A program made the translations under genes and the position numbers. DNA of 64,000 nt from Candidatus Latescibacterota bacterium. GTDB taxonomy: Bacteria; Latescibacterota; UBA2968; UBA8231. Below are positions 1-64,000 of this stretch, piece after piece (position 1 is the first letter of the stretch; each line of letters opens with the position of its first letter). The stretch lies in NCBI GenBank assembly GCA_022827835.1, contig JAJEIO010000029.1:124001-188000 (forward strand), in the 5' to 3' direction. Below the pieces are notes generated by a model. The model was not told where the DNA came from, ran no database searches, and saw nothing but the letters and a program-made list of their open reading frames with translations.

Positions 1-102
1 GGGCTGTTGCCATTGGGCCCATTCCTCGGCGCTGTCGAAGGAGAGCATTTCAGCCGCGAGTGGGGCGGCTAGCACGAGGCAGACGATGATTACGCGTTGC
101 AT
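1..102 (-). CDS. Secreted discoidin-like protein B, copy 1 (N-terminal 34 residues only)
   Basis: Only the first 34 codons lie in the window; the gene continues past base 1. The visible part is a signal peptide (MQRVIIVCLVLAAPLAAEML) followed by SFDSAEEWAQW. This matches the mature start of the two complete B proteins further along the strand (EEFRFDSAASWSTW and EMLSFDSAEKWQSW). It starts 10 nt after the stop of the upstream A gene. The Shine-Dalgarno AAGGAGG overlaps that TAA stop, so translation is probably coupled. Seen: signal peptide and N-terminal similarity. Inferred: the rest of the B architecture. Confidence 0.8.
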   Translation of the reverse strand, partial: MQRVIIVCLVLAAPLAAEMLSFDSAEEWAQWQQP

Positions 103-112
103 CGAACCCTCC

Positions 113-2155
113 TTAGTAGGCGATGCCCAAGGGGCGGAGTTGAGGATCGGCAGCAAATTCCGAACGCAGGTTTAAGGTCATCAGGTAGAGGCCGGGCGGC
201 AGCCACTGACCTGTTTCAGCGCGGCCATCCCAGCGCAAGCTCTGCGGGCCCGCGTTCTGCAATCCGGCCTCGACGAGGGCCACGCGCCGCCCGTCGAGGC
301 TATAGACCTCGAGGACGACGGGGACGGCTTCGGGCAGGCGGAACAGCGAATAGGCCACGTGTAATTCGTCGTTGATGCCGTCGCCGTTGGGTGTAAAGAC
401 CGAAGAGGAAAAAGTCAAGTTCTGGATGAAGGCGGTTGTCTGCCCAGTGGTACCGAGGACGCGCAGGCTGTTGGTCGAGAGGGCCTCGCCGACATCGGCA
501 CCGACTACGGGTTGCGGCAGGATGTCGCGTTCGCTGTCTAGAACCTCGCTCTGGAAGGTAGTGGCGAATTCGAATATCTCCGTGCCAAAGACAATGCGGA
601 TTGGCGGATTATTGGTGCGGGTGATGCGCTCGGGCAGACGGATGAGCAGGCCCTCGGGCTCTTGGGTGACCTCGGCGGGCGCAGTTTCCGTGCGGCCCTC
701 GCCTAGTTGCAGGCTTTTGAGTTCGGTTTGGTGCCCCGTGCGAATGCGCAATAGGTCGAAGCCGGGTGCATTAACCGCTTCGAAATCGGCTTGGAGATCA
801 TAGACGAATTCTATTGCTTCGCCGAGGGGGACTTGGGTGATCCCGCTGGCGGGCTGCGGATCGTCTAGGGGAGCCACTTCGCCGCGCACGTTGGCGGCCA
901 ACAGCGGGGCGGTTTCGAGCCACAGCGAGTCGAGGCGCACGAAGTCGTCAAAGGAATCGCTTTCCATGGTGACGCGGAACTGCAAATGGGTGCCGTTGCG
1001 CAGGTTAATTGGTTGGCCCGATTCGACGAAAGGTGCCGACCAGAAAGTCCAATTATCCGAATCGTAGCCGATGGACGCACGGACGCCGGGTTTGGGCTGG
1101 CGTTCGGTTAGGTCAGCCATGGCGTGGATGCGCACGAAGCGGGTGCGCAGTGCGTTTTCGTAGTGGTCGCGCGAGACTACGCGCTCCAGCCCGGTGTCCA
1201 TGTACTCGTGATAGACGGCCGGATCGTCGTCTAGGCCGGTGCGGATTTCAATCTTGATCTGAGCCGCTGCATCGGGAGTTTTCACCGGTGTTCCATCGAT
1301 CATGCGGAATTTTGTCGTCTGCCAGAACAGCCGCCCGAAATTCACGGGTTCGCCGAGGTCGGTTATCTTGGTCTTGTATATGGCCCGTTGCGGCACGCCT
1401 TGGGCGAAGAGTTGGAACTCGCTGATCGAGCCGATCAAGGCGAAGGCAACCAAGGCGTTGGCCTCGGTTAGGACTAGGCGGTCTTCGTCGAGGAGCGAAA
1501 GTCGCCGTTGGTAGCGGAAAAAGCGCAGATACTGGCGGTTGAAGTCGATGCGGACCTGCGGGGTGAAATTGTTGTCAACATCGGCGATGACGGTGGAGAG
1601 TGGGTTGACATTGCCTTCGAGTACTGGGGGTTCGGGCGCGACTGAGGCGGTTACCTGAAAAGCGGGAATGAAGTCCGTTTCCAGCGGGGTCCCGTCGGAG
1701 CGGAAACCCTCGCTGGGCGGGATAAAGCCGAAGGCCACCGCTGGCACCGACACGGCCAAATCCATGGTGAAGGTTTCTTTTTCGACGAGGTCGGCTTTGG
1801 GCGGATTATAGGTGGTAGGGTTGCCGTCAATGAGCCAGGAGCCGTTTTCCGATGGGTCGGGTATGCCGTTGTTCCACTTCCACATCCTCGGCGTTTCGCC
1901 GTCTAGGTAGTCGAAGATGCGGTCGCTGGGGTCGCGCCAGAAAGCCCAGTTGTCGATATGGGAAAAAACCGTTTCGTCCAGCGTGAAGTACGTGGGCTGA
2001 ATGGCACCAGGAGTAGTGGCGAAATCGACGAAGAGGCGAGTAGTATCGTTTTCACTCCAGGATAGGCCGCTGCCGCCTAGTTGCCAGTGGGAAATCTGGG
2101 AGGTGGCACTTTGCGCTAAAATTAGGGTGAACAGGATGATTGTGGCACGGCGCAT
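113..2155 (-). CDS. Secreted protein A, copy 1, with TPNGDG/FlgD-type C-terminal domain
   Basis: 680 aa. Residues 1-20 form a signal peptide ending SATSQ. The N-terminal half has a discoidin-like jelly-roll feel (an IDGNPTTYNPP stretch, then FTMDLAVSVPAVAFGF). The middle holds strands shared with copies 2 and 3 (GVRASIGYDSDNWTFW, then RLDSLWLETAPLLAANV). From about residue 587 there is a TPNGDGIND motif and a FlgD-like Ig fold (LEVYSLDGRR, LRWDGRAETGQ, LPPGLYLMTL). The last residues are PLGIAY. Such C-terminal domains are typical of surface-exported FCB proteins; the route is inference. The Shine-Dalgarno GGAAGGAG lies in a small hairpin just before the ATG. No enzymatic motif was recognised, so a structural or carbohydrate-binding surface role is only a guess. 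Confidence 0.85.
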   Translation of the reverse strand: MRRATIILFTLILAQSATSQISHWQLGGSGLSWSENDTTRLFVDFATTPGAIQPTYFTLDETVFSHIDNWAFWRDPSDRIFDYLDGETPRMWKWNNGIPDPSENGSWLIDGNPTTYNPPKADLVEKETFTMDLAVSVPAVAFGFIPPSEGFRSDGTPLETDFIPAFQVTASVAPEPPVLEGNVNPLSTVIADVDNNFTPQVRIDFNRQYLRFFRYQRRLSLLDEDRLVLTEANALVAFALIGSISEFQLFAQGVPQRAIYKTKITDLGEPVNFGRLFWQTTKFRMIDGTPVKTPDAAAQIKIEIRTGLDDDPAVYHEYMDTGLERVVSRDHYENALRTRFVRIHAMADLTERQPKPGVRASIGYDSDNWTFWSAPFVESGQPINLRNGTHLQFRVTMESDSFDDFVRLDSLWLETAPLLAANVRGEVAPLDDPQPASGITQVPLGEAIEFVYDLQADFEAVNAPGFDLLRIRTGHQTELKSLQLGEGRTETAPAEVTQEPEGLLIRLPERITRTNNPPIRIVFGTEIFEFATTFQSEVLDSERDILPQPVVGADVGEALSTNSLRVLGTTGQTTAFIQNLTFSSSVFTPNGDGINDELHVAYSLFRLPEAVPVVLEVYSLDGRRVALVEAGLQNAGPQSLRWDGRAETGQWLPPGLYLMTLNLRSEFAADPQLRPLGIAY

Positions 2156-2221
2156 AATGGCTCTCCTTCCGAAGGAAGCATTAATATAATACGCCGTAAG
2201 CGATTATCCTATCGGAGCAAA

Positions 2222-4558
2222 TCAGTACGCCACGGCGATGGTGCGCAGCGCTGTATCGTTGCCTGCGTCAGCCGCTAGGTCGATGCGGCAGAGATAGGTG
2301 CCTGGCGGCACGAGGTCGCTTTGGGAGGCACGTCCATTCCAAGTAAAGACGTGAGCCAAGCCGTCGATGGTCGGAGTAGCCAGTTCAGTGATTGGCCGTC
2401 CGGCGAGATCGAAAATGCGCACTCGGGGCGTGCGTTGCTCGACCTTGAAGGCGACGAAGCGGATAACCACTGCGTCGTTGATGCCGTCGCCGTTGGGGGT
2501 GAGCACCGGCGAGGAAATCGAGAGGTCGTCGATGAGCCGGGTCGTGCCGGTCAGGTCGGGGAGCATGACGATATTGGCGCGGCGCATCAGCGGTTCGACC
2601 GATTGCCATAGGTCTGGATGGCTGCTCGAACCTAGGTCGAGGCTAAAGAGCGTGGCGTTGTGTACTACGCGGGTGGTGAAGCTGACTTGGACGGAGTCGG
2701 CCGTGATCGCGTGGGGTAGGCCGACTTGTAGGGTATCGGCGCGGATGTCGATAGAAGATAGCTCGATATGGGTGCCGCCCGCGCGGACTTCGACCGCGGA
2801 CGCCTCAGAGGGCAGGGTAAAGCGCAGGATGTCAAACCCCACATCCTCGGCATCGGCTGCGGACAACAGGGTGTAAGTGAAGCGGGTGTCCTCGTTGGGT
2901 TGGGCGACTCTCGGGGCGATCAGACCGCGTGCGCCCTGCAATAGCGCGTCCTCGTACTCAAGCGATAGCGCGTCAATCGCGGGGGCTACCTGTGGATCGT
3001 CCGTTGAGAGGATCAGCTCCAATTGCACGAAGCGGCGCGGACTTTGCGACTTAAATGCCTCGCCAGAAAAGTTGTACGCCTCACTCCACGCATCCCAGTC
3101 CTCGCTGACCACGACGGTGGTGTCGATCCTTCCCCGTAGCACTTTGGGCAGACTAAGCCATTTCTCTTCGGTGACCGGCTCGCCAATTTTGTCGTGGAAG
3201 GCATAGACTTCGCCTTGGGTATTGCCCGAGCGCGAGCGCACTTGTAGGCGGGTGCCGGGTGGGATGTCGGCGTCCCAAGACAGGTTGCTGATGACTTTGG
3301 GGCGACCGTCGCCGGCGGCTGTGCCGAGATCGATAAAGTCCGAGCGCATGACGATTTCGGCGGGATGGCCCGGTGAAAAGAGCATCAGCTCAGTCCAGCG
3401 CGAGCCCCACCCTTGGGGGATGTGGGCGTGCCAAAACAGGTAGCGGACTCTGCGCGGTTGGAATAGATAGCGCAGATAGCGCATGGGGTTGGCGTCGGGT
3501 TGATCGATGAGGGTAGCGAAATCGAAGGATTCGGGGATGGGGAGTTGAGAGCTGATGACGCGGGTGCCGTCCGAATAGAGGAAGTTAAAACCGCGCGGCG
3601 CGCCGGCCACGCTGCCGACCGTGCCCTCGCGCGGCCTGAGCGCATACAGGAAAAGCTCGTCAAGCCAGAATACGGCCCCTAAGTCGATGAAAAACCAAGT
3701 GCCCTGATCCTCCCAGGTGCGGACGCGGCCCTCAAAGCCCACGGGCAGGATAGAACTGGCGGTGTTCATGTCGCCGTCGAGGATATTTTCGGTGGAGCGA
3801 GCGGTAAGTCCATCGATGATGCCGCCGCGCAGGTCGTTGCCCAAGCTGACGTTATCGCCGACGGCCATGACTTCGACCTCGGCTAGGGCACCTTCGGGAT
3901 CGAAGTCTTCAACGGTAAAGTTGATGTATTGGATGAGGCGGTACTGGTTGAATTTTTCCAGATCGACATCGCGATTGGAGTCGAGGACTTGGGCGCTGTC
4001 TTGGAGGTCGAAGGCGAGGGGAATCGAGACGACGGTATCCCGGTTGGGTTGGGTCGTGAGATAGACCGGGCGAAAAATAAAGAGATCGTCGAGGGCGTCG
4101 GAAGTGATGCCAGTGGCGGTGAAAACGGTAAACTGGCGGAAGGGGCGGGCCCCTTCTTGATCGGGGAAGTGCAGGCGGATCTCGTTGGCCAGCACAGTGC
4201 GGCCGAGGTCAATCTGCACGAACCAGTCGCCGAGGGCGTCGTCGGCAGAGGCTTGCCAGAAGGTTGCGCGGTCGCCGTCAATGATCCGCCCGGCTGCGGC
4301 CGGGTTGCTGCCGGCTTCCCAGATCCCGCCCGGCACGTTGGCACCGCGCGAGCGGGTGAGATGGGTAAAGTTGGGCGCGTCGGCTACGGCGTTGATAGCC
4401 TTGCGGAATTTGACCAGTTGCAAGCGACCGCGGTCGTCGAACTTGATCAGGCCGTGGGGCATCTTCCAGGTTGACCAGCTAGCGGCGCTGTCGAAGCGGA
4501 ATTCTTCGGCGGCGAGTGCTGTCGCCGAACAAAGGACCCAGAGCAACAGAGGACGCAT
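2222..4558 (-). CDS. Secreted discoidin-like protein B, copy 2
   Basis: 778 aa with signal peptide MRPLLLWVLCSATALAA. Two F5/8-type-C-like (discoidin) segments are visible. The first is about residues 75-190 (GGIWEAGSNPAAAGRIIDGD, then WFVQIDLGRTVLANEIRLHF). The second is about 230-345 (NILDGDMNTASS, then GTWFFIDLGAVFWLDELFLY). A middle region is shared with the A proteins (SPRRFVQLELILSTDDP and DVGFDILRFTLPS). A C-terminal TPNGDGIND/FlgD-like domain begins near residue 686 and ends TIAVAY. It starts 6 nt after the stop of the A copy 2 gene. Discoidin domains usually bind sugars or membranes; the ligand here is unknown. Confidence 0.85.
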   Translation of the reverse strand: MRPLLLWVLCSATALAAEEFRFDSAASWSTWKMPHGLIKFDDRGRLQLVKFRKAINAVADAPNFTHLTRSRGANVPGGIWEAGSNPAAAGRIIDGDRATFWQASADDALGDWFVQIDLGRTVLANEIRLHFPDQEGARPFRQFTVFTATGITSDALDDLFIFRPVYLTTQPNRDTVVSIPLAFDLQDSAQVLDSNRDVDLEKFNQYRLIQYINFTVEDFDPEGALAEVEVMAVGDNVSLGNDLRGGIIDGLTARSTENILDGDMNTASSILPVGFEGRVRTWEDQGTWFFIDLGAVFWLDELFLYALRPREGTVGSVAGAPRGFNFLYSDGTRVISSQLPIPESFDFATLIDQPDANPMRYLRYLFQPRRVRYLFWHAHIPQGWGSRWTELMLFSPGHPAEIVMRSDFIDLGTAAGDGRPKVISNLSWDADIPPGTRLQVRSRSGNTQGEVYAFHDKIGEPVTEEKWLSLPKVLRGRIDTTVVVSEDWDAWSEAYNFSGEAFKSQSPRRFVQLELILSTDDPQVAPAIDALSLEYEDALLQGARGLIAPRVAQPNEDTRFTYTLLSAADAEDVGFDILRFTLPSEASAVEVRAGGTHIELSSIDIRADTLQVGLPHAITADSVQVSFTTRVVHNATLFSLDLGSSSHPDLWQSVEPLMRRANIVMLPDLTGTTRLIDDLSISSPVLTPNGDGINDAVVIRFVAFKVEQRTPRVRIFDLAGRPITELATPTIDGLAHVFTWNGRASQSDLVPPGTYLCRIDLAADAGNDTALRTIAVAY

Positions 4559-4564
4559 TGGCCG

Positions 4565-6574
4565 TTAATAGGCAATGCCCACGGCCAATAGCTGTTTGGC
4601 CTGGACGAATTGGGTTTGCAGCGCGATGGAGAGCAGGTAGAGGCCCGGCGGGAAAAGCTGGCCGGTCTCGTCGCGGCCATCCCACGTGATCGCCTGATCG
4701 CCAGAGTCTTGCAGACCCTTGTCGAGACTGGCGATGCGGCGGCCGTCCAAGGCGTACACTTCCAGCGCTACGGGCACCGCACCGGGGAGGCGAAAGAGCG
4801 AGTAACGCATCTGGAGTTGGTCGTGGACGCCGTCGCCATTGGGGGTCAGCACCGGAGTGGACAAGGCGAGCGATTGGATGAAATCGGGTGTTTCGTCGTT
4901 CGCGCCTAGCACGCGCAGGCTATTGGTGGAGACTGCTTCGTCGGCGTCGCCGGCGAGAATCGGCTGGGGGAGCGATTCGCTGTCGGCGGCAAAGATCTCG
5001 CCGGTAAAGGTGGAGGCGAATTCGAAAACTGCGGTGGCGAAGGTTATGCGGATCGGCGCGTTGTTGGCGCTGGTGACGCGCTGGGGCAATTGGATCGTCA
5101 ACCCGTCGTCTTCGGTTACTGCGACGGGATTGACGGGAGCGAGCGGCGTGCCCATTTCGAGGCCGCGAAAGGCGGTGCGGTTGCCGGTGTGGATCCTGAG
5201 CGCGTTGAAGCCGGGAGCAGTGTCGCCGTCGAATGCGGCCCGCACCTGATAGACGAATTCAGTTTCTTGGCCCAAGGCCACTTCGGTAAAGCCGCGCTTG
5301 GGCTGCGGGTCGTCGCGCCGAGCCACTTCGGCGAAGACCTCGGCAGCCAATAGCGGCGCGGTCTCAATCCACAGCGAGTCAAGCCGCAGCCAAGCGTCGA
5401 AGTCGCGGCTTTCTATGGACAGATCCACCTGTAGATGCGATCCGCTTCTGAGCCGGATGAGTTGGCCCGATTCGGTAAAAGGCACCGACCAGAAGGACCA
5501 GTTGGCGGAATCGTAGCCGATGGAGGCGCGAATCCCAGGTCGTGGGTCGCGGTTGAGTTGGGCGGTGAGCGATTCGTAGTGCTCGCGCGAGACTTCCTTC
5601 TCGCGGCCGATGTTGGTGTATTCGTGGTAGGTCGCCGGACTGTCATCGCGGCCAACGCGGACCCTGGCCTTGAGCCAGACGGGGGCGTCGGGATCCGCGA
5701 CGACCGCGCCATCGACCAAGCGCAGCGGCGTGCCCGCCCAGTGCAGGCGGCCAAAATTCACGACTTGGCCCAGATCGACGACTTGGCTGAGATACACGAC
5801 GCGCTGGGGTATGCCTTGGCCGAAGACCTCAAATCCCCCGATTGAACCTTTGAGCGCGATGGCTTGGTTGCCTTGGCCGCCGCAGTCGCGGCAGATGTTG
5901 AGGGCTTCCTCGTCGGCCAGCGAGGTCTGCCGACGCCAGCGAAAAAAGCGCACGTATTGGCGCGGGAAGTCAAGGCGGACGACGGGGTCGAAGTTGGCTC
6001 CTACGTTGGCGATGACCTGCTCAAACAGGTCTCTGCCGCCCCAGTTGACCGCGGGTTCTGAGTCTGAACCGATGGAGACGTCGAAGGCCGGCGTGGTGTC
6101 GAACGGTAGCGGCGTGCCATCGGAGCGAAAACCCTGCGAGGGCGTGAAAAAGCCGAAGCCAACGCCGGGGATCGGCACGGCGGTGTCAATCGAAAAGAAG
6201 GTACTGGTTATCGATTGGCTCCTAGGGGCGTTGTAGGTTGTGGAATCGCGATCGACTAAGAAGACGCCGCTTTGGGTTGGGTCCCCGCCGACGCCGTTCC
6301 AGCGATTCCAAAAGCGCGGCTTTTGGCCATCGACAAAGCCGAGGTTGTGTAAGGAGGGATCGCGCCAGAACTCCCAGTTTTCCAGCAGGTGAATGACGTT
6401 TTGATCTGGCTGCAAGTAGAGCGGCTGGATCGCACCGTCGGCAAAATCGACGAGGACTTGGAGGGAGTCGCGCTGGTCCCACGCCATACCACTGCCGCCG
6501 AGCTGCCACTTTGCTACTTGAGCGTGGCTGGGGGCGATGGCGAGGATTAGGATCAAAGGCCAAGCACTGCGCAT
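4565..6574 (-). CDS. Secreted protein A, copy 2, with TPNGDG/FlgD-type C-terminal domain
   Basis: 669 aa with signal peptide MRSAWPLILILAIAPSHAQ. It is collinear with copies 1 and 3: KWQLGGSGMAWDQRD after the signal, the IDLG-like and PRQYVRFFRWRRQ stretches in the middle, then SIGYDSANWSFW and RLDSLWIETAPLLAAEV. The C-terminal domain has TPNGDGVHD, LEVYALDGRR and WDGRDETGQLFPPGLYLL, and ends AVGIAY. A copy-specific insert with two cysteines (NICRDCGGQGN) sits near residue 230. A 95-bp gap separates it from the preceding B gene, whereas its own B partner follows after 6 nt. Confidence 0.85.
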   Translation of the reverse strand: MRSAWPLILILAIAPSHAQVAKWQLGGSGMAWDQRDSLQVLVDFADGAIQPLYLQPDQNVIHLLENWEFWRDPSLHNLGFVDGQKPRFWNRWNGVGGDPTQSGVFLVDRDSTTYNAPRSQSITSTFFSIDTAVPIPGVGFGFFTPSQGFRSDGTPLPFDTTPAFDVSIGSDSEPAVNWGGRDLFEQVIANVGANFDPVVRLDFPRQYVRFFRWRRQTSLADEEALNICRDCGGQGNQAIALKGSIGGFEVFGQGIPQRVVYLSQVVDLGQVVNFGRLHWAGTPLRLVDGAVVADPDAPVWLKARVRVGRDDSPATYHEYTNIGREKEVSREHYESLTAQLNRDPRPGIRASIGYDSANWSFWSVPFTESGQLIRLRSGSHLQVDLSIESRDFDAWLRLDSLWIETAPLLAAEVFAEVARRDDPQPKRGFTEVALGQETEFVYQVRAAFDGDTAPGFNALRIHTGNRTAFRGLEMGTPLAPVNPVAVTEDDGLTIQLPQRVTSANNAPIRITFATAVFEFASTFTGEIFAADSESLPQPILAGDADEAVSTNSLRVLGANDETPDFIQSLALSTPVLTPNGDGVHDQLQMRYSLFRLPGAVPVALEVYALDGRRIASLDKGLQDSGDQAITWDGRDETGQLFPPGLYLLSIALQTQFVQAKQLLAVGIAY

Positions 6575-6669
6575 CGGGCATCGTGCCTTCGCTAAGGTGA
6601 AATGCTAGCGAGAAGATAACGCAAAAAGAGCCGTGCGCCGAATTAAAATTACCACTGGGATACGAGGTT

Positions 6670-9015
6670 CTAATAGGCGACGGAGATGGTATGCAGCATC
6701 GTATCGTCACCGACATCGGCACCGAGATCGACGCGCAGAACGTAGATGCCAGGCTCTACTACTGTACTACTGGCCTGAGTGCCGTCCCAAGTGAAGAGGT
6801 GGTACAAACCCTCGGCGACCGGAGCGAGAGCGGCTACTTTGCGCCCGGCGAGGTCGAAAACTTCCACTCGCGGCTCGCGGTTTTCGACTTTCAGGACGAC
6901 GAACCGCACCTCCAGCCGGTCGTTGATGCCGTCGCCGTTGGGCGTAAGTGTCGGTGAGGAGATGAAGAAGTCGTCGATGAGCTGGCTGCTATTGGTTAGT
7001 TCGGGCAGCATGACGATATTGGCGCGGCGTGCTGCCGGTTCGACCGACTGCCAGAGGCCCGGATGCGCACTGGAGCCTAAGTCCAACGCAAAGAGCGTGG
7101 CATTGCGCACTAAACGGGTGGTAAAGTGGACGCGGACCGAATCGTCTCGGACCGGATCGGGTAAAGCGATGAGCAGGGAGTCGCCGCGCAGGGAGGCCGT
7201 CGGCGAGACGGTTGCTGCGCCCTTTTCCACGCTCACGCTGTGCAGATTGATCGGACCCGGTAGGTCGAAGCGCATTAGGTCGAAGCCGACGTCAGCGGGG
7301 CCAGCGCTGGGCAATAGGGTATAGGTGAAGGCCGTCTCCTCGTTGGGGAGCGCACGGCGCGGCTCGACGCGCCCGCGGGCACTCTGAAGCAGCGCGTCGT
7401 CGAATTCAATCGACAGCTCGTTGACTGTGGGTGCGACCTCGGGGTCGTCGGTGGCGAGAATCAACTCCAGTTGCACGAAGCGACGCGGACTTTGCGATTT
7501 AAAGGTTTCGCCGGAAAACTGGTACACATTGCTCCAAGCGTCCCAGTCCTCGCCGACGACTAGCGCAGTGTCAATGGCACCGCGCAGCACTTTGGGCGAG
7601 CTGTTCCATTTTTCTTCGGTGATCTCTTCGCCGATCTTGTTGTGGAAGGTATAGATCGGTGCCAGCGCGTTGCCCGAACGCGAGCGCAGTTGCATTCTGG
7701 CTGCTGGAGGCAGGTCGGCGTCCCAGTGCAGGGCCTTGATGACTTTGGGCCGCTCGTCGCCGGCGATCTGGCCGAGGTCGATAAAGCCGGAGCGCAGTGA
7801 GACTTGAGCGGGATAGCCCGGCGAGAACAGCATAAACTCGCCCCATTTGGATTCTTGCCAATCGCGGTCGGTCAGGCCGTGCCAGAACATATAGCGCATC
7901 CTGCGCGGCCTGAATTTATAGCGTATGCGATAGAGGCCATCCGCCTTGGGGTTGACGTGCGTGAGCAGTTCGCCGTAGTCGAGCGGCGCAGGTACGGGCA
8001 GGGAAGTGCCCACGCTGAGCGAGCCGTCCGAGACTAGGATGTTGTGACCTGGGCCAGCCGAGCCTCGGTGATAGCCCGCAGTGCCCTCAAAAGGTTGGAG
8101 CACGTAGAGGAACAGTTCATCGACGAAGAACACGGCCCCTAGATCGACGTAGAACCAGGTGCCGGCCTTCTCCCAGCCTTGGTCGCCGCGCCCAGAGGTG
8201 ATGAGGTTGGTGGTGTTGATATCGGCGTCAAAGAGGTTATTGGGGGCGGCGGCTACCGTGCCGTTGAGGAAGGTGCCGCGCTCGGCGGTGCCGATACTGA
8301 TATTATCGCCCACAGTGAGCACTTCGACTTCGGCGAGCGCCGCATCCAGGCTCTGGTCTTCGACGACGATACTGATGTACTGAATCACTTGGTAGCGGTT
8401 TTCAAAGGTTCGATCAATGGCCATAGCTGGATCGACCGTCAGGACGGTATCGGCGGCCGGGTACTCGAGGGGAATGGTCAGGGAAGTAGCATGGTTGGGC
8501 AGGGTGGTGCGATAGACTGGATCGTATTTGAAGACGTCGGCCGTGGCTTGGATGCGCGCCCCGGTGGTGCTATAGACGGTGAACTGCCGCAGTGGGCGGG
8601 CACCCTCTTGGTCGGGGAAGGTCAGGCGAATGTGGCGGGCGAGTACGGCGCGGCCTAAGTCGATATCGAGAAACCAATTTTTGAGTTCGTCAGCCGGGTC
8701 GGGCTGCCAGAAGGTCGCGGGATCGCCATCGATGGCGTTTGTGGCTGTCGCACTTCCGCTGCCGGCCTGCCAGATGCCGCCTGCTACTTCGCCGCGTTTT
8801 TGGGTGGAATGGGTGAAGAGATGGGCGTCGCGGATGGCGTCCACTTCCTTGCGGTATTTGGTCAGGCGCAGCACGCCCTCTGCATCCACCTGTACCAGCC
8901 CGGCAGGCATGGTCCAGCTTTGCCATTTTTCTGCGCTGTCGAAACTCAGCATTTCGGCCCAGCCGGAAATGGTCGGCAAAGCGAGCCAAGCTGCACAGGT
9001 AACGAGGAAGCGCAT
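6670..9015 (-). CDS. Secreted discoidin-like protein B, copy 3
   Basis: 781 aa with a signal peptide ending SGWAEM. It has the same order as copy 2. The first discoidin-like segment has GGIWQAGSGSATATNAIDGD and WFLDIDLGRAVLARHIRLTF. The second has NNLFDADINTTNL and GTWFYVDLGAVFFVDELFLY. A shared middle block follows (SPRRFVQLELILATDDP), then the C-terminal TPNGDGINDRLEVRF, EVFDLAGRKV and VEPGIYVLRVDL, ending TISVAY. The ATG comes one base after the TAA stop of A copy 3, so the two are almost certainly co-translated. No catalytic motif was recognised. Confidence 0.85.
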   Translation of the reverse strand: MRFLVTCAAWLALPTISGWAEMLSFDSAEKWQSWTMPAGLVQVDAEGVLRLTKYRKEVDAIRDAHLFTHSTQKRGEVAGGIWQAGSGSATATNAIDGDPATFWQPDPADELKNWFLDIDLGRAVLARHIRLTFPDQEGARPLRQFTVYSTTGARIQATADVFKYDPVYRTTLPNHATSLTIPLEYPAADTVLTVDPAMAIDRTFENRYQVIQYISIVVEDQSLDAALAEVEVLTVGDNISIGTAERGTFLNGTVAAAPNNLFDADINTTNLITSGRGDQGWEKAGTWFYVDLGAVFFVDELFLYVLQPFEGTAGYHRGSAGPGHNILVSDGSLSVGTSLPVPAPLDYGELLTHVNPKADGLYRIRYKFRPRRMRYMFWHGLTDRDWQESKWGEFMLFSPGYPAQVSLRSGFIDLGQIAGDERPKVIKALHWDADLPPAARMQLRSRSGNALAPIYTFHNKIGEEITEEKWNSSPKVLRGAIDTALVVGEDWDAWSNVYQFSGETFKSQSPRRFVQLELILATDDPEVAPTVNELSIEFDDALLQSARGRVEPRRALPNEETAFTYTLLPSAGPADVGFDLMRFDLPGPINLHSVSVEKGAATVSPTASLRGDSLLIALPDPVRDDSVRVHFTTRLVRNATLFALDLGSSAHPGLWQSVEPAARRANIVMLPELTNSSQLIDDFFISSPTLTPNGDGINDRLEVRFVVLKVENREPRVEVFDLAGRKVAALAPVAEGLYHLFTWDGTQASSTVVEPGIYVLRVDLGADVGDDTMLHTISVAY

Positions 9016-9016
9016 T

Positions 9017-11029
9017 TTAGTAGGCGATGCCCAGCGGGCGCAGCAGGCGTTCGCTGATCTCGTCGGATTGCAGCCCTACTTCGAGTAGGTAGAGGCCGGG
9101 TGGCAGGAGTTGTCCCTGCGCGTCGCGTCCGTCCCAGCGAAGGTGCTGCGGTCCAGCAGCCTGCGGCGCAAACGACAGGCGTGCGACTTGCCGGCCATCC
9201 AGAGAATACGCCCGCAGTTCGACGGGTACGCTAGCGGGCAGGCGGAAGAGGGAATAAGAGACCTGCACTAGGTCGTTTACCCGGTCGCCGTTGGGGGTCA
9301 AAACCGGCGTTGAAAAGCGCAGGTTCTGGATTGCGTTGACGGGGTCGGTCTTTGCACTCAACACGCGCAGGCTGTTGGTCGATACGGCGGCTGTGGCATC
9401 GCCGCCCCGGATGGGTTGGGGCAGGCGTTCGGTAGTTGTGTCGATAGCCTCTCCTTCGAAGGTCGTGGCGAAGACGAAGACATCGGTCGTGAACTCGATG
9501 CGGATGGGCACGTTGTTGGCGGCGTGGACCCGCTCGGGCAACTCGATGAGGAATTCGTCGTCGTTGATCTCGACCCGGCGGGGCTCGACAGGCACCAATG
9601 GGTCGCCCATTGCCAGCGTCTGAAGGTGGACTCGGCTGCCGGTGCGAATGCGCAGCGCGTCGAAGCCCGACTCGGAGGCAGCAAAGTCGGCGCGAATATC
9701 GTAGCTAAAGCTCGTCGCCTGCCCTAGGGCCACTTCGGTGAAACCGCTCGGTTGCGGGTCATCGAGGCGGGCGACTTCGCCGACGATCTGACGCGCCAGG
9801 AGCGGTGCCTGCTCGACCCACAGCGAATCTAGACGCGTAAAGGCGTCGAAATCTGCGCTGTCGAGGGTGATTTTGACTTGGATATGGGAGCCGCTGTGCA
9901 GGTTGAGCGGCTGGCCAGACGCGGTGAAGGCGGGCGACCAAAAGGTCCAGTGGTCCTCGTCGTAGGCCACGGACGCGCGGACTCCAGGCCGATCGCTGGC
10001 GACGTAGCCGTAGCCTTGCGACTCCTTGAGTTCGAACTCGTAACGCTGGCGCGAGACTTCGACTTCGCGGCCCTTGTCGTCAAATTCGCGGTAGATGTTG
10101 GGGTCTTGATCCCTACCGGTGCGCACCTCGACGCGTAGCCCAACAGCCGCTTCAGGGGCTGGGACCAAGGTGCTGTTCACCATCCGCATGGAGGTCGCCG
10201 ACCAGAACAGCCGGCCGAAGTTCACTTCCGCGCCTAGGTCGATGATTTTGGATAGATATAGCACGCGCTGTGGGACCCCGCGGGCGTAGAGTTCAAAGTC
10301 GCCGATGGTCCCCGGCCGCGCTTGACCCGACAGCGAATTCTCTTGGATGACCAAGGTCGGATCGAGTACCGACTCGTTGCGCCGCCAGCGGATGAAGCGG
10401 ACGTATTGGCGAGGCAGGTCGATTTGCACGGTGGGGGACAGGTTTTCGGCGACGTCGGCGATGAGCGGACCGATGCGTGCGTAGCTGTTGTGCCCATGCC
10501 ATGCGGGATCGGGTTCGGTGGCAACGCTCACTTCAAAGGCGGGTACCGCATCGTCGGCCAGTGGAGTGCCATCCGAGCGGAACCCACGCGGTGGCGTGAA
10601 AAAGCCGAAGCGGGTGGCCGGGACAGGCACCGCCACGTCAAAGGTAAACCAGTCGAAGTTCCGCAGGTCCGAAGACGGGGGGTTGTAGGTGGTGCTGTCG
10701 CCATCGACTAAGTACGTGGCATTGTGTACGGTGCGCGAGTCGCCCAAGCCATGCTTCCAAGCGCGGGGTCGCTGGCCATCGATGTAGCCGATTTCGCGGG
10801 GAAATTTCCACGGGGACCAGTTGTCGAGGTGAGAAAAGACGGTTTGGGCAGAAGTCAGGTAGATGGGCTGGATGGCCCCAGGGACGGAATCGAAGTCGAT
10901 GAAGATGCGCACCGAATCGCTCGCCGACCATGCAAGGCCACCGCTGCCGCCGAGCTGCCAGGTACTTATTTGCGCCGACAGAACGCTGGGTAGCAGAAAC
11001 GAAAAGAGGATGGCAAGGATGCGGCGCAT
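9017..11029 (-). CDS. Secreted protein A, copy 3, first gene of the tandem array
   Basis: 670 aa with a signal peptide ending LPSVLSAQ. It has the same layout as copies 1 and 2: WQLGGSGGLAWSASDSVR at the mature start, IDGQRPRAWKHG, then PVPATRFGFFTPPRGFRSDG, PRQYVRFIRWRRNES and RLDSLWVEQAPLLARQIVGEV. The C-terminal domain has TPNGDRVND (the third copy's second G is replaced by R), LRAYSLDGRQ, WDGRDAQGQLLPPGLYLLEV and final PLGIAY. It is transcribed first in the array, and a promoter-like sequence lies 35-63 bp upstream. Function unknown; probably an extracellular or surface protein. Confidence 0.85.
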   Translation of the reverse strand: MRRILAILFSFLLPSVLSAQISTWQLGGSGGLAWSASDSVRIFIDFDSVPGAIQPIYLTSAQTVFSHLDNWSPWKFPREIGYIDGQRPRAWKHGLGDSRTVHNATYLVDGDSTTYNPPSSDLRNFDWFTFDVAVPVPATRFGFFTPPRGFRSDGTPLADDAVPAFEVSVATEPDPAWHGHNSYARIGPLIADVAENLSPTVQIDLPRQYVRFIRWRRNESVLDPTLVIQENSLSGQARPGTIGDFELYARGVPQRVLYLSKIIDLGAEVNFGRLFWSATSMRMVNSTLVPAPEAAVGLRVEVRTGRDQDPNIYREFDDKGREVEVSRQRYEFELKESQGYGYVASDRPGVRASVAYDEDHWTFWSPAFTASGQPLNLHSGSHIQVKITLDSADFDAFTRLDSLWVEQAPLLARQIVGEVARLDDPQPSGFTEVALGQATSFSYDIRADFAASESGFDALRIRTGSRVHLQTLAMGDPLVPVEPRRVEINDDEFLIELPERVHAANNVPIRIEFTTDVFVFATTFEGEAIDTTTERLPQPIRGGDATAAVSTNSLRVLSAKTDPVNAIQNLRFSTPVLTPNGDRVNDLVQVSYSLFRLPASVPVELRAYSLDGRQVARLSFAPQAAGPQHLRWDGRDAQGQLLPPGLYLLEVGLQSDEISERLLRPLGIAY

Positions 11030-11063
11030 GGGCAGGACTCTCGGGAGACAGATGATCTATAGG

Positions 11064-11092
11064 TAAATACGCAAAATTAGTCGTCTGAACAA
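11064..11092 (-). promoter_or_regulatory. Candidate promoter of the A-B array
   Basis: On the minus strand TTGTTC (11087-11092) is followed after 17 nt by TATTTA (11064-11069). The -10 region reads TTGCGTATTTA. Related sequences lie upstream of A copy 2 (TTGCGTTATCTT, 6613-6624) and A copy 1 (GCGTATTATA, 2185-2194). The hexamer matches are modest, so this rests mainly on the recurrence before each A gene. Confidence 0.35.
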
Positions 11093-11097
11093 GCGGC

Positions 11098-12318
11098 CTA
11101 TGATCCGAATGGCACCAGCCAATCCTCCTCGATCCCCAAGTCGAAGCCCGGTCCCCGTGGCACAAATTCCAGATAGCTGTCTTTGGGCACCAGCGCTCCC
11201 GGCTCGGCTACTTCCTCCAGCGGGATCCCCGGATCTGAGCCGATGTAGTATTCGCCCCAGGGCGTGTTGGGCATGGCCCAAGTCAAGTGCTGGCCATAGG
11301 GGTCGCGCCCGCCGCCGTGGAGGCAGACTTCAAGGCCGGCGGCCTCGGCCATGTGGCAGATTTTGATACAGGCGGTCAGCCCGCCGACCCAGTGGATATC
11401 GGGTTGCAGCACGTCGAGGGCGCGGTGCTCAATCATCTGCTGGTAGGGGTAGTGCGTGTAGAAGTGTTCGCCGCTGGCCAGCGTTTGCCAGGGCAGGCAC
11501 TCTTTGAGTTTGATGTGGCTCTTGACGTCTTCGGGAATCAGGCACTCCTCCAGCCAGCGCAACTTGTAGGGTCTGAGGCGCTCGGCTAGGCGGACGCTGT
11601 ATTCGACGTCAAAGGCCATGTAGCAGTCGAGCATGAGCTCGCAATCATCGCCGATCAACTCGCGGACTTCGGCGACCCGCCGCTCGTTTTGGTCTAGGCC
11701 CCACAGGCCGTCGGCCGGGCCGTATTGGCAGGGCAGTTTGAAGGCGCGGAAGCCCAACTCGCGATACCAATCGACGTCGTCGCCGGTGGCGTAGGTGAAG
11801 ATGCGCTCGCGGGCTGGGCCGCCGATGAGCTGGTACACGGGCTTTTGTTGCAGCTTGCCAGCCAGATCCCACAGCGCTAGGTCCACGGCACTGATGGCGA
11901 CGGTGGCGATGCCGACGGTGCCGAAGGGTTTGGAGACACGGAACATCATATCCCACAGTTTGTCGATGGCCAAGCAGTCTTCTCCTATGAGGATATGGGC
12001 GAAAGCGTCTTCGATTACAGCGGCGGTGGGACGACCTGACGCCGTGCCCAAGCCCCAAGTGCCGTCTTCAGCCGTGACTTTAACCGCGAAGCCGGGCCAT
12101 TGTCGGGCACCGTAGAGTTGGCGACGAGGCTTGAAGCGCGGAAAGCGCGACATCGGATTGGCTACTTCGATTTCGGTGGGCCAAGCCTTGCGGCGGGGTT
12201 GGCTCTGTTGGGCCGGGGCCGTCGAGGCGGAAAGCGTCGAGCCGGCTTGGGAACGGGCGCGGAGCGAAGGGCCGTCGGGGCGCTGGATGCGGACTAAGTC
12301 GATGGATTTGATTTTCAT
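11098..12318 (-). CDS. L-rhamnonate dehydratase-like enolase-superfamily enzyme
   Basis: 406 aa of the mandelate racemase/muconate lactonizing enzyme family. After an N-terminal capping domain the barrel shows the RhmD-type order: a FYATG-like strand (IFTYATGDD), GFRAFKLPCQYGPADG, the metal-binding MLDCYMAFDV (Asp), LRWLEECLIPED (Glu), TLASGEHFYTHY (Glu/His), LQPDIHWVGGLT (Asp) and CLHGGGRDPYG (His). The likely reaction is dehydration of an acid sugar to a 2-keto-3-deoxy acid in the cytoplasm. The similarity in layout to E. coli RhmD is strong, but substrate specificity in this superfamily is hard to read, so no symbol is given. It stands alone downstream of the accessory island. Confidence 0.8.
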   Translation of the reverse strand: MKIKSIDLVRIQRPDGPSLRARSQAGSTLSASTAPAQQSQPRRKAWPTEIEVANPMSRFPRFKPRRQLYGARQWPGFAVKVTAEDGTWGLGTASGRPTAAVIEDAFAHILIGEDCLAIDKLWDMMFRVSKPFGTVGIATVAISAVDLALWDLAGKLQQKPVYQLIGGPARERIFTYATGDDVDWYRELGFRAFKLPCQYGPADGLWGLDQNERRVAEVRELIGDDCELMLDCYMAFDVEYSVRLAERLRPYKLRWLEECLIPEDVKSHIKLKECLPWQTLASGEHFYTHYPYQQMIEHRALDVLQPDIHWVGGLTACIKICHMAEAAGLEVCLHGGGRDPYGQHLTWAMPNTPWGEYYIGSDPGIPLEEVAEPGALVPKDSYLEFVPRGPGFDLGIEEDWLVPFGS

Positions 12319-12320
12319 TT
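12304..12320. repeat. 17-bp direct repeat, left copy (island boundary)
   Basis: GGATTTGATTTTCATTT occurs here and again, exactly, at 15653-15669. This copy spans the start codon and first codons of the rhamnonate-dehydratase-like gene (read on the minus strand as ATGAAAATCAAATCC). The two copies bracket the nuclease/toxin-antitoxin/AAA block. Confidence 0.6.
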
Positions 12321-12377
12321 CTTTAGATGCCTTAGAGCTAAATTGCCGTGAATATATCCGTGATCTAATGTATCCAT

Positions 12378-12402
12378 AAAAACCAGCGGCGCTATTCGCT
12401 GG
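12378..12402 (-). terminator. Rho-independent terminator after the EEP-family gene
   Basis: On the minus strand CCAGCG (12397-12402), an 8-nt loop and CGCTGG (12383-12388) are followed by five T residues (12378-12382). It lies just past the stop of the EEP gene and ahead of the rhamnonate-dehydratase-like gene, so it separates the two transcription units. Confidence 0.7.
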
Positions 12403-12407
12403 GGCAA

Positions 12408-13256
12408 TTAGCCACAGTCAATCTCGATCAGTAAGCGGCAGTGGTCGCTTGATCCCCAATTATCGTTATCGGCCTCGTTGAGCGCGCGTACTTTCACATT
12501 CTCGTGGAAGCCGCGGGACGCGAACGCGTAGTCCAATTGATTCACGGCGGTTTCCGGCGATCCGCCCGGGGAGTAGAACGTCGGCACGTTTTTGGTATCG
12601 CTCGGCACGTCTGTCGGCTGAGAACTCGCCTGCCTACAGGCATCTGGCCACTGTGGTCCTATAAACTCAAGTCCTAGTGCCTGAAACCTATCCCATACCG
12701 TGCGCTCGCGTTCAGGCAGGGATAGCTTGTGGCCTATCGCGCCATAAATCATGTTCAGATCGCCCGCTGCCAAGATGCGATGCGTCGATGGGTCGCGGCT
12801 ACCGATGAACGCCGACAGGTCCGAGATGACTCGATGTGCCGAGGCGTCGGCGTACCCGACGCTCCAGTTCGTCCTGACCGATGGATGAGGCCTTAGCCAA
12901 CGTGCGTACATCGAGACTGCGATGAACGCCTTGTCATGGCGAGCGACCGGCACCACTTTGGCGGCGGCAATTGTGCCGATGCCGCTGACACCAATCGCGT
13001 CTGACCCGAGGTCGCAGATCGGTGCAACCTGCTTAAACCACTCAACCTCGACGCGATCGGATAACTTCAAGACTAGCGGCCAGCGGTCGTACAAATGCCG
13101 GTCCCAAAACACTCCGTCCTCGTAATCAACCAAATCTATCAAGTCACCGGGTGGGCTTCCCGCCTCCTGCACCAGCGCCACATCCGCATCCATCCCTACG
13201 AGTTCCCTCCATGGTTTCTCGCGCTTGGCAATGTTCCAACTCACTACTTTGATCAT
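12408..13256 (-). CDS. Endonuclease/exonuclease/phosphatase (EEP) family protein
   Basis: 282 aa. It carries the EEP metal-dependent hydrolase signature in order: VVSWNIAKRE (metal-binding Asn), VALVQEAGS (Glu), ILAAGDLNMIYG (Asp/Asn), LDYAFAS and GSSDHCRLLIEI (Asp-His). No signal peptide. The family includes DNases, exonuclease III and phosphoesterases; the substrate cannot be told here. The Shine-Dalgarno GAGGTGG is 5 nt before the ATG. It is transcribed divergently from the toxin-antitoxin genes, and the 13286-13309 palindrome lies in the shared 64-bp gap, so the two units may be co-regulated. Confidence 0.8.
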   Translation of the reverse strand: MIKVVSWNIAKREKPWRELVGMDADVALVQEAGSPPGDLIDLVDYEDGVFWDRHLYDRWPLVLKLSDRVEVEWFKQVAPICDLGSDAIGVSGIGTIAAAKVVPVARHDKAFIAVSMYARWLRPHPSVRTNWSVGYADASAHRVISDLSAFIGSRDPSTHRILAAGDLNMIYGAIGHKLSLPERERTVWDRFQALGLEFIGPQWPDACRQASSQPTDVPSDTKNVPTFYSPGGSPETAVNQLDYAFASRGFHENVKVRALNEADNDNWGSSDHCRLLIEIDCG

Positions 13257-13281
13257 TCGTCCACCTCTGGTTCACATCTTG

Positions 13282-13310
13282 TTGCATATATTCCTTTGAT
13301 GGAATATATT
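13282..13310 (+). promoter_or_regulatory. HigBA-type promoter with palindromic operator
   Basis: TTGCAT (13282-13287), a 17-nt spacer and TATATT (13305-13310) form a promoter-like pair. The perfect inverted repeat ATATATTCC-TTTGAT-GGAATATAT (13286-13309) fills the spacer. This is the expected place for autorepression by the HTH antitoxin. The start of transcription would be near 13317, leaving an almost leaderless mRNA for the ATG at 13321. Confidence 0.65.
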
Positions 13311-13320
13311 GATTGTTGAA

Positions 13321-13683
13321 ATGACTTGGGATGCTGAATATACGAACGAATTTGGCGAATGGTGGGATGGACTTTCAGAGAGCGAGCAGGACGATATTAC
13401 CGCCATAGTTGAGCTGCTCTTGGAGCACGGCCCTCACCTGCCGCATCCTTATTCATCGGGTATTCAGAATTCACGTTACGGACATATGCGCGAACTTAGG
13501 GTGCAAAGCGGCGGTAGGCCGATCCGCGTCTTCTATGCCTTTGATCCGAGACGAGTAGCAATCTTATTGAGCGGGGGCGACAAGACAGGCAATGACCGGT
13601 TTTACGATCAGTACGTGATGATGGCTGATAAACTTTACGATGAGCATCTTGAAACCTTGCAAAAGGAAGGATTGATCCCATGA
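13321..13683 (+). CDS. RelE/ParE-superfamily toxin, HigB/Gp49-like
   Basis: 120 aa from ATG 13321. It matches the phage-derived Gp49/HigB-type toxins: EYTNEFGEWWDGLSESEQDD at the N-terminus, then MRELRVQSGGRPIRVFYAFD and RRVAILLSGGDKTGNDRFYD. Such proteins are ribosome-dependent mRNA endonucleases. A TTG at 13309 would extend it by 4 residues, but that codon lies within the predicted -10 box, so 13321 is preferred. The gene ends ATGA-overlapped with the antitoxin gene. Confidence 0.85.
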   Translation: MTWDAEYTNEFGEWWDGLSESEQDDITAIVELLLEHGPHLPHPYSSGIQNSRYGHMRELRVQSGGRPIRVFYAFDPRRVAILLSGGDKTGNDRFYDQYVMMADKLYDEHLETLQKEGLIP

Positions 13684-14012
13684 GCGGTCGCCGTCCCTTT
13701 AATGAGTTGACCAAAGACTTCACGCCGGAGCGCCGTCAGCGCATTGAGGCGAAAAAGGCCGAGTTGCGGGCCGCCATGCCGCTGCACGAGCTACGGCAGG
13801 CACAGGTTATGACCCAGAAGGCACTGAGCGAGATCTTGGCGGTGAACCAACCCGCCATCGCCAAGATGGAACGGCGGACGGATATGTACGTCTCGACTCT
13901 GCGCTCTTACATTGAAGCACTGGGCGGACGGCTGAAGATCGTCGCCGAATTTCCGGAAGGCGAAGTTGCAATAACCAACTTCTCGGACGCGGACAACGAC
14001 AAAAGCCTTTAG
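13680..14012 (+). CDS. HTH (Xre-type) antitoxin, HigA-like
   Basis: 110 aa. A helix-turn-helix spans about residues 38-75 (MTQKALSEILAVNQPAIAKM), followed by YVSTLRSYIEALGGRLKIVA, typical of antitoxins paired with Gp49-type toxins. The ATG overlaps the toxin stop (ATGA) and has a good AAGGAAGG ribosome site. It should neutralise the toxin and repress the operon through the palindrome upstream (inferred from the family). Confidence 0.85.
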   Translation: MSGRRPFNELTKDFTPERRQRIEAKKAELRAAMPLHELRQAQVMTQKALSEILAVNQPAIAKMERRTDMYVSTLRSYIEALGGRLKIVAEFPEGEVAITNFSDADNDKSL

Positions 14013-14031
14013 AAGCCTCAAGGAGATCGCG

Positions 14032-15606
14032 ATGCGTTTTTTCAACACGGCTGGTCCGGTTCGGTCCGAAGAGCACTATCACATCCCGCCGTTAGACCGA
14101 TTGGATCTGGACGGGGTACTGACCCTCATTCAGCAAAAAAAATACTTCGTCCTCCATGCCCCGCGGCAAACGGGCAATACGTCGGCCCTGCTGGCGCTGC
14201 GCGATCTGCTCAACGCCGAAGGGGTCTATCGCTGCGTGTACGTCAATGTGGAAAGTGGGCAGGCTCTGCGCGAAGATGTGGAGCAGGTCATGCGCACCTT
14301 GTTAGCCGGGTTGGCGTCGCGGGCGCGTTTGACGTTGGGCGACGAATTTTTAGGCAGAGTCTGGTCGGGTATCCTTGCCGAGGTTGGACCGGGTATTGCG
14401 TTGCAGGAGGCATTGACGCGCTGGGCCGAGACAAGCTCCAAACCGCTGATGCTGCTCATCGACGAGATTGACGCCCTTATCGGCGATTCGCTGCTGTCGG
14501 TGCTCCGTCAGTTGCGAGCGGGCTACGATTTGCGGCCAGAAGGGTTTCCGCAGAGCGTGGTGCTGTGCGGGGTGCGCGATGTGCGCGACTATCGCATTCA
14601 ATCCACCGCGGAGAATGCCATCATCACCGGCGGCAGTGCGTTCAATATTAAGGCGCAGTCGCTGCGGCTGGGCGATTTTCCACGGGAGGAGGTATTGACG
14701 TTGCTCGGGCAGCATACCGCAGAGACGGGGCAGATGTTTACTGCCGAGGCGCTGGACACGGTTTGGACACAGACGCAAGGGCAGCCGTGGCTGGTCAATG
14801 CGCTGGCCGACGAAGCCTGTTTTCGCGGCGAATTCGCCAAAGCATGGCATCGGCCGGTCTCCGCCGAAGCTATCCTTGAAGCGCAAGAGCAACTGATCCT
14901 GCGGCGCGAGACGCATCTGGACCAATTGGCCGACAAGCTTAAGGAGGAGCGGGTGCGGCGGGTGGTTGAGCCGCTGCTGAGCGGCGGCGAAGTGCGCCAC
15001 TTCACCGACCGCGACATTGAGTATGTGCGCGATCTGGGGCTGGTGGCGCAGGATCGCCCGTATCGCATCGCCAATCCGATCTACGCGGAAGTGGTGCCGC
15101 GCGAGCTGACGTGGGTGGTGCAAGAGGAGTTTGAGCAAGAAACGGCTTGGTATGTGGACGCCGAGGGCGGCTTGGACGTGGTCAAGTTGTTGGCGGCGTT
15201 CCAGCAGTTTTTCCGCGAGCATTCCGAACACTGGGTTGAGCGGTTCGAGTACAAGGAAGCGGGGCCACAGCTTCTGCTTCAGGCGTTTTTGCAGCGGATC
15301 GTCAACAGCGGAGGTCGAATTGAGCGGGAGTATGGATTAGGTCGGATGCGGACGGACTTGCTGATCGTGTGGCCGCAGGGCGAGGAGAAGCGCCGGTTCG
15401 TCATCGAGTGCAAGCTACTGCACAAGAGCTTAGAGCAGACGATTGCCACGGGGTTAGAACAGACCGCGGCCTACATGGATCGGTGCGAAGCAGAAGCGGG
15501 GCATCTGGTGATCTTCGACCGGGGCGAAGAGGCTTGGGCAGAAAAAGTGTTCCACCGCCGCGAGTCGGCAGCCAATGGTGCCGTAATCCACGTGTGGGGC
15601 ATGTGA
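14032..15606 (+). CDS. AAA-like ATPase with C-terminal PD-(D/E)XK nuclease-like domain, Walker A altered
   Basis: 524 aa. An AAA-like P-loop module fills roughly residues 20-330: VLHAPRQTGNTSALLAL at the Walker A position and PLMLLIDEIDAL as Walker B. The canonical P-loop lysine is Asn here (GNTS, codon aat). The C-terminal part (about 420-524) fits a PD-(D/E)XK nuclease fold: GLGRMRTDLLIVWP, then RRFVIECKLLHKS. Proteins of this build are common in cyanobacteria and FCB genomes and are of unknown role, possibly mobile or defence related. It follows the antitoxin by 19 nt with an AAGGAG site, so it is probably the third gene of the higBA-like operon. Confidence 0.75.
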   Translation: MRFFNTAGPVRSEEHYHIPPLDRLDLDGVLTLIQQKKYFVLHAPRQTGNTSALLALRDLLNAEGVYRCVYVNVESGQALREDVEQVMRTLLAGLASRARLTLGDEFLGRVWSGILAEVGPGIALQEALTRWAETSSKPLMLLIDEIDALIGDSLLSVLRQLRAGYDLRPEGFPQSVVLCGVRDVRDYRIQSTAENAIITGGSAFNIKAQSLRLGDFPREEVLTLLGQHTAETGQMFTAEALDTVWTQTQGQPWLVNALADEACFRGEFAKAWHRPVSAEAILEAQEQLILRRETHLDQLADKLKEERVRRVVEPLLSGGEVRHFTDRDIEYVRDLGLVAQDRPYRIANPIYAEVVPRELTWVVQEEFEQETAWYVDAEGGLDVVKLLAAFQQFFREHSEHWVERFEYKEAGPQLLLQAFLQRIVNSGGRIEREYGLGRMRTDLLIVWPQGEEKRRFVIECKLLHKSLEQTIATGLEQTAAYMDRCEAEAGHLVIFDRGEEAWAEKVFHRRESAANGAVIHVWGM

Positions 15607-15652
15607 TGGAGGAGCGAGTGCCGACGATCCTGAGATTGGCCCCCATCCGGCC

Positions 15653-15669
15653 GGATTTGATTTTCATTT
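15653..15669. repeat. 17-bp direct repeat, right copy (island boundary)
   Basis: Identical to 12304-12320. On the minus strand it reads AAATGAAAATCAAATCC, reproducing the first codons of the rhamnonate-dehydratase-like gene without the rest of that gene. It lies between the convergent AAA-like gene and dusB-like gene. Confidence 0.6.
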
Positions 15670-15672
15670 TTA

Positions 15673-16710
15673 TTACCCGTTCCCGCCCCACGCCAGCGCC
15701 TCGGCTTCGGCTGCCGACAGGGTTAGGTCGGCTTCTGCGGCGGCTGGCTCTTTCCATGCGGCGAGCAGATCGGCTAACTCGGCCAAAGAAGCAGTTGTCA
15801 GTAGGCGGCGGCGCAGCTCGGAGGCGCGGGGCAGGCTCTTGAAGTAGAGGGCGAGGTGCTTGCGCGTCTCGCGGACGCCGGCGCGCTCGCCTTTGTACGC
15901 GGCCATCAGGCGTAGCTGCTCCAACGCCAAGTCGATGCGCTCTGAAAGGGTCGCGCCGCTGCGGCCGGAAAAGAGCCAAGGATTGGCCAAGGCCGCCCGC
16001 CCGACCATGACTGCAGCACAGCCTGTTTCCCGCTGCATGAGACGGGCGTCGTCGAGGGTGAGCACGTCGCCGTTGCCGATGATGGGTAGGGAGGAGGCTT
16101 CGACGGCGCGGCCGATCCAGTGCCAGTTGGCGCGGCCCTTGTACTTTTGCACGACGGTGCGGGCGTGGATGGCCACTGCTTGGGCACCGGCGTCCTCGCA
16201 ACGGCGCACCACTTCGAGGATATTGATCTCCTCTTCGTCCCAGCCTAGGCGCGTCTTGACAATGACCGGAACCGAGACGGCTTTGACCGTGCGCTCGACT
16301 GCTTGATAGAGCCGATCGAGATCGCGCAAATAGGCCGCGCCGCAGCCTTTGGCGACGATCTTGGGTACGGAACAGCCGAAGTTGATATCTACCACCTGCG
16401 CGCCGCGCCGCTCGAATTCCCGCGCTCCATTGGCGATCAGGTCGATGTCGTTGCCGTAGATTTGCGCGGCCAGCAGCGAGATGCCGGTGTCGGCGTAGAT
16501 GGGCGCGTCGGAAAAGTCGAGCATCTGCATGCTCTTGCGCGAGCGGATGCCGATGGCGCGGCAGTTGATGAATTCAACCCCGACCAACTGCGCCCCGAGG
16601 CGCGCGCAGATAAGGCGAAAGACCCAGTTGCTTACCCCGGCCATTGGGGCTAGGGTGAGGATGGGCATATCTTCCTTGAAGGGATTGAGCTGGTGGGGGC
16701 CGAGTTGCAC
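15673..16710 (-). CDS. dusB: tRNA-dihydrouridine synthase, DusB-like
   Basis: 345 aa from GTG 16710. TIM-barrel flavoenzyme reducing uridines in tRNA: LTLAPMAGVSNWVFR at the start, AAQIYGND, VVDINFGCSVPKIVAKGCGA (catalytic Cys), VIVKTRLGWDE, AIHARTVVQKYKGRANW and IIGNGDV, then MVGRAALANPW for FMN binding. A longer frame reaches 16776, but it runs into the TPR gene and adds nothing conserved. The GTG start gives MQLGPHQLNP, like other Dus N-termini. It starts 4 nt after the TPR gene stop. Confidence 0.9.
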   Translation of the reverse strand: MQLGPHQLNPFKEDMPILTLAPMAGVSNWVFRLICARLGAQLVGVEFINCRAIGIRSRKSMQMLDFSDAPIYADTGISLLAAQIYGNDIDLIANGAREFERRGAQVVDINFGCSVPKIVAKGCGAAYLRDLDRLYQAVERTVKAVSVPVIVKTRLGWDEEEINILEVVRRCEDAGAQAVAIHARTVVQKYKGRANWHWIGRAVEASSLPIIGNGDVLTLDDARLMQRETGCAAVMVGRAALANPWLFSGRSGATLSERIDLALEQLRLMAAYKGERAGVRETRKHLALYFKSLPRASELRRRLLTTASLAELADLLAAWKEPAAAEADLTLSAAEAEALAWGGNG

Positions 16711-16714
16711 GAGC

Positions 16715-17038
16715 TTACGGTGGATTTTCCATTTGCAGCTTGGCGGCGATGGCCTTTTCCCGTTCGGCCTCGGCAATCATGCCTTTGCGCTGGTAGAACA
16801 TGGAGAGGCTAGTGTGGACGAGGAAGTCGTCGGGGTCGTGCTCAGCGGCCTTTTGCGCTGCGCTGAGCGCTTGGTCGAGGTCGCCTAACTTCTCGTGGCA
16901 ATGCGCCATAGCTTGGTAGGCATCGGCAAATTGCGGATCGAGGGCGATGGCTTGGGCTAGGTCGTCCAAGGCACCGGCGAAGTCTTGTTGGACGAATTTG
17001 CTCATGCCACTCTTGTAGAGGGTCATTTTGTCGGTCAT
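16715..17038 (-). CDS. Small TPR-repeat protein
   Basis: 107 aa from ATG 17038; the frame allows 14 more residues upstream (to 17080) with no ribosome site. Three tetratricopeptide helix pairs are visible: YKSGMSKFVQQDFAGALDDL, FADAYQAMAHCHEKLGDLDQ and VHTSLSMFYQRKGMIAEAER. No signal peptide, so probably a cytoplasmic protein-protein adaptor. It overlaps nothing and is followed at once by the dusB-like gene, presumably on one transcript. Confidence 0.75.
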   Translation of the reverse strand: MTDKMTLYKSGMSKFVQQDFAGALDDLAQAIALDPQFADAYQAMAHCHEKLGDLDQALSAAQKAAEHDPDDFLVHTSLSMFYQRKGMIAEAEREKAIAAKLQMENPP

Positions 17039-17150
17039 GGCGTGAGTCTGTTTTGAGGTGAATTGTTGATATTGTAACATTTAAAAAGTAGCACAAAGTG
17101 ATATATTGATGCAATGGTATCAGATTTGGGGTACGAACAAAGGAGGAGCC

Positions 17151-18245
17151 ATGTTGCACTGGGCTATGTTCGGCGCGGCCTTGCTAGCCTCTGTCGCCGA
17201 GGGGCAACCGCGCTTCGACATCGAGTACGTAGAGAGCATTGAGCCGCGAAGTTATGTGGCGCATCGCACGGCTGGGGCTATCGACATTGACGGCAATCTC
17301 GACGAGCCGTCTTGGCAGCGGGCGGATTGGACCGAGCCTTTCGTCGATATTGAGGGCGAGCGTCGGCCCGTACCGCGCCTGCAGACGCGGGCCAAAATGC
17401 TGTGGGACGACGAGTATCTATACATCGCTGCTGATTTGGAGGAGCCGCATGTGTGGGCTACCATTGACCTGCGCGACGCGACGATCTACCAAGAAAACGA
17501 TTTTGAGGTCTTTATCGATCCGGACGGCGATACGCATCAGTACTACGAGTTCGAGATCAATGCCCTCGGCACGGAGTGGGATTTGTTGATGATCAAGCCC
17601 TACCGCGACGGTGGCCCCTACATCAGTGCTTGGGACATCGCCGGTCTGCAAACGGCTGTGCGGGTGTGGGGCAGCATTAACGATCCCACTGACGAGGACC
17701 AGGGGTGGTCGGTGGAGATGGCTTTCCCGTGGGCCGTACTGGCCGAGGCCACGCACAAAAAGGTGCCGCCTATGGATGGCGATCAATGGCGGATCAATTT
17801 TTCGCGCGTGCAATGGGCCTTGGCCACCGACGTGGGCAAGTACATCAAAATAGAGGGCCGCAGCCCGGACAACTGGGTCTGGTCGCCGCAAGGGCTAATT
17901 AATATGCACTACCCGGAAAAGTGGGGGTTCGTGCAGTTTGCCGCCGAGGTAGTAGGGCGGCAAGAGGTGTCCTTCCGCCCGATAGCTGCCGAGGAGGCCA
18001 AGCGCGTTTTGCGCGGGATTTACTACCGCCAACAGAGGTTTCGCCGCGAGCGCGGTTACTATGCGTCTAGCTTGGACTCGCTCGGCATGGAAGCGCGGGT
18101 TTTGCAGCACTTTCGCTGGCCGCCAGTCATCCAAGTGACTGACCACCAGTTTGAGGCGCAGCTAGAGGAAGCTGTTGATTTGGACGCGGATGGCCAGATC
18201 AACCGCTGGCTCATCCGCGCGGACTCGCGCACTTGGCGCGATTAG
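17151..18245 (+). CDS. Secreted CBM9-like (carbohydrate-binding family 9) domain protein
   Basis: 364 aa from ATG 17151, which has a strong AGGAGG site; upstream in-frame codons back to 17106 lack one. Signal peptide MLHWAMFGAALLASVAEG. A CBM9-like domain follows, about residues 30-240: AIDIDGNLDEPSWQRADWTE, TRAKMLWDDEYLYIAADLEE, NDFEVFIDPDGDTHQYYEFE and GWSVEMAFPWAVL. The C-terminal about 90 residues include RRERGYYASSLDSLG. In FCB bacteria such proteins are exported and often bind or process polysaccharides; no catalytic residues were identified. Confidence 0.8.
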   Translation: MLHWAMFGAALLASVAEGQPRFDIEYVESIEPRSYVAHRTAGAIDIDGNLDEPSWQRADWTEPFVDIEGERRPVPRLQTRAKMLWDDEYLYIAADLEEPHVWATIDLRDATIYQENDFEVFIDPDGDTHQYYEFEINALGTEWDLLMIKPYRDGGPYISAWDIAGLQTAVRVWGSINDPTDEDQGWSVEMAFPWAVLAEATHKKVPPMDGDQWRINFSRVQWALATDVGKYIKIEGRSPDNWVWSPQGLINMHYPEKWGFVQFAAEVVGRQEVSFRPIAAEEAKRVLRGIYYRQQRFRRERGYYASSLDSLGMEARVLQHFRWPPVIQVTDHQFEAQLEEAVDLDADGQINRWLIRADSRTWRD

Positions 18246-18250
18246 GGCCG

Positions 18251-18279
18251 TTGCCCCGACCGCGAAATCGCCCTATACT
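18251..18279 (+). promoter_or_regulatory. Promoter of the nickel superoxide dismutase gene
   Basis: TTGCCC (18251-18256) and TATACT (18274-18279) are separated by exactly 17 nt. The predicted start of transcription is near 18286, 33 nt before the GTG. It lies just after the CBM9 gene stop, so sodN probably has its own promoter. Confidence 0.6.
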
Positions 18280-18318
18280 GCCTTGCCCATATCCACAAAC
18301 CATTTTAAGGAGGCCCTT

Positions 18319-18777
18319 GTGAAAAACGGAAAATTGATGCTTCTGCTCGCCTGTTGTCTTTTGGTTCCAGCCGCGCCGCTGTTGGCGCACTGCGAGATCC
18401 CCTGCGGCATTTATGGGGACGAGGCGCGTTTTGCCGCGATTGCGGAAGATCTGACGACCATTGAGAAGTCCATGACCCAAATCGCGGCGTTGTCAGGCCA
18501 AAGCGATGCTCAAAGCGCGAATCAGCTAGCGCGGTGGGTGGCGAACAAGGAAGAGCACGCCAACAGAATCCAGCACGTCGTCACCCAGTATTTTATGACG
18601 CAGCGGCTCAAGGAGGTGGAAGAAGGAGACGAGGGAAGGGCCGCATATACCGAGAAGTTGGTGCTTTTGCACAAGATGCTCCGGGGGGCCATGAAGTGCA
18701 AGCAGACAGTGGATGTGGAGGAGGTGGAGAAGATGCGGACCTTATTACACGAGTTTAAGCACGCTTATCAAAGCTGA
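18319..18777 (+). CDS. sodN: Nickel-containing superoxide dismutase with Sec signal peptide
   Basis: 152 aa from GTG 18319 (TAAGGAGG site 5 nt before). After a signal peptide (MKNGKLMLLLACCLLVPAAP-LLA) the mature chain would begin HCEIPCGIYGDEAR, which is the nickel-hook signature HCxxPCGxY. The N-terminal His plus Cys2 and Cys6 ligate nickel once the leader is removed. The rest is the expected four-helix bundle (IEKSMTQIAAL, ANQLARWVANKEEHANRIQH, HKMLRGAMKCKQ). It would dismutate superoxide outside the cytoplasmic membrane. No SodX maturation peptidase gene is nearby; signal peptidase could do that job. A terminator follows. Confidence 0.93.
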   Translation: MKNGKLMLLLACCLLVPAAPLLAHCEIPCGIYGDEARFAAIAEDLTTIEKSMTQIAALSGQSDAQSANQLARWVANKEEHANRIQHVVTQYFMTQRLKEVEEGDEGRAAYTEKLVLLHKMLRGAMKCKQTVDVEEVEKMRTLLHEFKHAYQS

Positions 18778-18802
18778 CGCCTTCTCAAGTCGCGCTGGTG
18801 GA

Positions 18803-18838
18803 AGCCCTGTCTCCCTTTGTGGAGATGGGGCTTTTTTT
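18803..18838 (+). terminator. Rho-independent terminator after sodN
   Basis: AGCCCTGTCTCC (18803-18814) and GGAGATGGGGCT (18821-18832) form a 12-bp stem with two G-U pairs and a CTTTGT loop, followed by seven T residues. The T run reaches the stop codon of the convergent lamin-tail gene. Confidence 0.85.
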
Positions 18839-20708
18839 AGCGAAGGAGGATGAGCTTGGCGTAGCTTGGGGGGCTATGCTCGATGCGGAAGCGGGCGAAG
18901 TACGGACCGGTAGCGGCCGCCTGACCGCGTTCGTCTCGGCCATCCCATTGCATCTGGTGTACGCCAGCGTGGAGCGGCGCGTCCACGAGCGTGCGCACCC
19001 GTTGGCCTTGGACGTTGTAGATGGCTACGTGGACGGAGGCGGCTTGGTCGAGTCGGAAGCCGAGGTGGGTGGTGGTGTTGAAGGGGTTGGGCCACACTTG
19101 AAGCGAGGATGCAGATATCATTGCAGGCACTTTGGCCGCTGAGTCAGAAGGCGCTTCTATGGCGCGTCCGGGTGAGAAGAGCGCCTGAGTCGGCGAGGCG
19201 GTTGTATGCGGGACAAACGCGTTGCTATCGGGTGGCGTGCGGACGATAGACTGGTCGTCGGGCCAAGTAGATTGGGAGACGCTGTCGACTATACTGCCGA
19301 TTCTGTCGATTAGGTAGATGACTTCGCTAGTGTCGGTTAGTCCATTGCCGATGGTTCCGTCGTCGGTATAGACGGGGACGGTGAATCCCGTTGGGCTACC
19401 GCCGCCGAAGAGGACGACGTAGGAGCTAGGTCCAATGACGGCATCGCGAGGGAAACGGAAGTAATCGATTAGGGGTCTAGAGTCACCCAAGCGCCAGCCG
19501 GCTAAAGAGATGGTATCTGGACCGGCGTTGTAGAGTTCGATGAATTCGTCTTCATATTTGTCGCGTTGACCGTCTTGGTTGGCGTCACCGTCTATACCCG
19601 CAGGAGGGTCAGCGAGCACTTCGCTGATGAAAAGAGGATAGGTCAAGACGGGCCGCGGTTCTGGGGCGTCTCCAGGAGAGAAAGCAGCCTCGGTCGGCGA
19701 GGCGGTTTTGTGTGGGACCAGTGCGCTGCTGTCGGGTGGCGTCCGGACGAGAGATTGGTCGTCGGGCCAAGTAGATTGGAAGAGGAACGCGGCCTCATTG
19801 CCATGATCTTCGATCAGGTGGATAGACTCACCCGTGTCGGTTAGTCCGTTGCCGATGGTTCCATCGTCGGTATAGACGGGGACGGTGAATCCCGACGGAC
19901 GACCGCCACCGAAGAGGACGACATAAGAGCCGGGTTCAATAATGGCATCGCGTGGGAAGCGGAAATAATTGCGTAGGGATCCTGAGCCACCCAACCGCCA
20001 GCCAGCTAAAGAGATGGGAATAGGACCGGCGTTGTAGAGTTCGATGAACTCGTCTTTGTGCGGATCGTACTGACCGTCGCGGTTGGCGTCGCCTGCCAGT
20101 CCTTCAGGCGGGTCGGCGAGCACTTCACTGATGAAGAGAGGGTAATTTAAGACGGGCTGCGTTTCGGGGCCGTGTCCGGGTGAGAAGGGTTCCTCGATAG
20201 GCGAGGCGGTTTTGTGCGGGACATACTCGCCTGCATTGCGGACGATGGATTGGTCATCGGGCCAAGTGGATTGATAGAGGTATGCGACTTCACTACCGCG
20301 CTTGTTGAGCAGGTGGATAGCTTCGCCGGTGTCGGTTAGTCCATCGCCGATTGTTCCGTCGTCGGTGTAAACGGGGACGGTGAATACTAAAGGGTTGCCT
20401 CCACCGAAGAGGACGACGTACGAGCCGGGTTCGATGACGGCGTCGTCCGGGAAGCGAAAGTAATTGCTGAGGGATCCGGAGTCGCCCAAGCGCCAGCCGG
20501 CTAAAGAGACGCGCCGTCGGCCGGCGTTGTAGAGTTCGATGAATTCGTCTTCATGTGGGTCGTACTGCCCGTCGCGGTTGGCATCGCCAGCCTGTCCCTC
20601 GGGCGGGTCGGCGAGCACTTCGCTGATGACGATGGTGGCTGCGGCAAGGGATGGGAGCGAGAGTAGTGTCAGCAGGACGAGGTTGTATCGGAGGTAGAAC
20701 GTGGTCAT
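18837..20708 (-). CDS. Secreted lamin-tail-domain protein, 3 repeats, T9SS-type C-terminal domain
   Basis: 623 aa with a signal peptide ending SLAAA. Three lamin-tail-like units of about 165-170 aa follow. Each begins ISEVLADPP and contains GDANRDGQYDPHEDEFIELY (an EF-hand-like DxNxDGxxD loop), then GWRLGDS, GSYVVLFGGG, VPVYTDDGTIGNGLTD and WPDDQSIVR. About 88 C-terminal residues form a sorting-type domain (WPNPFNTTTH, VAIYNVQGQRVRTL, WDGRDERGQ, final KLILLR). Surface adhesin or scaffold is the best guess. The AAAGGAGGG ribosome site is clear. It is paralogous to the 7-repeat protein at 24547-29103. Confidence 0.85.
   Translation of the reverse strand: MTTFYLRYNLVLLTLLSLPSLAAATIVISEVLADPPEGQAGDANRDGQYDPHEDEFIELYNAGRRRVSLAGWRLGDSGSLSNYFRFPDDAVIEPGSYVVLFGGGNPLVFTVPVYTDDGTIGDGLTDTGEAIHLLNKRGSEVAYLYQSTWPDDQSIVRNAGEYVPHKTASPIEEPFSPGHGPETQPVLNYPLFISEVLADPPEGLAGDANRDGQYDPHKDEFIELYNAGPIPISLAGWRLGGSGSLRNYFRFPRDAIIEPGSYVVLFGGGRPSGFTVPVYTDDGTIGNGLTDTGESIHLIEDHGNEAAFLFQSTWPDDQSLVRTPPDSSALVPHKTASPTEAAFSPGDAPEPRPVLTYPLFISEVLADPPAGIDGDANQDGQRDKYEDEFIELYNAGPDTISLAGWRLGDSRPLIDYFRFPRDAVIGPSSYVVLFGGGSPTGFTVPVYTDDGTIGNGLTDTSEVIYLIDRIGSIVDSVSQSTWPDDQSIVRTPPDSNAFVPHTTASPTQALFSPGRAIEAPSDSAAKVPAMISASSLQVWPNPFNTTTHLGFRLDQAASVHVAIYNVQGQRVRTLVDAPLHAGVHQMQWDGRDERGQAAATGPYFARFRIEHSPPSYAKLILLR
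19140..20640 (-). repeat. Three tandem lamin-tail coding repeats of about 500 bp
   Basis: Reading on the minus strand, the ISEVLADPP coding segment recurs near 20610, 20115 and 19610. The units are of similar sequence at DNA level, so they arose by in-frame duplication. Confidence 0.8.
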
Positions 20709-20868
20709 TATCCCTCCTTTTTAGAACCACTACTACTATCTCGACTGTCGGATCATCTGCTGAGTACAATATGCAACTGATGAGGCCGATGCACAACCTC
20801 GATAGGCTTGGTCGCCCTCTTCTTTGGCTGTTCAATGGTGCTTACTTGAGCAACACCTAGAGCGACGA

Positions 20869-20910
20869 CCGCCAGCCGGAAGCCGATTCGGCAGCAAAAC
20901 CGGCCAGCGG
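20869..20910. repeat. Inverted repeat between the lamin-tail and metzincin genes
   Basis: CCGCCAGCCGG (20869-20879) and CCGGCCAGCGG (20900-20910) can pair over 11 positions with two G-U pairs on the minus-strand transcript, and an inner GCCG/CGGC pairing is also possible. It lies about 80 bp past the stop of the metzincin gene and could be a terminator without a T run or a structured 3' end. No gene was seen in 20709-20988. Confidence 0.4.
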
Positions 20911-20988
20911 TCCCCTGTCGCGTCACCAGAGAGCGCCGCGACGATTACCCACACCGTCATGCGGCTATCAGGAGCCTGCGCTCTAGGT

Positions 20989-23900
20989 TCACCTTAGCAG
21001 GGTAAATTTTTGGACAAAACGGCCTTCAGGGGTGGTCAACCGATACAGATAAACGCCGCTAGCTAAATCCGAAGCGTCCATAGATAGCGTGTGATAGCCC
21101 GCCGCTTGAAACCCTTCGTGCAGAACCGCCACTCGTTGTCCGCTAAGGGTAAAGACCTCCAGGCGAATATCAGCGGCGGTGGGCAACGTATAAGAAAGAA
21201 CCGTCTCGCTGTTAAAGGGGTTGGGATAGCTCGGGTTGAGCGCCGTCGTGGCTAATTTGCCCGCAGCAGAGCCTTCGACGTTGACCTCATATTGCTGCAA
21301 GACCGCGCCGGTATCGTAGTCGATGAGCAGGATCTTTGTTTGTCCTGCTTGGCAGACTTTTACATGAAGGTTCCAGCCGTCTCGGCGGCCGTTTGCGGGC
21401 CTATCGTTTCCTTCGGCTGGACAGTAGTCTCTGGTGGGTGCCTGTTGGCCGCCAGAGACCTCTATGGCTGGATCGGAGCCGGACGGGTTGGCTCTCACCA
21501 GCACGCTGTCGAGGTTGGTGTGCACGATAAATGTCTTCCACGCTGGATCATCGGCAGAGAATGCGACCTCAGCCGGATCGGGCGTCAGCCATGCTTGGGG
21601 CTCGCTGGCCGCATCATTGTCGATGATTTTGATATTGATAATAGCTCGATGTCCACTCGACGAAGTAGCCTGCACCGCGAAGGCTTTATCGCCATCGGTC
21701 GTCGTGTTGTCCTTGGGCGTCAGGGTAAGCTGCGCCGTGCCCGTTCGCTGGCCTTTTGCAATGGTGATGGTTTCTGGAAATGTCGCGTCGAAATCCTCCC
21801 CGCGCTTGGCGGTCTTGCCTTGTGTTGGAGAGACAATGGCGAGCGTGATCGTCTCGTCCGTCCGAGCGACTTTATCCAACGTCACGGTCAGCGTGATGGT
21901 CGCCTGTGCGTCGTTTTCGCGGACCGCATCATGGCTTGAGGATATGCCTTTGAGTTCAACCGTGGACGTTGGCGTCTCTTCGGACTCCTGTTGATCCTCG
22001 TCATCGGCTATCTCGTCCTCGTTCTCTTCGCCGTCGGAATCGGTCGTCGCTTGACCGATGGCGGTAAAGGTTTCGGGTTCAAGCCCCTCAACGGTAGCCG
22101 TAACGGTGTTCGTCCCCGGATCGCTCCCCAGCGTCAGGGTACTTCTGGCGCGGCCGTTGGCATCGGTGGTGGCGGTGGTAGCCGAGAGCGTCCCTCCACC
22201 GGCTGTAACCGAAAAGCTAACAACCGCCCCGGCAAAGACCGACCCGTTTTGATCTTTAACCGAAACGACGAATGGCTTGGCCAATGGCTCGCCGACTAAG
22301 CCCTGTTGATTATCGCCGGAGACCTTAGTCAAGGTCTGAGGAGTCGCCTGTTCGGCAGAGCGCGTCCATTCAGACACATTCCACAGTGCGATTGAACCAT
22401 CCCCTGATCCGGAGGCGAGGATAGCCCCATCAGGCGAAAACGACACCGAATAGACATCCGACGGACTTCCGAAGGTAGCGATGTTTCGTCTGTCCGCTAC
22501 ATCCCACAGCCGAATCGTACCATCCGCTGATCCAGAAGCGAGCAGGGTCCCATCGGGCGAAAACGATACCGAATAGACCCAATTTCTATGTCCCGTAAGG
22601 GTAGCAATGTTTCGTCTGTTCGCTACATCCCACAACCGAACCGTGCTATCTAATGCCAAGGCATTGCTTCCTCCAGAGGCGAGCAGGGTCCCATCGGGCG
22701 AAAACGCCACCGACAAGACCCAACTTATATGCCCTTCCAAGGTGGCGATATTTTGTCTGCTCTCTACATCCCATAGCTGAATCTCGGTATCCTCTGATCC
22801 AGAGGAGGCGAGGGTGGCCCCATCAGGCGAAAACGCCACCGACCAAACCCAATCATGTCCCGTAAGTGTAGCAATGTTTCGTCTGCTCGCTACATCCCAC
22901 AGCCGAATCGTTCTATCGGCTGCCCCAGAGGCGAGGGTGGCCCCATCGGGCGAAAACGCCACCGATTCCACCTGATCCATATGCCCTTCCAAGGTGGCGA
23001 TCTGGTATGACGAAATTTCCAAAAGATTAAAATTCTCCCAGAAGGACACATCCCCATCCGTATCAACTGCATCGACATATATCGAATGTCCAACAGAAGA
23101 AAAAGATGGAATAGTAACGTCATACTCGAATTCGACGACTGCGTCTTTCTTTCCTGCCAATCCACGGCATGCCTTCAATCCTACTTGTTCTTCTCTCTCT
23201 GACCAGCCCATCAGACGCACTTGATGAAGCCCTTCGGAATCGCTGACTTTGAGTTGGATGGGGACGCTCGCTGAGCCGGCCGGATAGAGCAACGGCGAAA
23301 TTAATTTGATGGTGGGGCTGCCGTGTTCCTTTAAGGGGCTATCGGAATTAAAATAGGGATGCACGGACAAAAATTCGGCTGCGCACGCCGATAGTTTATC
23401 TTGGTAGCCATACGACATGATGTAGGCATCGTCGCGGAAGTCGTGCCACAAGCCGAAAGTGTGTCCAAGCTCATGGGCTACTGTGCTAAAGGGAAGGCTA
23501 CTAGGAACCACCGCAATTCCGCCACTTTTACCCCTATCTGTGGCCACTCCTCCGACATGACGGACGCCTGAGATAACTGCGCCTCTACTATTGTCAACGA
23601 CGACAAGGTAAACATTCGCGTCGATATCAAATTGGAGATCGTCAAGTACCGCATCAATAGAGCGGTTGTTAAGATAGTGCTGATCGGGATGTCGCCCATC
23701 GACGCGATGCACCAGCGGCTCACCTTGGGCATCGGTTTCAATGCGGAAGGTTGTGTTGCCGTAGCCGTATGCCTGCATCTGCTCGGCATAAAAGGTCTGA
23801 ACCCGGCGCATCATCGTTTTCATCTCATCCACCACTTCTTGACGATACGGACGGTCATTGGGCAGGAGGTAGACCATACGCACGGTGCGCGGTTCACCCG

Positions 23901-24087
23901 CGTTCAAATCCGCCAGCCGCTTGGCCGCAGGTCGAAGATGCTCCCGCCGCCACTGCTCATAATCGAACGGCGCGCAGAAAAGCACGCTGTCGGCGGGCGG
24001 GGGCGACGCATGGACGATCGCTAGCGGCGAAAGAATGAGGCCGATTAACGCGAAAAGGGGGTACGATGTGAAGCAATGCCGTTTCAT
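20989..24087 (-). CDS. Secreted metzincin-like metalloprotease with WD40 propeller, Ig-like and T9SS-type sorting domains
   Basis: 1032 aa from ATG 24087 (AGGAAGG site; a longer frame to 24153 lacks one). Signal peptide to about residue 28. The protease domain has the zinc motif VAHELGHTFGLWHD and a Met-turn-like IMSYGYQ. Five WD40 blades follow (for example GHMDQVESVAFSPDGATLAS, then TIRLWDVA), the last ending ALWNVSEW. Next come an invasin/Big_1-like Ig domain (FAGAVVSFSVTAGGGTLSAT), an acidic linker (EENEDEIADDEDQQESEE), a Calx-beta-like domain (EDFDATFPETITIAKGQRTG) and a C-terminal sorting domain (NPSYPNPFNSETVLSYTLP, final QKFTLLR). An extracellular protease anchored or released through a T9SS-like route is likely. 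Confidence 0.88.
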   Translation of the reverse strand: MKRHCFTSYPLFALIGLILSPLAIVHASPPPADSVLFCAPFDYEQWRREHLRPAAKRLADLNAGEPRTVRMVYLLPNDRPYRQEVVDEMKTMMRRVQTFYAEQMQAYGYGNTTFRIETDAQGEPLVHRVDGRHPDQHYLNNRSIDAVLDDLQFDIDANVYLVVVDNSRGAVISGVRHVGGVATDRGKSGGIAVVPSSLPFSTVAHELGHTFGLWHDFRDDAYIMSYGYQDKLSACAAEFLSVHPYFNSDSPLKEHGSPTIKLISPLLYPAGSASVPIQLKVSDSEGLHQVRLMGWSEREEQVGLKACRGLAGKKDAVVEFEYDVTIPSFSSVGHSIYVDAVDTDGDVSFWENFNLLEISSYQIATLEGHMDQVESVAFSPDGATLASGAADRTIRLWDVASRRNIATLTGHDWVWSVAFSPDGATLASSGSEDTEIQLWDVESRQNIATLEGHISWVLSVAFSPDGTLLASGGSNALALDSTVRLWDVANRRNIATLTGHRNWVYSVSFSPDGTLLASGSADGTIRLWDVADRRNIATFGSPSDVYSVSFSPDGAILASGSGDGSIALWNVSEWTRSAEQATPQTLTKVSGDNQQGLVGEPLAKPFVVSVKDQNGSVFAGAVVSFSVTAGGGTLSATTATTDANGRARSTLTLGSDPGTNTVTATVEGLEPETFTAIGQATTDSDGEENEDEIADDEDQQESEETPTSTVELKGISSSHDAVRENDAQATITLTVTLDKVARTDETITLAIVSPTQGKTAKRGEDFDATFPETITIAKGQRTGTAQLTLTPKDNTTTDGDKAFAVQATSSSGHRAIINIKIIDNDAASEPQAWLTPDPAEVAFSADDPAWKTFIVHTNLDSVLVRANPSGSDPAIEVSGGQQAPTRDYCPAEGNDRPANGRRDGWNLHVKVCQAGQTKILLIDYDTGAVLQQYEVNVEGSAAGKLATTALNPSYPNPFNSETVLSYTLPTAADIRLEVFTLSGQRVAVLHEGFQAAGYHTLSMDASDLASGVYLYRLTTPEGRFVQKFTLLR

Positions 24088-24153
24088 TAATGTGCCTTCC
24101 TGTGCGCTGGTCACACCGGCGTGGTTAAGAGGTGAAAGCCCTCGCCGAGCCAT

Positions 24154-24546
24154 GCGTGTGCGCTGCGGACGTGAGAGAGATCGACTGTCGCGTACGTAGA
24201 TTTTGGGAGAATTCTTTGAGTCAGAATTTACTTTCTCGCCGCCCCTTCACTATGAGCCATCAACCCAGCAGGGGTGCCGGGCCATGCTTATACCTCACAG
24301 AGTAATTGAGAAGTTCTGCCTATTCGCCGGGCTTCAGGGAGCTACCCTGTGCCGAATAAAGGCTATTTTATTCAACAGATGACCCGACAGGACGCGAGTA
24401 CTCTGTTTGGTATAAGCGGGGAGCAAGATACGAGGCTAGTTCCAAGTGTCAAGAAAAATTTAATTAATCGCCCTTCGCCCTTTTCTCGGTGGAGGCTTTG
24501 TTACACGAGGGTATCCAAGCGATCTGACCGAGTCAGAATGGAATCC
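24154..24546. other. Gene-free 393-bp stretch: probable long structured leader of the metzincin gene
   Basis: No protein gene is credible here. On the minus strand a promoter (24425-24452) is followed by about 330 nt of leader. One stem is CCCGGCA/TGCTGGG (24275-24281 with 24264-24270). A second element, 24321-24358, pairs TATTCG with CGAATA around an inner CAGGG/CCCTG hairpin. I could not match it to a known riboswitch or intron class. Confidence 0.4.
24425..24452 (-). promoter_or_regulatory. Candidate promoter of the metzincin gene
   Basis: On the minus strand TTGACA (24447-24452), a 16-nt spacer and TATCTT (24425-24430). The -10 TATCTT is the same as at the ndk promoter. Transcription would start near 24418, about 330 nt before the start codon. 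Confidence 0.55.
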
Positions 24547-27500
24547 TCAGCGGAGGAGGATGAGCTTGGCGTAGAGCGGGGGGGCATGCGCGATGCGGAA
24601 ACGGGCGAGGTACAGGCCGGTAGCGAGCGAATGACCGCGTTCGTCGCGGCCATCCCATCGCATCTGGTGTGCGCCAGCGTGGAGCGGCGCATCCACGAGC
24701 GTGCGCACGCGTTGGCCTTGGACGTTGTAGATAGCCACATGGACGGAGGCGGCTTGGCTGAGGTAGAAGCGAAGGTGGGTAGTTGTGTTGAAGGGGTTGG
24801 GCCAGACTTGGAAGGAGTAGGCCGGGAGTTTGGCAGCCGGCGGCTGGATGATCCACGTGCGCGTGATGCGTTCTGTGCCACGGCGGATGGCCACGTGGAC
24901 GGTGTCGGTTTGCCGCCCGGTGGGGGTGTGGATGTACTGGGGGGCCATTATAGGCAAGCGGCGGCCGTTTAGCGACCAGTAGTACGCATGGCGGTGAGGT
25001 TGTGCGGTGTGGATGATAAAGGCTTGGGGTTTGGCTAAAGGTAGGGCGGCCTCGTTCCACGGGGGAGAGAAGCGCACGGCATCAGCAAGTGGGAGGCGAA
25101 CTTCCACATTGAGCACGTTGGGGTGGACGGCGAAACTGTCGAGTTGGACGGAGATCTGGCAGGTGCCGATCTCGATGGCAGCCAAGGTGTCGTCGGGGCG
25201 CACCGCGGCGATCGTGGAATCGGATGAGGTCCAAGTGGCAGGGATGTCTATAGGATGTTCGCTGCCGTCCGAGTACTGGCCGAGGAGGCGGAGCGAGCGG
25301 TGCTCGCCGCGGACTAGCTTGAACTCAAACTGGGCCGGACGCAGGGATTGGAGCACAGGAGGGCTGGGTATAGGGGCGGGTGGCATTCTTAGTTCTTCTG
25401 TAAACACTATTTCAAGCGTTGCGGGCGTTTCAGGCTGTGCTTCTGGGGCGCGTCCGGGTGAGAAGGGGGCCTCGGTCGGCGAGGCGGTTTTGTGTGGGAC
25501 AAAGGTGTCGCCGTCGGGTGGGGTGCGGACGAGGGATTGGTCGTCAGGCCAATCGTCGTATGAGACGACCGCGATTGTATTGCCAGCGTCATCGATCAGT
25601 TGGATGTCCTCGCCGCTGTTGGTCAGTCCGTTGCCGATGCGCCCATCGTCAGTATAGACGGGGACAGTGAATCCCGACGGGTGGCCACCGCCGAAGAGGA
25701 CGACGTACGAGCCGGGTTCGATGACCGCGTCGGGCGGGAATTGGAAGTGAGTGTCCGGCGACGTGCTGTCGCCCAAGCGCCAGCCGCTTATATCGACGGA
25801 CGTTGAATCGGCGTTGTAAAGTTCAATGAATTCGTCTTCATACCCGTCTCGTTGGCCGTCTTGGTTGGCGTCGCCGGCTGCATCGGAAGGTGGGTCGGCG
25901 AGCACTTCGCTGATGAAGAGGGCGTAGGTCGGTATAGGTTCGGATGGGGTTTTCGGTTCGGGTGTTTCCGGTACTTCGGGCGTTTCCGGTTCGTCATCTG
26001 GGGCGTATCCGGGTGAGAAGGGGGTCTCGGTCGGCGAGGCGGTTTTGTGTGGGGCAAAGGTATCGCCGTCAGGTGGGATGCGGACGATAGACTGGTCTTT
26101 GGGCCAATCGTCGTATGAGACGACCGCGATTGTATTGCCGGCGTCATTGATCAGTTGGATGTTCTCGCCGCTGTTGGTCAGTCCGTTGCCGATGCGTCCG
26201 TCATCAGTATAGATGGGAACGGTAAATCCCAACGGGTTGCCGCCGCCGAAGAGGACGACGTACGAGCCGGGTTCAATGACCGCGTCGGGCGGGAATTGGA
26301 AATGGGTGCCCGGCGACGTGCTGTCGCCCAAGCGCCAACCGGCTAGGGAAATGAGATTGGTGTCGGCGTTATAAAGTTCAATGAATTCGTCTTCATACCC
26401 GTCTCGTTGGCCGTCTTGGTTGGCGTCACCGGCTGCACCCGAAGGCGGATCGGCGAGCACTTCGCTGATGAAGAGGGCGTAGGTAGGTATAGGTTCGGAT
26501 GGGGTTTTCGGTTCGGGTGTTTCCGGTGCTTCGGGCGTTTCCGGTTCGTCATCTGGGGCGTGTCCGGGTGAGAAGGGGGTCTCGGTCGGCGAGGCGGTTT
26601 TGTGTGGGGCAAAGGTATCGCCGTCGGGTGGGGTGCGGACGAGGGATTGGTCGTCGGGCCACGTGGATTGGTAGAGAAACACGGCCTCATTGCCATAGTC
26701 GTTGATCAAGTGGATGGACTCGCCGGTGTCGGTCAGTCCATCGCCGATTGTTCCGTCGTCGGTATAGACGGGTACGGTAAACCCCGACGGGTTGCCACCG
26801 CCGAAGAGGACGACGTACGAGCCGGGTTCAATGATGGCGTCGCGTGGGAAGCGGAAGTAATCGCTGAGGGAGCCTGCGTCACCTAACCGCCAACCGGCTA
26901 GGGAAATGGGACGCGAGCCAGCGTTGTACAGTTCGATGAATTCGTCTTTATGTGGGTCGTACCGTCCGTCGCGGTTGGCATCGCCCTCTAGTCCCTCAGG
27001 AGGGTCGGCGAGTACTTCGCTGATGAAGAGAGGATAATTTAAGAAGGGCCGCGTTTCCGGGGCGTGTCCGGGCGAGAAGAGGGCCTCGGTCGGCGAGGCG
27101 GTTTTGTGTGGGGCAAAGGTATCGCCGTCGGGTGGGGTGCGGACGAGGGATTGGTCGTCGGGCCACGTGGATTGGTAGAGAAACGCGGCCTCATTGCCAT
27201 AGTCGTTGATCAAGTGGATAGACTCGCCGGTGTCGGTCAGTCCATCGCCGATTGTTCCATCGTCGGTATAGACGGGGGTAGTGAATTCCGACGGGTTGCC
27301 ACCGCCGAAGAGGACGACGTACGAGCCGGGTTCAATGACGGCGTCGGGCGGGAAGCGGAAGTAATCGCTGAGGGAGCCTGCGTCACCCAAGCGCCAACCA
27401 GCTAGGGAAATGGGCTGTGAGCCAGCGTTGTAGAGTTCGATAAATTCGTCTTCATGCGGGTCGTACCGACCATCTAGGTTGGCGTCGCCCGCCGATCCCT

Positions 27501-29103
27501 CAGGTGGGTCGGCGAGCACTTCGCTGATGAAGAGAGGGTAATTTAAGAAGGGCCGCGTGGTTGAGGTGTGGCCGGGGGAAAAGGGCAATTCGACCGGCGA
27601 GGCGGTTTTGTGCGGGACGAAGGGGCCGCCGTCGGGTGGGGTGCGGACGAGGGACTGATCTTTGGGCCAATCGTCGTGCGAAATAACATCGATCTCGTGG
27701 CCGTTGTTGTCGATCAGGCGAATGGTTTCGCCGCTGCCGGTCAGGCCGTTGCCAATTTTTCCATCGTCAATATAGACGGGAGTAGTGAATCCCGATGGGT
27801 TGCCGCCGCCAAAGAGGACGATGTAGGAGTGTGGGGCGATGACCGCCTCGGGCGGGAATTGGAAGAAGTTCTTCGGCGACGTGCTATCGCCTAGCCGCCA
27901 GCCGGCTAAGGAGATGGACTCCGATCCGGCGTTGTAAAGTTCGATAAATTCGTCTTGATAGGTGTCGCGTACGCCGTCGCGGTTGGCGTCGCCAGCAAGG
28001 CCGGAAGGCGGGTCGGCGAGCACTTCACTGATGAAGAGAGGGTAATTCGGCTTGGGGATGATGTGCGTGTGGCCGGGGGAGAAGAGCGCCTTGACCGTCG
28101 AGGCGGTTTTGTGTGCGACCAATTTGTCGCCATCGGGCGGATGGCGGACGAGGGACTGTTTGGTGGGCCACTCGTCGTGCGAGATGACAGCGATCTCGTG
28201 GCCATTGTTGTCAATCAGGCGAATGTCCTCGCCTTTGCCGGTCAGGCCGTTGCCAATTTTTCCGTCGTCAGTATAGACGGGGATAGTGAATCCCGACGGG
28301 TTGCCGCCGCCAAAGAGGACGACATAGGAGTTGGGTTCAATGACGGCGTCGGCTGGGAACTGGAAAGAGTTCTTCGGAGCCGTACTATCGCCTAGTCGCC
28401 AGCCAGCCAAGGGGATAGGCTCCGATCCGGCGTTGTAGAGTTCGATGAACTCGTCTTGATAGGTGTCGCGCTGGCCGTCTCGATTGGCGTCGCCAGCAAG
28501 ACCGGAAGGCGGATCGGCGAGTACTTCGCTGATGAAGAGGGGGTAGTCCGGTTTGGGGATGATGTGGGTGTGGCCGGGGGAGAAGAGGGCCTTGATCGTC
28601 GAGGCGGTTTTGTGCGGGACCCACTCGTCGCTGTCGGAGGGATGGCGGACGAGGGACTGTTTGGTGGGCCAAGGGGTATGCGAGACGACAGCGATCGTAT
28701 CGCCGGTGTCGTCGATTAGATGAATATCCTCGCCCTTGCCGGTCAATCCGTTGCCGATGCGTCCGTCGTCAGTATAGACGGGGACGGTGAATCCCGCTGG
28801 ATTGCCACCGCCGAAGAGGACGACGTACGAGCCGGGTTCCATGACGGTGTTGGCTGGGAATTGGAAGAAGCTGTCTGACGACTTGCTGCTGTCGCCCAAC
28901 CGCCAGCCGCTTATATCGACGGATGCTACACCGGCGTTGTAGAGTTCGATGAATTCGTCTTCATAGGTATCGCGTTGGCCGTCTTGGTTGGCATCGCCGA
29001 CTTCACCCGTAGGCGGATCGGCGAGCACTTCGCTGATGACGACTGTGGCTTCGGCGAGGGATGCGAACCCAAGTAGGAGGACGAAGGATAGGAGATGGGC
29101 CAT
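24547..29103 (-). CDS. Giant secreted lamin-tail-domain protein, 7 repeats, T9SS-type C-terminal domain
   Basis: 1518 aa with a signal peptide ending SLAEA. Seven lamin-tail units of about 168-186 aa each open with ISEVLADPP, carry an EF-hand-like GDANxDGxxD loop and the SYVVLFGGGNPSGFT core, and end near FAPHKTASPTE. Proline-rich linkers (PETPEAPETPEPKTPSEPIP) precede units 6 and 7. A Big_2-like Ig domain follows (LLGQYSDGSEHPIDIPATWT). The C-terminal sorting domain (WPNPFNTTTHLRFYLSQ, WDGRDERGHSL, final KLILLR) is nearly the same as in the 3-repeat protein. Likely a long cell-surface stalk or adhesin; calcium binding is inferred from the loops. Confidence 0.87.
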   Translation of the reverse strand: MAHLLSFVLLLGFASLAEATVVISEVLADPPTGEVGDANQDGQRDTYEDEFIELYNAGVASVDISGWRLGDSSKSSDSFFQFPANTVMEPGSYVVLFGGGNPAGFTVPVYTDDGRIGNGLTGKGEDIHLIDDTGDTIAVVSHTPWPTKQSLVRHPSDSDEWVPHKTASTIKALFSPGHTHIIPKPDYPLFISEVLADPPSGLAGDANRDGQRDTYQDEFIELYNAGSEPIPLAGWRLGDSTAPKNSFQFPADAVIEPNSYVVLFGGGNPSGFTIPVYTDDGKIGNGLTGKGEDIRLIDNNGHEIAVISHDEWPTKQSLVRHPPDGDKLVAHKTASTVKALFSPGHTHIIPKPNYPLFISEVLADPPSGLAGDANRDGVRDTYQDEFIELYNAGSESISLAGWRLGDSTSPKNFFQFPPEAVIAPHSYIVLFGGGNPSGFTTPVYIDDGKIGNGLTGSGETIRLIDNNGHEIDVISHDDWPKDQSLVRTPPDGGPFVPHKTASPVELPFSPGHTSTTRPFLNYPLFISEVLADPPEGSAGDANLDGRYDPHEDEFIELYNAGSQPISLAGWRLGDAGSLSDYFRFPPDAVIEPGSYVVLFGGGNPSEFTTPVYTDDGTIGDGLTDTGESIHLINDYGNEAAFLYQSTWPDDQSLVRTPPDGDTFAPHKTASPTEALFSPGHAPETRPFLNYPLFISEVLADPPEGLEGDANRDGRYDPHKDEFIELYNAGSRPISLAGWRLGDAGSLSDYFRFPRDAIIEPGSYVVLFGGGNPSGFTVPVYTDDGTIGDGLTDTGESIHLINDYGNEAVFLYQSTWPDDQSLVRTPPDGDTFAPHKTASPTETPFSPGHAPDDEPETPEAPETPEPKTPSEPIPTYALFISEVLADPPSGAAGDANQDGQRDGYEDEFIELYNADTNLISLAGWRLGDSTSPGTHFQFPPDAVIEPGSYVVLFGGGNPLGFTVPIYTDDGRIGNGLTNSGENIQLINDAGNTIAVVSYDDWPKDQSIVRIPPDGDTFAPHKTASPTETPFSPGYAPDDEPETPEVPETPEPKTPSEPIPTYALFISEVLADPPSDAAGDANQDGQRDGYEDEFIELYNADSTSVDISGWRLGDSTSPDTHFQFPPDAVIEPGSYVVLFGGGHPSGFTVPVYTDDGRIGNGLTNSGEDIQLIDDAGNTIAVVSYDDWPDDQSLVRTPPDGDTFVPHKTASPTEAPFSPGRAPEAQPETPATLEIVFTEELRMPPAPIPSPPVLQSLRPAQFEFKLVRGEHRSLRLLGQYSDGSEHPIDIPATWTSSDSTIAAVRPDDTLAAIEIGTCQISVQLDSFAVHPNVLNVEVRLPLADAVRFSPPWNEAALPLAKPQAFIIHTAQPHRHAYYWSLNGRRLPIMAPQYIHTPTGRQTDTVHVAIRRGTERITRTWIIQPPAAKLPAYSFQVWPNPFNTTTHLRFYLSQAASVHVAIYNVQGQRVRTLVDAPLHAGAHQMRWDGRDERGHSLATGLYLARFRIAHAPPLYAKLILLR
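25430..29060 (-). repeat. Seven tandem lamin-tail coding repeats of about 500-560 bp
   Basis: The ISEVLADPP-coding segment recurs near 29020, 28517, 28016, 27510, 27005, 26452 and 25900. Adjacent units can be almost identical for over 150 bp (for example 26590-26770 against 27090-27275), which points to recent unit duplication and a locus prone to changing repeat number. Confidence 0.85.
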
Positions 29104-29222
29104 GCCTTTGCTTATGCAAAAAGCGGGCCAAGACGTCAGCTAAACTGTTATTTCTTTAGAAACAGATAGTTATAAAAATACCGTTGATCTTTGCGCCCGG
29201 TGACAGTGGCCCCTTTGGGACA

Positions 29223-29261
29223 CAGTGATGCAAACGGCAGGTAACGCTTAGTCCATCACTG
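29223..29261. repeat. Inverted repeat downstream of the phyH-like gene
   Basis: CAGTGATG (29223-29230) and CATCACTG (29254-29261) are perfect 8-bp arms, followed on the minus strand by a second small stem-loop (about 29203-29222). It lies past the stop of the phyH-like gene and could end that operon; there is no T run. The 172-bp gap 29104-29275 holds no gene. Confidence 0.35.
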
Positions 29262-29275
29262 CGGGGTTGTGATTC

Positions 29276-30190
29276 TCAGACCCAGCGATAGGTGCGAGCG
29301 CCGCGACTGGAGACGCGGGCGAACTTCCAAGCCGTCAGCCACTCTTGGCGATCGTGGACGACTAGTTCGGGATGCTCTTGGCTGCGGACGAGGAGGCCGG
29401 GTAAGTGGGGCCGGCCATTGGGCTTGCGAGCGTCGTTCCAGCGCAGGTCCATGCTCCAGCGAATCGCGTCCGAGCGGTTGGGTTGACTGCCGTGCGGGGT
29501 GCGGCAGTGGATGGCGATTAGGCCGCCGCGTTGGACCGGGATGGTGACCGGATTCCAAGGCGGCAACTCTTCGGGAGCGACGGTAAAGCTGCCGCCTTGA
29601 TCGGCGGGCGGGCGCACGTGTCGGCGCAGCGGCTCCTTGTGGCAGCGGGGATAGATCATCAGAGTGCCGTTTTCTTCGTCGGCATCGACGAGGGGGATCC
29701 AAGTGGTGACGACGAGCGTGTGGTCGGCTTCGGGCAACAACACGCCGAGGTCTTGGTGCCAAGCGGTGGAGCGCGCCCATTCGTTTTGCGAGAAATTGCC
29801 GGCGTACTCGTCGCTGGCTGGGACTTTGGCCCGGATGTGCTGGCAGGAGTTGGCGTAGATTTCCGGGCCGATCAGGGATTCGATCAGATCGAGCAGCCGT
29901 GAGTTGTGCAAAAAGGCGAAGATATTGGGTCCTAGATTGGCGGGGAAGTTGATACCGGCTGTGGCGCTGGCGTCGGCTTTGGCGAGGGGAATCAGGCGTT
30001 TGGCAAAAGGCAACTCTGCATAGTCGCGGTCTATTTTGCCGGCGGCCAGCAGGCGTTGGGCCGCTTGATCAACGATTTCCTCCAGCTCCGCTTGGACTGG
30101 ATCTAAGTCTTGGGGGGCCAAGGCGTCGGGCACGTGAACGTAGCCCTCGGCGTGGAAGAATGCGAGCTGCTCCGAGCTAAGGCCGGGCAT
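29276..30190 (-). CDS. Phytanoyl-CoA dioxygenase (PhyH) family Fe(II)/2-oxoglutarate oxygenase
   Basis: 304 aa. The jelly-roll oxygenase motifs are visible: an N-terminal QLAFFHAEGYVHVPDALAP, the iron-binding HxD in STAWHQDLGVL, NGTLMIYPRCHKEPL, and the distal His in CRTPHGSQPNRSDAIRWSMD with the 2-oxoglutarate-binding Arg. Family members hydroxylate a wide range of small molecules; the substrate here is unknown. It is the last gene of the operon that starts at the htrA-like gene, 8 nt after the porV-like gene, though the biochemical link to its neighbours is unclear. Confidence 0.85.
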   Translation of the reverse strand: MPGLSSEQLAFFHAEGYVHVPDALAPQDLDPVQAELEEIVDQAAQRLLAAGKIDRDYAELPFAKRLIPLAKADASATAGINFPANLGPNIFAFLHNSRLLDLIESLIGPEIYANSCQHIRAKVPASDEYAGNFSQNEWARSTAWHQDLGVLLPEADHTLVVTTWIPLVDADEENGTLMIYPRCHKEPLRRHVRPPADQGGSFTVAPEELPPWNPVTIPVQRGGLIAIHCRTPHGSQPNRSDAIRWSMDLRWNDARKPNGRPHLPGLLVRSQEHPELVVHDRQEWLTAWKFARVSSRGARTYRWV

Positions 30191-30198
30191 GGCGCGTT

Positions 30199-31125
30199 TT
30201 AGAAGGTGCCGATGATTGATGCCCGATGGACTTGGCCTAAGTCGGGAGAGGACGAGTAGGCGTAATCGATTGCGTAGCGGTCCATGATTAGGCCGGCCCC
30301 GGCGCTCAGACCCAGCGGCTCCTCGTCTTGGCTGCCGGTCTGTTGGGTGGTGTAACCAGGGCGAATGTAGAGACCACCAGCGAGTTGGATCTCAAGGCCG
30401 AAGGCTAGGTAGGAGTCGTTGTCGTTGGGCAAGTTGAAATCGGCGACTAAGAGCACGGGTACTGGCATGTGCGCGAGGTGATGGGCCATGCCCAAGCGGA
30501 TATGTACCGGTAGCGAGTCCTTGAATCCCTCGGTATAACCCGAGCGCACAAAACCAAGGTTGGAGATTGCCGCGCCGAGCATCGTGCCCTCGATCGGGGC
30601 GCGGACGAGGAGGCCCAGATCGGCGAGATAAGCGTCTGAAGAAAACTCGGCGATGTTTGAATAGACGGCTTTTAGATTGGCACCGACGGCTAGCCAGTCC
30701 GGCCCGAGTTGTTGGGCGATGGACAGATAAGCGGCGAGGTCGGTCGCCGAGAAGGTTCCTAAATCGCGTCCTTCCGCATCGGTATGCCACAAGTCGCCAT
30801 AGGATACGTAGTGGACGCTTAGGGCGTGTACGCGCGACCCGTTGGGGGCGGCGATAGAGGCGAAGCCGGCTTGGGAATCGACGAAATAGCTGTTGTAGGC
30901 GAGCGCGGCCGTGCGTTCGCTCAAGCCGAAAAGTCCAGCGGGATTCCAAGCCGATGCTTCGATGTTGCCGGATACGGCCGCATAGGCTCCGCCGAGCGCG
31001 GCAGCGCGGGTGCCGACGCCGATCTTGAGAAAGTTGAAACCCGTAGTGCCCGCGTTGGGGTTGATCGCCGCAGCGGGCTTCAAGGTCGAAAGTAGGATGC
31101 AGGCGGCGAGGGCGCAGTATCTCAT
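30199..31125 (-). CDS. PorV/PorQ-family outer-membrane beta-barrel protein
   Basis: 308 aa with a signal peptide ending LKPAAA. The FLKIGVGTRAAALGGAYAAV start and SAWNPAGLFGL motif are typical of PorV/PorQ (UPF0164) barrels. Alternating strands and a final YSSSPDLGQVHRASIIGTF complete it. In T9SS organisms PorV shuttles proteins bearing the C-terminal sorting domain to the attachment complex, which fits the many such cargoes in this window. Whether this copy is PorV, PorQ or a general FadL-like barrel cannot be settled here. Confidence 0.85.
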   Translation of the reverse strand: MRYCALAACILLSTLKPAAAINPNAGTTGFNFLKIGVGTRAAALGGAYAAVSGNIEASAWNPAGLFGLSERTAALAYNSYFVDSQAGFASIAAPNGSRVHALSVHYVSYGDLWHTDAEGRDLGTFSATDLAAYLSIAQQLGPDWLAVGANLKAVYSNIAEFSSDAYLADLGLLVRAPIEGTMLGAAISNLGFVRSGYTEGFKDSLPVHIRLGMAHHLAHMPVPVLLVADFNLPNDNDSYLAFGLEIQLAGGLYIRPGYTTQQTGSQDEEPLGLSAGAGLIMDRYAIDYAYSSSPDLGQVHRASIIGTF

Positions 31126-31141
31126 AGTTGGTCTCCAGATT

Positions 31142-32587
31142 TCAGGCGGCTACCCGTTCGAGGGCGTGGGCTGTGCGCAGCAGACGAGCTTCTTCGAGGG
31201 GTGGGGCCAATAGTTGCACGCCAATGGGCAAGTCGCCGTGGCTGTGGGCAAAGGGCACGGATATAGCCGGAATCCCAGCGAGGTTGACCGAGGCTGTGTA
31301 AATGTCGTTGAGGTACATCTGCAAGGGATCGTCGAGTTGTTCGCCGAGGCGGAAGGCGACGGTTGGGGCCACGGGCGAGATCAGTACGTCGCAGGCGGCA
31401 AAAGCGCGGGCAAAGTCTTCGCGGATCAGGGTGCGCACCTGCTGGGCCTTGCGGTAGTACGCGTCGTAGTAGCCGGCGCTCAAAGCGTAGGCCCCGAGCA
31501 TGATGCGGCGCTTGACCTCGGTGCCAAAGCCCTCGCTGCGCGTTTGCAAATACATCTCTTGCAGGTCGGTGCTGCCCTCGGCGCGATAGCCGTATTTGAC
31601 GCCGTCGTAGCGCGCGAGATTGGCCGATGCCTCGGCCATAGCGATGATGTAATAGGTACTGATGCAGTATTCGGGATGACCGGCCACGGGTAGCTCGACA
31701 TCCACGAGCTCGGCTCCTGCATCCACTAAAGCGTTGGCTGCGTCTTGCGCTGCCTTGGCTACTTCCGCGTCGAGGGCGGCGGGAAAGTGCTCTCGCGCCA
31801 AGCCTACTCGCAGACCGCGGACGTTTCCTTTGAGCGCGGCTCGATAGTCCGGCACGGGGGCGGTGCTGGAAGTCGAGTCGCGGGGGTCGTGCCCGGCGAT
31901 GGCTTGAAGCAGGAGGGCGGCGTCTTCGACATCTTTGGTTACGGGGCCGATTTGGTCGAGCGAAGAAGCGTAGGCTATGAGTCCGTAGCGCGAGACGCGA
32001 CCGTAGGTAGGCTTGAGGCCGACGACACCGCAGTAGCTGGCCGGTTGGCGCACCGAGCCGCCGGTGTCTGAGCCGAGGGCGAGGACGGTTTCGTCGGCGG
32101 CTACGGCCGCGGCCGAACCGCCGCTGGAGCCGCCTGGCACTCGCTCGGGATCGCGGGGGTTTAAGGTGGGACCAAAGTAAGAATTTTCGCAGGACGAGCC
32201 CATGGCGAATTCGTCCATATTGGTCTTGCCGATGAAGACAGCGTCGGCGTCGCGCAGCCGCTCGACGGCCGTGGCGTCGTAGGGGGCGATAAAGTGTTCG
32301 AGGATTTTCGAGCCACAGGTGGTGCGCCCGCCGCGCACGCAGAGGACGTCCTTGAGGGCCAAGGGAATACCCGCCAAAGGGCCCAAAACCGCACCTGCTG
32401 CGCGCCGCTGGTCGATGTCGTCGGCGTGGGCTAGGGCACCTTCTGGATCTACGCTGATGAAGGCGTTGATCTGGCCGTCGATTGCGCCGATGCGGTCGAG
32501 CGCGGTCTCGACTAGCTGGCGAGCGGTAATTTCCCCTTGTTGCAGACGAGTACTGAGTTCGTGGGCAGTGGCTTGGTTGAGCGCCAT
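31142..32587 (-). CDS. gatA: Glutamyl-tRNA(Gln)/aspartyl-tRNA(Asn) amidotransferase subunit A
   Basis: 481 aa, normal length for GatA. The amidase-signature catalytic triad is present: Lys in [10 protein letters not shown], cis-Ser in [15 protein letters not shown] and the nucleophilic Ser in [12 protein letters not shown]. The [14 protein letters not shown] and [13 protein letters not shown] segments are diagnostic. It hydrolyses glutamine to amidate mischarged tRNA, together with GatB and GatC, neither of which is in this window. It lies 3 nt after the tatA-like gene in the htrA-to-phyH operon. Confidence 0.95.
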
Positions 32588-32590
32588 AAG

Positions 32591-32863
32591 TTAGGAGGCG
32601 GCTTGGTCCTTGTCTTTGGACTGGGGCTCGATCTGAGCTTGGTCCTTGTCCTTGGACTGAGGCTCAGTTTGAGCCGGAGGGGCCGTAGGCTGAGCAGGTT
32701 GCTTGGGGGCCTCGATTTCGTCCTGCACGTCGCGCATGGCGGTGCGGAACTCGCGGATGCCCTTGCCTAGGCCCTGAGCCATCTCGGGGATGCGCTTGGC
32801 ACCGAAGATAAGCAGAATGACGACGAAGATGATGAGTATTTCCCAATGGCCCATACCGAACAT
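32591..32863 (-). CDS. tatA: Twin-arginine translocase subunit TatA-like
   Basis: 90 aa. One N-terminal membrane helix (WEILIIFVVILLIFG), the hinge GAKRIPEMAQGLGKGIREFR and an amphipathic helix are as in TatA/MttA. The charged tail contains a tandem duplication of the decapeptide EPQSKDKDQA. It forms the pore of the Tat system; TatC is not in the window. It sits 24 nt after the DUF4321 gene. Confidence 0.92.
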   Translation of the reverse strand: MFGMGHWEILIIFVVILLIFGAKRIPEMAQGLGKGIREFRTAMRDVQDEIEAPKQPAQPTAPPAQTEPQSKDKDQAQIEPQSKDKDQAAS

Positions 32864-32887
32864 GGCTCTAGCTCCCGAAAGATGTTT

Positions 32888-33169
32888 TTAATAGCTGTGG
32901 CGGAAGTAGTACCAGCCGACGAAGAGTCCCAACATCGTGATTAGGTTGAACTTCAGCGACAGATCAAACGAAAAGGACAGGATGATGAGGTTGAACATGT
33001 GCGGCCCGATGGAATACTCCACGTAGCGCAAGAGGGCGAGTTCGACGATGGTATCGGGGCCGACTATGGCGATGAGGATAAACCTCAGCATCTCACCGAC
33101 GATATTTGCGCTGATCATCGTGGTGAAGAGGATGAGGATGAGATGGCTGAGGGGTTTGCCGTGCAGCAT
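32888..33169 (-). CDS. DUF4321-like small membrane protein
   Basis: 93 aa with two or three hydrophobic segments (SHLILILFTTMISANIVGEM, then ILSFSFDLSLKFNLITMLGL). The terminal segment FDLSLKFNLITMLGLFVGWY resembles the DUF4321 pattern of small inner-membrane proteins. No function is known. It begins 6 nt after the pssA stop and precedes tatA, so it shares their transcript. Confidence 0.65.
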   Translation of the reverse strand: MLHGKPLSHLILILFTTMISANIVGEMLRFILIAIVGPDTIVELALLRYVEYSIGPHMFNLIILSFSFDLSLKFNLITMLGLFVGWYYFRHSY

Positions 33170-33175
33170 TATAAC

Positions 33176-33871
33176 TCAGGCGTGTTGCGTGACGTCGCCG
33201 TGCACGAGCCGGAAGATCCAGCGAATGGGCCCGGAGAAGACGTACACGAGGGTCATGGGAAAGAAAAAGGTGCTGTCGTAAATGGTCAGCCCGACCGTGG
33301 TGATGAAGTAAAGCTGTTTGAAGCGGTCGCCGAGGGAAGTGCCGCGAAAGTTGGGAATACTGTCGTAATCGAGCCGACTAACCATCAGGAAGGACAGCAC
33401 TAAAATCAGCAGTACGGCCAGCGGTGTGGCGTGGGGAATAGGCCACGCTTTGACAAAGACCACGTATTGGGTGAGGCAGACCGCAGCCGTGGGAATGGCT
33501 AACCCCATGTAAAATTCGCCGCGTTCACCGTCGAGGCTGAGCGTATTAAAGCGAGCGAGACGCATGGCACCGCAGAGCAGGAACACAAAAGCCAGCGCCA
33601 GCCCCCAGCCGGTGGGCAGGTGGGCCTGATAGATGATGGCCGCGGGCACGATGCCAAAGGTGCAGGCATCGACGATGGAGTCGAAATGGAGTCCAAACTG
33701 GGAGTCGCGCCCCATGACCCGAGCGAGTTGGCCATCCATTTTGTCGAATACCGCGCCCAAGAAGATGAGCCAAGCGGCTGGCACGTAGTTGCCGTTGAAG
33801 GCATAGTGCAGGGCGAGGAATCCGCAAAACAGATTGCCGATGGTGAACGCGGTGGGTATGAACTGCCTCAT
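33176..33871 (-). CDS. pssA: CDP-diacylglycerol--serine O-phosphatidyltransferase
   Basis: 231 aa from ATG 33871 (AGGAAGG site); a longer frame to 33922 would overlap the htrA-like stop. The CDP-alcohol phosphotransferase motif DGQLARVMGRDSQFGLHFDS fits DG(x)2AR(x)8G(x)3D(x)3D. Several membrane helices surround it (GLALAFVFLLCGAMRLARFN, LAVLLILVLSFLMVSRLDYD). It makes phosphatidylserine, the precursor of phosphatidylethanolamine; a decarboxylase gene is not in view. Confidence 0.93.
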   Translation of the reverse strand: MRQFIPTAFTIGNLFCGFLALHYAFNGNYVPAAWLIFLGAVFDKMDGQLARVMGRDSQFGLHFDSIVDACTFGIVPAAIIYQAHLPTGWGLALAFVFLLCGAMRLARFNTLSLDGERGEFYMGLAIPTAAVCLTQYVVFVKAWPIPHATPLAVLLILVLSFLMVSRLDYDSIPNFRGTSLGDRFKQLYFITTVGLTIYDSTFFFPMTLVYVFSGPIRWIFRLVHGDVTQHA

Positions 33872-33890
33872 TTTAGCATCCTTCCTGCCG

Positions 33891-34979
33891 CTAGCGTCGC
33901 GTCCGGTAGGGACGCTCCTCAAGGGTCAGGTCTAGGTTGTAGTGCTCGTTGTGGCGCACCACACCGAGTGCGGCTACTTCGCCGACGCGCAAGCCGCGCA
34001 GCACGCCAATGGCCTCGTCGGTGCTGCGGATCTTTTCGTCGTTGACCGCAACGATTACGTCGCCCTTTTCGAGGCCCGCTAGTTCGGCCGGACTGTCGTT
34101 AGCAACCCTGACGACTAGGACTCCATCCGTGGAGTCGAGCCTTAGATACTCCGCTAGAGGCGGAGTGATGTCTTGGACGGCTAGGATGCCAGTCCAAGAG
34201 CGACGCACTTGACCGTATTGGCGAATTTCCTCCAAGAAGCTCGTGGCCGTGTCAATGGGAATGGCGAAGCCAATGCCAATAGAGCCACTGGCGTATTCGC
34301 CGCCGGTGTAGATAAAGCTGTTGATGCCGATGACCTCGCCATCTGCATTGACCAAGGGGCCACCGCTGTTGCCGAGGTTGATGGCCGCATCAGTTTGAAT
34401 CATGTCTCGGTAGTAGTAATCGCCTTGGGGCTCGGAAAAGTCGCGATCTAGGGCGCTGACGACGCCGATGCTGACGGTAGGCCCCAAATCGAAAGGATTG
34501 CCAATGGCAATAGCCCATTCGCCTACCAAAATATCGCCCGAAGTCCCGAGGGGCGCAACTGGCATATTGCCGTCATCTACCTTGAGGACAGCGAGGTCGA
34601 AATTGGGGTCTGAGGCCACGTAGCGGGCCTCAAAGGTGCGGCTGTCGGGCTCGGGTAGAGAGATGGTAATTTTTTGTAACTGGCGCGGATCGCCGACGAC
34701 GTGACTATTGGTGAGAATGTATCCCTCGTCATCGACGACAAAGCCCGAGCCGGTGGAGACGCGGTCTTGGTAGAAAGGCGAGAAAAGGTTCCAAAAAGGA
34801 TCGCCGCGATACCTGTATAGATGCTGGATGCGCTCGCGGTAGCGCACGTGGAGGCTGACGACCGAGGGCTGGACCCGCTCTACAGCCTGCACGACGGCTG
34901 TGCGGCGCGACTCTCCAATGGACGCGCCGGCATGGCTTAAAACCAATGCCAACAGAGCGAGTGAGCAAATAAGGCGCAA
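33891..34979 (-). CDS. HtrA/DegP-family periplasmic serine protease with one PDZ domain
   Basis: 362 aa from TTG 34979. A signal peptide is MRLICSLALLALVLSHAGAS. The trypsin-like domain has the His (YILTNSHVVGD), Asp (DPNFDLAVLKVDD) and Ser (NLGNSGGPLVNADG) of the triad. One PDZ domain follows (GVLVVRVANDSPAELAGLEK). The frame opens at 35045, but that ATG lies upstream of the predicted transcription start at 35019, so the TTG with a nearby GAGGT is preferred. Envelope quality control is the family role. It heads the operon continuing with pssA. Confidence 0.9.
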   Translation of the reverse strand: MRLICSLALLALVLSHAGASIGESRRTAVVQAVERVQPSVVSLHVRYRERIQHLYRYRGDPFWNLFSPFYQDRVSTGSGFVVDDEGYILTNSHVVGDPRQLQKITISLPEPDSRTFEARYVASDPNFDLAVLKVDDGNMPVAPLGTSGDILVGEWAIAIGNPFDLGPTVSIGVVSALDRDFSEPQGDYYYRDMIQTDAAINLGNSGGPLVNADGEVIGINSFIYTGGEYASGSIGIGFAIPIDTATSFLEEIRQYGQVRRSWTGILAVQDITPPLAEYLRLDSTDGVLVVRVANDSPAELAGLEKGDVIVAVNDEKIRSTDEAIGVLRGLRVGEVAALGVVRHNEHYNLDLTLEERPYRTRR

Positions 34980-35025
34980 GGTTGTACCTCGGGAAATGAA
35001 TTTTGCCAACGACAAGTAACTATAA

Positions 35026-35055
35026 ATTATATAATAATCACACACATAGTTGCAA
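35026..35055 (-). promoter_or_regulatory. Promoter of the htrA-to-phyH operon
   Basis: On the minus strand TTGCAA (35050-35055), an 18-nt spacer and a perfect TATAAT (35026-35031). Transcription would begin near 35019, about 40 nt before the TTG start of the htrA-like gene. Confidence 0.7.
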
Positions 35056-35082
35056 GTATTGCACAGCTATCTCGCAGTGCTG

Positions 35083-35388
35083 TTAGTCCGGTAATTCGCC
35101 GCCTAGACGCAGGATAGCCTCAAAGCGATCGTTTTTGGCGGCCTTATTCCTTTTGACAATGCCGCATTTGGTACAGCGGTGGACGAGGATGTATTCGCCG
35201 CGTTTGATGGTAAAGCCCACCGGCTCCATTAAGCCGCGACAGCGCTCGGCGCGGTCGCCTGGGTTTACATCGACGTGTTGGCTCCAGAGGCATTCGGGGC
35301 AGTGGTTGGTGTAGCCATCGCCCTGCACGGAAAAGCCACAATTTTCGCAGGTAAAATTTTCAGTGTGCCGCTGGAATTTTTTGTGCAT
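35083..35388 (-). CDS. RNHCP-domain zinc-ribbon protein
   Basis: 101 aa. The sequence is almost wholly an RNHCP domain: FTCENCGFSVQGDGYTNHCP, ECLWSQHVDVNPGDRAERC, MEPVGFTIKRGEYI and HRCTKCGIVKRNKAAKNDRF. The CxxC pairs suggest zinc binding. The domain is found in many bacteria; its biochemical role is unknown. It is the last gene of the uvrC operon, 5 nt after truA. Confidence 0.85.
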   Translation of the reverse strand: MHKKFQRHTENFTCENCGFSVQGDGYTNHCPECLWSQHVDVNPGDRAERCRGLMEPVGFTIKRGEYILVHRCTKCGIVKRNKAAKNDRFEAILRLGGELPD

Positions 35389-35393
35389 TTAGG

Positions 35394-36152
35394 CTAGACC
35401 ATTTCCGCACTAAAACGGCCATCAGGGTACTCCACCCATAGCAGGCAGAGACCGTGCGCAGGGGCCGTGGCACCGGCCGCAGTGCGGTCGCCGCTGGCGA
35501 GTAATTCAGCGATGGCCGTCGGTGGCCTCGTGCCGCGGCCAATTTCGACCATGGTGCCGACGAGGATCCGCACCATGTGGCGCAGGAAGCGGTTGGCCTC
35601 GATTTCAAAGATCAGTTCGGGGCCGCGTTGGGACCAGACCGCGTCAAAGACGTGGCAGGTCAGGTGCTCGGGAATAGGGTCTTGTTTGCAAAAAGCCCCA
35701 AAGGCGTGTTCGCCGTAGAGTGAGTGGGCGGCCGCGGCCATAGGATCCAAGCATAGTTCTGAATAATAGGTCCATACCTGAGTGCGGTTGACGGCCGTCT
35801 TGCCTTGGTGAATGCGGTAGCGATAGCGCTTGCGGGTTGCGCGGTAGCGGGCGTGGAAGTCCGCGGCGACCTCGTCGGCGGCATGTACGGCAATGTCTGG
35901 GGGCAAGAGGCCGTTGAGGCTACGAAGCAGCCGGTCCGTAGGCAGTGCGGCCTCGGTCTGGAAATGAGCTACCTGTCCGAGGGCGTGGGTGCCGGCGTCC
36001 GTGCGGCCTGCGCCGATGAGGCGGACCGGCTCTTTGAGCAAGGTGTGCAGGGCTTGTTCGAGCGCGTCTTGCACGGTGCGGCCGCTCTTTTGGCTCTGCC
36101 AGCCGGCGAAGTGGGTGCCGTCGTATTCGATTACTAGGCGCAGCGTCCGCAT
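35394..36152 (-). CDS. truA: tRNA pseudouridine(38-40) synthase
   Basis: 252 aa. TruA hallmarks: LRLVIEYDGTHFAGWQSQ at the start, the catalytic Asp in GAGRTDAGTHALGQVAHF, DFHARYRATRKRYRYRI and NRFLRHMVRILVGTMVEIG. It isomerises uridines 38-40 of tRNA anticodon stems. It begins 3 nt after the ecfT-like gene, which suggests coupled translation. Confidence 0.95.
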   Translation of the reverse strand: MRTLRLVIEYDGTHFAGWQSQKSGRTVQDALEQALHTLLKEPVRLIGAGRTDAGTHALGQVAHFQTEAALPTDRLLRSLNGLLPPDIAVHAADEVAADFHARYRATRKRYRYRIHQGKTAVNRTQVWTYYSELCLDPMAAAAHSLYGEHAFGAFCKQDPIPEHLTCHVFDAVWSQRGPELIFEIEANRFLRHMVRILVGTMVEIGRGTRPPTAIAELLASGDRTAAGATAPAHGLCLLWVEYPDGRFSAEMV

Positions 36153-36155
36153 CGC

Positions 36156-36956
36156 CTAACGCAAAAAGTACATGAGCGCGACCAAGCCTAGGGTGGCCAA
36201 GGCGGATAAACCGTCGGCGCGGCCAAAGCGCAGCGGGCGATAGTGGGTGCGTTCGGCTCCGCTAGCGTAGCAGCGGCTTTCCATGGCCAAGGCGAGGCGG
36301 TCGGCGCGGCCGCAGGCTGCGACGAGGAGGGGTACGAGGAGGGGCACGAGGTTTTTGCTGCGGCGCAGAAAAGAGCCACTAAAGTCGGCCCCGCGCGCTA
36401 GTTGGGCTTTGCGTAGGCGCTCGGCTTCGTCGAGGAGTACGGGAATGAACCGCAGGGCAATGGAGATCATCAGCGCCATATCGCCGGCCGGAAAGCCGAA
36501 GCGGCGCAAGGGGCTGAAGAGGCGCTGGAGGCCGCTGGTTATCTCCATCGGCGCGGTCGTGAGCGTCAAGAGCGTGGCGGCGACGATGGCTGCGGCTAGC
36601 CGCGCAGTGAAGAAGGCTCCCAAGTGCAGGCCCTCGGCGGTCAGGGCGTGATCGGAAAAGGGCAACGACAAGACGGTGCGGCCGGGCGTGAGCAGCGCGT
36701 GGAGGCCAAAGGTGAACAAGAAGAGCCAAGCAAAGGTTTTGAGCTGGCGCAGGATGAGGCGCGAAGGCACCCGCGCCAAGGCGGTGGCCACCAGTAGGAA
36801 AGCTCCAAGAAGCAGCAGGGCGAGTGCGTTGGGCGCTGCAAAAGCCGCCAGCGTTAGCGCGAAAACGCCCCCTAACTTGGTGCGCGGGTCGAGGCGGTGG
36901 ATCGGCGAATCGAGCGCGAGGTAGCGGCCGAGCGCGATGTCCTGTAAAAAAGCCAA
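36156..36956 (-). CDS. ecfT: ECF-type transporter T component
   Basis: 266 aa. Multi-spanning membrane protein with SPIHRLDPRTKLGGVFALTL at the start, then KTFAWLFLFTFGLHALL and the coupling-helix motifs (RKAQLARGADF and ALAMESRCYASGAERTHY). EcfT couples two EcfA ATPases to a substrate-specific S component. Neither EcfA nor an S component is encoded next to it; instead it follows a complete ABC importer by 3 nt. Confidence 0.88.
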   Translation of the reverse strand: MAFLQDIALGRYLALDSPIHRLDPRTKLGGVFALTLAAFAAPNALALLLLGAFLLVATALARVPSRLILRQLKTFAWLFLFTFGLHALLTPGRTVLSLPFSDHALTAEGLHLGAFFTARLAAAIVAATLLTLTTAPMEITSGLQRLFSPLRRFGFPAGDMALMISIALRFIPVLLDEAERLRKAQLARGADFSGSFLRRSKNLVPLLVPLLVAACGRADRLALAMESRCYASGAERTHYRPLRFGRADGLSALATLGLVALMYFLR

Positions 36957-36959
36957 GAG

Positions 36960-37925
36960 CTAGGGCAAGAAGCGGTTGGTGAAGACCTCGGTGGGGTCCA
37001 CCACACCGTCTTTGATCAGGTCAACGGTCACCATTTGTTCCAATAGCTTTTGCCAGCGCTCCAAGGTCATGCTGCCGAGCCCGTTCTGTTGGGCGACCGG
37101 ATCGAGAACCATGTCCATGGATTCGGCGGCCCCATAGGCGAGAATGTCCATGCCCATCTCGGGGTTGAGGCTGTTGATATGGCGATTGGTCGCCTCTGGC
37201 TCGGCGAGGTATTTCTCCCAGCCCTTGACGCTGGCGCGAACTACGGCACCGACGAGTTCAGGTTCGGCGGCGATGCGCTCTTCAGTGGTGATGAGCACGC
37301 TGGCGTAGGGGTTGAAGCCGGTGTCGGCTACGAGCAGGGCCTTGGGATCGCCGCCTTTAGTCTTGGCGACGAACGGTTCGCTGAAGACGTAGCCCTGCTG
37401 GGCGAAATTCTCGTCGGCGAGGAATTGGGCCACATTGCCGGGATAGGGGACTATTGTGACGCCTTCAAATGGGTATTTCCAGCGCAGATAGTGCGAGAAG
37501 GCCGGGCGTTGCGACAAGGCCAAGGTGATGTTTTTGATTTGCGAAATAGAGTCAATACCCGAGCTCTCGTGGACGATGATGCAGTGCGGGTTGATCTGGT
37601 AGGACGCCATGAGCGCGACCACGGGGATTTGTTGGGCGCGGGCGTACAGGATATCGTCGGCATTGACTATGCCAAAGGCTACTGCACCGGTAGCCACGCG
37701 CTGGACGACCGGCGAATCCGGGCCGCCGCCGAGGATTTCGACCTCAACGCCGTTTTCTTCATAGTAGCCGTGGACGGCGGCTGCGTACAAGCCGCCGTGT
37801 TCGGCCTCTGGGAACCAGTTGAGCGCGAGTTGAACCTTGGGTAGGGCCTCGGCTGTGGGGACTTCTTTTTCAGCGGCGCAGGCGACGAGCGCGAGAAAAG
37901 CCGCCAAGAGCAGGTATTTGAACAT
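36960..37925 (-). CDS. ABC transporter substrate-binding lipoprotein, NMT1/THI5-like (ThiY-type)
   Basis: 321 aa from ATG 37925 (AGGAGA site; the frame runs to 37976 without one). A lipobox LALVAC near residue 15 predicts a lipoprotein. The NMT1/THI5-like fold shows KVQLALNWFPEAEHGGLYAA, HGYYEENGVEVEILGGGPDS, AVAFGIVNADDILYARAQ and QGYVFSEPFVA. Relatives bind pyrimidine precursors of thiamine (ThiY) or, in neighbouring families, sulfonates. The permease and ATPase genes precede it. Confidence 0.85.
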   Translation of the reverse strand: MFKYLLLAAFLALVACAAEKEVPTAEALPKVQLALNWFPEAEHGGLYAAAVHGYYEENGVEVEILGGGPDSPVVQRVATGAVAFGIVNADDILYARAQQIPVVALMASYQINPHCIIVHESSGIDSISQIKNITLALSQRPAFSHYLRWKYPFEGVTIVPYPGNVAQFLADENFAQQGYVFSEPFVAKTKGGDPKALLVADTGFNPYASVLITTEERIAAEPELVGAVVRASVKGWEKYLAEPEATNRHINSLNPEMGMDILAYGAAESMDMVLDPVAQQNGLGSMTLERWQKLLEQMVTVDLIKDGVVDPTEVFTNRFLP

Positions 37926-37972
37926 CACGGGAATTCTCCTAGTGATTGTGGTGGAGTTGGCGCGCCGCCATT

Positions 37973-38755
37973 TCACTCGGGCGCGCCCGTCCAGCGTCTG
38001 AGCAAGAAATTACTCAAGCTGCCCACGGTGGTAAATAGCCCCAAGCCGAGCAACGTGCAAAACAGAATGCAGGCGAATAGGTAGTCAGTTTTGGCTTGGC
38101 CGTTGGTGAGGATGATCAAGTAGCCGAGGCCAAAGTCCTCGGTGCCGTAGCCGGCGAAGAATTCGCCGACAATTGCGCCGATGACCGACAGGCCGCTGGA
38201 GATGCGGACACCGACGAGCATTTGGGGGACAGCGCCGGGGACGCGGAGCTTGAACAGCACTTGCCAGCGGTTGGCCTTGTTGAGTGCGAAGAAGTCGAGG
38301 ATGTGGGGATCGACACGGGTCAGGCCGTCGGTGGTATTGGCGATGACTGGGAAGAGGGCGATGATGAAAGAGACGGCCACCACGCCTTGGAGGCCGTAGC
38401 CGATCCACAGGATGATCAGGGGCGCGATGGCTACGATGGGCATGGTCTGCAAGAAGATCGCGTATGGGTAGAGGCTGCGCTCGATGAGGCGCGACTGGGA
38501 AAACAACAGGGCGACCAAGAAGCCAAAGGCAAAACTGAGGACAAAGCCCAAGATGGCACCTAAGGCCGTCAGCAGGGTAGCCGACAGCAGGCGCGGCAAA
38601 TTGTCGGCGATGGCCTGGGCCACGAGCAGGGGACCGGGCAGCAGAAAAGGTTCGATCCCGAGGAGCGAGACTGCGCCTTGCCAAGCGCACACGACCAAGG
38701 CGAAGAACAGCAGTGGAGGCAGAATGTTCGTTGTCAGGGAGCGCAGGCGTTTCAT
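37973..38755 (-). CDS. ABC transporter permease (ThiX/SsuC-type)
   Basis: 260 aa, about six membrane helices. A binding-protein-dependent permease signature is visible: NTTDGLTRVDPHILDFFALN, with the EAA-like loop LFKLRVPGAVPQMLVGVRIS. Start and stop overlap or abut its partners: its ATG overlaps the ATPase stop by 4 nt. With the ATPase and lipoprotein it forms an importer probably for a thiamine precursor (inference from the ThiY-like subunit). Confidence 0.88.
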   Translation of the reverse strand: MKRLRSLTTNILPPLLFFALVVCAWQGAVSLLGIEPFLLPGPLLVAQAIADNLPRLLSATLLTALGAILGFVLSFAFGFLVALLFSQSRLIERSLYPYAIFLQTMPIVAIAPLIILWIGYGLQGVVAVSFIIALFPVIANTTDGLTRVDPHILDFFALNKANRWQVLFKLRVPGAVPQMLVGVRISSGLSVIGAIVGEFFAGYGTEDFGLGYLIILTNGQAKTDYLFACILFCTLLGLGLFTTVGSLSNFLLRRWTGAPE

Positions 38756-39492
38756 GAGTCGTCGGCGTGGGCGAGTTGGCGCGAAATCCCGTTGGCGATG
38801 CGGATGAATTCAGGGGCGCTGCGCAGGTACGCTGAGCGCGGATAGGGAAACGGGATGGGGATGTCGGCGAGGATGCGGCCGGGACGCGCGCTCATCACGA
38901 GGACCCGCTGGCTGAGGAACACGGCCTCGGAGACGTTGTGGGTGACGAAGAGACTGGTCCAATGGTCTTCCTGCCACAGGCGCAACAACTCCTCGTTGAG
39001 CCGTTGGCGGGTGATTTCGTCGAGTGCGCCAAAAGGCTCGTCGAGGAGCAGGATCTGGGGACGGGTCACCAGCGCACGGGCAATGGAGACCCGCATGCGC
39101 ATGCCGCCGGAGAGCTGGGCTGGGTACGCATCGGCAAAGTCGGTTAAGCCGACTAACTCAAGCGTCTGGGCGACGCGCTCGTCGGCGTCTTCGTGGCGCA
39201 GCTCCAAGGGGAGGGTGATGTTGTGTGCGACCGAGCGCCAAGGCAACAGCGTGGCGTCTTGGAAGACGAAGGCGAGGCCGAGCGGATCGTGACCCTCTAC
39301 GCGCAACTCGCCGCTCGTGGGTTCGTCGAGGCCGGCCACGAGGCGGAGGAAGGTGGATTTGCCGCAGCCGGAAGGGCCGACGATGGAGACGAATTGACCG
39401 CGGCTGATTTCCAAATTGAGGTCGTGTAGGGCTTGCACTCCAGAGGGGAAGTACTTGTTGAGTCCCGCGGCGACGACTAGCTGAGACTCCAT
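38752..39492 (-). CDS. ABC transporter ATPase (ThiZ/SsuB/TauB-type)
   Basis: 246 aa. Walker A GPSGCGKSTFLRLVAGLDE, Q-loop LAFVFQDATLLPWRS, signature LSGGMRMRVSIARAL, Walker B ILLLDEPFGALD and the H-loop SLFVTHNVSEAVFLS are all present. It energises the importer with the permease that overlaps its end. Its ATG directly abuts the stop of the xerD-like gene. Confidence 0.92.
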   Translation of the reverse strand: MESQLVVAAGLNKYFPSGVQALHDLNLEISRGQFVSIVGPSGCGKSTFLRLVAGLDEPTSGELRVEGHDPLGLAFVFQDATLLPWRSVAHNITLPLELRHEDADERVAQTLELVGLTDFADAYPAQLSGGMRMRVSIARALVTRPQILLLDEPFGALDEITRQRLNEELLRLWQEDHWTSLFVTHNVSEAVFLSQRVLVMSARPGRILADIPIPFPYPRSAYLRSAPEFIRIANGISRQLAHADDS

Positions 39493-40419
39493 CTAACCTC
39501 GGGGGTGGTAAGTCTTGTGGACCTCTTTGAGGTAGCTGAGGTCGAGGTGCGTGTAGATCTGGGTGGTGGAGATGTCGGCGTGGCCCAACAGTTCCTGCAC
39601 GGCGCGGAGGTTGGCGCCGCCTTCTAACAGATGCGTGGCAAAGGAGTGGCGCAGGGTGTGGGGGCTGATCTCCCTGCCGATGCGGGCCTTGTCGCCGGCA
39701 GTTTTGATGATTTTCCACACGCTCATCCGCGAGAGCGGGCCGCCTTGGGCGTTGAGGAAGACGTGATCGCCCGAGTCGGGACGGGCGAGGTGGGGACGGC
39801 CTTGGCGCAGGTAGTGTCTAAGTGTGCGGGCGTCTTTGGCCGCGATGGGCACGATGCGCTCGCGCCGGCCGCGGATGCGGAGGAGGCCCCGCGCCAGCAG
39901 CAGGGCCTCCTGTTGTAGCGCGGTCAGCTCGGAGACGCGGATGCCGGTGGCGTAGAGTACGGCGAGGATGGCCCGGTCGCGCTGGCCCAGCGGCTCGTCG
40001 GGGTCGGGCGCGGCGAGAAGGGCGGCGATTTCCTCGACCGAGAGCACGTCGGGCAGGCGGCGCTCTAGTTTGGGCGGGTCGAGGAGTTCGGCTGGGTTGT
40101 GCGTCGTTGCGCCCTTGAGCAGTAAGTACTGGTGGAAGCGCTTTATCGAGGTGAGGTTGCGGGCCATGGTCGAAGCAGTCAGGCCGGCGTCGCGCAGCGA
40201 GTGGAGCAAGTGGGCGATGTGCTGGTGTTGGACGGCTTCTAGGTGCTCGACGCCTTGGGCGGACAGGTGGTGCAGATAGCGGTTGAGGTCGCGGCGATAG
40301 GCGTCGAGGGTATTGGCCGCCAACCCATTGTCGCGCTCCATGGCCTTGAGGAAGCGCTCGCAGGGGACGGACAGGGCCGCTGGCAGCGGGCGTTCAGGCG
40401 TGGATTTTGGGCGGGCCAT
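39493..40419 (-). CDS. xerD: Tyrosine recombinase, XerD-like
   Basis: 308 aa from ATG 40419, overlapping the end of uvrC by 26 nt; the frame stays open upstream only because it shadows uvrC. An N-terminal SAM-like domain includes FLKAMERDNGLAANTLDAYR. The catalytic domain has LYATGIRVSELTAL (Arg), SPHTLRHSFATHLLEGGANL (HxxR), LGHADISTTQIYTHL (His and Tyr). The beta-hairpin position usually carrying catalytic Lys (GKG in XerD) reads IRGRRERIVP, with Arg. It should resolve chromosome dimers at dif; no dif site was recognised here. Confidence 0.88.
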   Translation of the reverse strand: MARPKSTPERPLPAALSVPCERFLKAMERDNGLAANTLDAYRRDLNRYLHHLSAQGVEHLEAVQHQHIAHLLHSLRDAGLTASTMARNLTSIKRFHQYLLLKGATTHNPAELLDPPKLERRLPDVLSVEEIAALLAAPDPDEPLGQRDRAILAVLYATGIRVSELTALQQEALLLARGLLRIRGRRERIVPIAAKDARTLRHYLRQGRPHLARPDSGDHVFLNAQGGPLSRMSVWKIIKTAGDKARIGREISPHTLRHSFATHLLEGGANLRAVQELLGHADISTTQIYTHLDLSYLKEVHKTYHPRG

Positions 40420-42244
40420 GATCCGGGCTGTTGAGATGAGCGAGCAAAGCGTCGGCCTGTTTGCGGCTGAAGCCGGGGAGGGCGGCGATTTCCTCGGCTG
40501 GCGTAGCGGCGATGCGCTTGACCGAGCCAAAAGCGACGAGCAGGGCCTTGCGCTTTTGTGGGCCGATTCCGGGGACGTGGTCCAAGGTCGAGCTGAGCGC
40601 GCTCTTGGTGCGTTGCTGGCGGTGGTTTTTGAGCGCGAAGCGATGGGCTTCGTCGCGCAGCATCTGCAACAGGCGCAGGCTGGCCGAGGTCTTGGGCAGC
40701 AGCAGGGGGTCGCGCTGGTCCGGCAGGATGACTTCCTCAAAGCGCTTGGCGAGGCCGACGACGGGTTGGTCTGCGATGTCTAGTTCGCGCAGGGCGGCGA
40801 CCGCACTGGCGAGTTGGCCCGGCCCACCGTCGATGAGGAGCAAGTCGGGCCGCGGCTCGTTGCGCTCGGCTAGGCCGCGGAAGCGGCGATGGACCACTTG
40901 GTGGATGGCGGCGTAGTCGTCGGGTTGCGCGAGGTCGCGGATTTTGAAGTAGCGGTACTGGCTCCGCTTGGCTCGGCCGTCGATAAAGCAGACCACCGAG
41001 CCGACCGGGTTCGCGCCTTGGAAGGTGGAGATGTCGATGCCTTCGATATGGCGGGGCGGAGCCGCTAGCTGCAAGTCGCGCTGGAGGGCATAGACCGATT
41101 GGGGGATGCGGTCGCGCTTCAGTTCGCGCTTGAGTTGGCGTTCGGCGAGCATCTGGGTGGCGTTTTTGGCGGCCATGTCGAGCATCTGCGCCTTGGCACC
41201 GCGCTGGGGGGTGGCCAATTCGACCTTGCCGTCGGCCTTTTGCGACAGCCAAGCAGCTACCGCGTCGGCGTCTGCTAGCTGGGCTGGCAGGTGGATCTCG
41301 GGCGGGACAAAGTCGTTTTGTAGGTAGAATTGCCGCGCAAAGGCCGAGAGGATTTCCCCGTCTGAGGATTCCATGACCCCGCCGAGGAAGTGGTGCTTTT
41401 TGCCGAGCAGGCGGCCCTCGCGGATTTCGAGGACGCTGCAACAGGCTTCGTCGTCGCTACGGGCCATGCCGAAAACGTCGCGGTCGATCTGGTCGTCGAG
41501 GACGACTTTTTGGCGGGCGCGCATGGATTCTAGGGCTTGGATCTGGTCGCGGAAGCGGGCGGCTTTCTCGTAGCGCATGTCTTCGGCGGCCTCAGTCATG
41601 CGCTTTTGCAACTCGCGGATTACTTCGGCGTTCTGGCCGCGCAAGAAGCGCACGGCCCGCTCGACGGTTTTGCGGTAGTCGTCAGCCGAGACGAGGTTTT
41701 CGCAGGGGCCTTCGCAGCGCTTGATGTGGTATTCGAGGCACAGCGGCACTTTGTCTGAGGGCAACTCGGCGTTACAGGAGCGGATGGGGAAGACCTTGCG
41801 CAGCATGTCGAGGGTGGTGTGCATGGCGCGGACGTTGCTGTACGGGCCGAGGTAGCGCGAGCCGTCGCGGACTACGTCGCGGGTGGCGAAGATGCGGGGG
41901 AAAGGCTCGGCCGTGATGCGGATATAGGGGTATTTCTTGTCGTCTTTGAGTAGGATGTTGTAGCGCGGTTTGTGGGTGCGGATTTGGGTGGCTTCGAGGA
42001 TGAGGGCTTCCTGCTCGTTGCCCGTTACGATGTAGTCGATATCGGCGATGTTGCGGACTAGGGCTTTGAACTGACGCCGGCCATCGCCGCCCGACGTGCG
42101 AAAGTACGAGCGCACCCGGTCGCGCAGGCTTTTGGCCTTGCCGATATAGATGATCTGCCCATCGCGCCTTTTCATAATATAGACGCCGGATTCGTTGGGC
42201 AGGGCGTCGAGTTTGAGGCGCAGATCTTCGGAGAGGTTGTTCAT
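40394..42244 (-). CDS. uvrC: UvrABC system subunit C, excinuclease
   Basis: 616 aa from ATG 42244. The frame opens at a TTG (42274), but that lies ahead of the predicted transcription start. GIY-YIG nuclease domain at the start (ESGVYIMKRRDGQIIYIGKA), a UVR motif (MTEAAEDMRYEKAARFRDQI), the RNase-H-like C-terminal nuclease (IEGIDISTFQGANPVGSVVC, LLLIDGGPGQLASA) and helix-hairpin-helix motifs (VPGIGPQKRKALLVAFGSVK). It makes both incisions in nucleotide excision repair. First gene of an eight-gene operon. Confidence 0.95.
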   Translation of the reverse strand: MNNLSEDLRLKLDALPNESGVYIMKRRDGQIIYIGKAKSLRDRVRSYFRTSGGDGRRQFKALVRNIADIDYIVTGNEQEALILEATQIRTHKPRYNILLKDDKKYPYIRITAEPFPRIFATRDVVRDGSRYLGPYSNVRAMHTTLDMLRKVFPIRSCNAELPSDKVPLCLEYHIKRCEGPCENLVSADDYRKTVERAVRFLRGQNAEVIRELQKRMTEAAEDMRYEKAARFRDQIQALESMRARQKVVLDDQIDRDVFGMARSDDEACCSVLEIREGRLLGKKHHFLGGVMESSDGEILSAFARQFYLQNDFVPPEIHLPAQLADADAVAAWLSQKADGKVELATPQRGAKAQMLDMAAKNATQMLAERQLKRELKRDRIPQSVYALQRDLQLAAPPRHIEGIDISTFQGANPVGSVVCFIDGRAKRSQYRYFKIRDLAQPDDYAAIHQVVHRRFRGLAERNEPRPDLLLIDGGPGQLASAVAALRELDIADQPVVGLAKRFEEVILPDQRDPLLLPKTSASLRLLQMLRDEAHRFALKNHRQQRTKSALSSTLDHVPGIGPQKRKALLVAFGSVKRIAATPAEEIAALPGFSRKQADALLAHLNSPDHGPPKIHA

Positions 42245-42276
42245 CAGAAAGGAATGCGGGTTGACATATTGCAACG

Positions 42277-42305
42277 AGGATATGCGTTTTATCCAGTCGC
42301 GTCAA
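42277..42305 (-). promoter_or_regulatory. Promoter of the uvrC operon
   Basis: On the minus strand TTGACG (42300-42305), a 17-nt spacer and TATCCT (42277-42282). Transcription would start near 42270, about 25 nt before the ATG. Confidence 0.6.
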
Positions 42306-42332
42306 GACGGGCGATGGACGCGGGCTTGGCAG

Positions 42333-42480
42333 CTACTTGAGCAAGAGGAGTCGCCGGGTTTGCTTGCCGCCGGGATAGTGCAGGCGCACGAGATAGACGC
42401 CTGTCGCTATGGTCGCGCTCCGCTGGTCGCGGCGTTCCAGTTCCCAAGATGTGCGCTCACGGGTGATGCGATCCACGCTG
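42333..42480 (-). pseudogene. Orphan 3' end of a T9SS-type sorting domain
   Basis: A minus-strand frame ending at TAG (42333-42335) reads ERRDQRSATIATGVYLVRLH and then YPGGKQTRRLLLLK. This is the classic last part of a T9SS type A sorting domain (compare WDGRDERGHSLATGLYLARF and final KLILLR in the lamin-tail proteins). No matching upstream gene exists in this frame. The region is overlapped, in another frame, by the end of the AbiEi-like gene. It looks like the stump of a secreted-protein gene replaced by the cassette next to it. Confidence 0.6.
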
Positions 42481-43042
42481 GCATCAAGGGGCGCAACGCA
42501 GCGAGTTCGTCGAGATCTACAGGGGAGAGCTTGTCCTCGATCTCGCCCAAGTTCTCTTCAACCTCTTGCGGACCTAACCAAGCGAGGGCGCGAATGGCAT
42601 CGCCAGCCGGCCGGTGTGGAGCTACTAGCTGCCACTGAGGAGCATGGCGCAAATGCACTGTCAGTCTCCCGAGTTTCAATCGACGGCTGGGGCCAGAGGT
42701 CAGATACACCGACTGCACCGGCGTCTGAGTAGTGAGACCGAGGAAATTCGCCGACGCACCGCCACAGGGAACAATGGTCTCCCCCCACAGTTCCGCCAGC
42801 GATTCAATGACCTTCTCAACCGCAGGCGGACGTAGGCCGAAGCGAGTCTCTATGGGCCGAACATAGACTCCTTGACAAACCCGCATTAGTTGTCCACGAC
42901 GGGCGAGACGAGACAACGCTTGATGGACTGCTGACGTGCTTCCAAGATGAAGCAACGTCTTTGGGCACAATAGCGAACCCTCGGGCAACTCGGCGGCGCA
43001 TGTGACGATGTGCTGAGATAGGCTTAGCATGGTCTTATTCAT
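42407..43042 (-). CDS. AbiEi/DUF6088-like winged-helix protein (putative antitoxin)
   Basis: 211 aa. The N-terminus matches DUF6088/AbiEi-type antitoxin domains: CPKTLLHLGSTSAVHQALSR followed by LARRGQLMRVCQGVYVRPI, a winged-helix DNA-binding unit. The rest (VEKVIESLAELWGETIVPCG, SVYLTSGPSRRLKLGRLTVH) is also typical. The last about 25 residues run over the T9SS remnant in another frame and may not be native. It overlaps the preceding small gene by 8 nt. Family members are antitoxins of type IV abortive-infection systems; no AbiEii-type toxin is adjacent. Confidence 0.7.
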   Translation of the reverse strand: MNKTMLSLSQHIVTCAAELPEGSLLCPKTLLHLGSTSAVHQALSRLARRGQLMRVCQGVYVRPIETRFGLRPPAVEKVIESLAELWGETIVPCGGASANFLGLTTQTPVQSVYLTSGPSRRLKLGRLTVHLRHAPQWQLVAPHRPAGDAIRALAWLGPQEVEENLGEIEDKLSPVDLDELAALRPLMPAWIASPVSAHLGNWNAATSGARP

Positions 43043-43250
43043 TGGGATTTACGCCTTCGCAATCGGCTTGGATCGCTTCAGCCATCCTGTCTAGGTCTTC
43101 TCTATCTATTGTTCCTGCAAAGCGTAGCAGAGCCTTGCCGGGTATGCCTTTCATCTCGGACTTTGCGAACTCCACTTGTTGACCTTTTCTCAATTTATAA
43201 ATCTCATCGAGAATTTCTTGCTCTACAGAAGTGCCTCGACCTTCTCGCAT
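43035..43250 (-). CDS. Small hypothetical protein of the three-gene cassette
   Basis: 71 aa (MREGRGTSVEQEILDEIYKL at the start, ALLRFAGTIDREDLDRMAEA near the end). A strong AGGAAGG site precedes the ATG, although that start lies 28 nt inside the upstream gene. The C-terminal pattern (LxxxAGTIxxEDLxxMxxAI) recalls the tails of small antitoxin-like proteins, a weak inference. The stop overlaps the AbiEi-like start. Confidence 0.6.
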   Translation of the reverse strand: MREGRGTSVEQEILDEIYKLRKGQQVEFAKSEMKGIPGKALLRFAGTIDREDLDRMAEAIQADCEGVNPNE

Positions 43251-44035
43251 AATGCCTTCCTGTTAGCGTCGATCTTGTCTGGCCGGACCTGTTTCGACAG
43301 GTCACATCGTTCCTTCCTGTCTAGAAAGTACAGAACACGCTCCTTATTCGCGCCAGACGGATGTGGTATCCCGCTCAGTACGCGACTACTATCCACAACC
43401 CCTTGACGAACCGCAAATTCCAGTGCCTTCGTAGCGTGTTCGCCAAGGGTAACCCACAAGACCTCGGGATCAAGTTCTCTTATCTCCTCAAACAAGTAAC
43501 GCGACAGGTAACTCTTCAGGAGCGTGTTTGTTTCGAAAGAAGGAGATCCATTGTACGGTTTTCCTTCCTTGAAGGTCGGGTAACGGATCACACTGGTCGT
43601 ATGAATCAAATGTCTTCCCTTCTCTTCAAAAAGCTCTGAACAACTCCCAAGCTCCAGTACGCGTTGTAGCCCGATGTGGTCTAGCATGTCGGTCAGTGGT
43701 TCTCGAAGCTCGGCAAAGCCGCCTTTCTTTTTCGCAGCCTCGCACGCCGCCGCGACACTGCCACAGCGTTCCAGTATGCGCCTAGCCTCACCTAGGGCAG
43801 CCACTGCTTGTGTCTTTCCAGGTGTGATTCCCACGATAGCAATCTTGGCATCGCGATTCAGATAGTCGAACGGCGCGTAATAGATCTTCAAGTTGCCCTT
43901 TTCTTTTAAAAGAAGCGACTCAGGAAGCCTATGTTCGTCTTGGGAGAAGGATATGATTTGCCTGATGTAATGCTCAAATAACGAGTACATGCTCTTTTCT
44001 TTAATGACTTTTTGGCTGGTGATCGGGTGTATCAT
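43223..44035 (-). CDS. Uracil-DNA glycosylase-fold family protein
   Basis: 270 aa from ATG 44035, with an AAGGAG site 8-9 nt before. Uracil-DNA-glycosylase superfamily motifs are visible: IAIVGITPGKTQAVAALGEA (motif I-like) and RVLSGIPHPSGANKERVLYF (the distal HPSGAN motif). The middle includes HTTSVIRYPTFKEGKPYNGS and DPEVLWVTLGEHATKALEFA. It may remove or sense modified bases, or only bind DNA. First gene of an overlapping three-gene set whose GC is lower than that of the flanking housekeeping genes. Confidence 0.75.
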   Translation of the reverse strand: MIHPITSQKVIKEKSMYSLFEHYIRQIISFSQDEHRLPESLLLKEKGNLKIYYAPFDYLNRDAKIAIVGITPGKTQAVAALGEARRILERCGSVAAACEAAKKKGGFAELREPLTDMLDHIGLQRVLELGSCSELFEEKGRHLIHTTSVIRYPTFKEGKPYNGSPSFETNTLLKSYLSRYLFEEIRELDPEVLWVTLGEHATKALEFAVRQGVVDSSRVLSGIPHPSGANKERVLYFLDRKERCDLSKQVRPDKIDANRKALCEKVEALL

Positions 44036-44062
44036 AGGTAGGTCTCCTTCCACCCGGCAGCA

Positions 44063-45274
44063 TCAAGAAGGGCGAGAGACGCGGGCGAAGATGCACTTGA
44101 GGTAGCGTCCGTCGGGGAAGGCTGGGTCTATGGGATGGTCGGCTGGGTGCAGGTTGTAGGCGAGGATGCGGGTGCGGACCCGGGCACCCGCGGCGGCGCG
44201 GCGGACGATTTGGAAGAAGTCCTCTTGGGAAATTCGCGACGAGCACGAAGCGGTCACCAGCAGCCCGCCGTCGGCTATGAGGCGGAAGGCGTTGCGATTG
44301 AGTTTGGTATAGACGCCCATGGCCTGTTTGTATTGGCTGCGTTTCCGCATCAGCGAGGGTGGGTCGCAGACGACGATGTCGTAGCGAGGGCCGCGGTCGG
44401 CCAGTTCGTCCACGAAAGAAAAGACATCGGCGATCAATAGGTCGGAGTGGGAGCCTTGGGGGCGGTTGGCGGCGAGGGTGTGGCGGGCGACGGGCACGAC
44501 TTGGGGCGATATATCGACGTCGAGGGTGTGGGATGCGCCGCCTTTGAGGGCGTGGGCAGAAAAGCCGCTCGAATAGGAGAAGAGGTTGAGCACGCGCTGG
44601 TCGCGGGCGAGTTGCTGGAGATAGCAGCGGTTGGCGCGCTGGTCGAGGAAAAAGCCGGTCTTTTGGCCGCGATAGAGATCGGCATAGAGGCGCGTGCCGT
44701 GCTCTTCGATCTCGACGAATTCGGGCGGAGCTTCGCCCGCTAGTAGGCCGGTGGGCCGGTCGTCCAGCCCCTCGGCGCGGCGGGTGCCCACATCGCTGCG
44801 TTCGTACAGGCTGCGGGGGTTGAGCAGGGATTGGAGCGCGTCGAGGATGGTGGAGCGTTGTTTTTCCATGCCAGCGGTGTGGAACTGCACCACTAGGTAG
44901 CCGGCGTAGTCGTCGGCGATTAGGCCGGGTAGGCCGTCGCTTTCGCCGTGGATTAGGCGCATGGCGTTGGTGTGGGCGGACAGGCCGGCGCTGCGGCGGA
45001 GAGCGATGGCTTGGGCGATGCGCTCTGTGAAGAAGGCCGCGTCAATGGAGCGATTGGGGTCTTGGGTGAGACTGCGCACGCGGATCAGCGAGCGCCGATT
45101 GTAGAACCCGCGACAGACGAAGCGCTCGTGTGCGTCAAAGACATCGACGATATCGCCGGTGTCGGCGTCCCGGGGAGGGCGTTCGACCGCGCCGGAGAAG
45201 ACCCAGGGGTGGCCGTTGCGCACGGTGCGCTCGCTGTTGGGGCGCAGGTAGAGGGGTGGATAGTGAGAGGTCAT
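44063..45274 (-). CDS. rlmI: 23S rRNA (cytosine-5) methyltransferase, RlmI-like
   Basis: 403 aa. An N-terminal PUA-like domain (RPNSERTVRNGHPWVFSGAV), the RlmI-type linker (YRGQKTGFFLDQRANRCYLQ), the SAM-binding VLNLFSYSSGFSAHALKGGA, DIVVCDPPSLMRKRSQYKQA (motif IV) and LLVTASCSSRISQEDFF with a conserved Cys are all present. It should methylate C1962 of 23S rRNA, or an equivalent site. It is transcribed divergently from the GH32 gene with a 163-bp gap. Confidence 0.9.
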   Translation of the reverse strand: MTSHYPPLYLRPNSERTVRNGHPWVFSGAVERPPRDADTGDIVDVFDAHERFVCRGFYNRRSLIRVRSLTQDPNRSIDAAFFTERIAQAIALRRSAGLSAHTNAMRLIHGESDGLPGLIADDYAGYLVVQFHTAGMEKQRSTILDALQSLLNPRSLYERSDVGTRRAEGLDDRPTGLLAGEAPPEFVEIEEHGTRLYADLYRGQKTGFFLDQRANRCYLQQLARDQRVLNLFSYSSGFSAHALKGGASHTLDVDISPQVVPVARHTLAANRPQGSHSDLLIADVFSFVDELADRGPRYDIVVCDPPSLMRKRSQYKQAMGVYTKLNRNAFRLIADGGLLVTASCSSRISQEDFFQIVRRAAAGARVRTRILAYNLHPADHPIDPAFPDGRYLKCIFARVSRPS

Positions 45275-45437
45275 GTTCTTTTTTCTCTAGTTCGTGCCAA
45301 TTCTCGCTTGAGATAGGCAACCTTAGCAAGACTAATCTTGAGCGTCATTATAATTTGCACAATGCCTTGACAGAGCAGCAAAAAAAGGTTCTTCATTTTC
45401 CCTATGCGTTCATACTTAACCAAGAAGGTCTGACTAT

Positions 45438-47066
45438 ATGCAACCTGATCATACCTCGGGCGTCGCCCAGTACAGCTTTGGCGATACTCTCGCCGAGCAG
45501 GAAGCCCAACTGCGAACAAACCCGCTCCTGCAGCGCTTTAGGGCTACTAGGCAGGCTAAGGTCAGCGACCCAGTGCGTCCCATATACCATTTTTGCAACC
45601 CGGACGGCCGCTTAAACGATCCCAATGGACTGTGTTTTTGGCAGGGGCGCTGGCATCTGTTCTACCAGGCCTTTCCTCCTGAAGACCCGCGGCCGCACTG
45701 GGCCCACGCAGTCAGCGATGACTTAATCCACTGGCGCGATTTGCCCTACGCCATTTACCCCCATCCCGAACACGGTTGCTGGTCTGGTGCGTCGCTGGTC
45801 GATGGGGATCGGGTCATAGTCCACTATTACGGCCACCAACTAGGCAATGTGAGCGCCATCAGCCGCGATCCCCTGTTGTTGAATTGGCAAAAAGTGCCCG
45901 GGGGTATCCCCGAGCCCAAGGCCAACGAGCCCAGTCAATCCTACCGGGTTTACGATCCGTGCATTTGGAAAAAGGACGGAGCTTACTACTCGCTTTCAGG
46001 GGGCACACTGCCTACTGGCCCGAGGGGCTTGCAGCGCCGGGCGAATTTTCTCTTTCGCTCGGAGGATCTCGAAACCTGGGAATACCTGCACCCTTTTGTC
46101 GAAGACGATCTGTTTAGCACCAACGGCGACGACGGGGCCTGTCCGTATTTTTGGCCCATCGGTGACAAACACATGCTGCTGTACTACAGCCATCGCAACG
46201 GGGGTCAGTACCTGATTGGCGATTACGACCAAGCGCGCGACAAATTGATCGCCCGCGATTACGGCCATTTCAACTTTGGTGCCTCTTGGCCCGGGGGGAT
46301 ACACGCACCATCGGCCACCCCCGACGGCAAGGGGGGATTGATTGCGATCTTTAATGTCAATTGGGGGATGCCGAGTCTGGGTTGGAGCCAAGAGGAACGC
46401 CAGGTCCGTCATTTTGGCTGTTGGGAAGGACAGCAGCTTATGAGTTTGCCTCGACGCCTAAGCTTGAACGCTAGCGGCGAGGTACAGATTGAACCGGCCG
46501 GGGATATCGAATCGCTGCGCGGTCGCCATACTCAGATCGCCGACTGCACCATCAAGGGCAATAGCGAAACCGTTTTCGACCAACTCGCCGGCAATGCTAT
46601 CGAGCTGAGCCTCGAGGTCGAGACTAACGGTGCGCCCCTGATCGAGTTGGATGTTTTGCGCTCACCGGATCAGCAGGAGTACACCCGGATTGCCTTTTAT
46701 CGGGACCGCAGCGTCAGGCCCCTTGTGCCCGGTAATGAGGTCTCTACGCCGCCCAATAGTGAGGGCACCTACAGCCTAGTCGCCCTTGATTCTTCCCATG
46801 CCTCGATACAACCTCAGGCGCGATCGCGGCCTCCAGAGATTGCTCCGGTGTTCCTAGCGCCGGAGGAGAATCTCAAGATGCGGGTGTTCATCGACAAAAG
46901 CATCGTCGAAGTCTTTGTCAACAGCAGGCAATGCCTCGCTGTCCGGGTGTATCCTGGCCGCGAGGATAGTGTCGGCGTGGCACTGCGGGCGGTGGGCCGG
47001 GATGTGCGCTTGGTTGTTTTGGATGCTTGGGAGATGAAGAGTATCTATAGCCCAACGGATCAATGA
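45438..47066 (+). CDS. Glycoside hydrolase family 32-like protein with atypical active-site motifs
   Basis: 542 aa with no signal peptide. Five-blade propeller signature: CNPDGRLNDPNGLCFWQGRW (nucleophile Asp of NDPNG), GCWSGASLVDGD, YDPCIWKKDGAYYSLSG (RDP motif replaced by YDP) and DDGACPYFWPIGDKHMLLYY where the ECP acid/base Glu is Ala. The C-terminal beta-sandwich includes RVFIDKSIVEVFVNSRQCLA, typical of GH32. Sucrose/fructan hydrolysis is the family role, but the missing Glu leaves activity open. A weak promoter (TTGACA 45367-45372) lies 65 bp upstream. Confidence 0.85.
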   Translation: MQPDHTSGVAQYSFGDTLAEQEAQLRTNPLLQRFRATRQAKVSDPVRPIYHFCNPDGRLNDPNGLCFWQGRWHLFYQAFPPEDPRPHWAHAVSDDLIHWRDLPYAIYPHPEHGCWSGASLVDGDRVIVHYYGHQLGNVSAISRDPLLLNWQKVPGGIPEPKANEPSQSYRVYDPCIWKKDGAYYSLSGGTLPTGPRGLQRRANFLFRSEDLETWEYLHPFVEDDLFSTNGDDGACPYFWPIGDKHMLLYYSHRNGGQYLIGDYDQARDKLIARDYGHFNFGASWPGGIHAPSATPDGKGGLIAIFNVNWGMPSLGWSQEERQVRHFGCWEGQQLMSLPRRLSLNASGEVQIEPAGDIESLRGRHTQIADCTIKGNSETVFDQLAGNAIELSLEVETNGAPLIELDVLRSPDQQEYTRIAFYRDRSVRPLVPGNEVSTPPNSEGTYSLVALDSSHASIQPQARSRPPEIAPVFLAPEENLKMRVFIDKSIVEVFVNSRQCLAVRVYPGREDSVGVALRAVGRDVRLVVLDAWEMKSIYSPTDQ

Positions 47067-47105
47067 CCTTGGGCATTGCCTGCTGCGTCGTTCTGACTTC
47101 GCTAC

Positions 47106-47831
47106 CTAATCCCAACTTGGGATCGGGGTCTGCAGTGGATCGTCGATCCAGAGAAAGCGCCCGTTGACGTCGCTCTCGATGATGTCGAGCACGAGCTTGG
47201 CCGCCTTTTCCGGCGGATCCCCACCCGTTTGCTCCACCCACGCCACCCAGTCGTGGTAGCCGCGCTCGCTGACGGTGTCCATCTTGTCGCGGATATCCGC
47301 CCACATCGCGGTCTTGACGTCGCCGGGATGGATGACGTTCGCCGTGACGCCGGTCCCCTCTACCTCGGCGGCGAGGTGACGGGTGAACTGGTTGAGCGCG
47401 ACCTTGGCCGTGCCGTAGGCGCTGTTCAGTCGCCCGGGTGTGTGCAGCGACGCCGCAGACGAAAGGTTCACGATCCGGCCCCAGCCCGCGTCCAGCATTC
47501 CGCTTAGGAACGCGCGAGATACGAGATAGGGCCCCACCGCATCAATCATGAGCGTCTCGACCCATTCTTCGGGGTCGCTGTCCTGTACAAGGGCGATTGG
47601 GCCGAAGATCCCAGCGGCATTGACGAGAACGGTGGGTCGGCCGAGCTCGGCTTCGACTGCGGTTTTGAGGCGGTCAACATCGGCCGGGTTTGAGACATCC
47701 GCGGTGAATTGCGCCGAGCGGCGCGCGACGGTTGCGACGGAGAGGCCGCGCGCCTCCAGCGCATCTGCGATTGCCCGTCCGACGCCGCGGCTGGCTCCGG
47801 TGACGACTGCGACGTGTCCTTCGAGGTTCAC
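47106..47831 (-). CDS. Short-chain dehydrogenase/reductase (SDR)
   Basis: 241 aa. The classical SDR layout: HVAVVTGASRGVGRAIADAL (TGxxxGxG), LVNAAGIFGP (NAG), IVNLSSAASLH and SAYGTAKVALNQFTRHLAAE (Ser-Tyr-Lys). It starts ATGA-overlapped with the phyH-like gene upstream, so they are translated together in the catabolic cluster. Substrate unknown; oxidation of an alcohol made by the PhyH enzyme is a reasonable guess. Confidence 0.88.
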   Translation of the reverse strand: MNLEGHVAVVTGASRGVGRAIADALEARGLSVATVARRSAQFTADVSNPADVDRLKTAVEAELGRPTVLVNAAGIFGPIALVQDSDPEEWVETLMIDAVGPYLVSRAFLSGMLDAGWGRIVNLSSAASLHTPGRLNSAYGTAKVALNQFTRHLAAEVEGTGVTANVIHPGDVKTAMWADIRDKMDTVSERGYHDWVAWVEQTGGDPPEKAAKLVLDIIESDVNGRFLWIDDPLQTPIPSWD

Positions 47832-48631
47832 GGTCCGGCCTCGGCGGGCACCATGGGATTGTCCGAGTCATTCAGGCGCTTCCGCTCACTGCCCCAGTTG
47901 GCGGCGCTGCCGTTCCAGTAGCGGGTGTCGGCGGGGCTGTACGAGAAGAGGTAGGACCAGCGCGGCTTGTCGGTGGTGTTGTCCGGGCCTCCGTGGACGG
48001 TGTAGCCGTGGTGCACGGTGCAGTCGCCCGGCAGGTAGTGGAAGGGCGGCGAGAGCTCCAGCACGGACGTCAAATTCGGGAACTGCTTGAGCAGGTCGCC
48101 TTGGTCGTCCTTGAACACCGAACCGAGCGGTCCTTCGCGATGGGAGCGACTGACGAATCGCATGGCCCCCATATCGGGTGTGACTTCCGCCAGCGCCAGC
48201 CAGAACTGGAGCTCGCCGACCCGGTCGGAGCCGTGCTCGGACGAGTCCTGGTGATAGGTGGACCCGGTTGCTCCGGGGGGCTTGTTTAGGAGAATATCCA
48301 CGCGGTAGCGGAGCGGAACATCTACTCCCTTGAGCCGCTTCCTGTTCACGAGGCGCGTTGCGTTTTGCGCCATGCGCTCGCTGAACATGAATGAGCGAAA
48401 CGGCTCGGTCTCTTGATTCAGCGCTAGGCCGGCGCGTGGATTGCCGTGGCCAACTTCTTGGGCGTTGTGATCGACCCACTCCTGCCCGACGCGCAAAAGC
48501 TGTGCGGCGAACTCCGGCGCAACGAGCCGCGGCATCATAACCCAGCCGTATTCGTGGTAGAAGGCGACTTCCTCGTCTGTGACTTCCCGGACGATGGTCT
48601 CGATCTCGCGCTCCGTCATTGCTTGTCCCAT
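47828..48631 (-). CDS. Phytanoyl-CoA dioxygenase (PhyH) family oxygenase, catabolic cluster
   Basis: 267 aa. Motifs: EVAFYHEYGWVMMPRLVAPE, the iron-binding STYHQDSSEHGSDR (HxD), GAMRFVSRSHREGPLGSVF and PGDCTVHHGYTVHGGPDNTT (distal His) with a following RWSYLFSY Arg. An AGGAG site precedes the ATG at 48631. It has its own promoter (48665-48699), overlapping the end of the isochorismatase-like gene. Likely hydroxylates the small molecule handled by this cluster. Confidence 0.86.
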   Translation of the reverse strand: MGQAMTEREIETIVREVTDEEVAFYHEYGWVMMPRLVAPEFAAQLLRVGQEWVDHNAQEVGHGNPRAGLALNQETEPFRSFMFSERMAQNATRLVNRKRLKGVDVPLRYRVDILLNKPPGATGSTYHQDSSEHGSDRVGELQFWLALAEVTPDMGAMRFVSRSHREGPLGSVFKDDQGDLLKQFPNLTSVLELSPPFHYLPGDCTVHHGYTVHGGPDNTTDKPRWSYLFSYSPADTRYWNGSAANWGSERKRLNDSDNPMVPAEAGP

Positions 48632-48664
48632 TATTCGTGCTCCTATTGTGCTACTGTATGGTTC

Positions 48665-48699
48665 GGAACGATAAGAAGTCTTTCTGGACGCGTTGTCAA
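48665..48699 (-). promoter_or_regulatory. Promoter of the phyH-SDR pair, shared-motif copy 1
   Basis: Minus strand TTGACAACGC, then TCTTATCGTTCC, with TTGACA (48694-48699) and TCTTAT (48671-48676) 17 nt apart. The extended ends (ACGC after the -35, CGTTCC after the -10) are shared with the other two promoters of the cluster. It overlaps the stop of the isochorismatase-like gene. Confidence 0.75.
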
Positions 48700-49400
48700 G
48701 GGACGGCGGCCAGCGCGGAACAGGCCTGGACGAACTCCGCCGACGTGGAGGTGTAGCCCACCACGTGCTCGAAGTTCCGCAGCATGATCTTGCGCAACCA
48801 TCCCCCTTCCGGCAGGCTGTCGTCCACCGTATCGGGGTACTCGGCCGAGTGGGTGCAGTCCCGCAACATCACCACCCGGTAGTTGTGTTCCACCGCACCG
48901 GCACAGGTGAAGTAGAGGCAGGATCGTTGCGAAAATCCCACGGCGATCAGAGTCTTGATGCCGTGGCAGCGCAGGTGATAGTCGGTGTGGGTCTCGTGAA
49001 AACCCGACCACTCCCGCTTGGGAAAGTCCGGCTCGTGGGCGAGGGGCTGGATCGACGGCGAGTAGTTCGGCTGTACCGGGCTGCGCTCCGGCGCTGGACG
49101 GTCGGCGGCATCTTCGCTGCCCCAGCGGGTGCCGTGGATTTCGCGCTTGATACTGCCCGGTTCGTCGCACAGGGAGAAGTCGTTGTGGATGAAGAACACG
49201 TGCAGGCCGACGGCGCGGGCGGCCTTCAGCGCGGGCGCAATCCCCTCCTCGACGTAGGGATTCCCCTCGCCGCAGTCCGAATCCACGATCATGAAGGCGG
49301 TGGTCTCCAGCGGCAGGTCGAGGTCGTCGAAACGATTTCCGTCGGGATTGTCGGGGCCGTAGCCGGAATACCATCTTACTGGAAGTTGAATCGTCGCCAT
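48696..49400 (-). CDS. Isochorismatase-family cysteine hydrolase
   Basis: 234 aa. The isochorismatase/nicotinamidase-type triad is suggested by AFMIVDSDCGEGNP (Asp), FPKREWSGFHETHTD (Lys) and AVGFSQRSCLYFTCAGAVEH (nucleophilic Cys). Family members hydrolyse amides such as carbamoyl compounds. The AAGGAG site is 7 nt before the ATG. It lies between the aminotransferase and the phyH-like gene; amide release ahead of transamination would fit, as inference. Another, longer frame overlaps here but shows no conserved sequence. Confidence 0.85.
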   Translation of the reverse strand: MATIQLPVRWYSGYGPDNPDGNRFDDLDLPLETTAFMIVDSDCGEGNPYVEEGIAPALKAARAVGLHVFFIHNDFSLCDEPGSIKREIHGTRWGSEDAADRPAPERSPVQPNYSPSIQPLAHEPDFPKREWSGFHETHTDYHLRCHGIKTLIAVGFSQRSCLYFTCAGAVEHNYRVVMLRDCTHSAEYPDTVDDSLPEGGWLRKIMLRNFEHVVGYTSTSAEFVQACSALAAVP

Positions 49401-49441
49401 TTTGCATCTCCTTATTCAGGGGAAATCTACGCAACCGACGA

Positions 49442-50764
49442 TTAGACCTGATCGAGTGCGTCCTTGAGGCTTTTCTCGACGAGGTCGAAGAGTTCGTCAA
49501 CTTGGGGCTTGTCGATGATGAGGGCGGGCACGACGGCGAACCAACTTGGATCAACCCGCAGGATGACTCCGTTCTGCAGCGCCGTTTTCTTGAGCGCCCT
49601 GCCCAGTTCCGGGAACGGCTCAAGGCTCGACGTATCCTTCACCAGTTCAACTCCCCTCAGCAACCCCTTGCCCCGCACCTCCCGCACGACGCCGAGCGAT
49701 TTTAGGCCTTCGAGCTTGGCGGCGAGGTAGAAGCCCATCTCGCGGGCATGGGTATCGAGGCCGCGCTCCACGATCTCGTCCACTACAGCGATGCCGACCG
49801 CGCAGGCCAGTGGATGGCCCGCGTAGGTGTGACCGTGGGCGAAGTTCTCGCCTTGCTCGTAGAAGTACTCCCCCATCCCCTCGCGAGCCATCAGCGCTCC
49901 GAGGGGAATGGCACCACTCGACAGCCCTTTGCTGCCGCAGATGATGTCGGGCGTCACTCCGAAGGTGTGAGCGGCAAACATCGCTCCTGTGCGACCGAAG
50001 CCGGTGATGATCTCGTCGTAGATGAGCACGACGTTGTGGCGGTCGCAGGTGTCGCGGATGAGCTGGAAGTACTCGTCTGTGGGCGTGATGATACCCCCCG
50101 TGTTCGACACCGGTTCGAGGATGATGCCGGCCACTGTCGCCGGATCTTCGCTGATGATGACATCCTCGAACTGCTGTGCCGCGAACCGGTTTGCCTCGTC
50201 CCAGTCGCCGAAGCGGTCGCGATAGTGCGTTGGGGGGAATACTTTGAGGAAGCCCGGTGGGGCTGGCTCGAATGGGGTTTTGCGCTCTCCCGTGCCGCTG
50301 GCCGCCATGGCTCCCATGGTGGCACCGTGGTAGGCTTGGTAGCGGCTGATGAACTTGTACTTGTGCGGATGGCCCGATTGCTTGAAATACTGGCGCGTAA
50401 ACTTGATCGCCGCCTCCATAGACTCCGAGCCGCCGCTGAAAGCCTTCACGTAGTTGAGGTCGTCGGGCGTGACGCTGCCGAGCTTTTCGACGAAGTCAAG
50501 CGTCACATCGGCCGTGCCGTGCATGGGCGGCGCGAAGGCGAGCTTGTCCCATTGGGCCCGCATGGCCTCTTCGACGCGCGGATGGCGATGGCCGAGCAGG
50601 GTTGAGTAGATGCCGCTGATGCCGTCGAAGTAGCGTTTCCCATCCGTGTCCCAGTAGTAGAGCCCTTCCGCCCGCGACACGATGAGCGGATTGTTCATGA
50701 ACTCGGCCGTCGATTGGTAGTCGAGGAAGGTTCTTCTGAGCAGTTTCTCTTGGCGTGCGTTCAC
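49442..50764 (-). CDS. Class III pyridoxal-phosphate aminotransferase
   Basis: 440 aa from GTG 50764 with a GAGGGAG site. Fold-type I class III motifs: NYVKAFSGGSESMEAAIKFT, ATMGAMAASGTGER, GIILEPVSNTGGIITPTDEY, VVLIYDEIITGFGRTGAMFA and ICGSKGLSSGAIPLGALMAR with the PLP-binding Lys. Such enzymes act on omega-amino groups (beta-alanine, 4-aminobutyrate, taurine and similar). First gene of the minus-strand catabolic transcript, directly under promoter 50791-50825. Confidence 0.92.
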   Translation of the reverse strand: MNARQEKLLRRTFLDYQSTAEFMNNPLIVSRAEGLYYWDTDGKRYFDGISGIYSTLLGHRHPRVEEAMRAQWDKLAFAPPMHGTADVTLDFVEKLGSVTPDDLNYVKAFSGGSESMEAAIKFTRQYFKQSGHPHKYKFISRYQAYHGATMGAMAASGTGERKTPFEPAPPGFLKVFPPTHYRDRFGDWDEANRFAAQQFEDVIISEDPATVAGIILEPVSNTGGIITPTDEYFQLIRDTCDRHNVVLIYDEIITGFGRTGAMFAAHTFGVTPDIICGSKGLSSGAIPLGALMAREGMGEYFYEQGENFAHGHTYAGHPLACAVGIAVVDEIVERGLDTHAREMGFYLAAKLEGLKSLGVVREVRGKGLLRGVELVKDTSSLEPFPELGRALKKTALQNGVILRVDPSWFAVVPALIIDKPQVDELFDLVEKSLKDALDQV

Positions 50765-50790
50765 GTTTATCGCTCCCTCTGTACGGATTC

Positions 50791-50825
50791 GGAACGATAA
50801 GAAGCCTTTGTGGAGGCGTTGTCAA
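50791..50825 (-). promoter_or_regulatory. Promoter of the aminotransferase unit, shared-motif copy 2
   Basis: Minus strand TTGACA (50820-50825), 17-nt spacer, TCTTAT (50797-50802) and then CGTTCC. The arm GCGTTGTCAA (50816-50825) forms a perfect inverted repeat with TTGACAACGC (50835-50844) of the divergent promoter, with a 9-nt spacer. Confidence 0.8.
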
Positions 50826-50834
50826 GGGGCCGTA

Positions 50835-50869
50835 TTGACAACGCATCGGTAAGGCCCCTTTATCGTTCC
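50835..50869 (+). promoter_or_regulatory. Promoter of the Gfo/Idh/MocA gene, shared-motif copy 3
   Basis: TTGACA (50835-50840), 17-nt spacer, CTTTAT (50858-50863) and CGTTCC (50864-50869). It has the same extended motif and spacing as copies 1 and 2 but on the plus strand, back to back with copy 2. Confidence 0.78.
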
Positions 50870-50920
50870 CAACCCGCACCACGTAGCTGGAGGTGCGAGA
50901 GTTGAGACACTAAAGGGGGA

Positions 50921-52066
50921 ATGATGAACCAGAAGACTGATTCAGAACCGACAGTGGAGGATGTCCCGATCCAGGGTTTTGAGAAGGCAGTTACCGACTA
51001 CGAGGCGTCGAAGGACTGGCAACCCGTGTCCGACCGGGTGATTCGCGTGGGTATCGCCGGATATGGCGTGTGCAATTTTGGCGCGGCCTTCCACTTCCAG
51101 GACCACCCGAATGTGACCGTCGCCGCGGTGGCTGAACTGGACCCCGACAAGCGAGCCGAACTGGCCAGAGCGTGCCGCTGTGCGACCGCCTATGCCTCGT
51201 GCGAAGAGTTGATCGAGGACGACTCGCTCGAGGCCGTTTTCGTTGCCACCGACGCCCCGAGTCACGCCCGGCTGGCCATTGCCGCGCTCAAAGCTGGCAA
51301 ACACGTTGCATCGGCCGTGCCCGCCGTGTGGGGCTCACTGGAGGATGCGGATGCGCTTTTCGCCGCGGCCAAGACCGCCGACCGCAGCTACATGATGTTC
51401 GAAACCTCGTACTTCCACGAAGATCTCTATACCATGCGGGAGTTATACCGAACTGGCGCGCTGGGAAAAGTCGTTTACGCAGAGGGTGAATACTGGCACT
51501 ACTTCTCGACGCCGCTGGCCGCGCACGAGGGCTGGCGCACTGGGGCTCCCCCGCAATGGTATCCCACGCACTCCAATGCCTACTACATGGGCGTCACCGG
51601 CGGGAGCTTCACCGAGGTCTCCTGCATGGGCGTGCCTAGCAGCGTCGATCATCTGAAGGCTGCAAACAACCGCTACGGCAACCCGTTTGGCACTGAAATC
51701 GCGCTATTTCGCACTAGCGATGGCGGCATGGCGCGGATGGGGGTTAGCTGGGACACGCCGGGAGTCGGCGGGGAGACGGGCCGGATTCGCACGGAGAAGG
51801 GGACTTTCTACGGCAAGTTCCAGAATGGCGGGCAGGACTCTGTGCCAATATTCAAGCGTCCACCTCTTCCTCCGGGGGTGGATGCCGGGGGGCACGGCGG
51901 CTCTCACGGCTACCTGATGTGCGAGTTCGTCGAGGCGATCTTGCTGGACCGCACGCCCCTCATCGACGTGGCCCAAGCGCTTAACATGACGGTCAGCGGC
52001 ATCGTCGCTCACGAATCGGCGCTGAAGGACGGCGAACTGCTGAAGATCCCGCAGTACAGCCTGTGA
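50921..52066 (+). CDS. Gfo/Idh/MocA-family oxidoreductase
   Basis: 381 aa (ATG 50921 or, with better spacing from the AAAGGGGG site, ATG 50924). Rossmann domain: RVIRVGIAGYGVCNFGAAFH and DSLEAVFVATDAPSHARLAI; the usual EKP motif after HV is ASAVPAVWGS. The substrate-binding half includes RTGALGKVVYAEGEYWHYF and CEFVEAILLDRTPLIDVAQA. NAD(P)-dependent oxidation or reduction of a cyclic polyol or acid is the family role. It is divergent from, and coregulated with, the aminotransferase unit. Confidence 0.88.
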   Translation: MMNQKTDSEPTVEDVPIQGFEKAVTDYEASKDWQPVSDRVIRVGIAGYGVCNFGAAFHFQDHPNVTVAAVAELDPDKRAELARACRCATAYASCEELIEDDSLEAVFVATDAPSHARLAIAALKAGKHVASAVPAVWGSLEDADALFAAAKTADRSYMMFETSYFHEDLYTMRELYRTGALGKVVYAEGEYWHYFSTPLAAHEGWRTGAPPQWYPTHSNAYYMGVTGGSFTEVSCMGVPSSVDHLKAANNRYGNPFGTEIALFRTSDGGMARMGVSWDTPGVGGETGRIRTEKGTFYGKFQNGGQDSVPIFKRPPLPPGVDAGGHGGSHGYLMCEFVEAILLDRTPLIDVAQALNMTVSGIVAHESALKDGELLKIPQYSL

Positions 52067-52076
52067 ATCCGTTGAC

Positions 52077-52126
52077 TAGAAGTGGTTTCATAACTTGAGA
52101 GAGGCTCAGGTGTAAAACCGCTTCTA
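52077..52126. terminator. Stem-loop between convergent Gfo/Idh and decarboxylase genes
   Basis: TAGAAGTGGTTT (52077-52088) and AAACCGCTTCTA (52115-52126) pair over 12 positions with one wobble, and a TGAG/CTCA stem sits in the 26-nt loop. It lies in the gap between two convergent genes, so a terminator for both strands is likely. The T run is short. Confidence 0.55.
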
Positions 52127-52142
52127 TACACAATGTCCTCCT

Positions 52143-53594
52143 CTAGGCTGACGCCTCACGCCCAAACTGCTCGATAGCCTCTAGGGTCTTGCGGACATCG
52201 TCCCAGGTGGTGGTGTGGTTGACGATGCACATCCGCAGCGAAAACTTTCCATGGAGAAGGGTCGATGATACGAAGGCTTGGTCGTCCCAAAAGACGTGGG
52301 CGAGCACCGTCTTGTTGATCTCTTCAAGGGATTTCTCGTCGAGGTCCATGTCGGCGGGGTTGACCCGGAAGCACACGATGCTCAGCGACGCGGGGGTCAA
52401 CATCTCTAGGGTCGGGCTCGCTTGGACGTATTCCTCGGCTTGACCGGCCAACTCCATTCCCTTTGACACGGCCTGCCGGAACGCGGCCATCCCAAAGGTC
52501 TGGACCGACATCCAAATTTTCAACGCTCGCACCGAGCGGCTCAGTTGCAGGCCGCGATCCGAGAAGTTCGGGTGGTTTGCGCCCCATATTGTGTCTTGGA
52601 GAATGTCGTGGTGAACGCCGAAAGCGCGCTCAAGCGTGCTCAGATCCTTCACCAGTAGGCCGCCGGCCTCATACGGCTGGAAGAACCATTTGTGCGCGTC
52701 TAGCCCAATCGAATCGGCGCGCTCAATCCCATGCAGTAGCTTTTTGCCCCGCTCGGTCACGACTGCGAAGCCGCCATACGCTGCATCGATGTGCAGCCAG
52801 ATGCCTTCTGCCTCGCAGTAGTCGGCCATGGCCCCGATCGGATCAATGGCTCCGGTGCTGCCCGCCCCGGCGTTGGCGCATATCGCGATGGGATTGAACC
52901 CCGCTGCGCGGTCGTCGGCCACAGCACGCGCGAGCGTCTCCATGTCTAGGCGAAAGTGCTCGTCGCTCGGAAGCAGGCGTATGCACTCTGGTCGCACGCC
53001 GATAATTTTGGCCGCACGGATCTGTGCGCTATGGCTCTGGTCGCTCATGTACACAGTCATTCGCTCGGGGTGGCCCGCTGCTTCTCGCGCCGCGACAAAG
53101 GCGTCGAGGCTGGACGCCGAGCCGCCGCTGGTCAATAGCCCGCCGGCACTCTCCGGGTAGCCGATCCAACGCCGCAACCAGTCGATGACGACCAGTTCTA
53201 GCTGGCTCGGGCCGCTCGCGACCAACCAAGTGCAGGCGTTGGCGTTGTATCCGGCGGCCATGAAGTCGGCGAGTACTCCGGGCCAAGTGGGCGCTGTTGG
53301 GACGAAGCCAAAGCAACGCGGGTGGTCCAGCCGCGTCGCAATGGGGAGAACATCGCGTGCGGCCTGCTCAATGACTTCCGCTGCTGGCCGGCCCGCCTCG
53401 GGCGGCTCCTCTACCAGCCAATTCTCGAGTTCGCGTCGGAATTCTCCTTCCCAAGCATTTTCGTTGGGCAGGCTGTCGATCCGCTCGACCACGAGTTCTG
53501 CGGCCTTGCGCGCCAGATCAAGCATCTGTTCGGGTGCCATCTGGAGGCCGTTGCTGTGTTCACCGGCTTCTCGTTTTCCCTCTGACTGTCTCAT
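52143..53594 (-). CDS. Group II PLP-dependent amino acid decarboxylase (AADC-like)
   Basis: 483 aa from ATG 53594 (GAGGGG site; a TTG at 53630 overlapping the HD gene is less likely). Motifs: GGLLTSGGSASSLDAFVAAR, VYMSDQSHSAQIRAAKIIGV, AICANAGAGSTGAIDPIGAM, WLHIDAAYGGFAVVTERGKK and SIGLDAHKWFFQPYEAGGLL with the PLP Lys. It decarboxylates aromatic or acidic amino acids; the substrate cannot be read. The end of the upstream HD gene is close, so they may share a transcript. Confidence 0.9.
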   Translation of the reverse strand: MRQSEGKREAGEHSNGLQMAPEQMLDLARKAAELVVERIDSLPNENAWEGEFRRELENWLVEEPPEAGRPAAEVIEQAARDVLPIATRLDHPRCFGFVPTAPTWPGVLADFMAAGYNANACTWLVASGPSQLELVVIDWLRRWIGYPESAGGLLTSGGSASSLDAFVAAREAAGHPERMTVYMSDQSHSAQIRAAKIIGVRPECIRLLPSDEHFRLDMETLARAVADDRAAGFNPIAICANAGAGSTGAIDPIGAMADYCEAEGIWLHIDAAYGGFAVVTERGKKLLHGIERADSIGLDAHKWFFQPYEAGGLLVKDLSTLERAFGVHHDILQDTIWGANHPNFSDRGLQLSRSVRALKIWMSVQTFGMAAFRQAVSKGMELAGQAEEYVQASPTLEMLTPASLSIVCFRVNPADMDLDEKSLEEINKTVLAHVFWDDQAFVSSTLLHGKFSLRMCIVNHTTTWDDVRKTLEAIEQFGREASA

Positions 53595-53626
53595 TCTATC
53601 CCCTCGGCTGTGTACCCAAGTGCATT

Positions 53627-54970
53627 TCAACTGAGATACTGCTTGGCCTCTTTGCCCACCAGTTCCCGTAGGTCGGAGTCGTCAATGCAGAAGATGCGGA
53701 AAATTTTGGCTTGGTCCTCGAAGTTGTGCAGCAGTGAGTCGCGCAGGCGGGAGACCTCTGGATCGGCAAAGGTCAAAGGATCGGTCTTGTCAGCAGGGAG
53801 CGTGCGGCCGTAGAAGACCCTGAGATCGACTTCGGGGGTCTTGTTGAAGCTGGGGATGTCGATGAGGATCTCGTGGCCTTGGAACGGGCGGCCAAGCCGT
53901 TGGCCGAAAACTTGGCACAGTTCGATTTCCTTGGCGCGGCGCTTGTACGGATGGCGGAAGAGAAAGTCGAGGCGGTTCATCAGAAGCTGCGTGCGCTCGC
54001 TGGGGTGGATGACGGCAGCGACCTTGTAGAGGCGGCGGTGGATCGTGCCTGCGAGGAGCTGGGCGGAGGTTTCCAGCCCTAAGCGCTCCTGCTCGCGCTG
54101 GAGGCGAGCGATTAGCCCACTCTCGGTGAGGCGGTGGAAATCGGAGAAGTCGAGCCGGTTGTGCGGGTGGAGGAGGATTTCTTGCACGGCGCGCTTGAAC
54201 ATGGCCGACGCCGAGCGCACCCCGTGGTGCCAGTACACGTTGCGGTACATTTGGTAATTGGTAAAGACTAGGGCCTCGACCGCGGAGACGCCCTTGCTGG
54301 TGATGGCCAGCCGCTGGCGCTCAGGGTCGAATTTGATCGAGGCGATCAGGCGGTCGCGGTTGACGCTCTCGCCGAAGGGGACGCCGCAGAACATGGAATC
54401 GCGCAGGAGATAGTCGATTTTGTCGGGGTCGAGGGTGCTGCTGAGGATATTGGCTAGCAGTAGGTCCTCGGGGGGAACGGTGAGGCCGCTGTTTTCGTAG
54501 TCGATGACGTTGGCTACCCGCGCTGGGTCGATCTGGAACTTATCGGCGATCGTCTGGTAGAGTTCGCCGTTTTGGTCCTCAATGATCTGCCTGGCCCCTT
54601 CTTCGTGCCGGATGAAAAAGGGCCTTAGCTCTTCGAGGGTATGCGAGAAGGGGTAGTGGCCGATGTCGTGGAGCAAGGTGGCGGCGATGAAGACGCGCAC
54701 GTCCTCTTCGCTCAGCACTAGGGGTGGGTCCGAGTCGAGGAGACGGGCTAGAAACTGCTTGGCCAAGTGATAGACGCCCAGCGAGTGCTCGAAGCGCGAG
54801 TGGCGCGCGCCAGGGTACACCAGATGCACGTAGCCGAGCTGGGAGATGTTGCGCAGGCGCTGGAAGGCCCGGGTATCGACGAGGGCGAGGACGGGAGCGG
54901 GGAAGTGGATATAGCCCCAAACCGGGTCGCGGATGACCTTGCCTTCTTCGGCTAAAAGCGGATAATCCAT
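53627..54970 (-). CDS. HD-superfamily phosphohydrolase
   Basis: 447 aa from ATG 54970. COG1078-type HD protein: VIRDPVWGYIHFPAPVLALV at the start, RLRNISQLGYVHLVYPGARH, SRFEHSLGVYHLAKQFLARL (first His), AATLLHDIGHYPFSHTLEEL (HD motif) and SSTLDPDKIDYLLRDSMFCG (distal Asp). It may hydrolyse nucleotides or dNTPs. The TTG at 54982 overlaps the -10 box of its promoter, and the ATG is about 4 nt after the predicted transcript start, so the mRNA looks leaderless. Confidence 0.88.
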   Translation of the reverse strand: MDYPLLAEEGKVIRDPVWGYIHFPAPVLALVDTRAFQRLRNISQLGYVHLVYPGARHSRFEHSLGVYHLAKQFLARLLDSDPPLVLSEEDVRVFIAATLLHDIGHYPFSHTLEELRPFFIRHEEGARQIIEDQNGELYQTIADKFQIDPARVANVIDYENSGLTVPPEDLLLANILSSTLDPDKIDYLLRDSMFCGVPFGESVNRDRLIASIKFDPERQRLAITSKGVSAVEALVFTNYQMYRNVYWHHGVRSASAMFKRAVQEILLHPHNRLDFSDFHRLTESGLIARLQREQERLGLETSAQLLAGTIHRRLYKVAAVIHPSERTQLLMNRLDFLFRHPYKRRAKEIELCQVFGQRLGRPFQGHEILIDIPSFNKTPEVDLRVFYGRTLPADKTDPLTFADPEVSRLRDSLLHNFEDQAKIFRIFCIDDSDLRELVGKEAKQYLS

Positions 54971-54980
54971 AGCATTGGCC

Positions 54981-55009
54981 AATCTAGGAGAGGCGTGTTA
55001 CTCTGTCAA
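54981..55009 (-). promoter_or_regulatory. Promoter of the HD phosphohydrolase gene (leaderless transcript)
   Basis: Minus strand TTGACA (55004-55009), 17-nt spacer, TAGATT (54981-54986). Transcription would start near 54974, only a few bases before the ATG at 54970. Confidence 0.7.
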
Positions 55010-55072
55010 GAAATATGCGCCGAACTCGTTATGAAAGCGATACTTAGGGCATTTTGTTGCGCGGGCCGTCCA

Positions 55073-55101
55073 TTGACACAAAACCGATTGGCTCCTATCT
55101 T
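55073..55101 (+). promoter_or_regulatory. Promoter of the ndk-fab operon
   Basis: TTGACA (55073-55078), 17-nt spacer, TATCTT (55096-55101). Transcription would begin near 55108, about 49 nt before ndk. Confidence 0.7.
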
Positions 55102-55156
55102 CCAAGATTTCGTTTGACTAGGGGAAACACTTGCTAAGGAAATAAATTTTATATCT

Positions 55157-55558
55157 ATGGAACGCACGTTGATGATCGTCAAGCCCGATGCGGTCGCCAA
55201 AAACGCCATCGGCCAAATTATTGCCCGCGTCGAAGGAGAGGGATTTGTCGTCCGCGCCCTGCGCATGGTCGAGCTATCCGCCGAGCAGGCGCGGGCCTTC
55301 TACGCCGTGCATCGGGAGCGCCCCTTTTACGGCGAGTTGGTGGAATTTATGACCTCGGGGCCAGCGGTGCCGATGGTGCTAGAGCGCGCCGATGCGGTGG
55401 CGCATTTGCGCGATTTTATCGGCCCGACCAACAGCACCGAAGCCCCGGCGGGCACGATTCGCGGCGACTTTGGCACGGACGTGCAGTGCAACGCCGTCCA
55501 CGCCTCGGACTCAGCGGCCAACGCCAAGTCCGAGATCGCGTTTTTCTTTGCCGACTGA
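55157..55558 (+). CDS. ndk: Nucleoside diphosphate kinase
   Basis: 133 aa. MERTLMIVKPDAVAKNAIGQ at the start, RPFYGELVEFMTSGPAVPMV in the middle and the phosphorylated His in CNAVHASDSAANAKSEI. It equilibrates nucleoside triphosphates from ATP. No strong ribosome site lies near the ATG (AAGGA is 18 nt away). Head of the lipid-synthesis operon. Confidence 0.96.
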   Translation: MERTLMIVKPDAVAKNAIGQIIARVEGEGFVVRALRMVELSAEQARAFYAVHRERPFYGELVEFMTSGPAVPMVLERADAVAHLRDFIGPTNSTEAPAGTIRGDFGTDVQCNAVHASDSAANAKSEIAFFFAD

Positions 55559-55566
55559 GCAATCCC

Positions 55567-56106
55567 ATGAGCGCCTTGCTAGTACTCGACGATCTCGCAG
55601 AGGGACCCAATGCGCTCGCCTTTGAACTGCGCGCAGAGGAACTGGAACTAAAAGACGAATTTTTCGCCTTTCCCTCCGGCGTTGAAACCCGCGTTGAGGT
55701 GCGGCGTGCGCTCGACAATTTCAGAATTGACGGGGTCGTCACCTGCCGGATTGCCGGCGAGTGCTATCGCTGTCTAGAGGAAGTACAAGAAGAGGTCACA
55801 GCGCGTTTTCGCTTGCTCTTGCAGCGCCGCCTCGCGACCCCCGAAGAGTTGGCGTCTGCCGAAAAAGACGGGTTTATCGAGATTGTCGATCCGGGGACGC
55901 GCGAGGTTGATTTGTGCGCGTACATCCGCGAAGCCGTGATCTTGGACTTGCCGATGCGCATACCCACCCCGGAGGCCGATGGGCGGTGTCCGCACTGCGG
56001 AGTAGAAGAGTCCGCCGAACCCCCCGCCGAACAGGAGCGAGAAGCGGACCCGCGTTGGGCCGCACTCGCGCAGATCGAATTTTCCCAACCCAAAGAAGGT
56101 TCTTGA
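55567..56106 (+). CDS. yceD: YceD/DUF177 family protein
   Basis: 179 aa from ATG 55567. DUF177 features: EGPNALAFELRAEELELKDE, ITGV-like GVVTCRIAGECYRCLEEVQE (CxRCLE) and DLCAYIREAVILDLPMRIP. A C-terminal CPHCG pair precedes an acidic tail. The gene normally precedes rpmF, as here; in some bacteria it influences 23S rRNA maturation. Confidence 0.9.
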   Translation: MSALLVLDDLAEGPNALAFELRAEELELKDEFFAFPSGVETRVEVRRALDNFRIDGVVTCRIAGECYRCLEEVQEEVTARFRLLLQRRLATPEELASAEKDGFIEIVDPGTREVDLCAYIREAVILDLPMRIPTPEADGRCPHCGVEESAEPPAEQEREADPRWAALAQIEFSQPKEGS

Positions 56107-56118
56107 GAGGAGTTCCCC

Positions 56119-56301
56119 GTGGCTGCAGTACCTAAGAGGAGAATTTCGCGTACCCGCCGCGACAAGCGGCGCACTCACTGGAAGATCAAGGCGGCGGCGA
56201 GAACTACTTGCTCCCATTGCGGACAACCCGCCTTGCCTCATCGCGTCTGCCCGAGTTGCGGCTTCTATCGAGGCCGCGAATACGTAGAGCCTGAAGTCTA
56301 G
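56119..56301 (+). CDS. rpmF: 50S ribosomal protein L32
   Basis: 60 aa from GTG 56119. MAAVPKRRISRTRRDKRRTH and the zinc ribbon CSHCGQPALPHRVCPSCGFY are diagnostic. Component of the large ribosomal subunit. plsX, which often follows rpmF, is not here; fabH comes next. Confidence 0.97.
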   Translation: MAAVPKRRISRTRRDKRRTHWKIKAAARTTCSHCGQPALPHRVCPSCGFYRGREYVEPEV

Positions 56302-56323
56302 GCTGCTCGGGGCGGATGCTTGC

Positions 56324-57328
56324 GTGACTGAAGAGGGGAAAAGAATTCGCGCGGCCATTACGGCCACTGCGCATTTCCTGCCCGACAAGGTGGTCACTAA
56401 CGCCGATCTGGAGCGGTTGGTAGATACCTCGGACGGGTGGATCCGCTCGCGCACTGGCATTTCCGAGCGGCGCTTCCTGCCGGCGGATGAGCCGACCTCC
56501 ACTATGGCCAGCGCCGTGGCCCAAGAGCTATTGGCGCGCCGTGGGATCGACGCGGATGACATCGACCTAATCATCGTCGCGACCATTACGCCAGATATGA
56601 TCTTTCCGGCCACGGCCTGCTTGGTGCAACACGCCATCGGCGCCAGCCGGGTCTGGGCCTACGACCTGTCGGCGGCTTGCTCTGGCTTTGTCTTCGCCGT
56701 GGCGACCGGCGCGCAGTTCATCGAAAGCGGCGCGCACCGCCGAGTGATGGTCATTGGTGCCGACAAGATGAGCAGCATACTCGACTTTGAAGACCGCGCG
56801 ACTTGCGTGCTCTTTGGCGACGGAGCGGGCGGGGTGTTGCTGGAGCGCGGCGAGGATGGGGTCGGCATGATCGACTTTGAGTTATACGCCGACGGGGCCG
56901 CGGTCGAATGCCTGCACATCAAAGGCGGCGGCAGCCTGCATCCCCCTTCGCACGAGACCGTAGATCAGCGCATGCACTACATCCGCCAAGAGGGGCGCAC
57001 GGTTTTCCGGTTTGCCGTGGAAAAAATGGCCGAGGTGTCGGTCAGCCTGCTGGAGCGCAATGGTCTCACGGGCGCAGACCTCAAGCTCTTCGTGCCGCAT
57101 CAAGCCAACAAGCGCATCATCGACGCCGCGGCTCAGCGTATGGATCTCCCCCCGGAAAAAGTGATGATGAATATCGACCGCTACGCCAACACCACGGCCG
57201 CGACGATTCCCATTGCCTTGGCCGAAGCTGCTGATCAAGGTCGATTGGAGCGCGGCGACTTGGTGCTGATGACCGGCGTTGGCGGCGGCCTCACTTGGGG
57301 CAGCACCTTGTTTCGCTGGGGGCAGTAA
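56324..57328 (+). CDS. fabH: Beta-ketoacyl-ACP synthase III
   Basis: 334 aa from GTG 56324. Initiates fatty-acid synthesis by condensing acetyl-CoA (or a branched primer) with malonyl-ACP. Motifs: DTSDGWIRSRTGISERRFL, YDLSAACSGFVFAVATGAQF (Cys nucleophile), LFVPHQANKRIIDAAAQRM (His) and DRYANTTAATIPIALAEAA (Asn). Confidence 0.96.
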   Translation: MTEEGKRIRAAITATAHFLPDKVVTNADLERLVDTSDGWIRSRTGISERRFLPADEPTSTMASAVAQELLARRGIDADDIDLIIVATITPDMIFPATACLVQHAIGASRVWAYDLSAACSGFVFAVATGAQFIESGAHRRVMVIGADKMSSILDFEDRATCVLFGDGAGGVLLERGEDGVGMIDFELYADGAAVECLHIKGGGSLHPPSHETVDQRMHYIRQEGRTVFRFAVEKMAEVSVSLLERNGLTGADLKLFVPHQANKRIIDAAAQRMDLPPEKVMMNIDRYANTTAATIPIALAEAADQGRLERGDLVLMTGVGGGLTWGSTLFRWGQ

Positions 57329-57329
57329 G

Positions 57330-58259
57330 GTGGGCGGGTGCGCCTTTTTGTTTCCGGGACAGGGTTCGCAGGCCGTGGGCATGGGCCGCGACCTATACGA
57401 GCAGCACGAGTCGGTGCGGGCGCGCTTTGCCGAGGCCGACGAGGTGCTGGGTTTTGCGCTCAGTGCGCTTTGCTTTGAGGGGCCGGCCGAGCGACTGACG
57501 CAAACTAACGTCACGCAGCCGGCTGTCTTTGTCCACAGCGTCGCCGCCAACGAGTTGCTCGCCGCGGCTGGACTACAGCCTGTGGCCGTAGCCGGACACA
57601 GCCTTGGGGAATACTCGGCGCTGGTGGCGGCCGGCGTGTTCTCCTTTGCCGAGGCCCTGACGCTCGTGGGGACGCGCGGCCGGTTAATGTTGGAGGCCGG
57701 CAGCGAGTGGCCGGGGACGATGGGGGCAGTGATCGGTCTGGACGACGATCACGTCATGGCCTTGTGTCAACAGGTAGCCGATGTGGGGATCGTCGTAGCC
57801 GCCAATTTTAACGCTCCGGGCCAAGTCGTGGTGTCGGGTGAGCCGGCCGCGGTGGCACGGGTGAGCGAGTTGGCCACTCAAGCTGGCGCTAGGCGCGTCG
57901 TCGAATTGGCTGTCAGCGGGGCTTTTCACTCGCCGCTTATGGCGTCCGCGGCCGTGGAGATGGAGTCGCTGTTGCAGGCGGTGCCCTTTGCGCGGCCGTG
58001 CGTGCCGGTGCTGACTAATGTCTCGGCTGCACCTGTGGAAGATCCAGAAAAACTGCGGCTGCACCTGATCCATCAGATCACGGGTCCGGTTCGCTGGAGT
58101 GCGACAGTGCAGCGGCTGGCAGCTATGGGTATTAACCACGCTTTTGAAGTAGGGCCGGGGGCTGTGCTAAGGGGACTGGTGCGCCGCACTGCGCCCAAGC
58201 TCGCGGTCACACTGGCGGGTACCGTGGAAGAAATCGCCGCGGCACAAGGAGCGGAATAA
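57330..58259 (+). CDS. fabD: Malonyl-CoA-ACP transacylase
   Basis: 309 aa from GTG 57330, 1 nt after the fabH stop; the frame opens earlier inside fabH. GCAFLFPGQGSQAVGMGRDL at the start, active-site Ser in VAVAGHSLGEYSALVAAGVF, SGAFHSPLMASAAVEMESLL (His). It charges acyl carrier protein with malonate. Confidence 0.95.
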   Translation: MGGCAFLFPGQGSQAVGMGRDLYEQHESVRARFAEADEVLGFALSALCFEGPAERLTQTNVTQPAVFVHSVAANELLAAAGLQPVAVAGHSLGEYSALVAAGVFSFAEALTLVGTRGRLMLEAGSEWPGTMGAVIGLDDDHVMALCQQVADVGIVVAANFNAPGQVVVSGEPAAVARVSELATQAGARRVVELAVSGAFHSPLMASAAVEMESLLQAVPFARPCVPVLTNVSAAPVEDPEKLRLHLIHQITGPVRWSATVQRLAAMGINHAFEVGPGAVLRGLVRRTAPKLAVTLAGTVEEIAAAQGAE

Positions 58260-58260
58260 T

Positions 58261-59007
58261 ATGGGATTCTTGGACGGGAAAGTCGCGTTGGTAACGGGTG
58301 GGTCGCGGGGCATTGGCCGGGCTATTGCCCTGCGCTTGGCGGAAGAGGGTGCGGACTTGGCGATTTGCGCCCGCAATGTTGCGGCGGCTGGCGAAGTGGC
58401 TGTGGCCATTGAAGCTCTGGGCCGCCGTTGCCTCGTGCGCCAGGCCGATGTCGCTGACGCCGAGCAGGCGGCCGAGTTGGTGGCGGCGACGATTGCGGAG
58501 TTGGGCAGGTTGGACGTGCTGGTCAACAACGCTGGCGTCACCCGCGACAATTTGCTGATGCGGATGAAGGACGAGGATTGGGACGAGGTGTTGACGATCA
58601 ACCTCAAGGGTGCTTTTAACTGCGTCCGAGCGGCGGTGCGCCCCATGCTCAAGGCCCGTGGCGGACGGATCGTCAACATCACTTCGGTCGTGGGGCTGTT
58701 GGGCAATGCCGGCCAAGCCAACTACGCCGCGTCCAAGGCCGGGTTGATCGGCCTGACCAAGAGCTTGGCGCGGGAGTTGGCCTCGCGCGGGATCACCGCT
58801 AACGCCGTGGCCCCGGGGCTAGTGCCGGAAACGGGCATGACGGACAGCTTGACGGAACAGCAGCAGGAGCAGATGATTGCCACGGTACCGCTGGGCCGGG
58901 CGGGGACGCCGGAAGACGTAGCGCACGCCGTGGCGTTTCTAGCATCGGATCAAGCCGCCTATATCACCGGTCAGGTCTTGTCCGTAGATGGCGGCATGGC
59001 CATATAA
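58261..59007 (+). CDS. fabG: 3-oxoacyl-ACP reductase
   Basis: 248 aa, start 1 nt after fabD stop. KVALVTGGSRGIGRAIALRL (TGxxxGIG), LVNNAGVTRDNLLMRMKDED (NNAG and the FabG-typical DNLLMRM), ITSVVGLLGNAGQANYAASK with Ser-Tyr-Lys and final AYITGQVLSVDGGMAI. It reduces beta-ketoacyl-ACP with NADPH. Confidence 0.96.
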   Translation: MGFLDGKVALVTGGSRGIGRAIALRLAEEGADLAICARNVAAAGEVAVAIEALGRRCLVRQADVADAEQAAELVAATIAELGRLDVLVNNAGVTRDNLLMRMKDEDWDEVLTINLKGAFNCVRAAVRPMLKARGGRIVNITSVVGLLGNAGQANYAASKAGLIGLTKSLARELASRGITANAVAPGLVPETGMTDSLTEQQQEQMIATVPLGRAGTPEDVAHAVAFLASDQAAYITGQVLSVDGGMAI

Positions 59008-59024
59008 TTTAGGTATTAAAAATT

Positions 59025-59053
59025 TTGCTCATCGCCTATATTTAGGCTCTAAT
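59025..59053 (+). promoter_or_regulatory. Promoter of acpP with palindromic spacer
   Basis: TTGCTC (59025-59030), 17-nt spacer, TCTAAT (59048-59053). The spacer contains the perfect inverted repeat GCCTA-TATT-TAGGC (59034-59047), a possible operator. A short hairpin ACCGC-ACA-GCGGT (59059-59071) follows. Confidence 0.5.
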
Positions 59054-59106
59054 TTAAGACCGCACAGCGGTAAAACTGTTCACTCCTATCCCAAGAGGAA
59101 CACACC

Positions 59107-59346
59107 ATGGCTTCTATTGAAGAGCGCGTGAGAGATTTGGTCGTCGAGCAACTCGGCGTGAGCCAAGATCAAGTAAATCCCCAAGCATCGTTCATCGACG
59201 ACTTAGGGGCCGACTCGCTCGACACTGTCGAGTTGGTTATGGCCTTTGAGGAAGAATTCGGGCTCGACATCCCAGACGAGGACGCCGAGAAAATTATGGT
59301 CGTAGGCGACGCAATTAAGTACCTAGAGGAGAATAGCAAGGCGTGA
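59107..59346 (+). CDS. acpP: Acyl carrier protein
   Basis: 79 aa. The phosphopantetheine Ser lies in [20 protein letters not shown]; the rest is the usual four-helix acidic ACP. AAGAGGA precedes the ATG. The stop overlaps the fabF start (GTGA). Confidence 0.97.
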
Positions 59347-60602
59347 ACGGCAATCCAGTGCAGAGGCGCAGAGCTGTCGTCACGGGCTTGGGGGTGTTAG
59401 CGCCCAATGGCAACGACCTGCCGACGTTCTGGGAGGCACTCATAGCCGGCCGCTCTGGGGTCGGGCCGATCACTAGGTTCGACACTTCCCAACACCGGAC
59501 TACGATCGCCGCCGAGGTCAAGGGTTTCGACCCAGAAGCAATTCTGGACCGCAAGGATGTGCGCCGCAACGACGCCTTCACCCACTACGCGATCTGCGTG
59601 GCCCGGGAGGCGGCTAGCCGCGCTCGGCTCGACATGGAAGCGATTGACCCCGAGCGCGTGGGCGTCATCTGGGGCTCGGGCATCGGCGGAATCCAGACTC
59701 ACGAAGAACAGCACACTATTCTGCTGGAAAAAGGCCCGAGGCGCATTAGCCCATTTTATGTGCCCATGATGATTTCCGATATGGCCCCGGGCATGATTTC
59801 CATGGACTTAGGAGCCAAAGGGCCTAACTACGGCACGGTGTCGGCTTGTTCGTCGGCTGCCCACGCGCTCGGCGAGTCGGCGCGCAAGATCCAGTACGGG
59901 GAAGCCGACGTGATGGTGACCGGCGGCTCAGAAGCAGCCGTCACCCCCATTTCCATGGCCGGCTTTTCCTCGGCCAAGGCCCTATCGACGCGCAACGACG
60001 AGCCCGAGCGGGCCAGTCGGCCCTTTGACGCCGAGCGCGATGGCTTCGTACTCGGCGAGGGGGCCGGAGCCGTCATCTTGGAGGAATTGGAGCACGCGCA
60101 AAGGCGCGGGGCCGAGATCTACGGCGAATTTCTTGGGCTTGGTTTTACTGCCGACGCCTATCACCAGACGGCGATGGCACCGGAGGCCGAAGGTGGGGCG
60201 CGGGCCATGCGCATCGCGCTGCAGGACGGGAGCTTAGACCCGAGCGACATCGGGTACGTCAATGCCCACGGTACCTCGACGCCCATGGGCGACCAGCAGG
60301 AGACTGCGGCGCTCAGGACAGTTTTCGCCGGCCAGACCAACAGCATGGCCGTAAGTTCGACCAAGTCGATGACTGGGCATCTGTTGGGCGCAGCCGGGGC
60401 CATCGAGAGCATCGCCTGCATCATGGCGCTCAAAAGCGGGGTCCTGCCGCCGACGATCAACTACGAAAACCCCGACCCCGACTGCGACCTCGACTACGTC
60501 CCCAACGAGGCGCGCCGCGTGCAGATCGACTACGCCCTCAACAATTCCTTTGGCTTTGGCGGCCACAACGTGGCGCTGGTGTTTGGTCGCTTCACCGGCT
60601 GA
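59343..60602 (+). CDS. fabF: Beta-ketoacyl-ACP synthase II
   Basis: 419 aa from GTG 59343. [20 protein letters not shown], catalytic Cys in [20 protein letters not shown], His in [20 protein letters not shown] and [20 protein letters not shown]. It elongates acyl-ACP. Translationally coupled to acpP. Confidence 0.96.
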
Positions 60603-60668
60603 CGCTCTTCCCCAGCATCCCCCGAGCACTCCCCGTGCAAACGAGGTTTTCAATCGGGTATTAGGCAG

Positions 60669-61421
60669 ATGAGCTGGATTTCAACTTTGTGGAATCGCCG
60701 CAAGCCGGCAGGCGACCCAGAAAAGCTTGCCTTGAGTTCGCGGCGCACCCTCGAAAAGCTGTTGGGCTACCACTTTAAGGACAAGGATTTGTTGGTCAAA
60801 GCCCTCAAGCATCGATCGTATGTGTACTCAGAGGAGGGCCGCGACCGCATCGAGTCGAACGAGCGGCTCGAATTGCTCGGCGACGCTGTGTTGGAACTGT
60901 TGGTCACCGATTACCTCTTTCGCCGCTTTGAGGACAAGGGCGAGGGCGAGTTGACCCAGATGAAGTCGCAGTTAGTCAGCCGCACGGTGCTGGCGCGCCA
61001 AGCAGATCGCCTTGGGGTGGGGGACTTTGTGTTGCTGAGCGCGGACGAGCGCGAGGCCAACGGCGGACAGCGGCCGTCGATCCTCTGCGACGCCTTGGAG
61101 TCGTTGATTGGGGCGATCTATATCGACGGTGGCTTGGAGGCCGCCCGCGCCTTTGTCCGGCGCGCGGTGCTGGCGGATTTTCACCAAATAGTCCAACCAG
61201 ATGCGAACTTCAAGAGCAAGTTACTTGAATACTCGCAGAGCAAGGGCAACGGTCACCCCCGCTACTCGCTTCGCTCAGAAGAGGGGCCTGACCACGACAA
61301 GATATTTAGCATCGAAGTGTGCATCACTGGCCAGTGCATGGGCCGGGGCCAAGGGCGGAGCAAGAAGGAGGCCCAACAGATGGCAGCCAAGGACGCCCTC
61401 GAGAGTTTGGGCTTGCTCTAA
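60669..61421 (+). CDS. rnc: Ribonuclease III
   Basis: 250 aa. RNase III signature NERLELLGDAVLELLVTDYL, second acidic site LCDALESLIGAIYIDGG and a C-terminal double-stranded-RNA-binding domain (DANFKSKLLEYSQSKGNGHP, GRSKKEAQQMAAKDALESLG). Processes rRNA precursors and dsRNA. Next to fabF, a common placement. Confidence 0.96.
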   Translation: MSWISTLWNRRKPAGDPEKLALSSRRTLEKLLGYHFKDKDLLVKALKHRSYVYSEEGRDRIESNERLELLGDAVLELLVTDYLFRRFEDKGEGELTQMKSQLVSRTVLARQADRLGVGDFVLLSADEREANGGQRPSILCDALESLIGAIYIDGGLEAARAFVRRAVLADFHQIVQPDANFKSKLLEYSQSKGNGHPRYSLRSEEGPDHDKIFSIEVCITGQCMGRGQGRSKKEAQQMAAKDALESLGLL

Positions 61422-62200
61422 TGGGCTTTGCTTGGCGCGTCGTCGATACGGGTGCGAACTGTGGCGTGTACAATATGGGCGTCGATCAAGTTCTCGCCGC
61501 TAACGCGGCTCAAGGCCCGGTACTGCGGTTCTACGGTTGGGACCCGCCGGCTGTCTCCTGCGGTTGGAACCAACAGCCCGAGTGCGAAACCGACGTAGAA
61601 GCCTGTCGTGCGCTGGGTATTGATGTGGTGCGCCGGCCCACAGGTGGGCGCGCGGTGCTGCACTGGGAGGAATTGACTTACAGCGTCGCCTGCGTCCCAG
61701 AGGAATTGGTCGAGGGCGGAGGGATAGAGGCTACTCACCGCAAGCTCGGCGCGTGTTTGGCCGAGGGGCTGCGGCTTTTCGGGGCCCCTGTCGAGTTGGA
61801 AAGGGCTGGTCGTTGCGTTGGCGGCTTGCGGTCAGGTCCTTGTTTTGGCAGCACGGCGCGCTGGGAACTCAAGTGCCAGCAGCGCAAGCTGGTCGGCAGC
61901 GCGCAGCGGCGCTATGGACGTCGCTTGTTGCAACACGGATCGATCTTGCTCGGCCGGGCGCACGAGCGCTTGCCGCAGCTTATGCGGATTGACGAGGGCG
62001 CACAGCAAAGATGGACCCGGCAGGTGCGAGCGCATAGCACGGATTTGCAGTCCTGTATGGGTCGGTCAATCGACCGGGCCGAGTTGGTCAATTGCTTGGT
62101 CGAGGGCTTTAGGAGTCAACTCGGCGCAAAAATGCGCTGGGGCGTGCTGGCTGCCGACGAGATGCGCCGGGCTGGTGCTTGGGAAAAGGACAGCGCATGA
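61421..62200 (+). CDS. LipM/LplA-family lipoyl/octanoyl transferase
   Basis: 259 aa from ATG 61421, which overlaps the rnc stop (TAATG). The BPL_LplA_LipB fold: [40 protein letters not shown] with a Cys at the LipM nucleophile position, and [20 protein letters not shown] (binding Lys). LipM-type enzymes move octanoyl groups to GcvH; a lipoate ligase is possible too. The stop overlaps the next gene. Confidence 0.8.
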
Positions 62201-63177
62201 TCGCGCAAGATCCCGTGCTAGAGGTTCGCGATTTGCGGACCTACTTCCACACGGAAGAGGGCGTCGCCCGCGCCGTCGATGGGGTGTCGTTTGCGGTGGG
62301 GCGGGGCCAGACGCTAGGGTTGGTCGGCGAAAGCGGCTGCGGCAAGAGCGTCAGCGCCTTCTCGATCATGCGCTTGGTACCCGATCCGCCGGGCCGCATT
62401 GAGGACGGACAGATCCTGCTCAGAGGGCGCGATTTGCTCGCGCTGGACGAGGAGGAGATGCGCCGCGTGCGCGGCGACGACATAGCGATGATTTTCCAAG
62501 AGCCGATGACGAGCCTCAACCCGGTGCTGACCTGCGGGTTTCAGATCGCCGAGGCCGTGGTTTTGCACCAGCAGGTCCCCATGCAGGAAGCGCGCACCCG
62601 AGCGATCGAGATGTTGCAGTTGGTGGGAATTCCAGCGCCCGAGCAGCGGATCGACGAATACCCCCATCAGCTATCGGGTGGGATGCGCCAGCGGGTAATG
62701 ATCGCCATGGCGCTGTCGTGCAACCCAGACGTGTTGATTGCCGACGAGCCGACCACGGCCCTTGACGTGACGATTCAAGCGCAGATCCTCGCGCTGTTGG
62801 AGTCGCTGCAAGAATCTCTGCAAATGGCGATTGTGATGATTACTCACGACCTCGGCGTAATCGCCGAGACCGCAGACCAAGTAGCAGTCATGTACGCCGG
62901 CCAAATCGTCGAATACGCGGAGACGCAAGCGCTATTTACCCACCCGCGGCACCCTTATACGCGTGGCTTGCTGCGCTCGATCCCACGACTGGATGCCGAG
63001 CAGGAGCGATTGGACATCATCCCGGGCGTGGTGCCCGACGCCCGCGTCTTCCCACAGGGGTGTCGCTTTGCCCCGCGCTGCCCGCTGGCCGACGCCCACT
63101 GTCGGGCCGAAGCGCCGCCACTGGAGGAAATCGAGGCTGGGCACTGGGCAAGCTGTTGGAAGGCGAGGGACGCATGA
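62197..63177 (+). CDS. Peptide ABC transporter ATPase, OppD/DppD-like
   Basis: 326 aa from ATG 62197 (ATGA overlap). Walker [22 protein letters not shown]-loop [20 protein letters not shown], signature [20 protein letters not shown], Walker [21 protein letters not shown], and the oligopeptide-family C-terminal [20 protein letters not shown] with a cysteine cluster ([15 protein letters not shown]). Coupled to the next ATPase gene. Confidence 0.9.
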
Positions 63178-64000
63178 GCCAAGCTGCGCCCTTGGTCGAG
63201 GTCAAGGGCCTCAAAAAATACTTTCCCGTGCGCGAGGGGTTTTGGGGCCGGGTGCAGGCCCACGTTAAGGCTGTTGACGGGGTTGATCTGGCGATTGGGC
63301 GCGGCGAGACCTTGGGCGTGGTCGGCGAGAGCGGCTGCGGCAAGACTACGCTGGGAAGGCTCATGCTGCGGCTAATTGAAGCTACGGCTGGGCAGGTGCG
63401 CTTTGCTGGGGTTGACCTATTGGAGTTGAGCAAAGAGAACATGCGGCGGCAGCGGCGGGACATGCAGATTATCTTCCAAGACCCGTATGCCTCGCTCAAT
63501 CCGCGGATGACGGTGGGCGGCATCATCGGCGAGGCCCTGAAAGTCCACGGCCTTGCCGAGCGCGCCGAATTGGCCGAGCGGGTGGGGGAGTTGCTGGAGA
63601 TGGTCGGGTTGCCGGTGGATTGCGCGCGGCGCTACCCGCACGAGTTTTCCGGCGGCCAGCGCCAGCGCATTGGCATTGCCCGCGCCTTGGCGGTGCGGCC
63701 GCAGTTTATCGTCGCTGACGAGCCAGTGTCTGCGCTGGACGTCTCGGTGCAGGCCCAGATCATCAATTTGCTGCAAGACCTACAGCGCGATTTGGGTCTA
63801 ACGTATATGTTTATTGCTCACGACTTGAGCGTGGTGCGCCACATTTCGGATCGGGTAGCCGTGATGTACTTGGGGCGCGTAGTCGAGGTGGCGGCGCGCG
63901 ATCAGCTCTACCGCCAGCCGTCCCATCCCTATACGCGCGCGCTGCTGGCGGCCGTGCCCGCGCCCGACCCGCGGACTAAGCGGCAGCGCGTCCTGTTGGA
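63174..64000 (+). CDS. Peptide ABC transporter ATPase, OppF/DppF-like (3' end beyond the window)
   Basis: About 275 codons visible; cut by the window edge. ATG 63174 overlaps the oppD-like stop. [20 protein letters not shown] (Walker A), [20 protein letters not shown] (Q-loop), [20 protein letters not shown] (signature) and [20 protein letters not shown] (Walker B), then the typical [19 protein letters not shown]. With the preceding gene it powers a dipeptide/oligopeptide importer whose permease genes are not in the window. Confidence 0.9.

Follow-up and report, generated by a model that had tools for sequence, protein, structure and literature searches.

Within a 64,000-nt stretch of Latescibacterota DNA (hereafter, the window; contig JAJEIO010000029.1), three promoter-like sites in one metabolic gene cluster have bases in common beyond their -35 and -10 hexamers, which raises the question of whether these bases are binding sites of a shared regulator, as a sequence-only reading had proposed, or have another origin. 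The pattern TTGACAACGC-N19-CGTTCC has three exact matches in the window, and their positions and strands, as well as the putative -10 hexamers (TCTTAT twice and CTTTAT once), are exactly as claimed in that reading (Table 1). Two of the sites stand back to back, and the arms described for this divergent pair, GCGTTGTCAA and TTGACAACGC, are perfect inverted 10-nt sequences that flank exactly 9 nt; measured from TTGTCAA to TTGACAA, the gap is 9 nt in five genomes. Each copy would drive one unit, namely aminotransferase-isochorismatase, PhyH-SDR, and Gfo/Idh. The isochorismatase-family gene, whose TGA stop codon is contained in the -35 box of site 1, is an extra member of the aminotransferase unit that was absent from the initial list. 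Pfam assignments of the cluster genes are to broad families only, and no NCBIfam model matched these genes at cut-off. Elsewhere, the window contains a Gp49-like (DUF891) gene and, after it, an HTH_37 gene in the layout of a toxin-antitoxin pair (13309-14012, plus strand), and a gene for a DUF6088/AbiEi-antitoxin-like winged-helix protein that adjoins a uracil-DNA-glycosylase superfamily gene (42407-44053, minus strand).

Table 1 Promoter-like sites and cluster genes, with positions in the window
Feature	Position	Strand	Description
Site 1	48665-48699	-	before PhyH-SDR; TTGACA 48699-48694, 17-nt spacer, TCTTAT 48676-48671, CGTTCC 48670-48665
Site 2	50791-50825	-	before aminotransferase; TTGACA 50825-50820, TCTTAT 50802-50797, CGTTCC 50796-50791
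Site 3	50835-50869	+	inverted copy before Gfo/Idh; TTGACA 50835-50840, CTTTAT 50858-50863, CGTTCC 50864-50869
Back-to-back -35 regions	50816-50844		GCGTTGTCAA (50816-50825), 9 nt, TTGACAACGC (50835-50844)
PhyH-family dioxygenase gene	47828-48631	-	PF05721; first gene behind site 1
Short-chain dehydrogenase (SDR) gene	47106-47831	-	PF00106; 4-nt overlap with PhyH
Class III aminotransferase gene	49442-50764	-	PF00202; first gene behind site 2
Isochorismatase-family hydrolase gene	48696-49400	-	PF00857; downstream of aminotransferase
Gfo/Idh/MocA-family oxidoreductase gene	50921-52066	+	PF01408; behind site 3; second ATG at 50924 is a possible start

To place the motif in its genome, pattern searches were run over the source genome (G000; 5.84 Mb in 64 contigs, estimated 94% complete with 8% contamination), and background statements refer to the window and to other stretches that total about 395 kb. 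The full pattern occurs three times in the 5.84 Mb without mismatch, never with one mismatch, and five times with two, so that the genome scan proposed earlier returned solely the three cluster sites at up to one mismatch. None of the five two-mismatch matches has TTAT in the place of the -10 (control pattern: 1), and in 100 shuffled versions of the window, three matches were never reached even when up to three mismatches were allowed (mean 0.55). Taken separately, TTATCGTTCC occurs five times genome-wide, three of them in the cluster (reversed control: seven), and TTGACAACGC occurs 25 times; outside the cluster, most copies of the latter are contained in long open frames, and two (in L089 and L092) are not covered by any. 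A common site is thus found before three units and, at up to one mismatch, is absent from unrelated genes, as in a regulon. A fourth candidate before a GH32 gene (45367-45401, plus strand; TTGACAGAGC...TTCTTCATTTTCC, two mismatches to a relaxed pattern) is present in the relative G009, and G004 and G010 have unrelated DNA at this place; we set it aside as unproven.

Among close relatives, the named records belong to Latescibacterota or 'Gemmatimonadetes' MAGs, and one short contig is part of a Bryobacterales MAG. All three sites occur at the same genes in G001 (C93), G010 (C38), and contig L047, with one or two bases changed at site 3 of G001 and L047. The last of these (JAJDZN010000003.1), filed under the Bryobacterales MAG, encodes the cluster at 94–97% protein identity and is probably a misbinned Latescibacterota contig. 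G009 keeps site 1, and its contig starts near the aminotransferase start. G004 retains the cluster genes despite damage to two of its three copies: site 1 reads TTGACAGAGC (ACGC to GAGC) and has a TT insertion, site 2 has a 1-nt insertion and a G to A change, and site 3 is nearly intact with one change in the -35 block. The gene content between the aminotransferase and PhyH genes also differs, since G001 (L037 7041-10432) has a Xan_ur_permease gene and a GHMP-kinase-like gene instead of the isochorismatase gene (window 48696-49400); the promoters remain through this swap, and homology resumes at CCCTTGACA of site 1. The aminotransferase-PhyH gap of G009 is of equal length and fits the G001 arrangement. 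The motif is absent in other family members, in which the aminotransferase is 67–75% identical, and none was found around the Gfo/Idh gene (about 80% identical) of the genus mates G006 and G008.

When the copies were compared with each other, similarity extended through their whole length. Sites 1 and 2 are identical at 38 of 41 positions, including the spacer, and spacer positions 12, 13, 18, and 22 are invariant across 16 copies from six genomes (consensus TTGACAACGCnTCnnTAAAGGCnnnTTATCGTTCC). At 16 of 23 spacer and leader positions, site 3 agrees with the consensus of sites 1 and 2 (P about 1.5e-5). Within one genome, sites 1 and 2 are 78% similar in the spacer and 80% in the leader, and the spacers of orthologous sites are 81–83% similar between species, whereas site 3 is more diverged from sites 1 and 2 (spacer 54–57%). 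As sites 1 and 2 are, in these parts outside the blocks, about as far apart as orthologs from different species, the identity of their blocks carries limited weight alone. A site tree, which had low support among sites 1 and 2, was used solely to separate site 3. The sites look like duplicates of one promoter, one of them inverted, rather than independent promoters with a common operator. Judging from these similarities, the simplest history would be that one promoter of roughly 45 bp, from the -35 region to the first transcribed bases, was copied twice within the cluster, with the inverted copy (site 3) older and the direct copies (sites 1 and 2) younger, and that duplication preceded the split of the sister species. 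Homology along the whole length of the copies weakens the argument that the extra bases point to a regulator, since duplication by itself would explain why these bases are common to the sites.

Constraint was assessed against fourfold-degenerate sites, which served as the neutral reference (186 of 601 variable in five genomes). In the -35 and -10 blocks (22 positions per site), variation is seen in 5 of 66 columns (p=2e-5), a count that is slightly flattering because the two indels of G004 were removed before columns were counted. The hexamers, with 0/36 variable columns, are clearly under selection. For the extensions beyond them, 5/30 columns vary when G004 is included (p=0.11), compared to 2/30 without it (versus 159/601, p=0.016) and 0/20 at sites 1 and 2 (versus 159/601 in four genomes, p=0.003); the two latter values are descriptive, as G004 was excluded after its damage had been seen. 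The extensions are therefore probably under selection in most species, though not securely so, and their constraint is weak. Spacer columns vary at the neutral level (14/39 versus 186/601, p=0.59). The claim of the sequence-only reading that the central spacer differs between the sites holds only in part, given the near-identity of sites 1 and 2 through the spacer and the four invariant spacer positions.

We consider a duplicated promoter with constrained blocks and three co-expressed units to be the best explanation (probability roughly 0.6). Selection would have kept the -35 block (TTGACAACGC) and the -10/+1 block (TTATCGTTCC) while the spacer drifted, which suggests that all three units are expressed together, under common conditions, and would form a mini-regulon limited to the cluster. 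Confined to the cluster, kept in sister species at the same three genes, and varying in its blocks below the neutral level, the motif is most naturally read as the mark of a small co-expressed set, and a set restricted to this cluster is likely. The earlier proposal of one small regulon survives to this extent, with the shared regulator that it invoked as a tentative addition. The common control may come from a transcription factor, from recognition by sigma, or merely from promoters of equal basal strength. Regulons that are local to one cluster and have a divergent control region are a general pattern in bacteria. The present cluster resembles them in having a promoter-proximal element that is common to several units and absent elsewhere in the genome, with two of the units divergent; it differs in that no cluster-linked regulator gene was found among the neighbours scanned and in that the shared element is a whole promoter, not a separate operator.

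Our reading could be refined by assuming that a dedicated transcription factor uses the extension bases as its operator and makes the three units one regulon, a possibility that we regard as tentative. Restriction of the motif to the cluster, the invariant extensions of sites 1 and 2 in four genomes, and the perfect inverted arms of the divergent pair are all consistent with an operator. However, site 1 has no dyad, the -35 and -10 blocks are not repeats of each other, the motif has no further targets, and the extensions are not significantly constrained with G004 included. The search for a regulator gene near the sites, recommended in the sequence-only reading, yielded no metabolic-type candidate among the neighbours scanned by Pfam (part of the window's proteins). 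A MerR-type long-spacer dyad was also considered and dropped, as position 11, which is needed for pairing, varies freely.

The converse possibility is plain local promoter copying, with the extra bases as leftover homology and no common regulation. Homology that continues through the spacer and leader, the near-identity of sites 1 and 2, and the tolerance of G004 for damage at two copies would all be expected under such copying, and for sites 1 and 2 it is hardest of all to dismiss. Against it, the blocks as a whole are conserved relative to neutral sites, and the older site 3 has an intact -10/+1 block in all five genomes despite its more diverged spacer; for the cluster overall, we therefore hold copying without common regulation to be the less probable account.

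A further alternative concerns the promoter class. Compared to sigma-70 promoters (TTGACA, 17 nt, TATAAT), the sites have an exact TTGACA, a 17-nt spacer at all three sites (within the 16–18 nt expected), a hexamer ending in T, and the right orientation and gene distance. They differ in the bases beyond both hexamers that are common to the sites and in their putative -10 elements: TCTTAT and CTTTAT do not have the customary A as second base, which makes the -10 assignment weak; a consensus promoter scan did not call any of the three hexamers. In Flavobacterium psychrophilum, the -7 box is reported to be TAnnTTTG (PMC9723704). The best register for such a Bacteroidota primary-sigma box, TATCGTTC, has TA and then a T-containing block close to where transcription would begin, but it matches only four of the six fixed bases, and its distance of 23 nt from TTG exceeds the TTG-N20-TA spacing that is enriched in our sample. 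Upstream of genes in the window and L106-L125, TAnnTTTG occurs 11 times in forward and 3 times in reverse orientation (0.40 versus 0.09 per kb in coding DNA), which suggests, albeit from small numbers, that this lineage has a Bacteroidota-like -7 box; apart from weak TTG/TAnnTTTG signals, de novo dyad counts in upstream regions revealed no clear motif.

It is rather unlikely that a particular sigma factor, or a primary sigma with lineage-specific box preferences, reads both blocks with no extra regulator. The two conserved blocks, which occupy the -35 and -10 places on either side of a drifting spacer of fixed length, have the layout of sigma recognition, and the forward bias of TAnnTTTG points the same way. 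However, TATCGTTC fits the box only in part, one would expect the targets of a special sigma factor to extend beyond one cluster, and the neighbourhood showed no sigma gene. Two other candidates were rejected: an opposite-strand ECF-type promoter (GGAAC...CGTT), whose elements are 21 nt apart and which points away from the genes, and a leader RNA, for which there was no Rfam hit and folds were unremarkable.

Given the general footprint size of RNA polymerase, simultaneous occupancy of sites 2 and 3 is unlikely with 9 bp between the divergent -35 boxes; the two sites probably cannot both hold polymerase at once. It is conceivable, if doubtful, that a Latescibacterota regulator or sigma factor reads a two-block promoter (TTGACAACG...TTATCGTTCC) with a regulon of one metabolic cluster, and that the back-to-back pair would act as a mutually exclusive switch between aminotransferase and Gfo/Idh.

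The idea that the motif is a general promoter variant of the lineage, which would place it before many unrelated housekeeping genes, is highly improbable: another intergenic TTGACAACGC (L092) does have TTGACA-17-TATACT and then TTTTCC before a selenoprotein-W-like gene, but no further match at up to one mismatch exists genome-wide, the two-mismatch extras resemble chance, and varied bases follow the -10 in promoter-like sites of 178 upstream regions (window plus about 395 kb). The L092 frame itself (about 1220-1450, minus strand; contig C56 of the source genome near 5.7 kb) encodes 77 residues and belongs to the Rdx family (selenoprotein W-like; PF10262, E 8e-22 when the TGA is read as Cys). 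This in-frame TGA occupies the second position of its CxxU motif, and a good TTGACA-17-TATACT promoter lies upstream.

A duplicated promoter with constrained blocks, our preferred reading, is an ordinary kind of gene control. It makes the aminotransferase, the isochorismatase-family hydrolase, the PhyH dioxygenase, the SDR, and the Gfo/Idh enzyme probable partners. Gene control in uncultured Latescibacterota seems to be little studied, and a narrowly framed literature search found no dedicated work on it. Clearly homologous promoters in several species, with constrained blocks set against a drifting spacer, provide a handle on the promoter architecture of this phylum.
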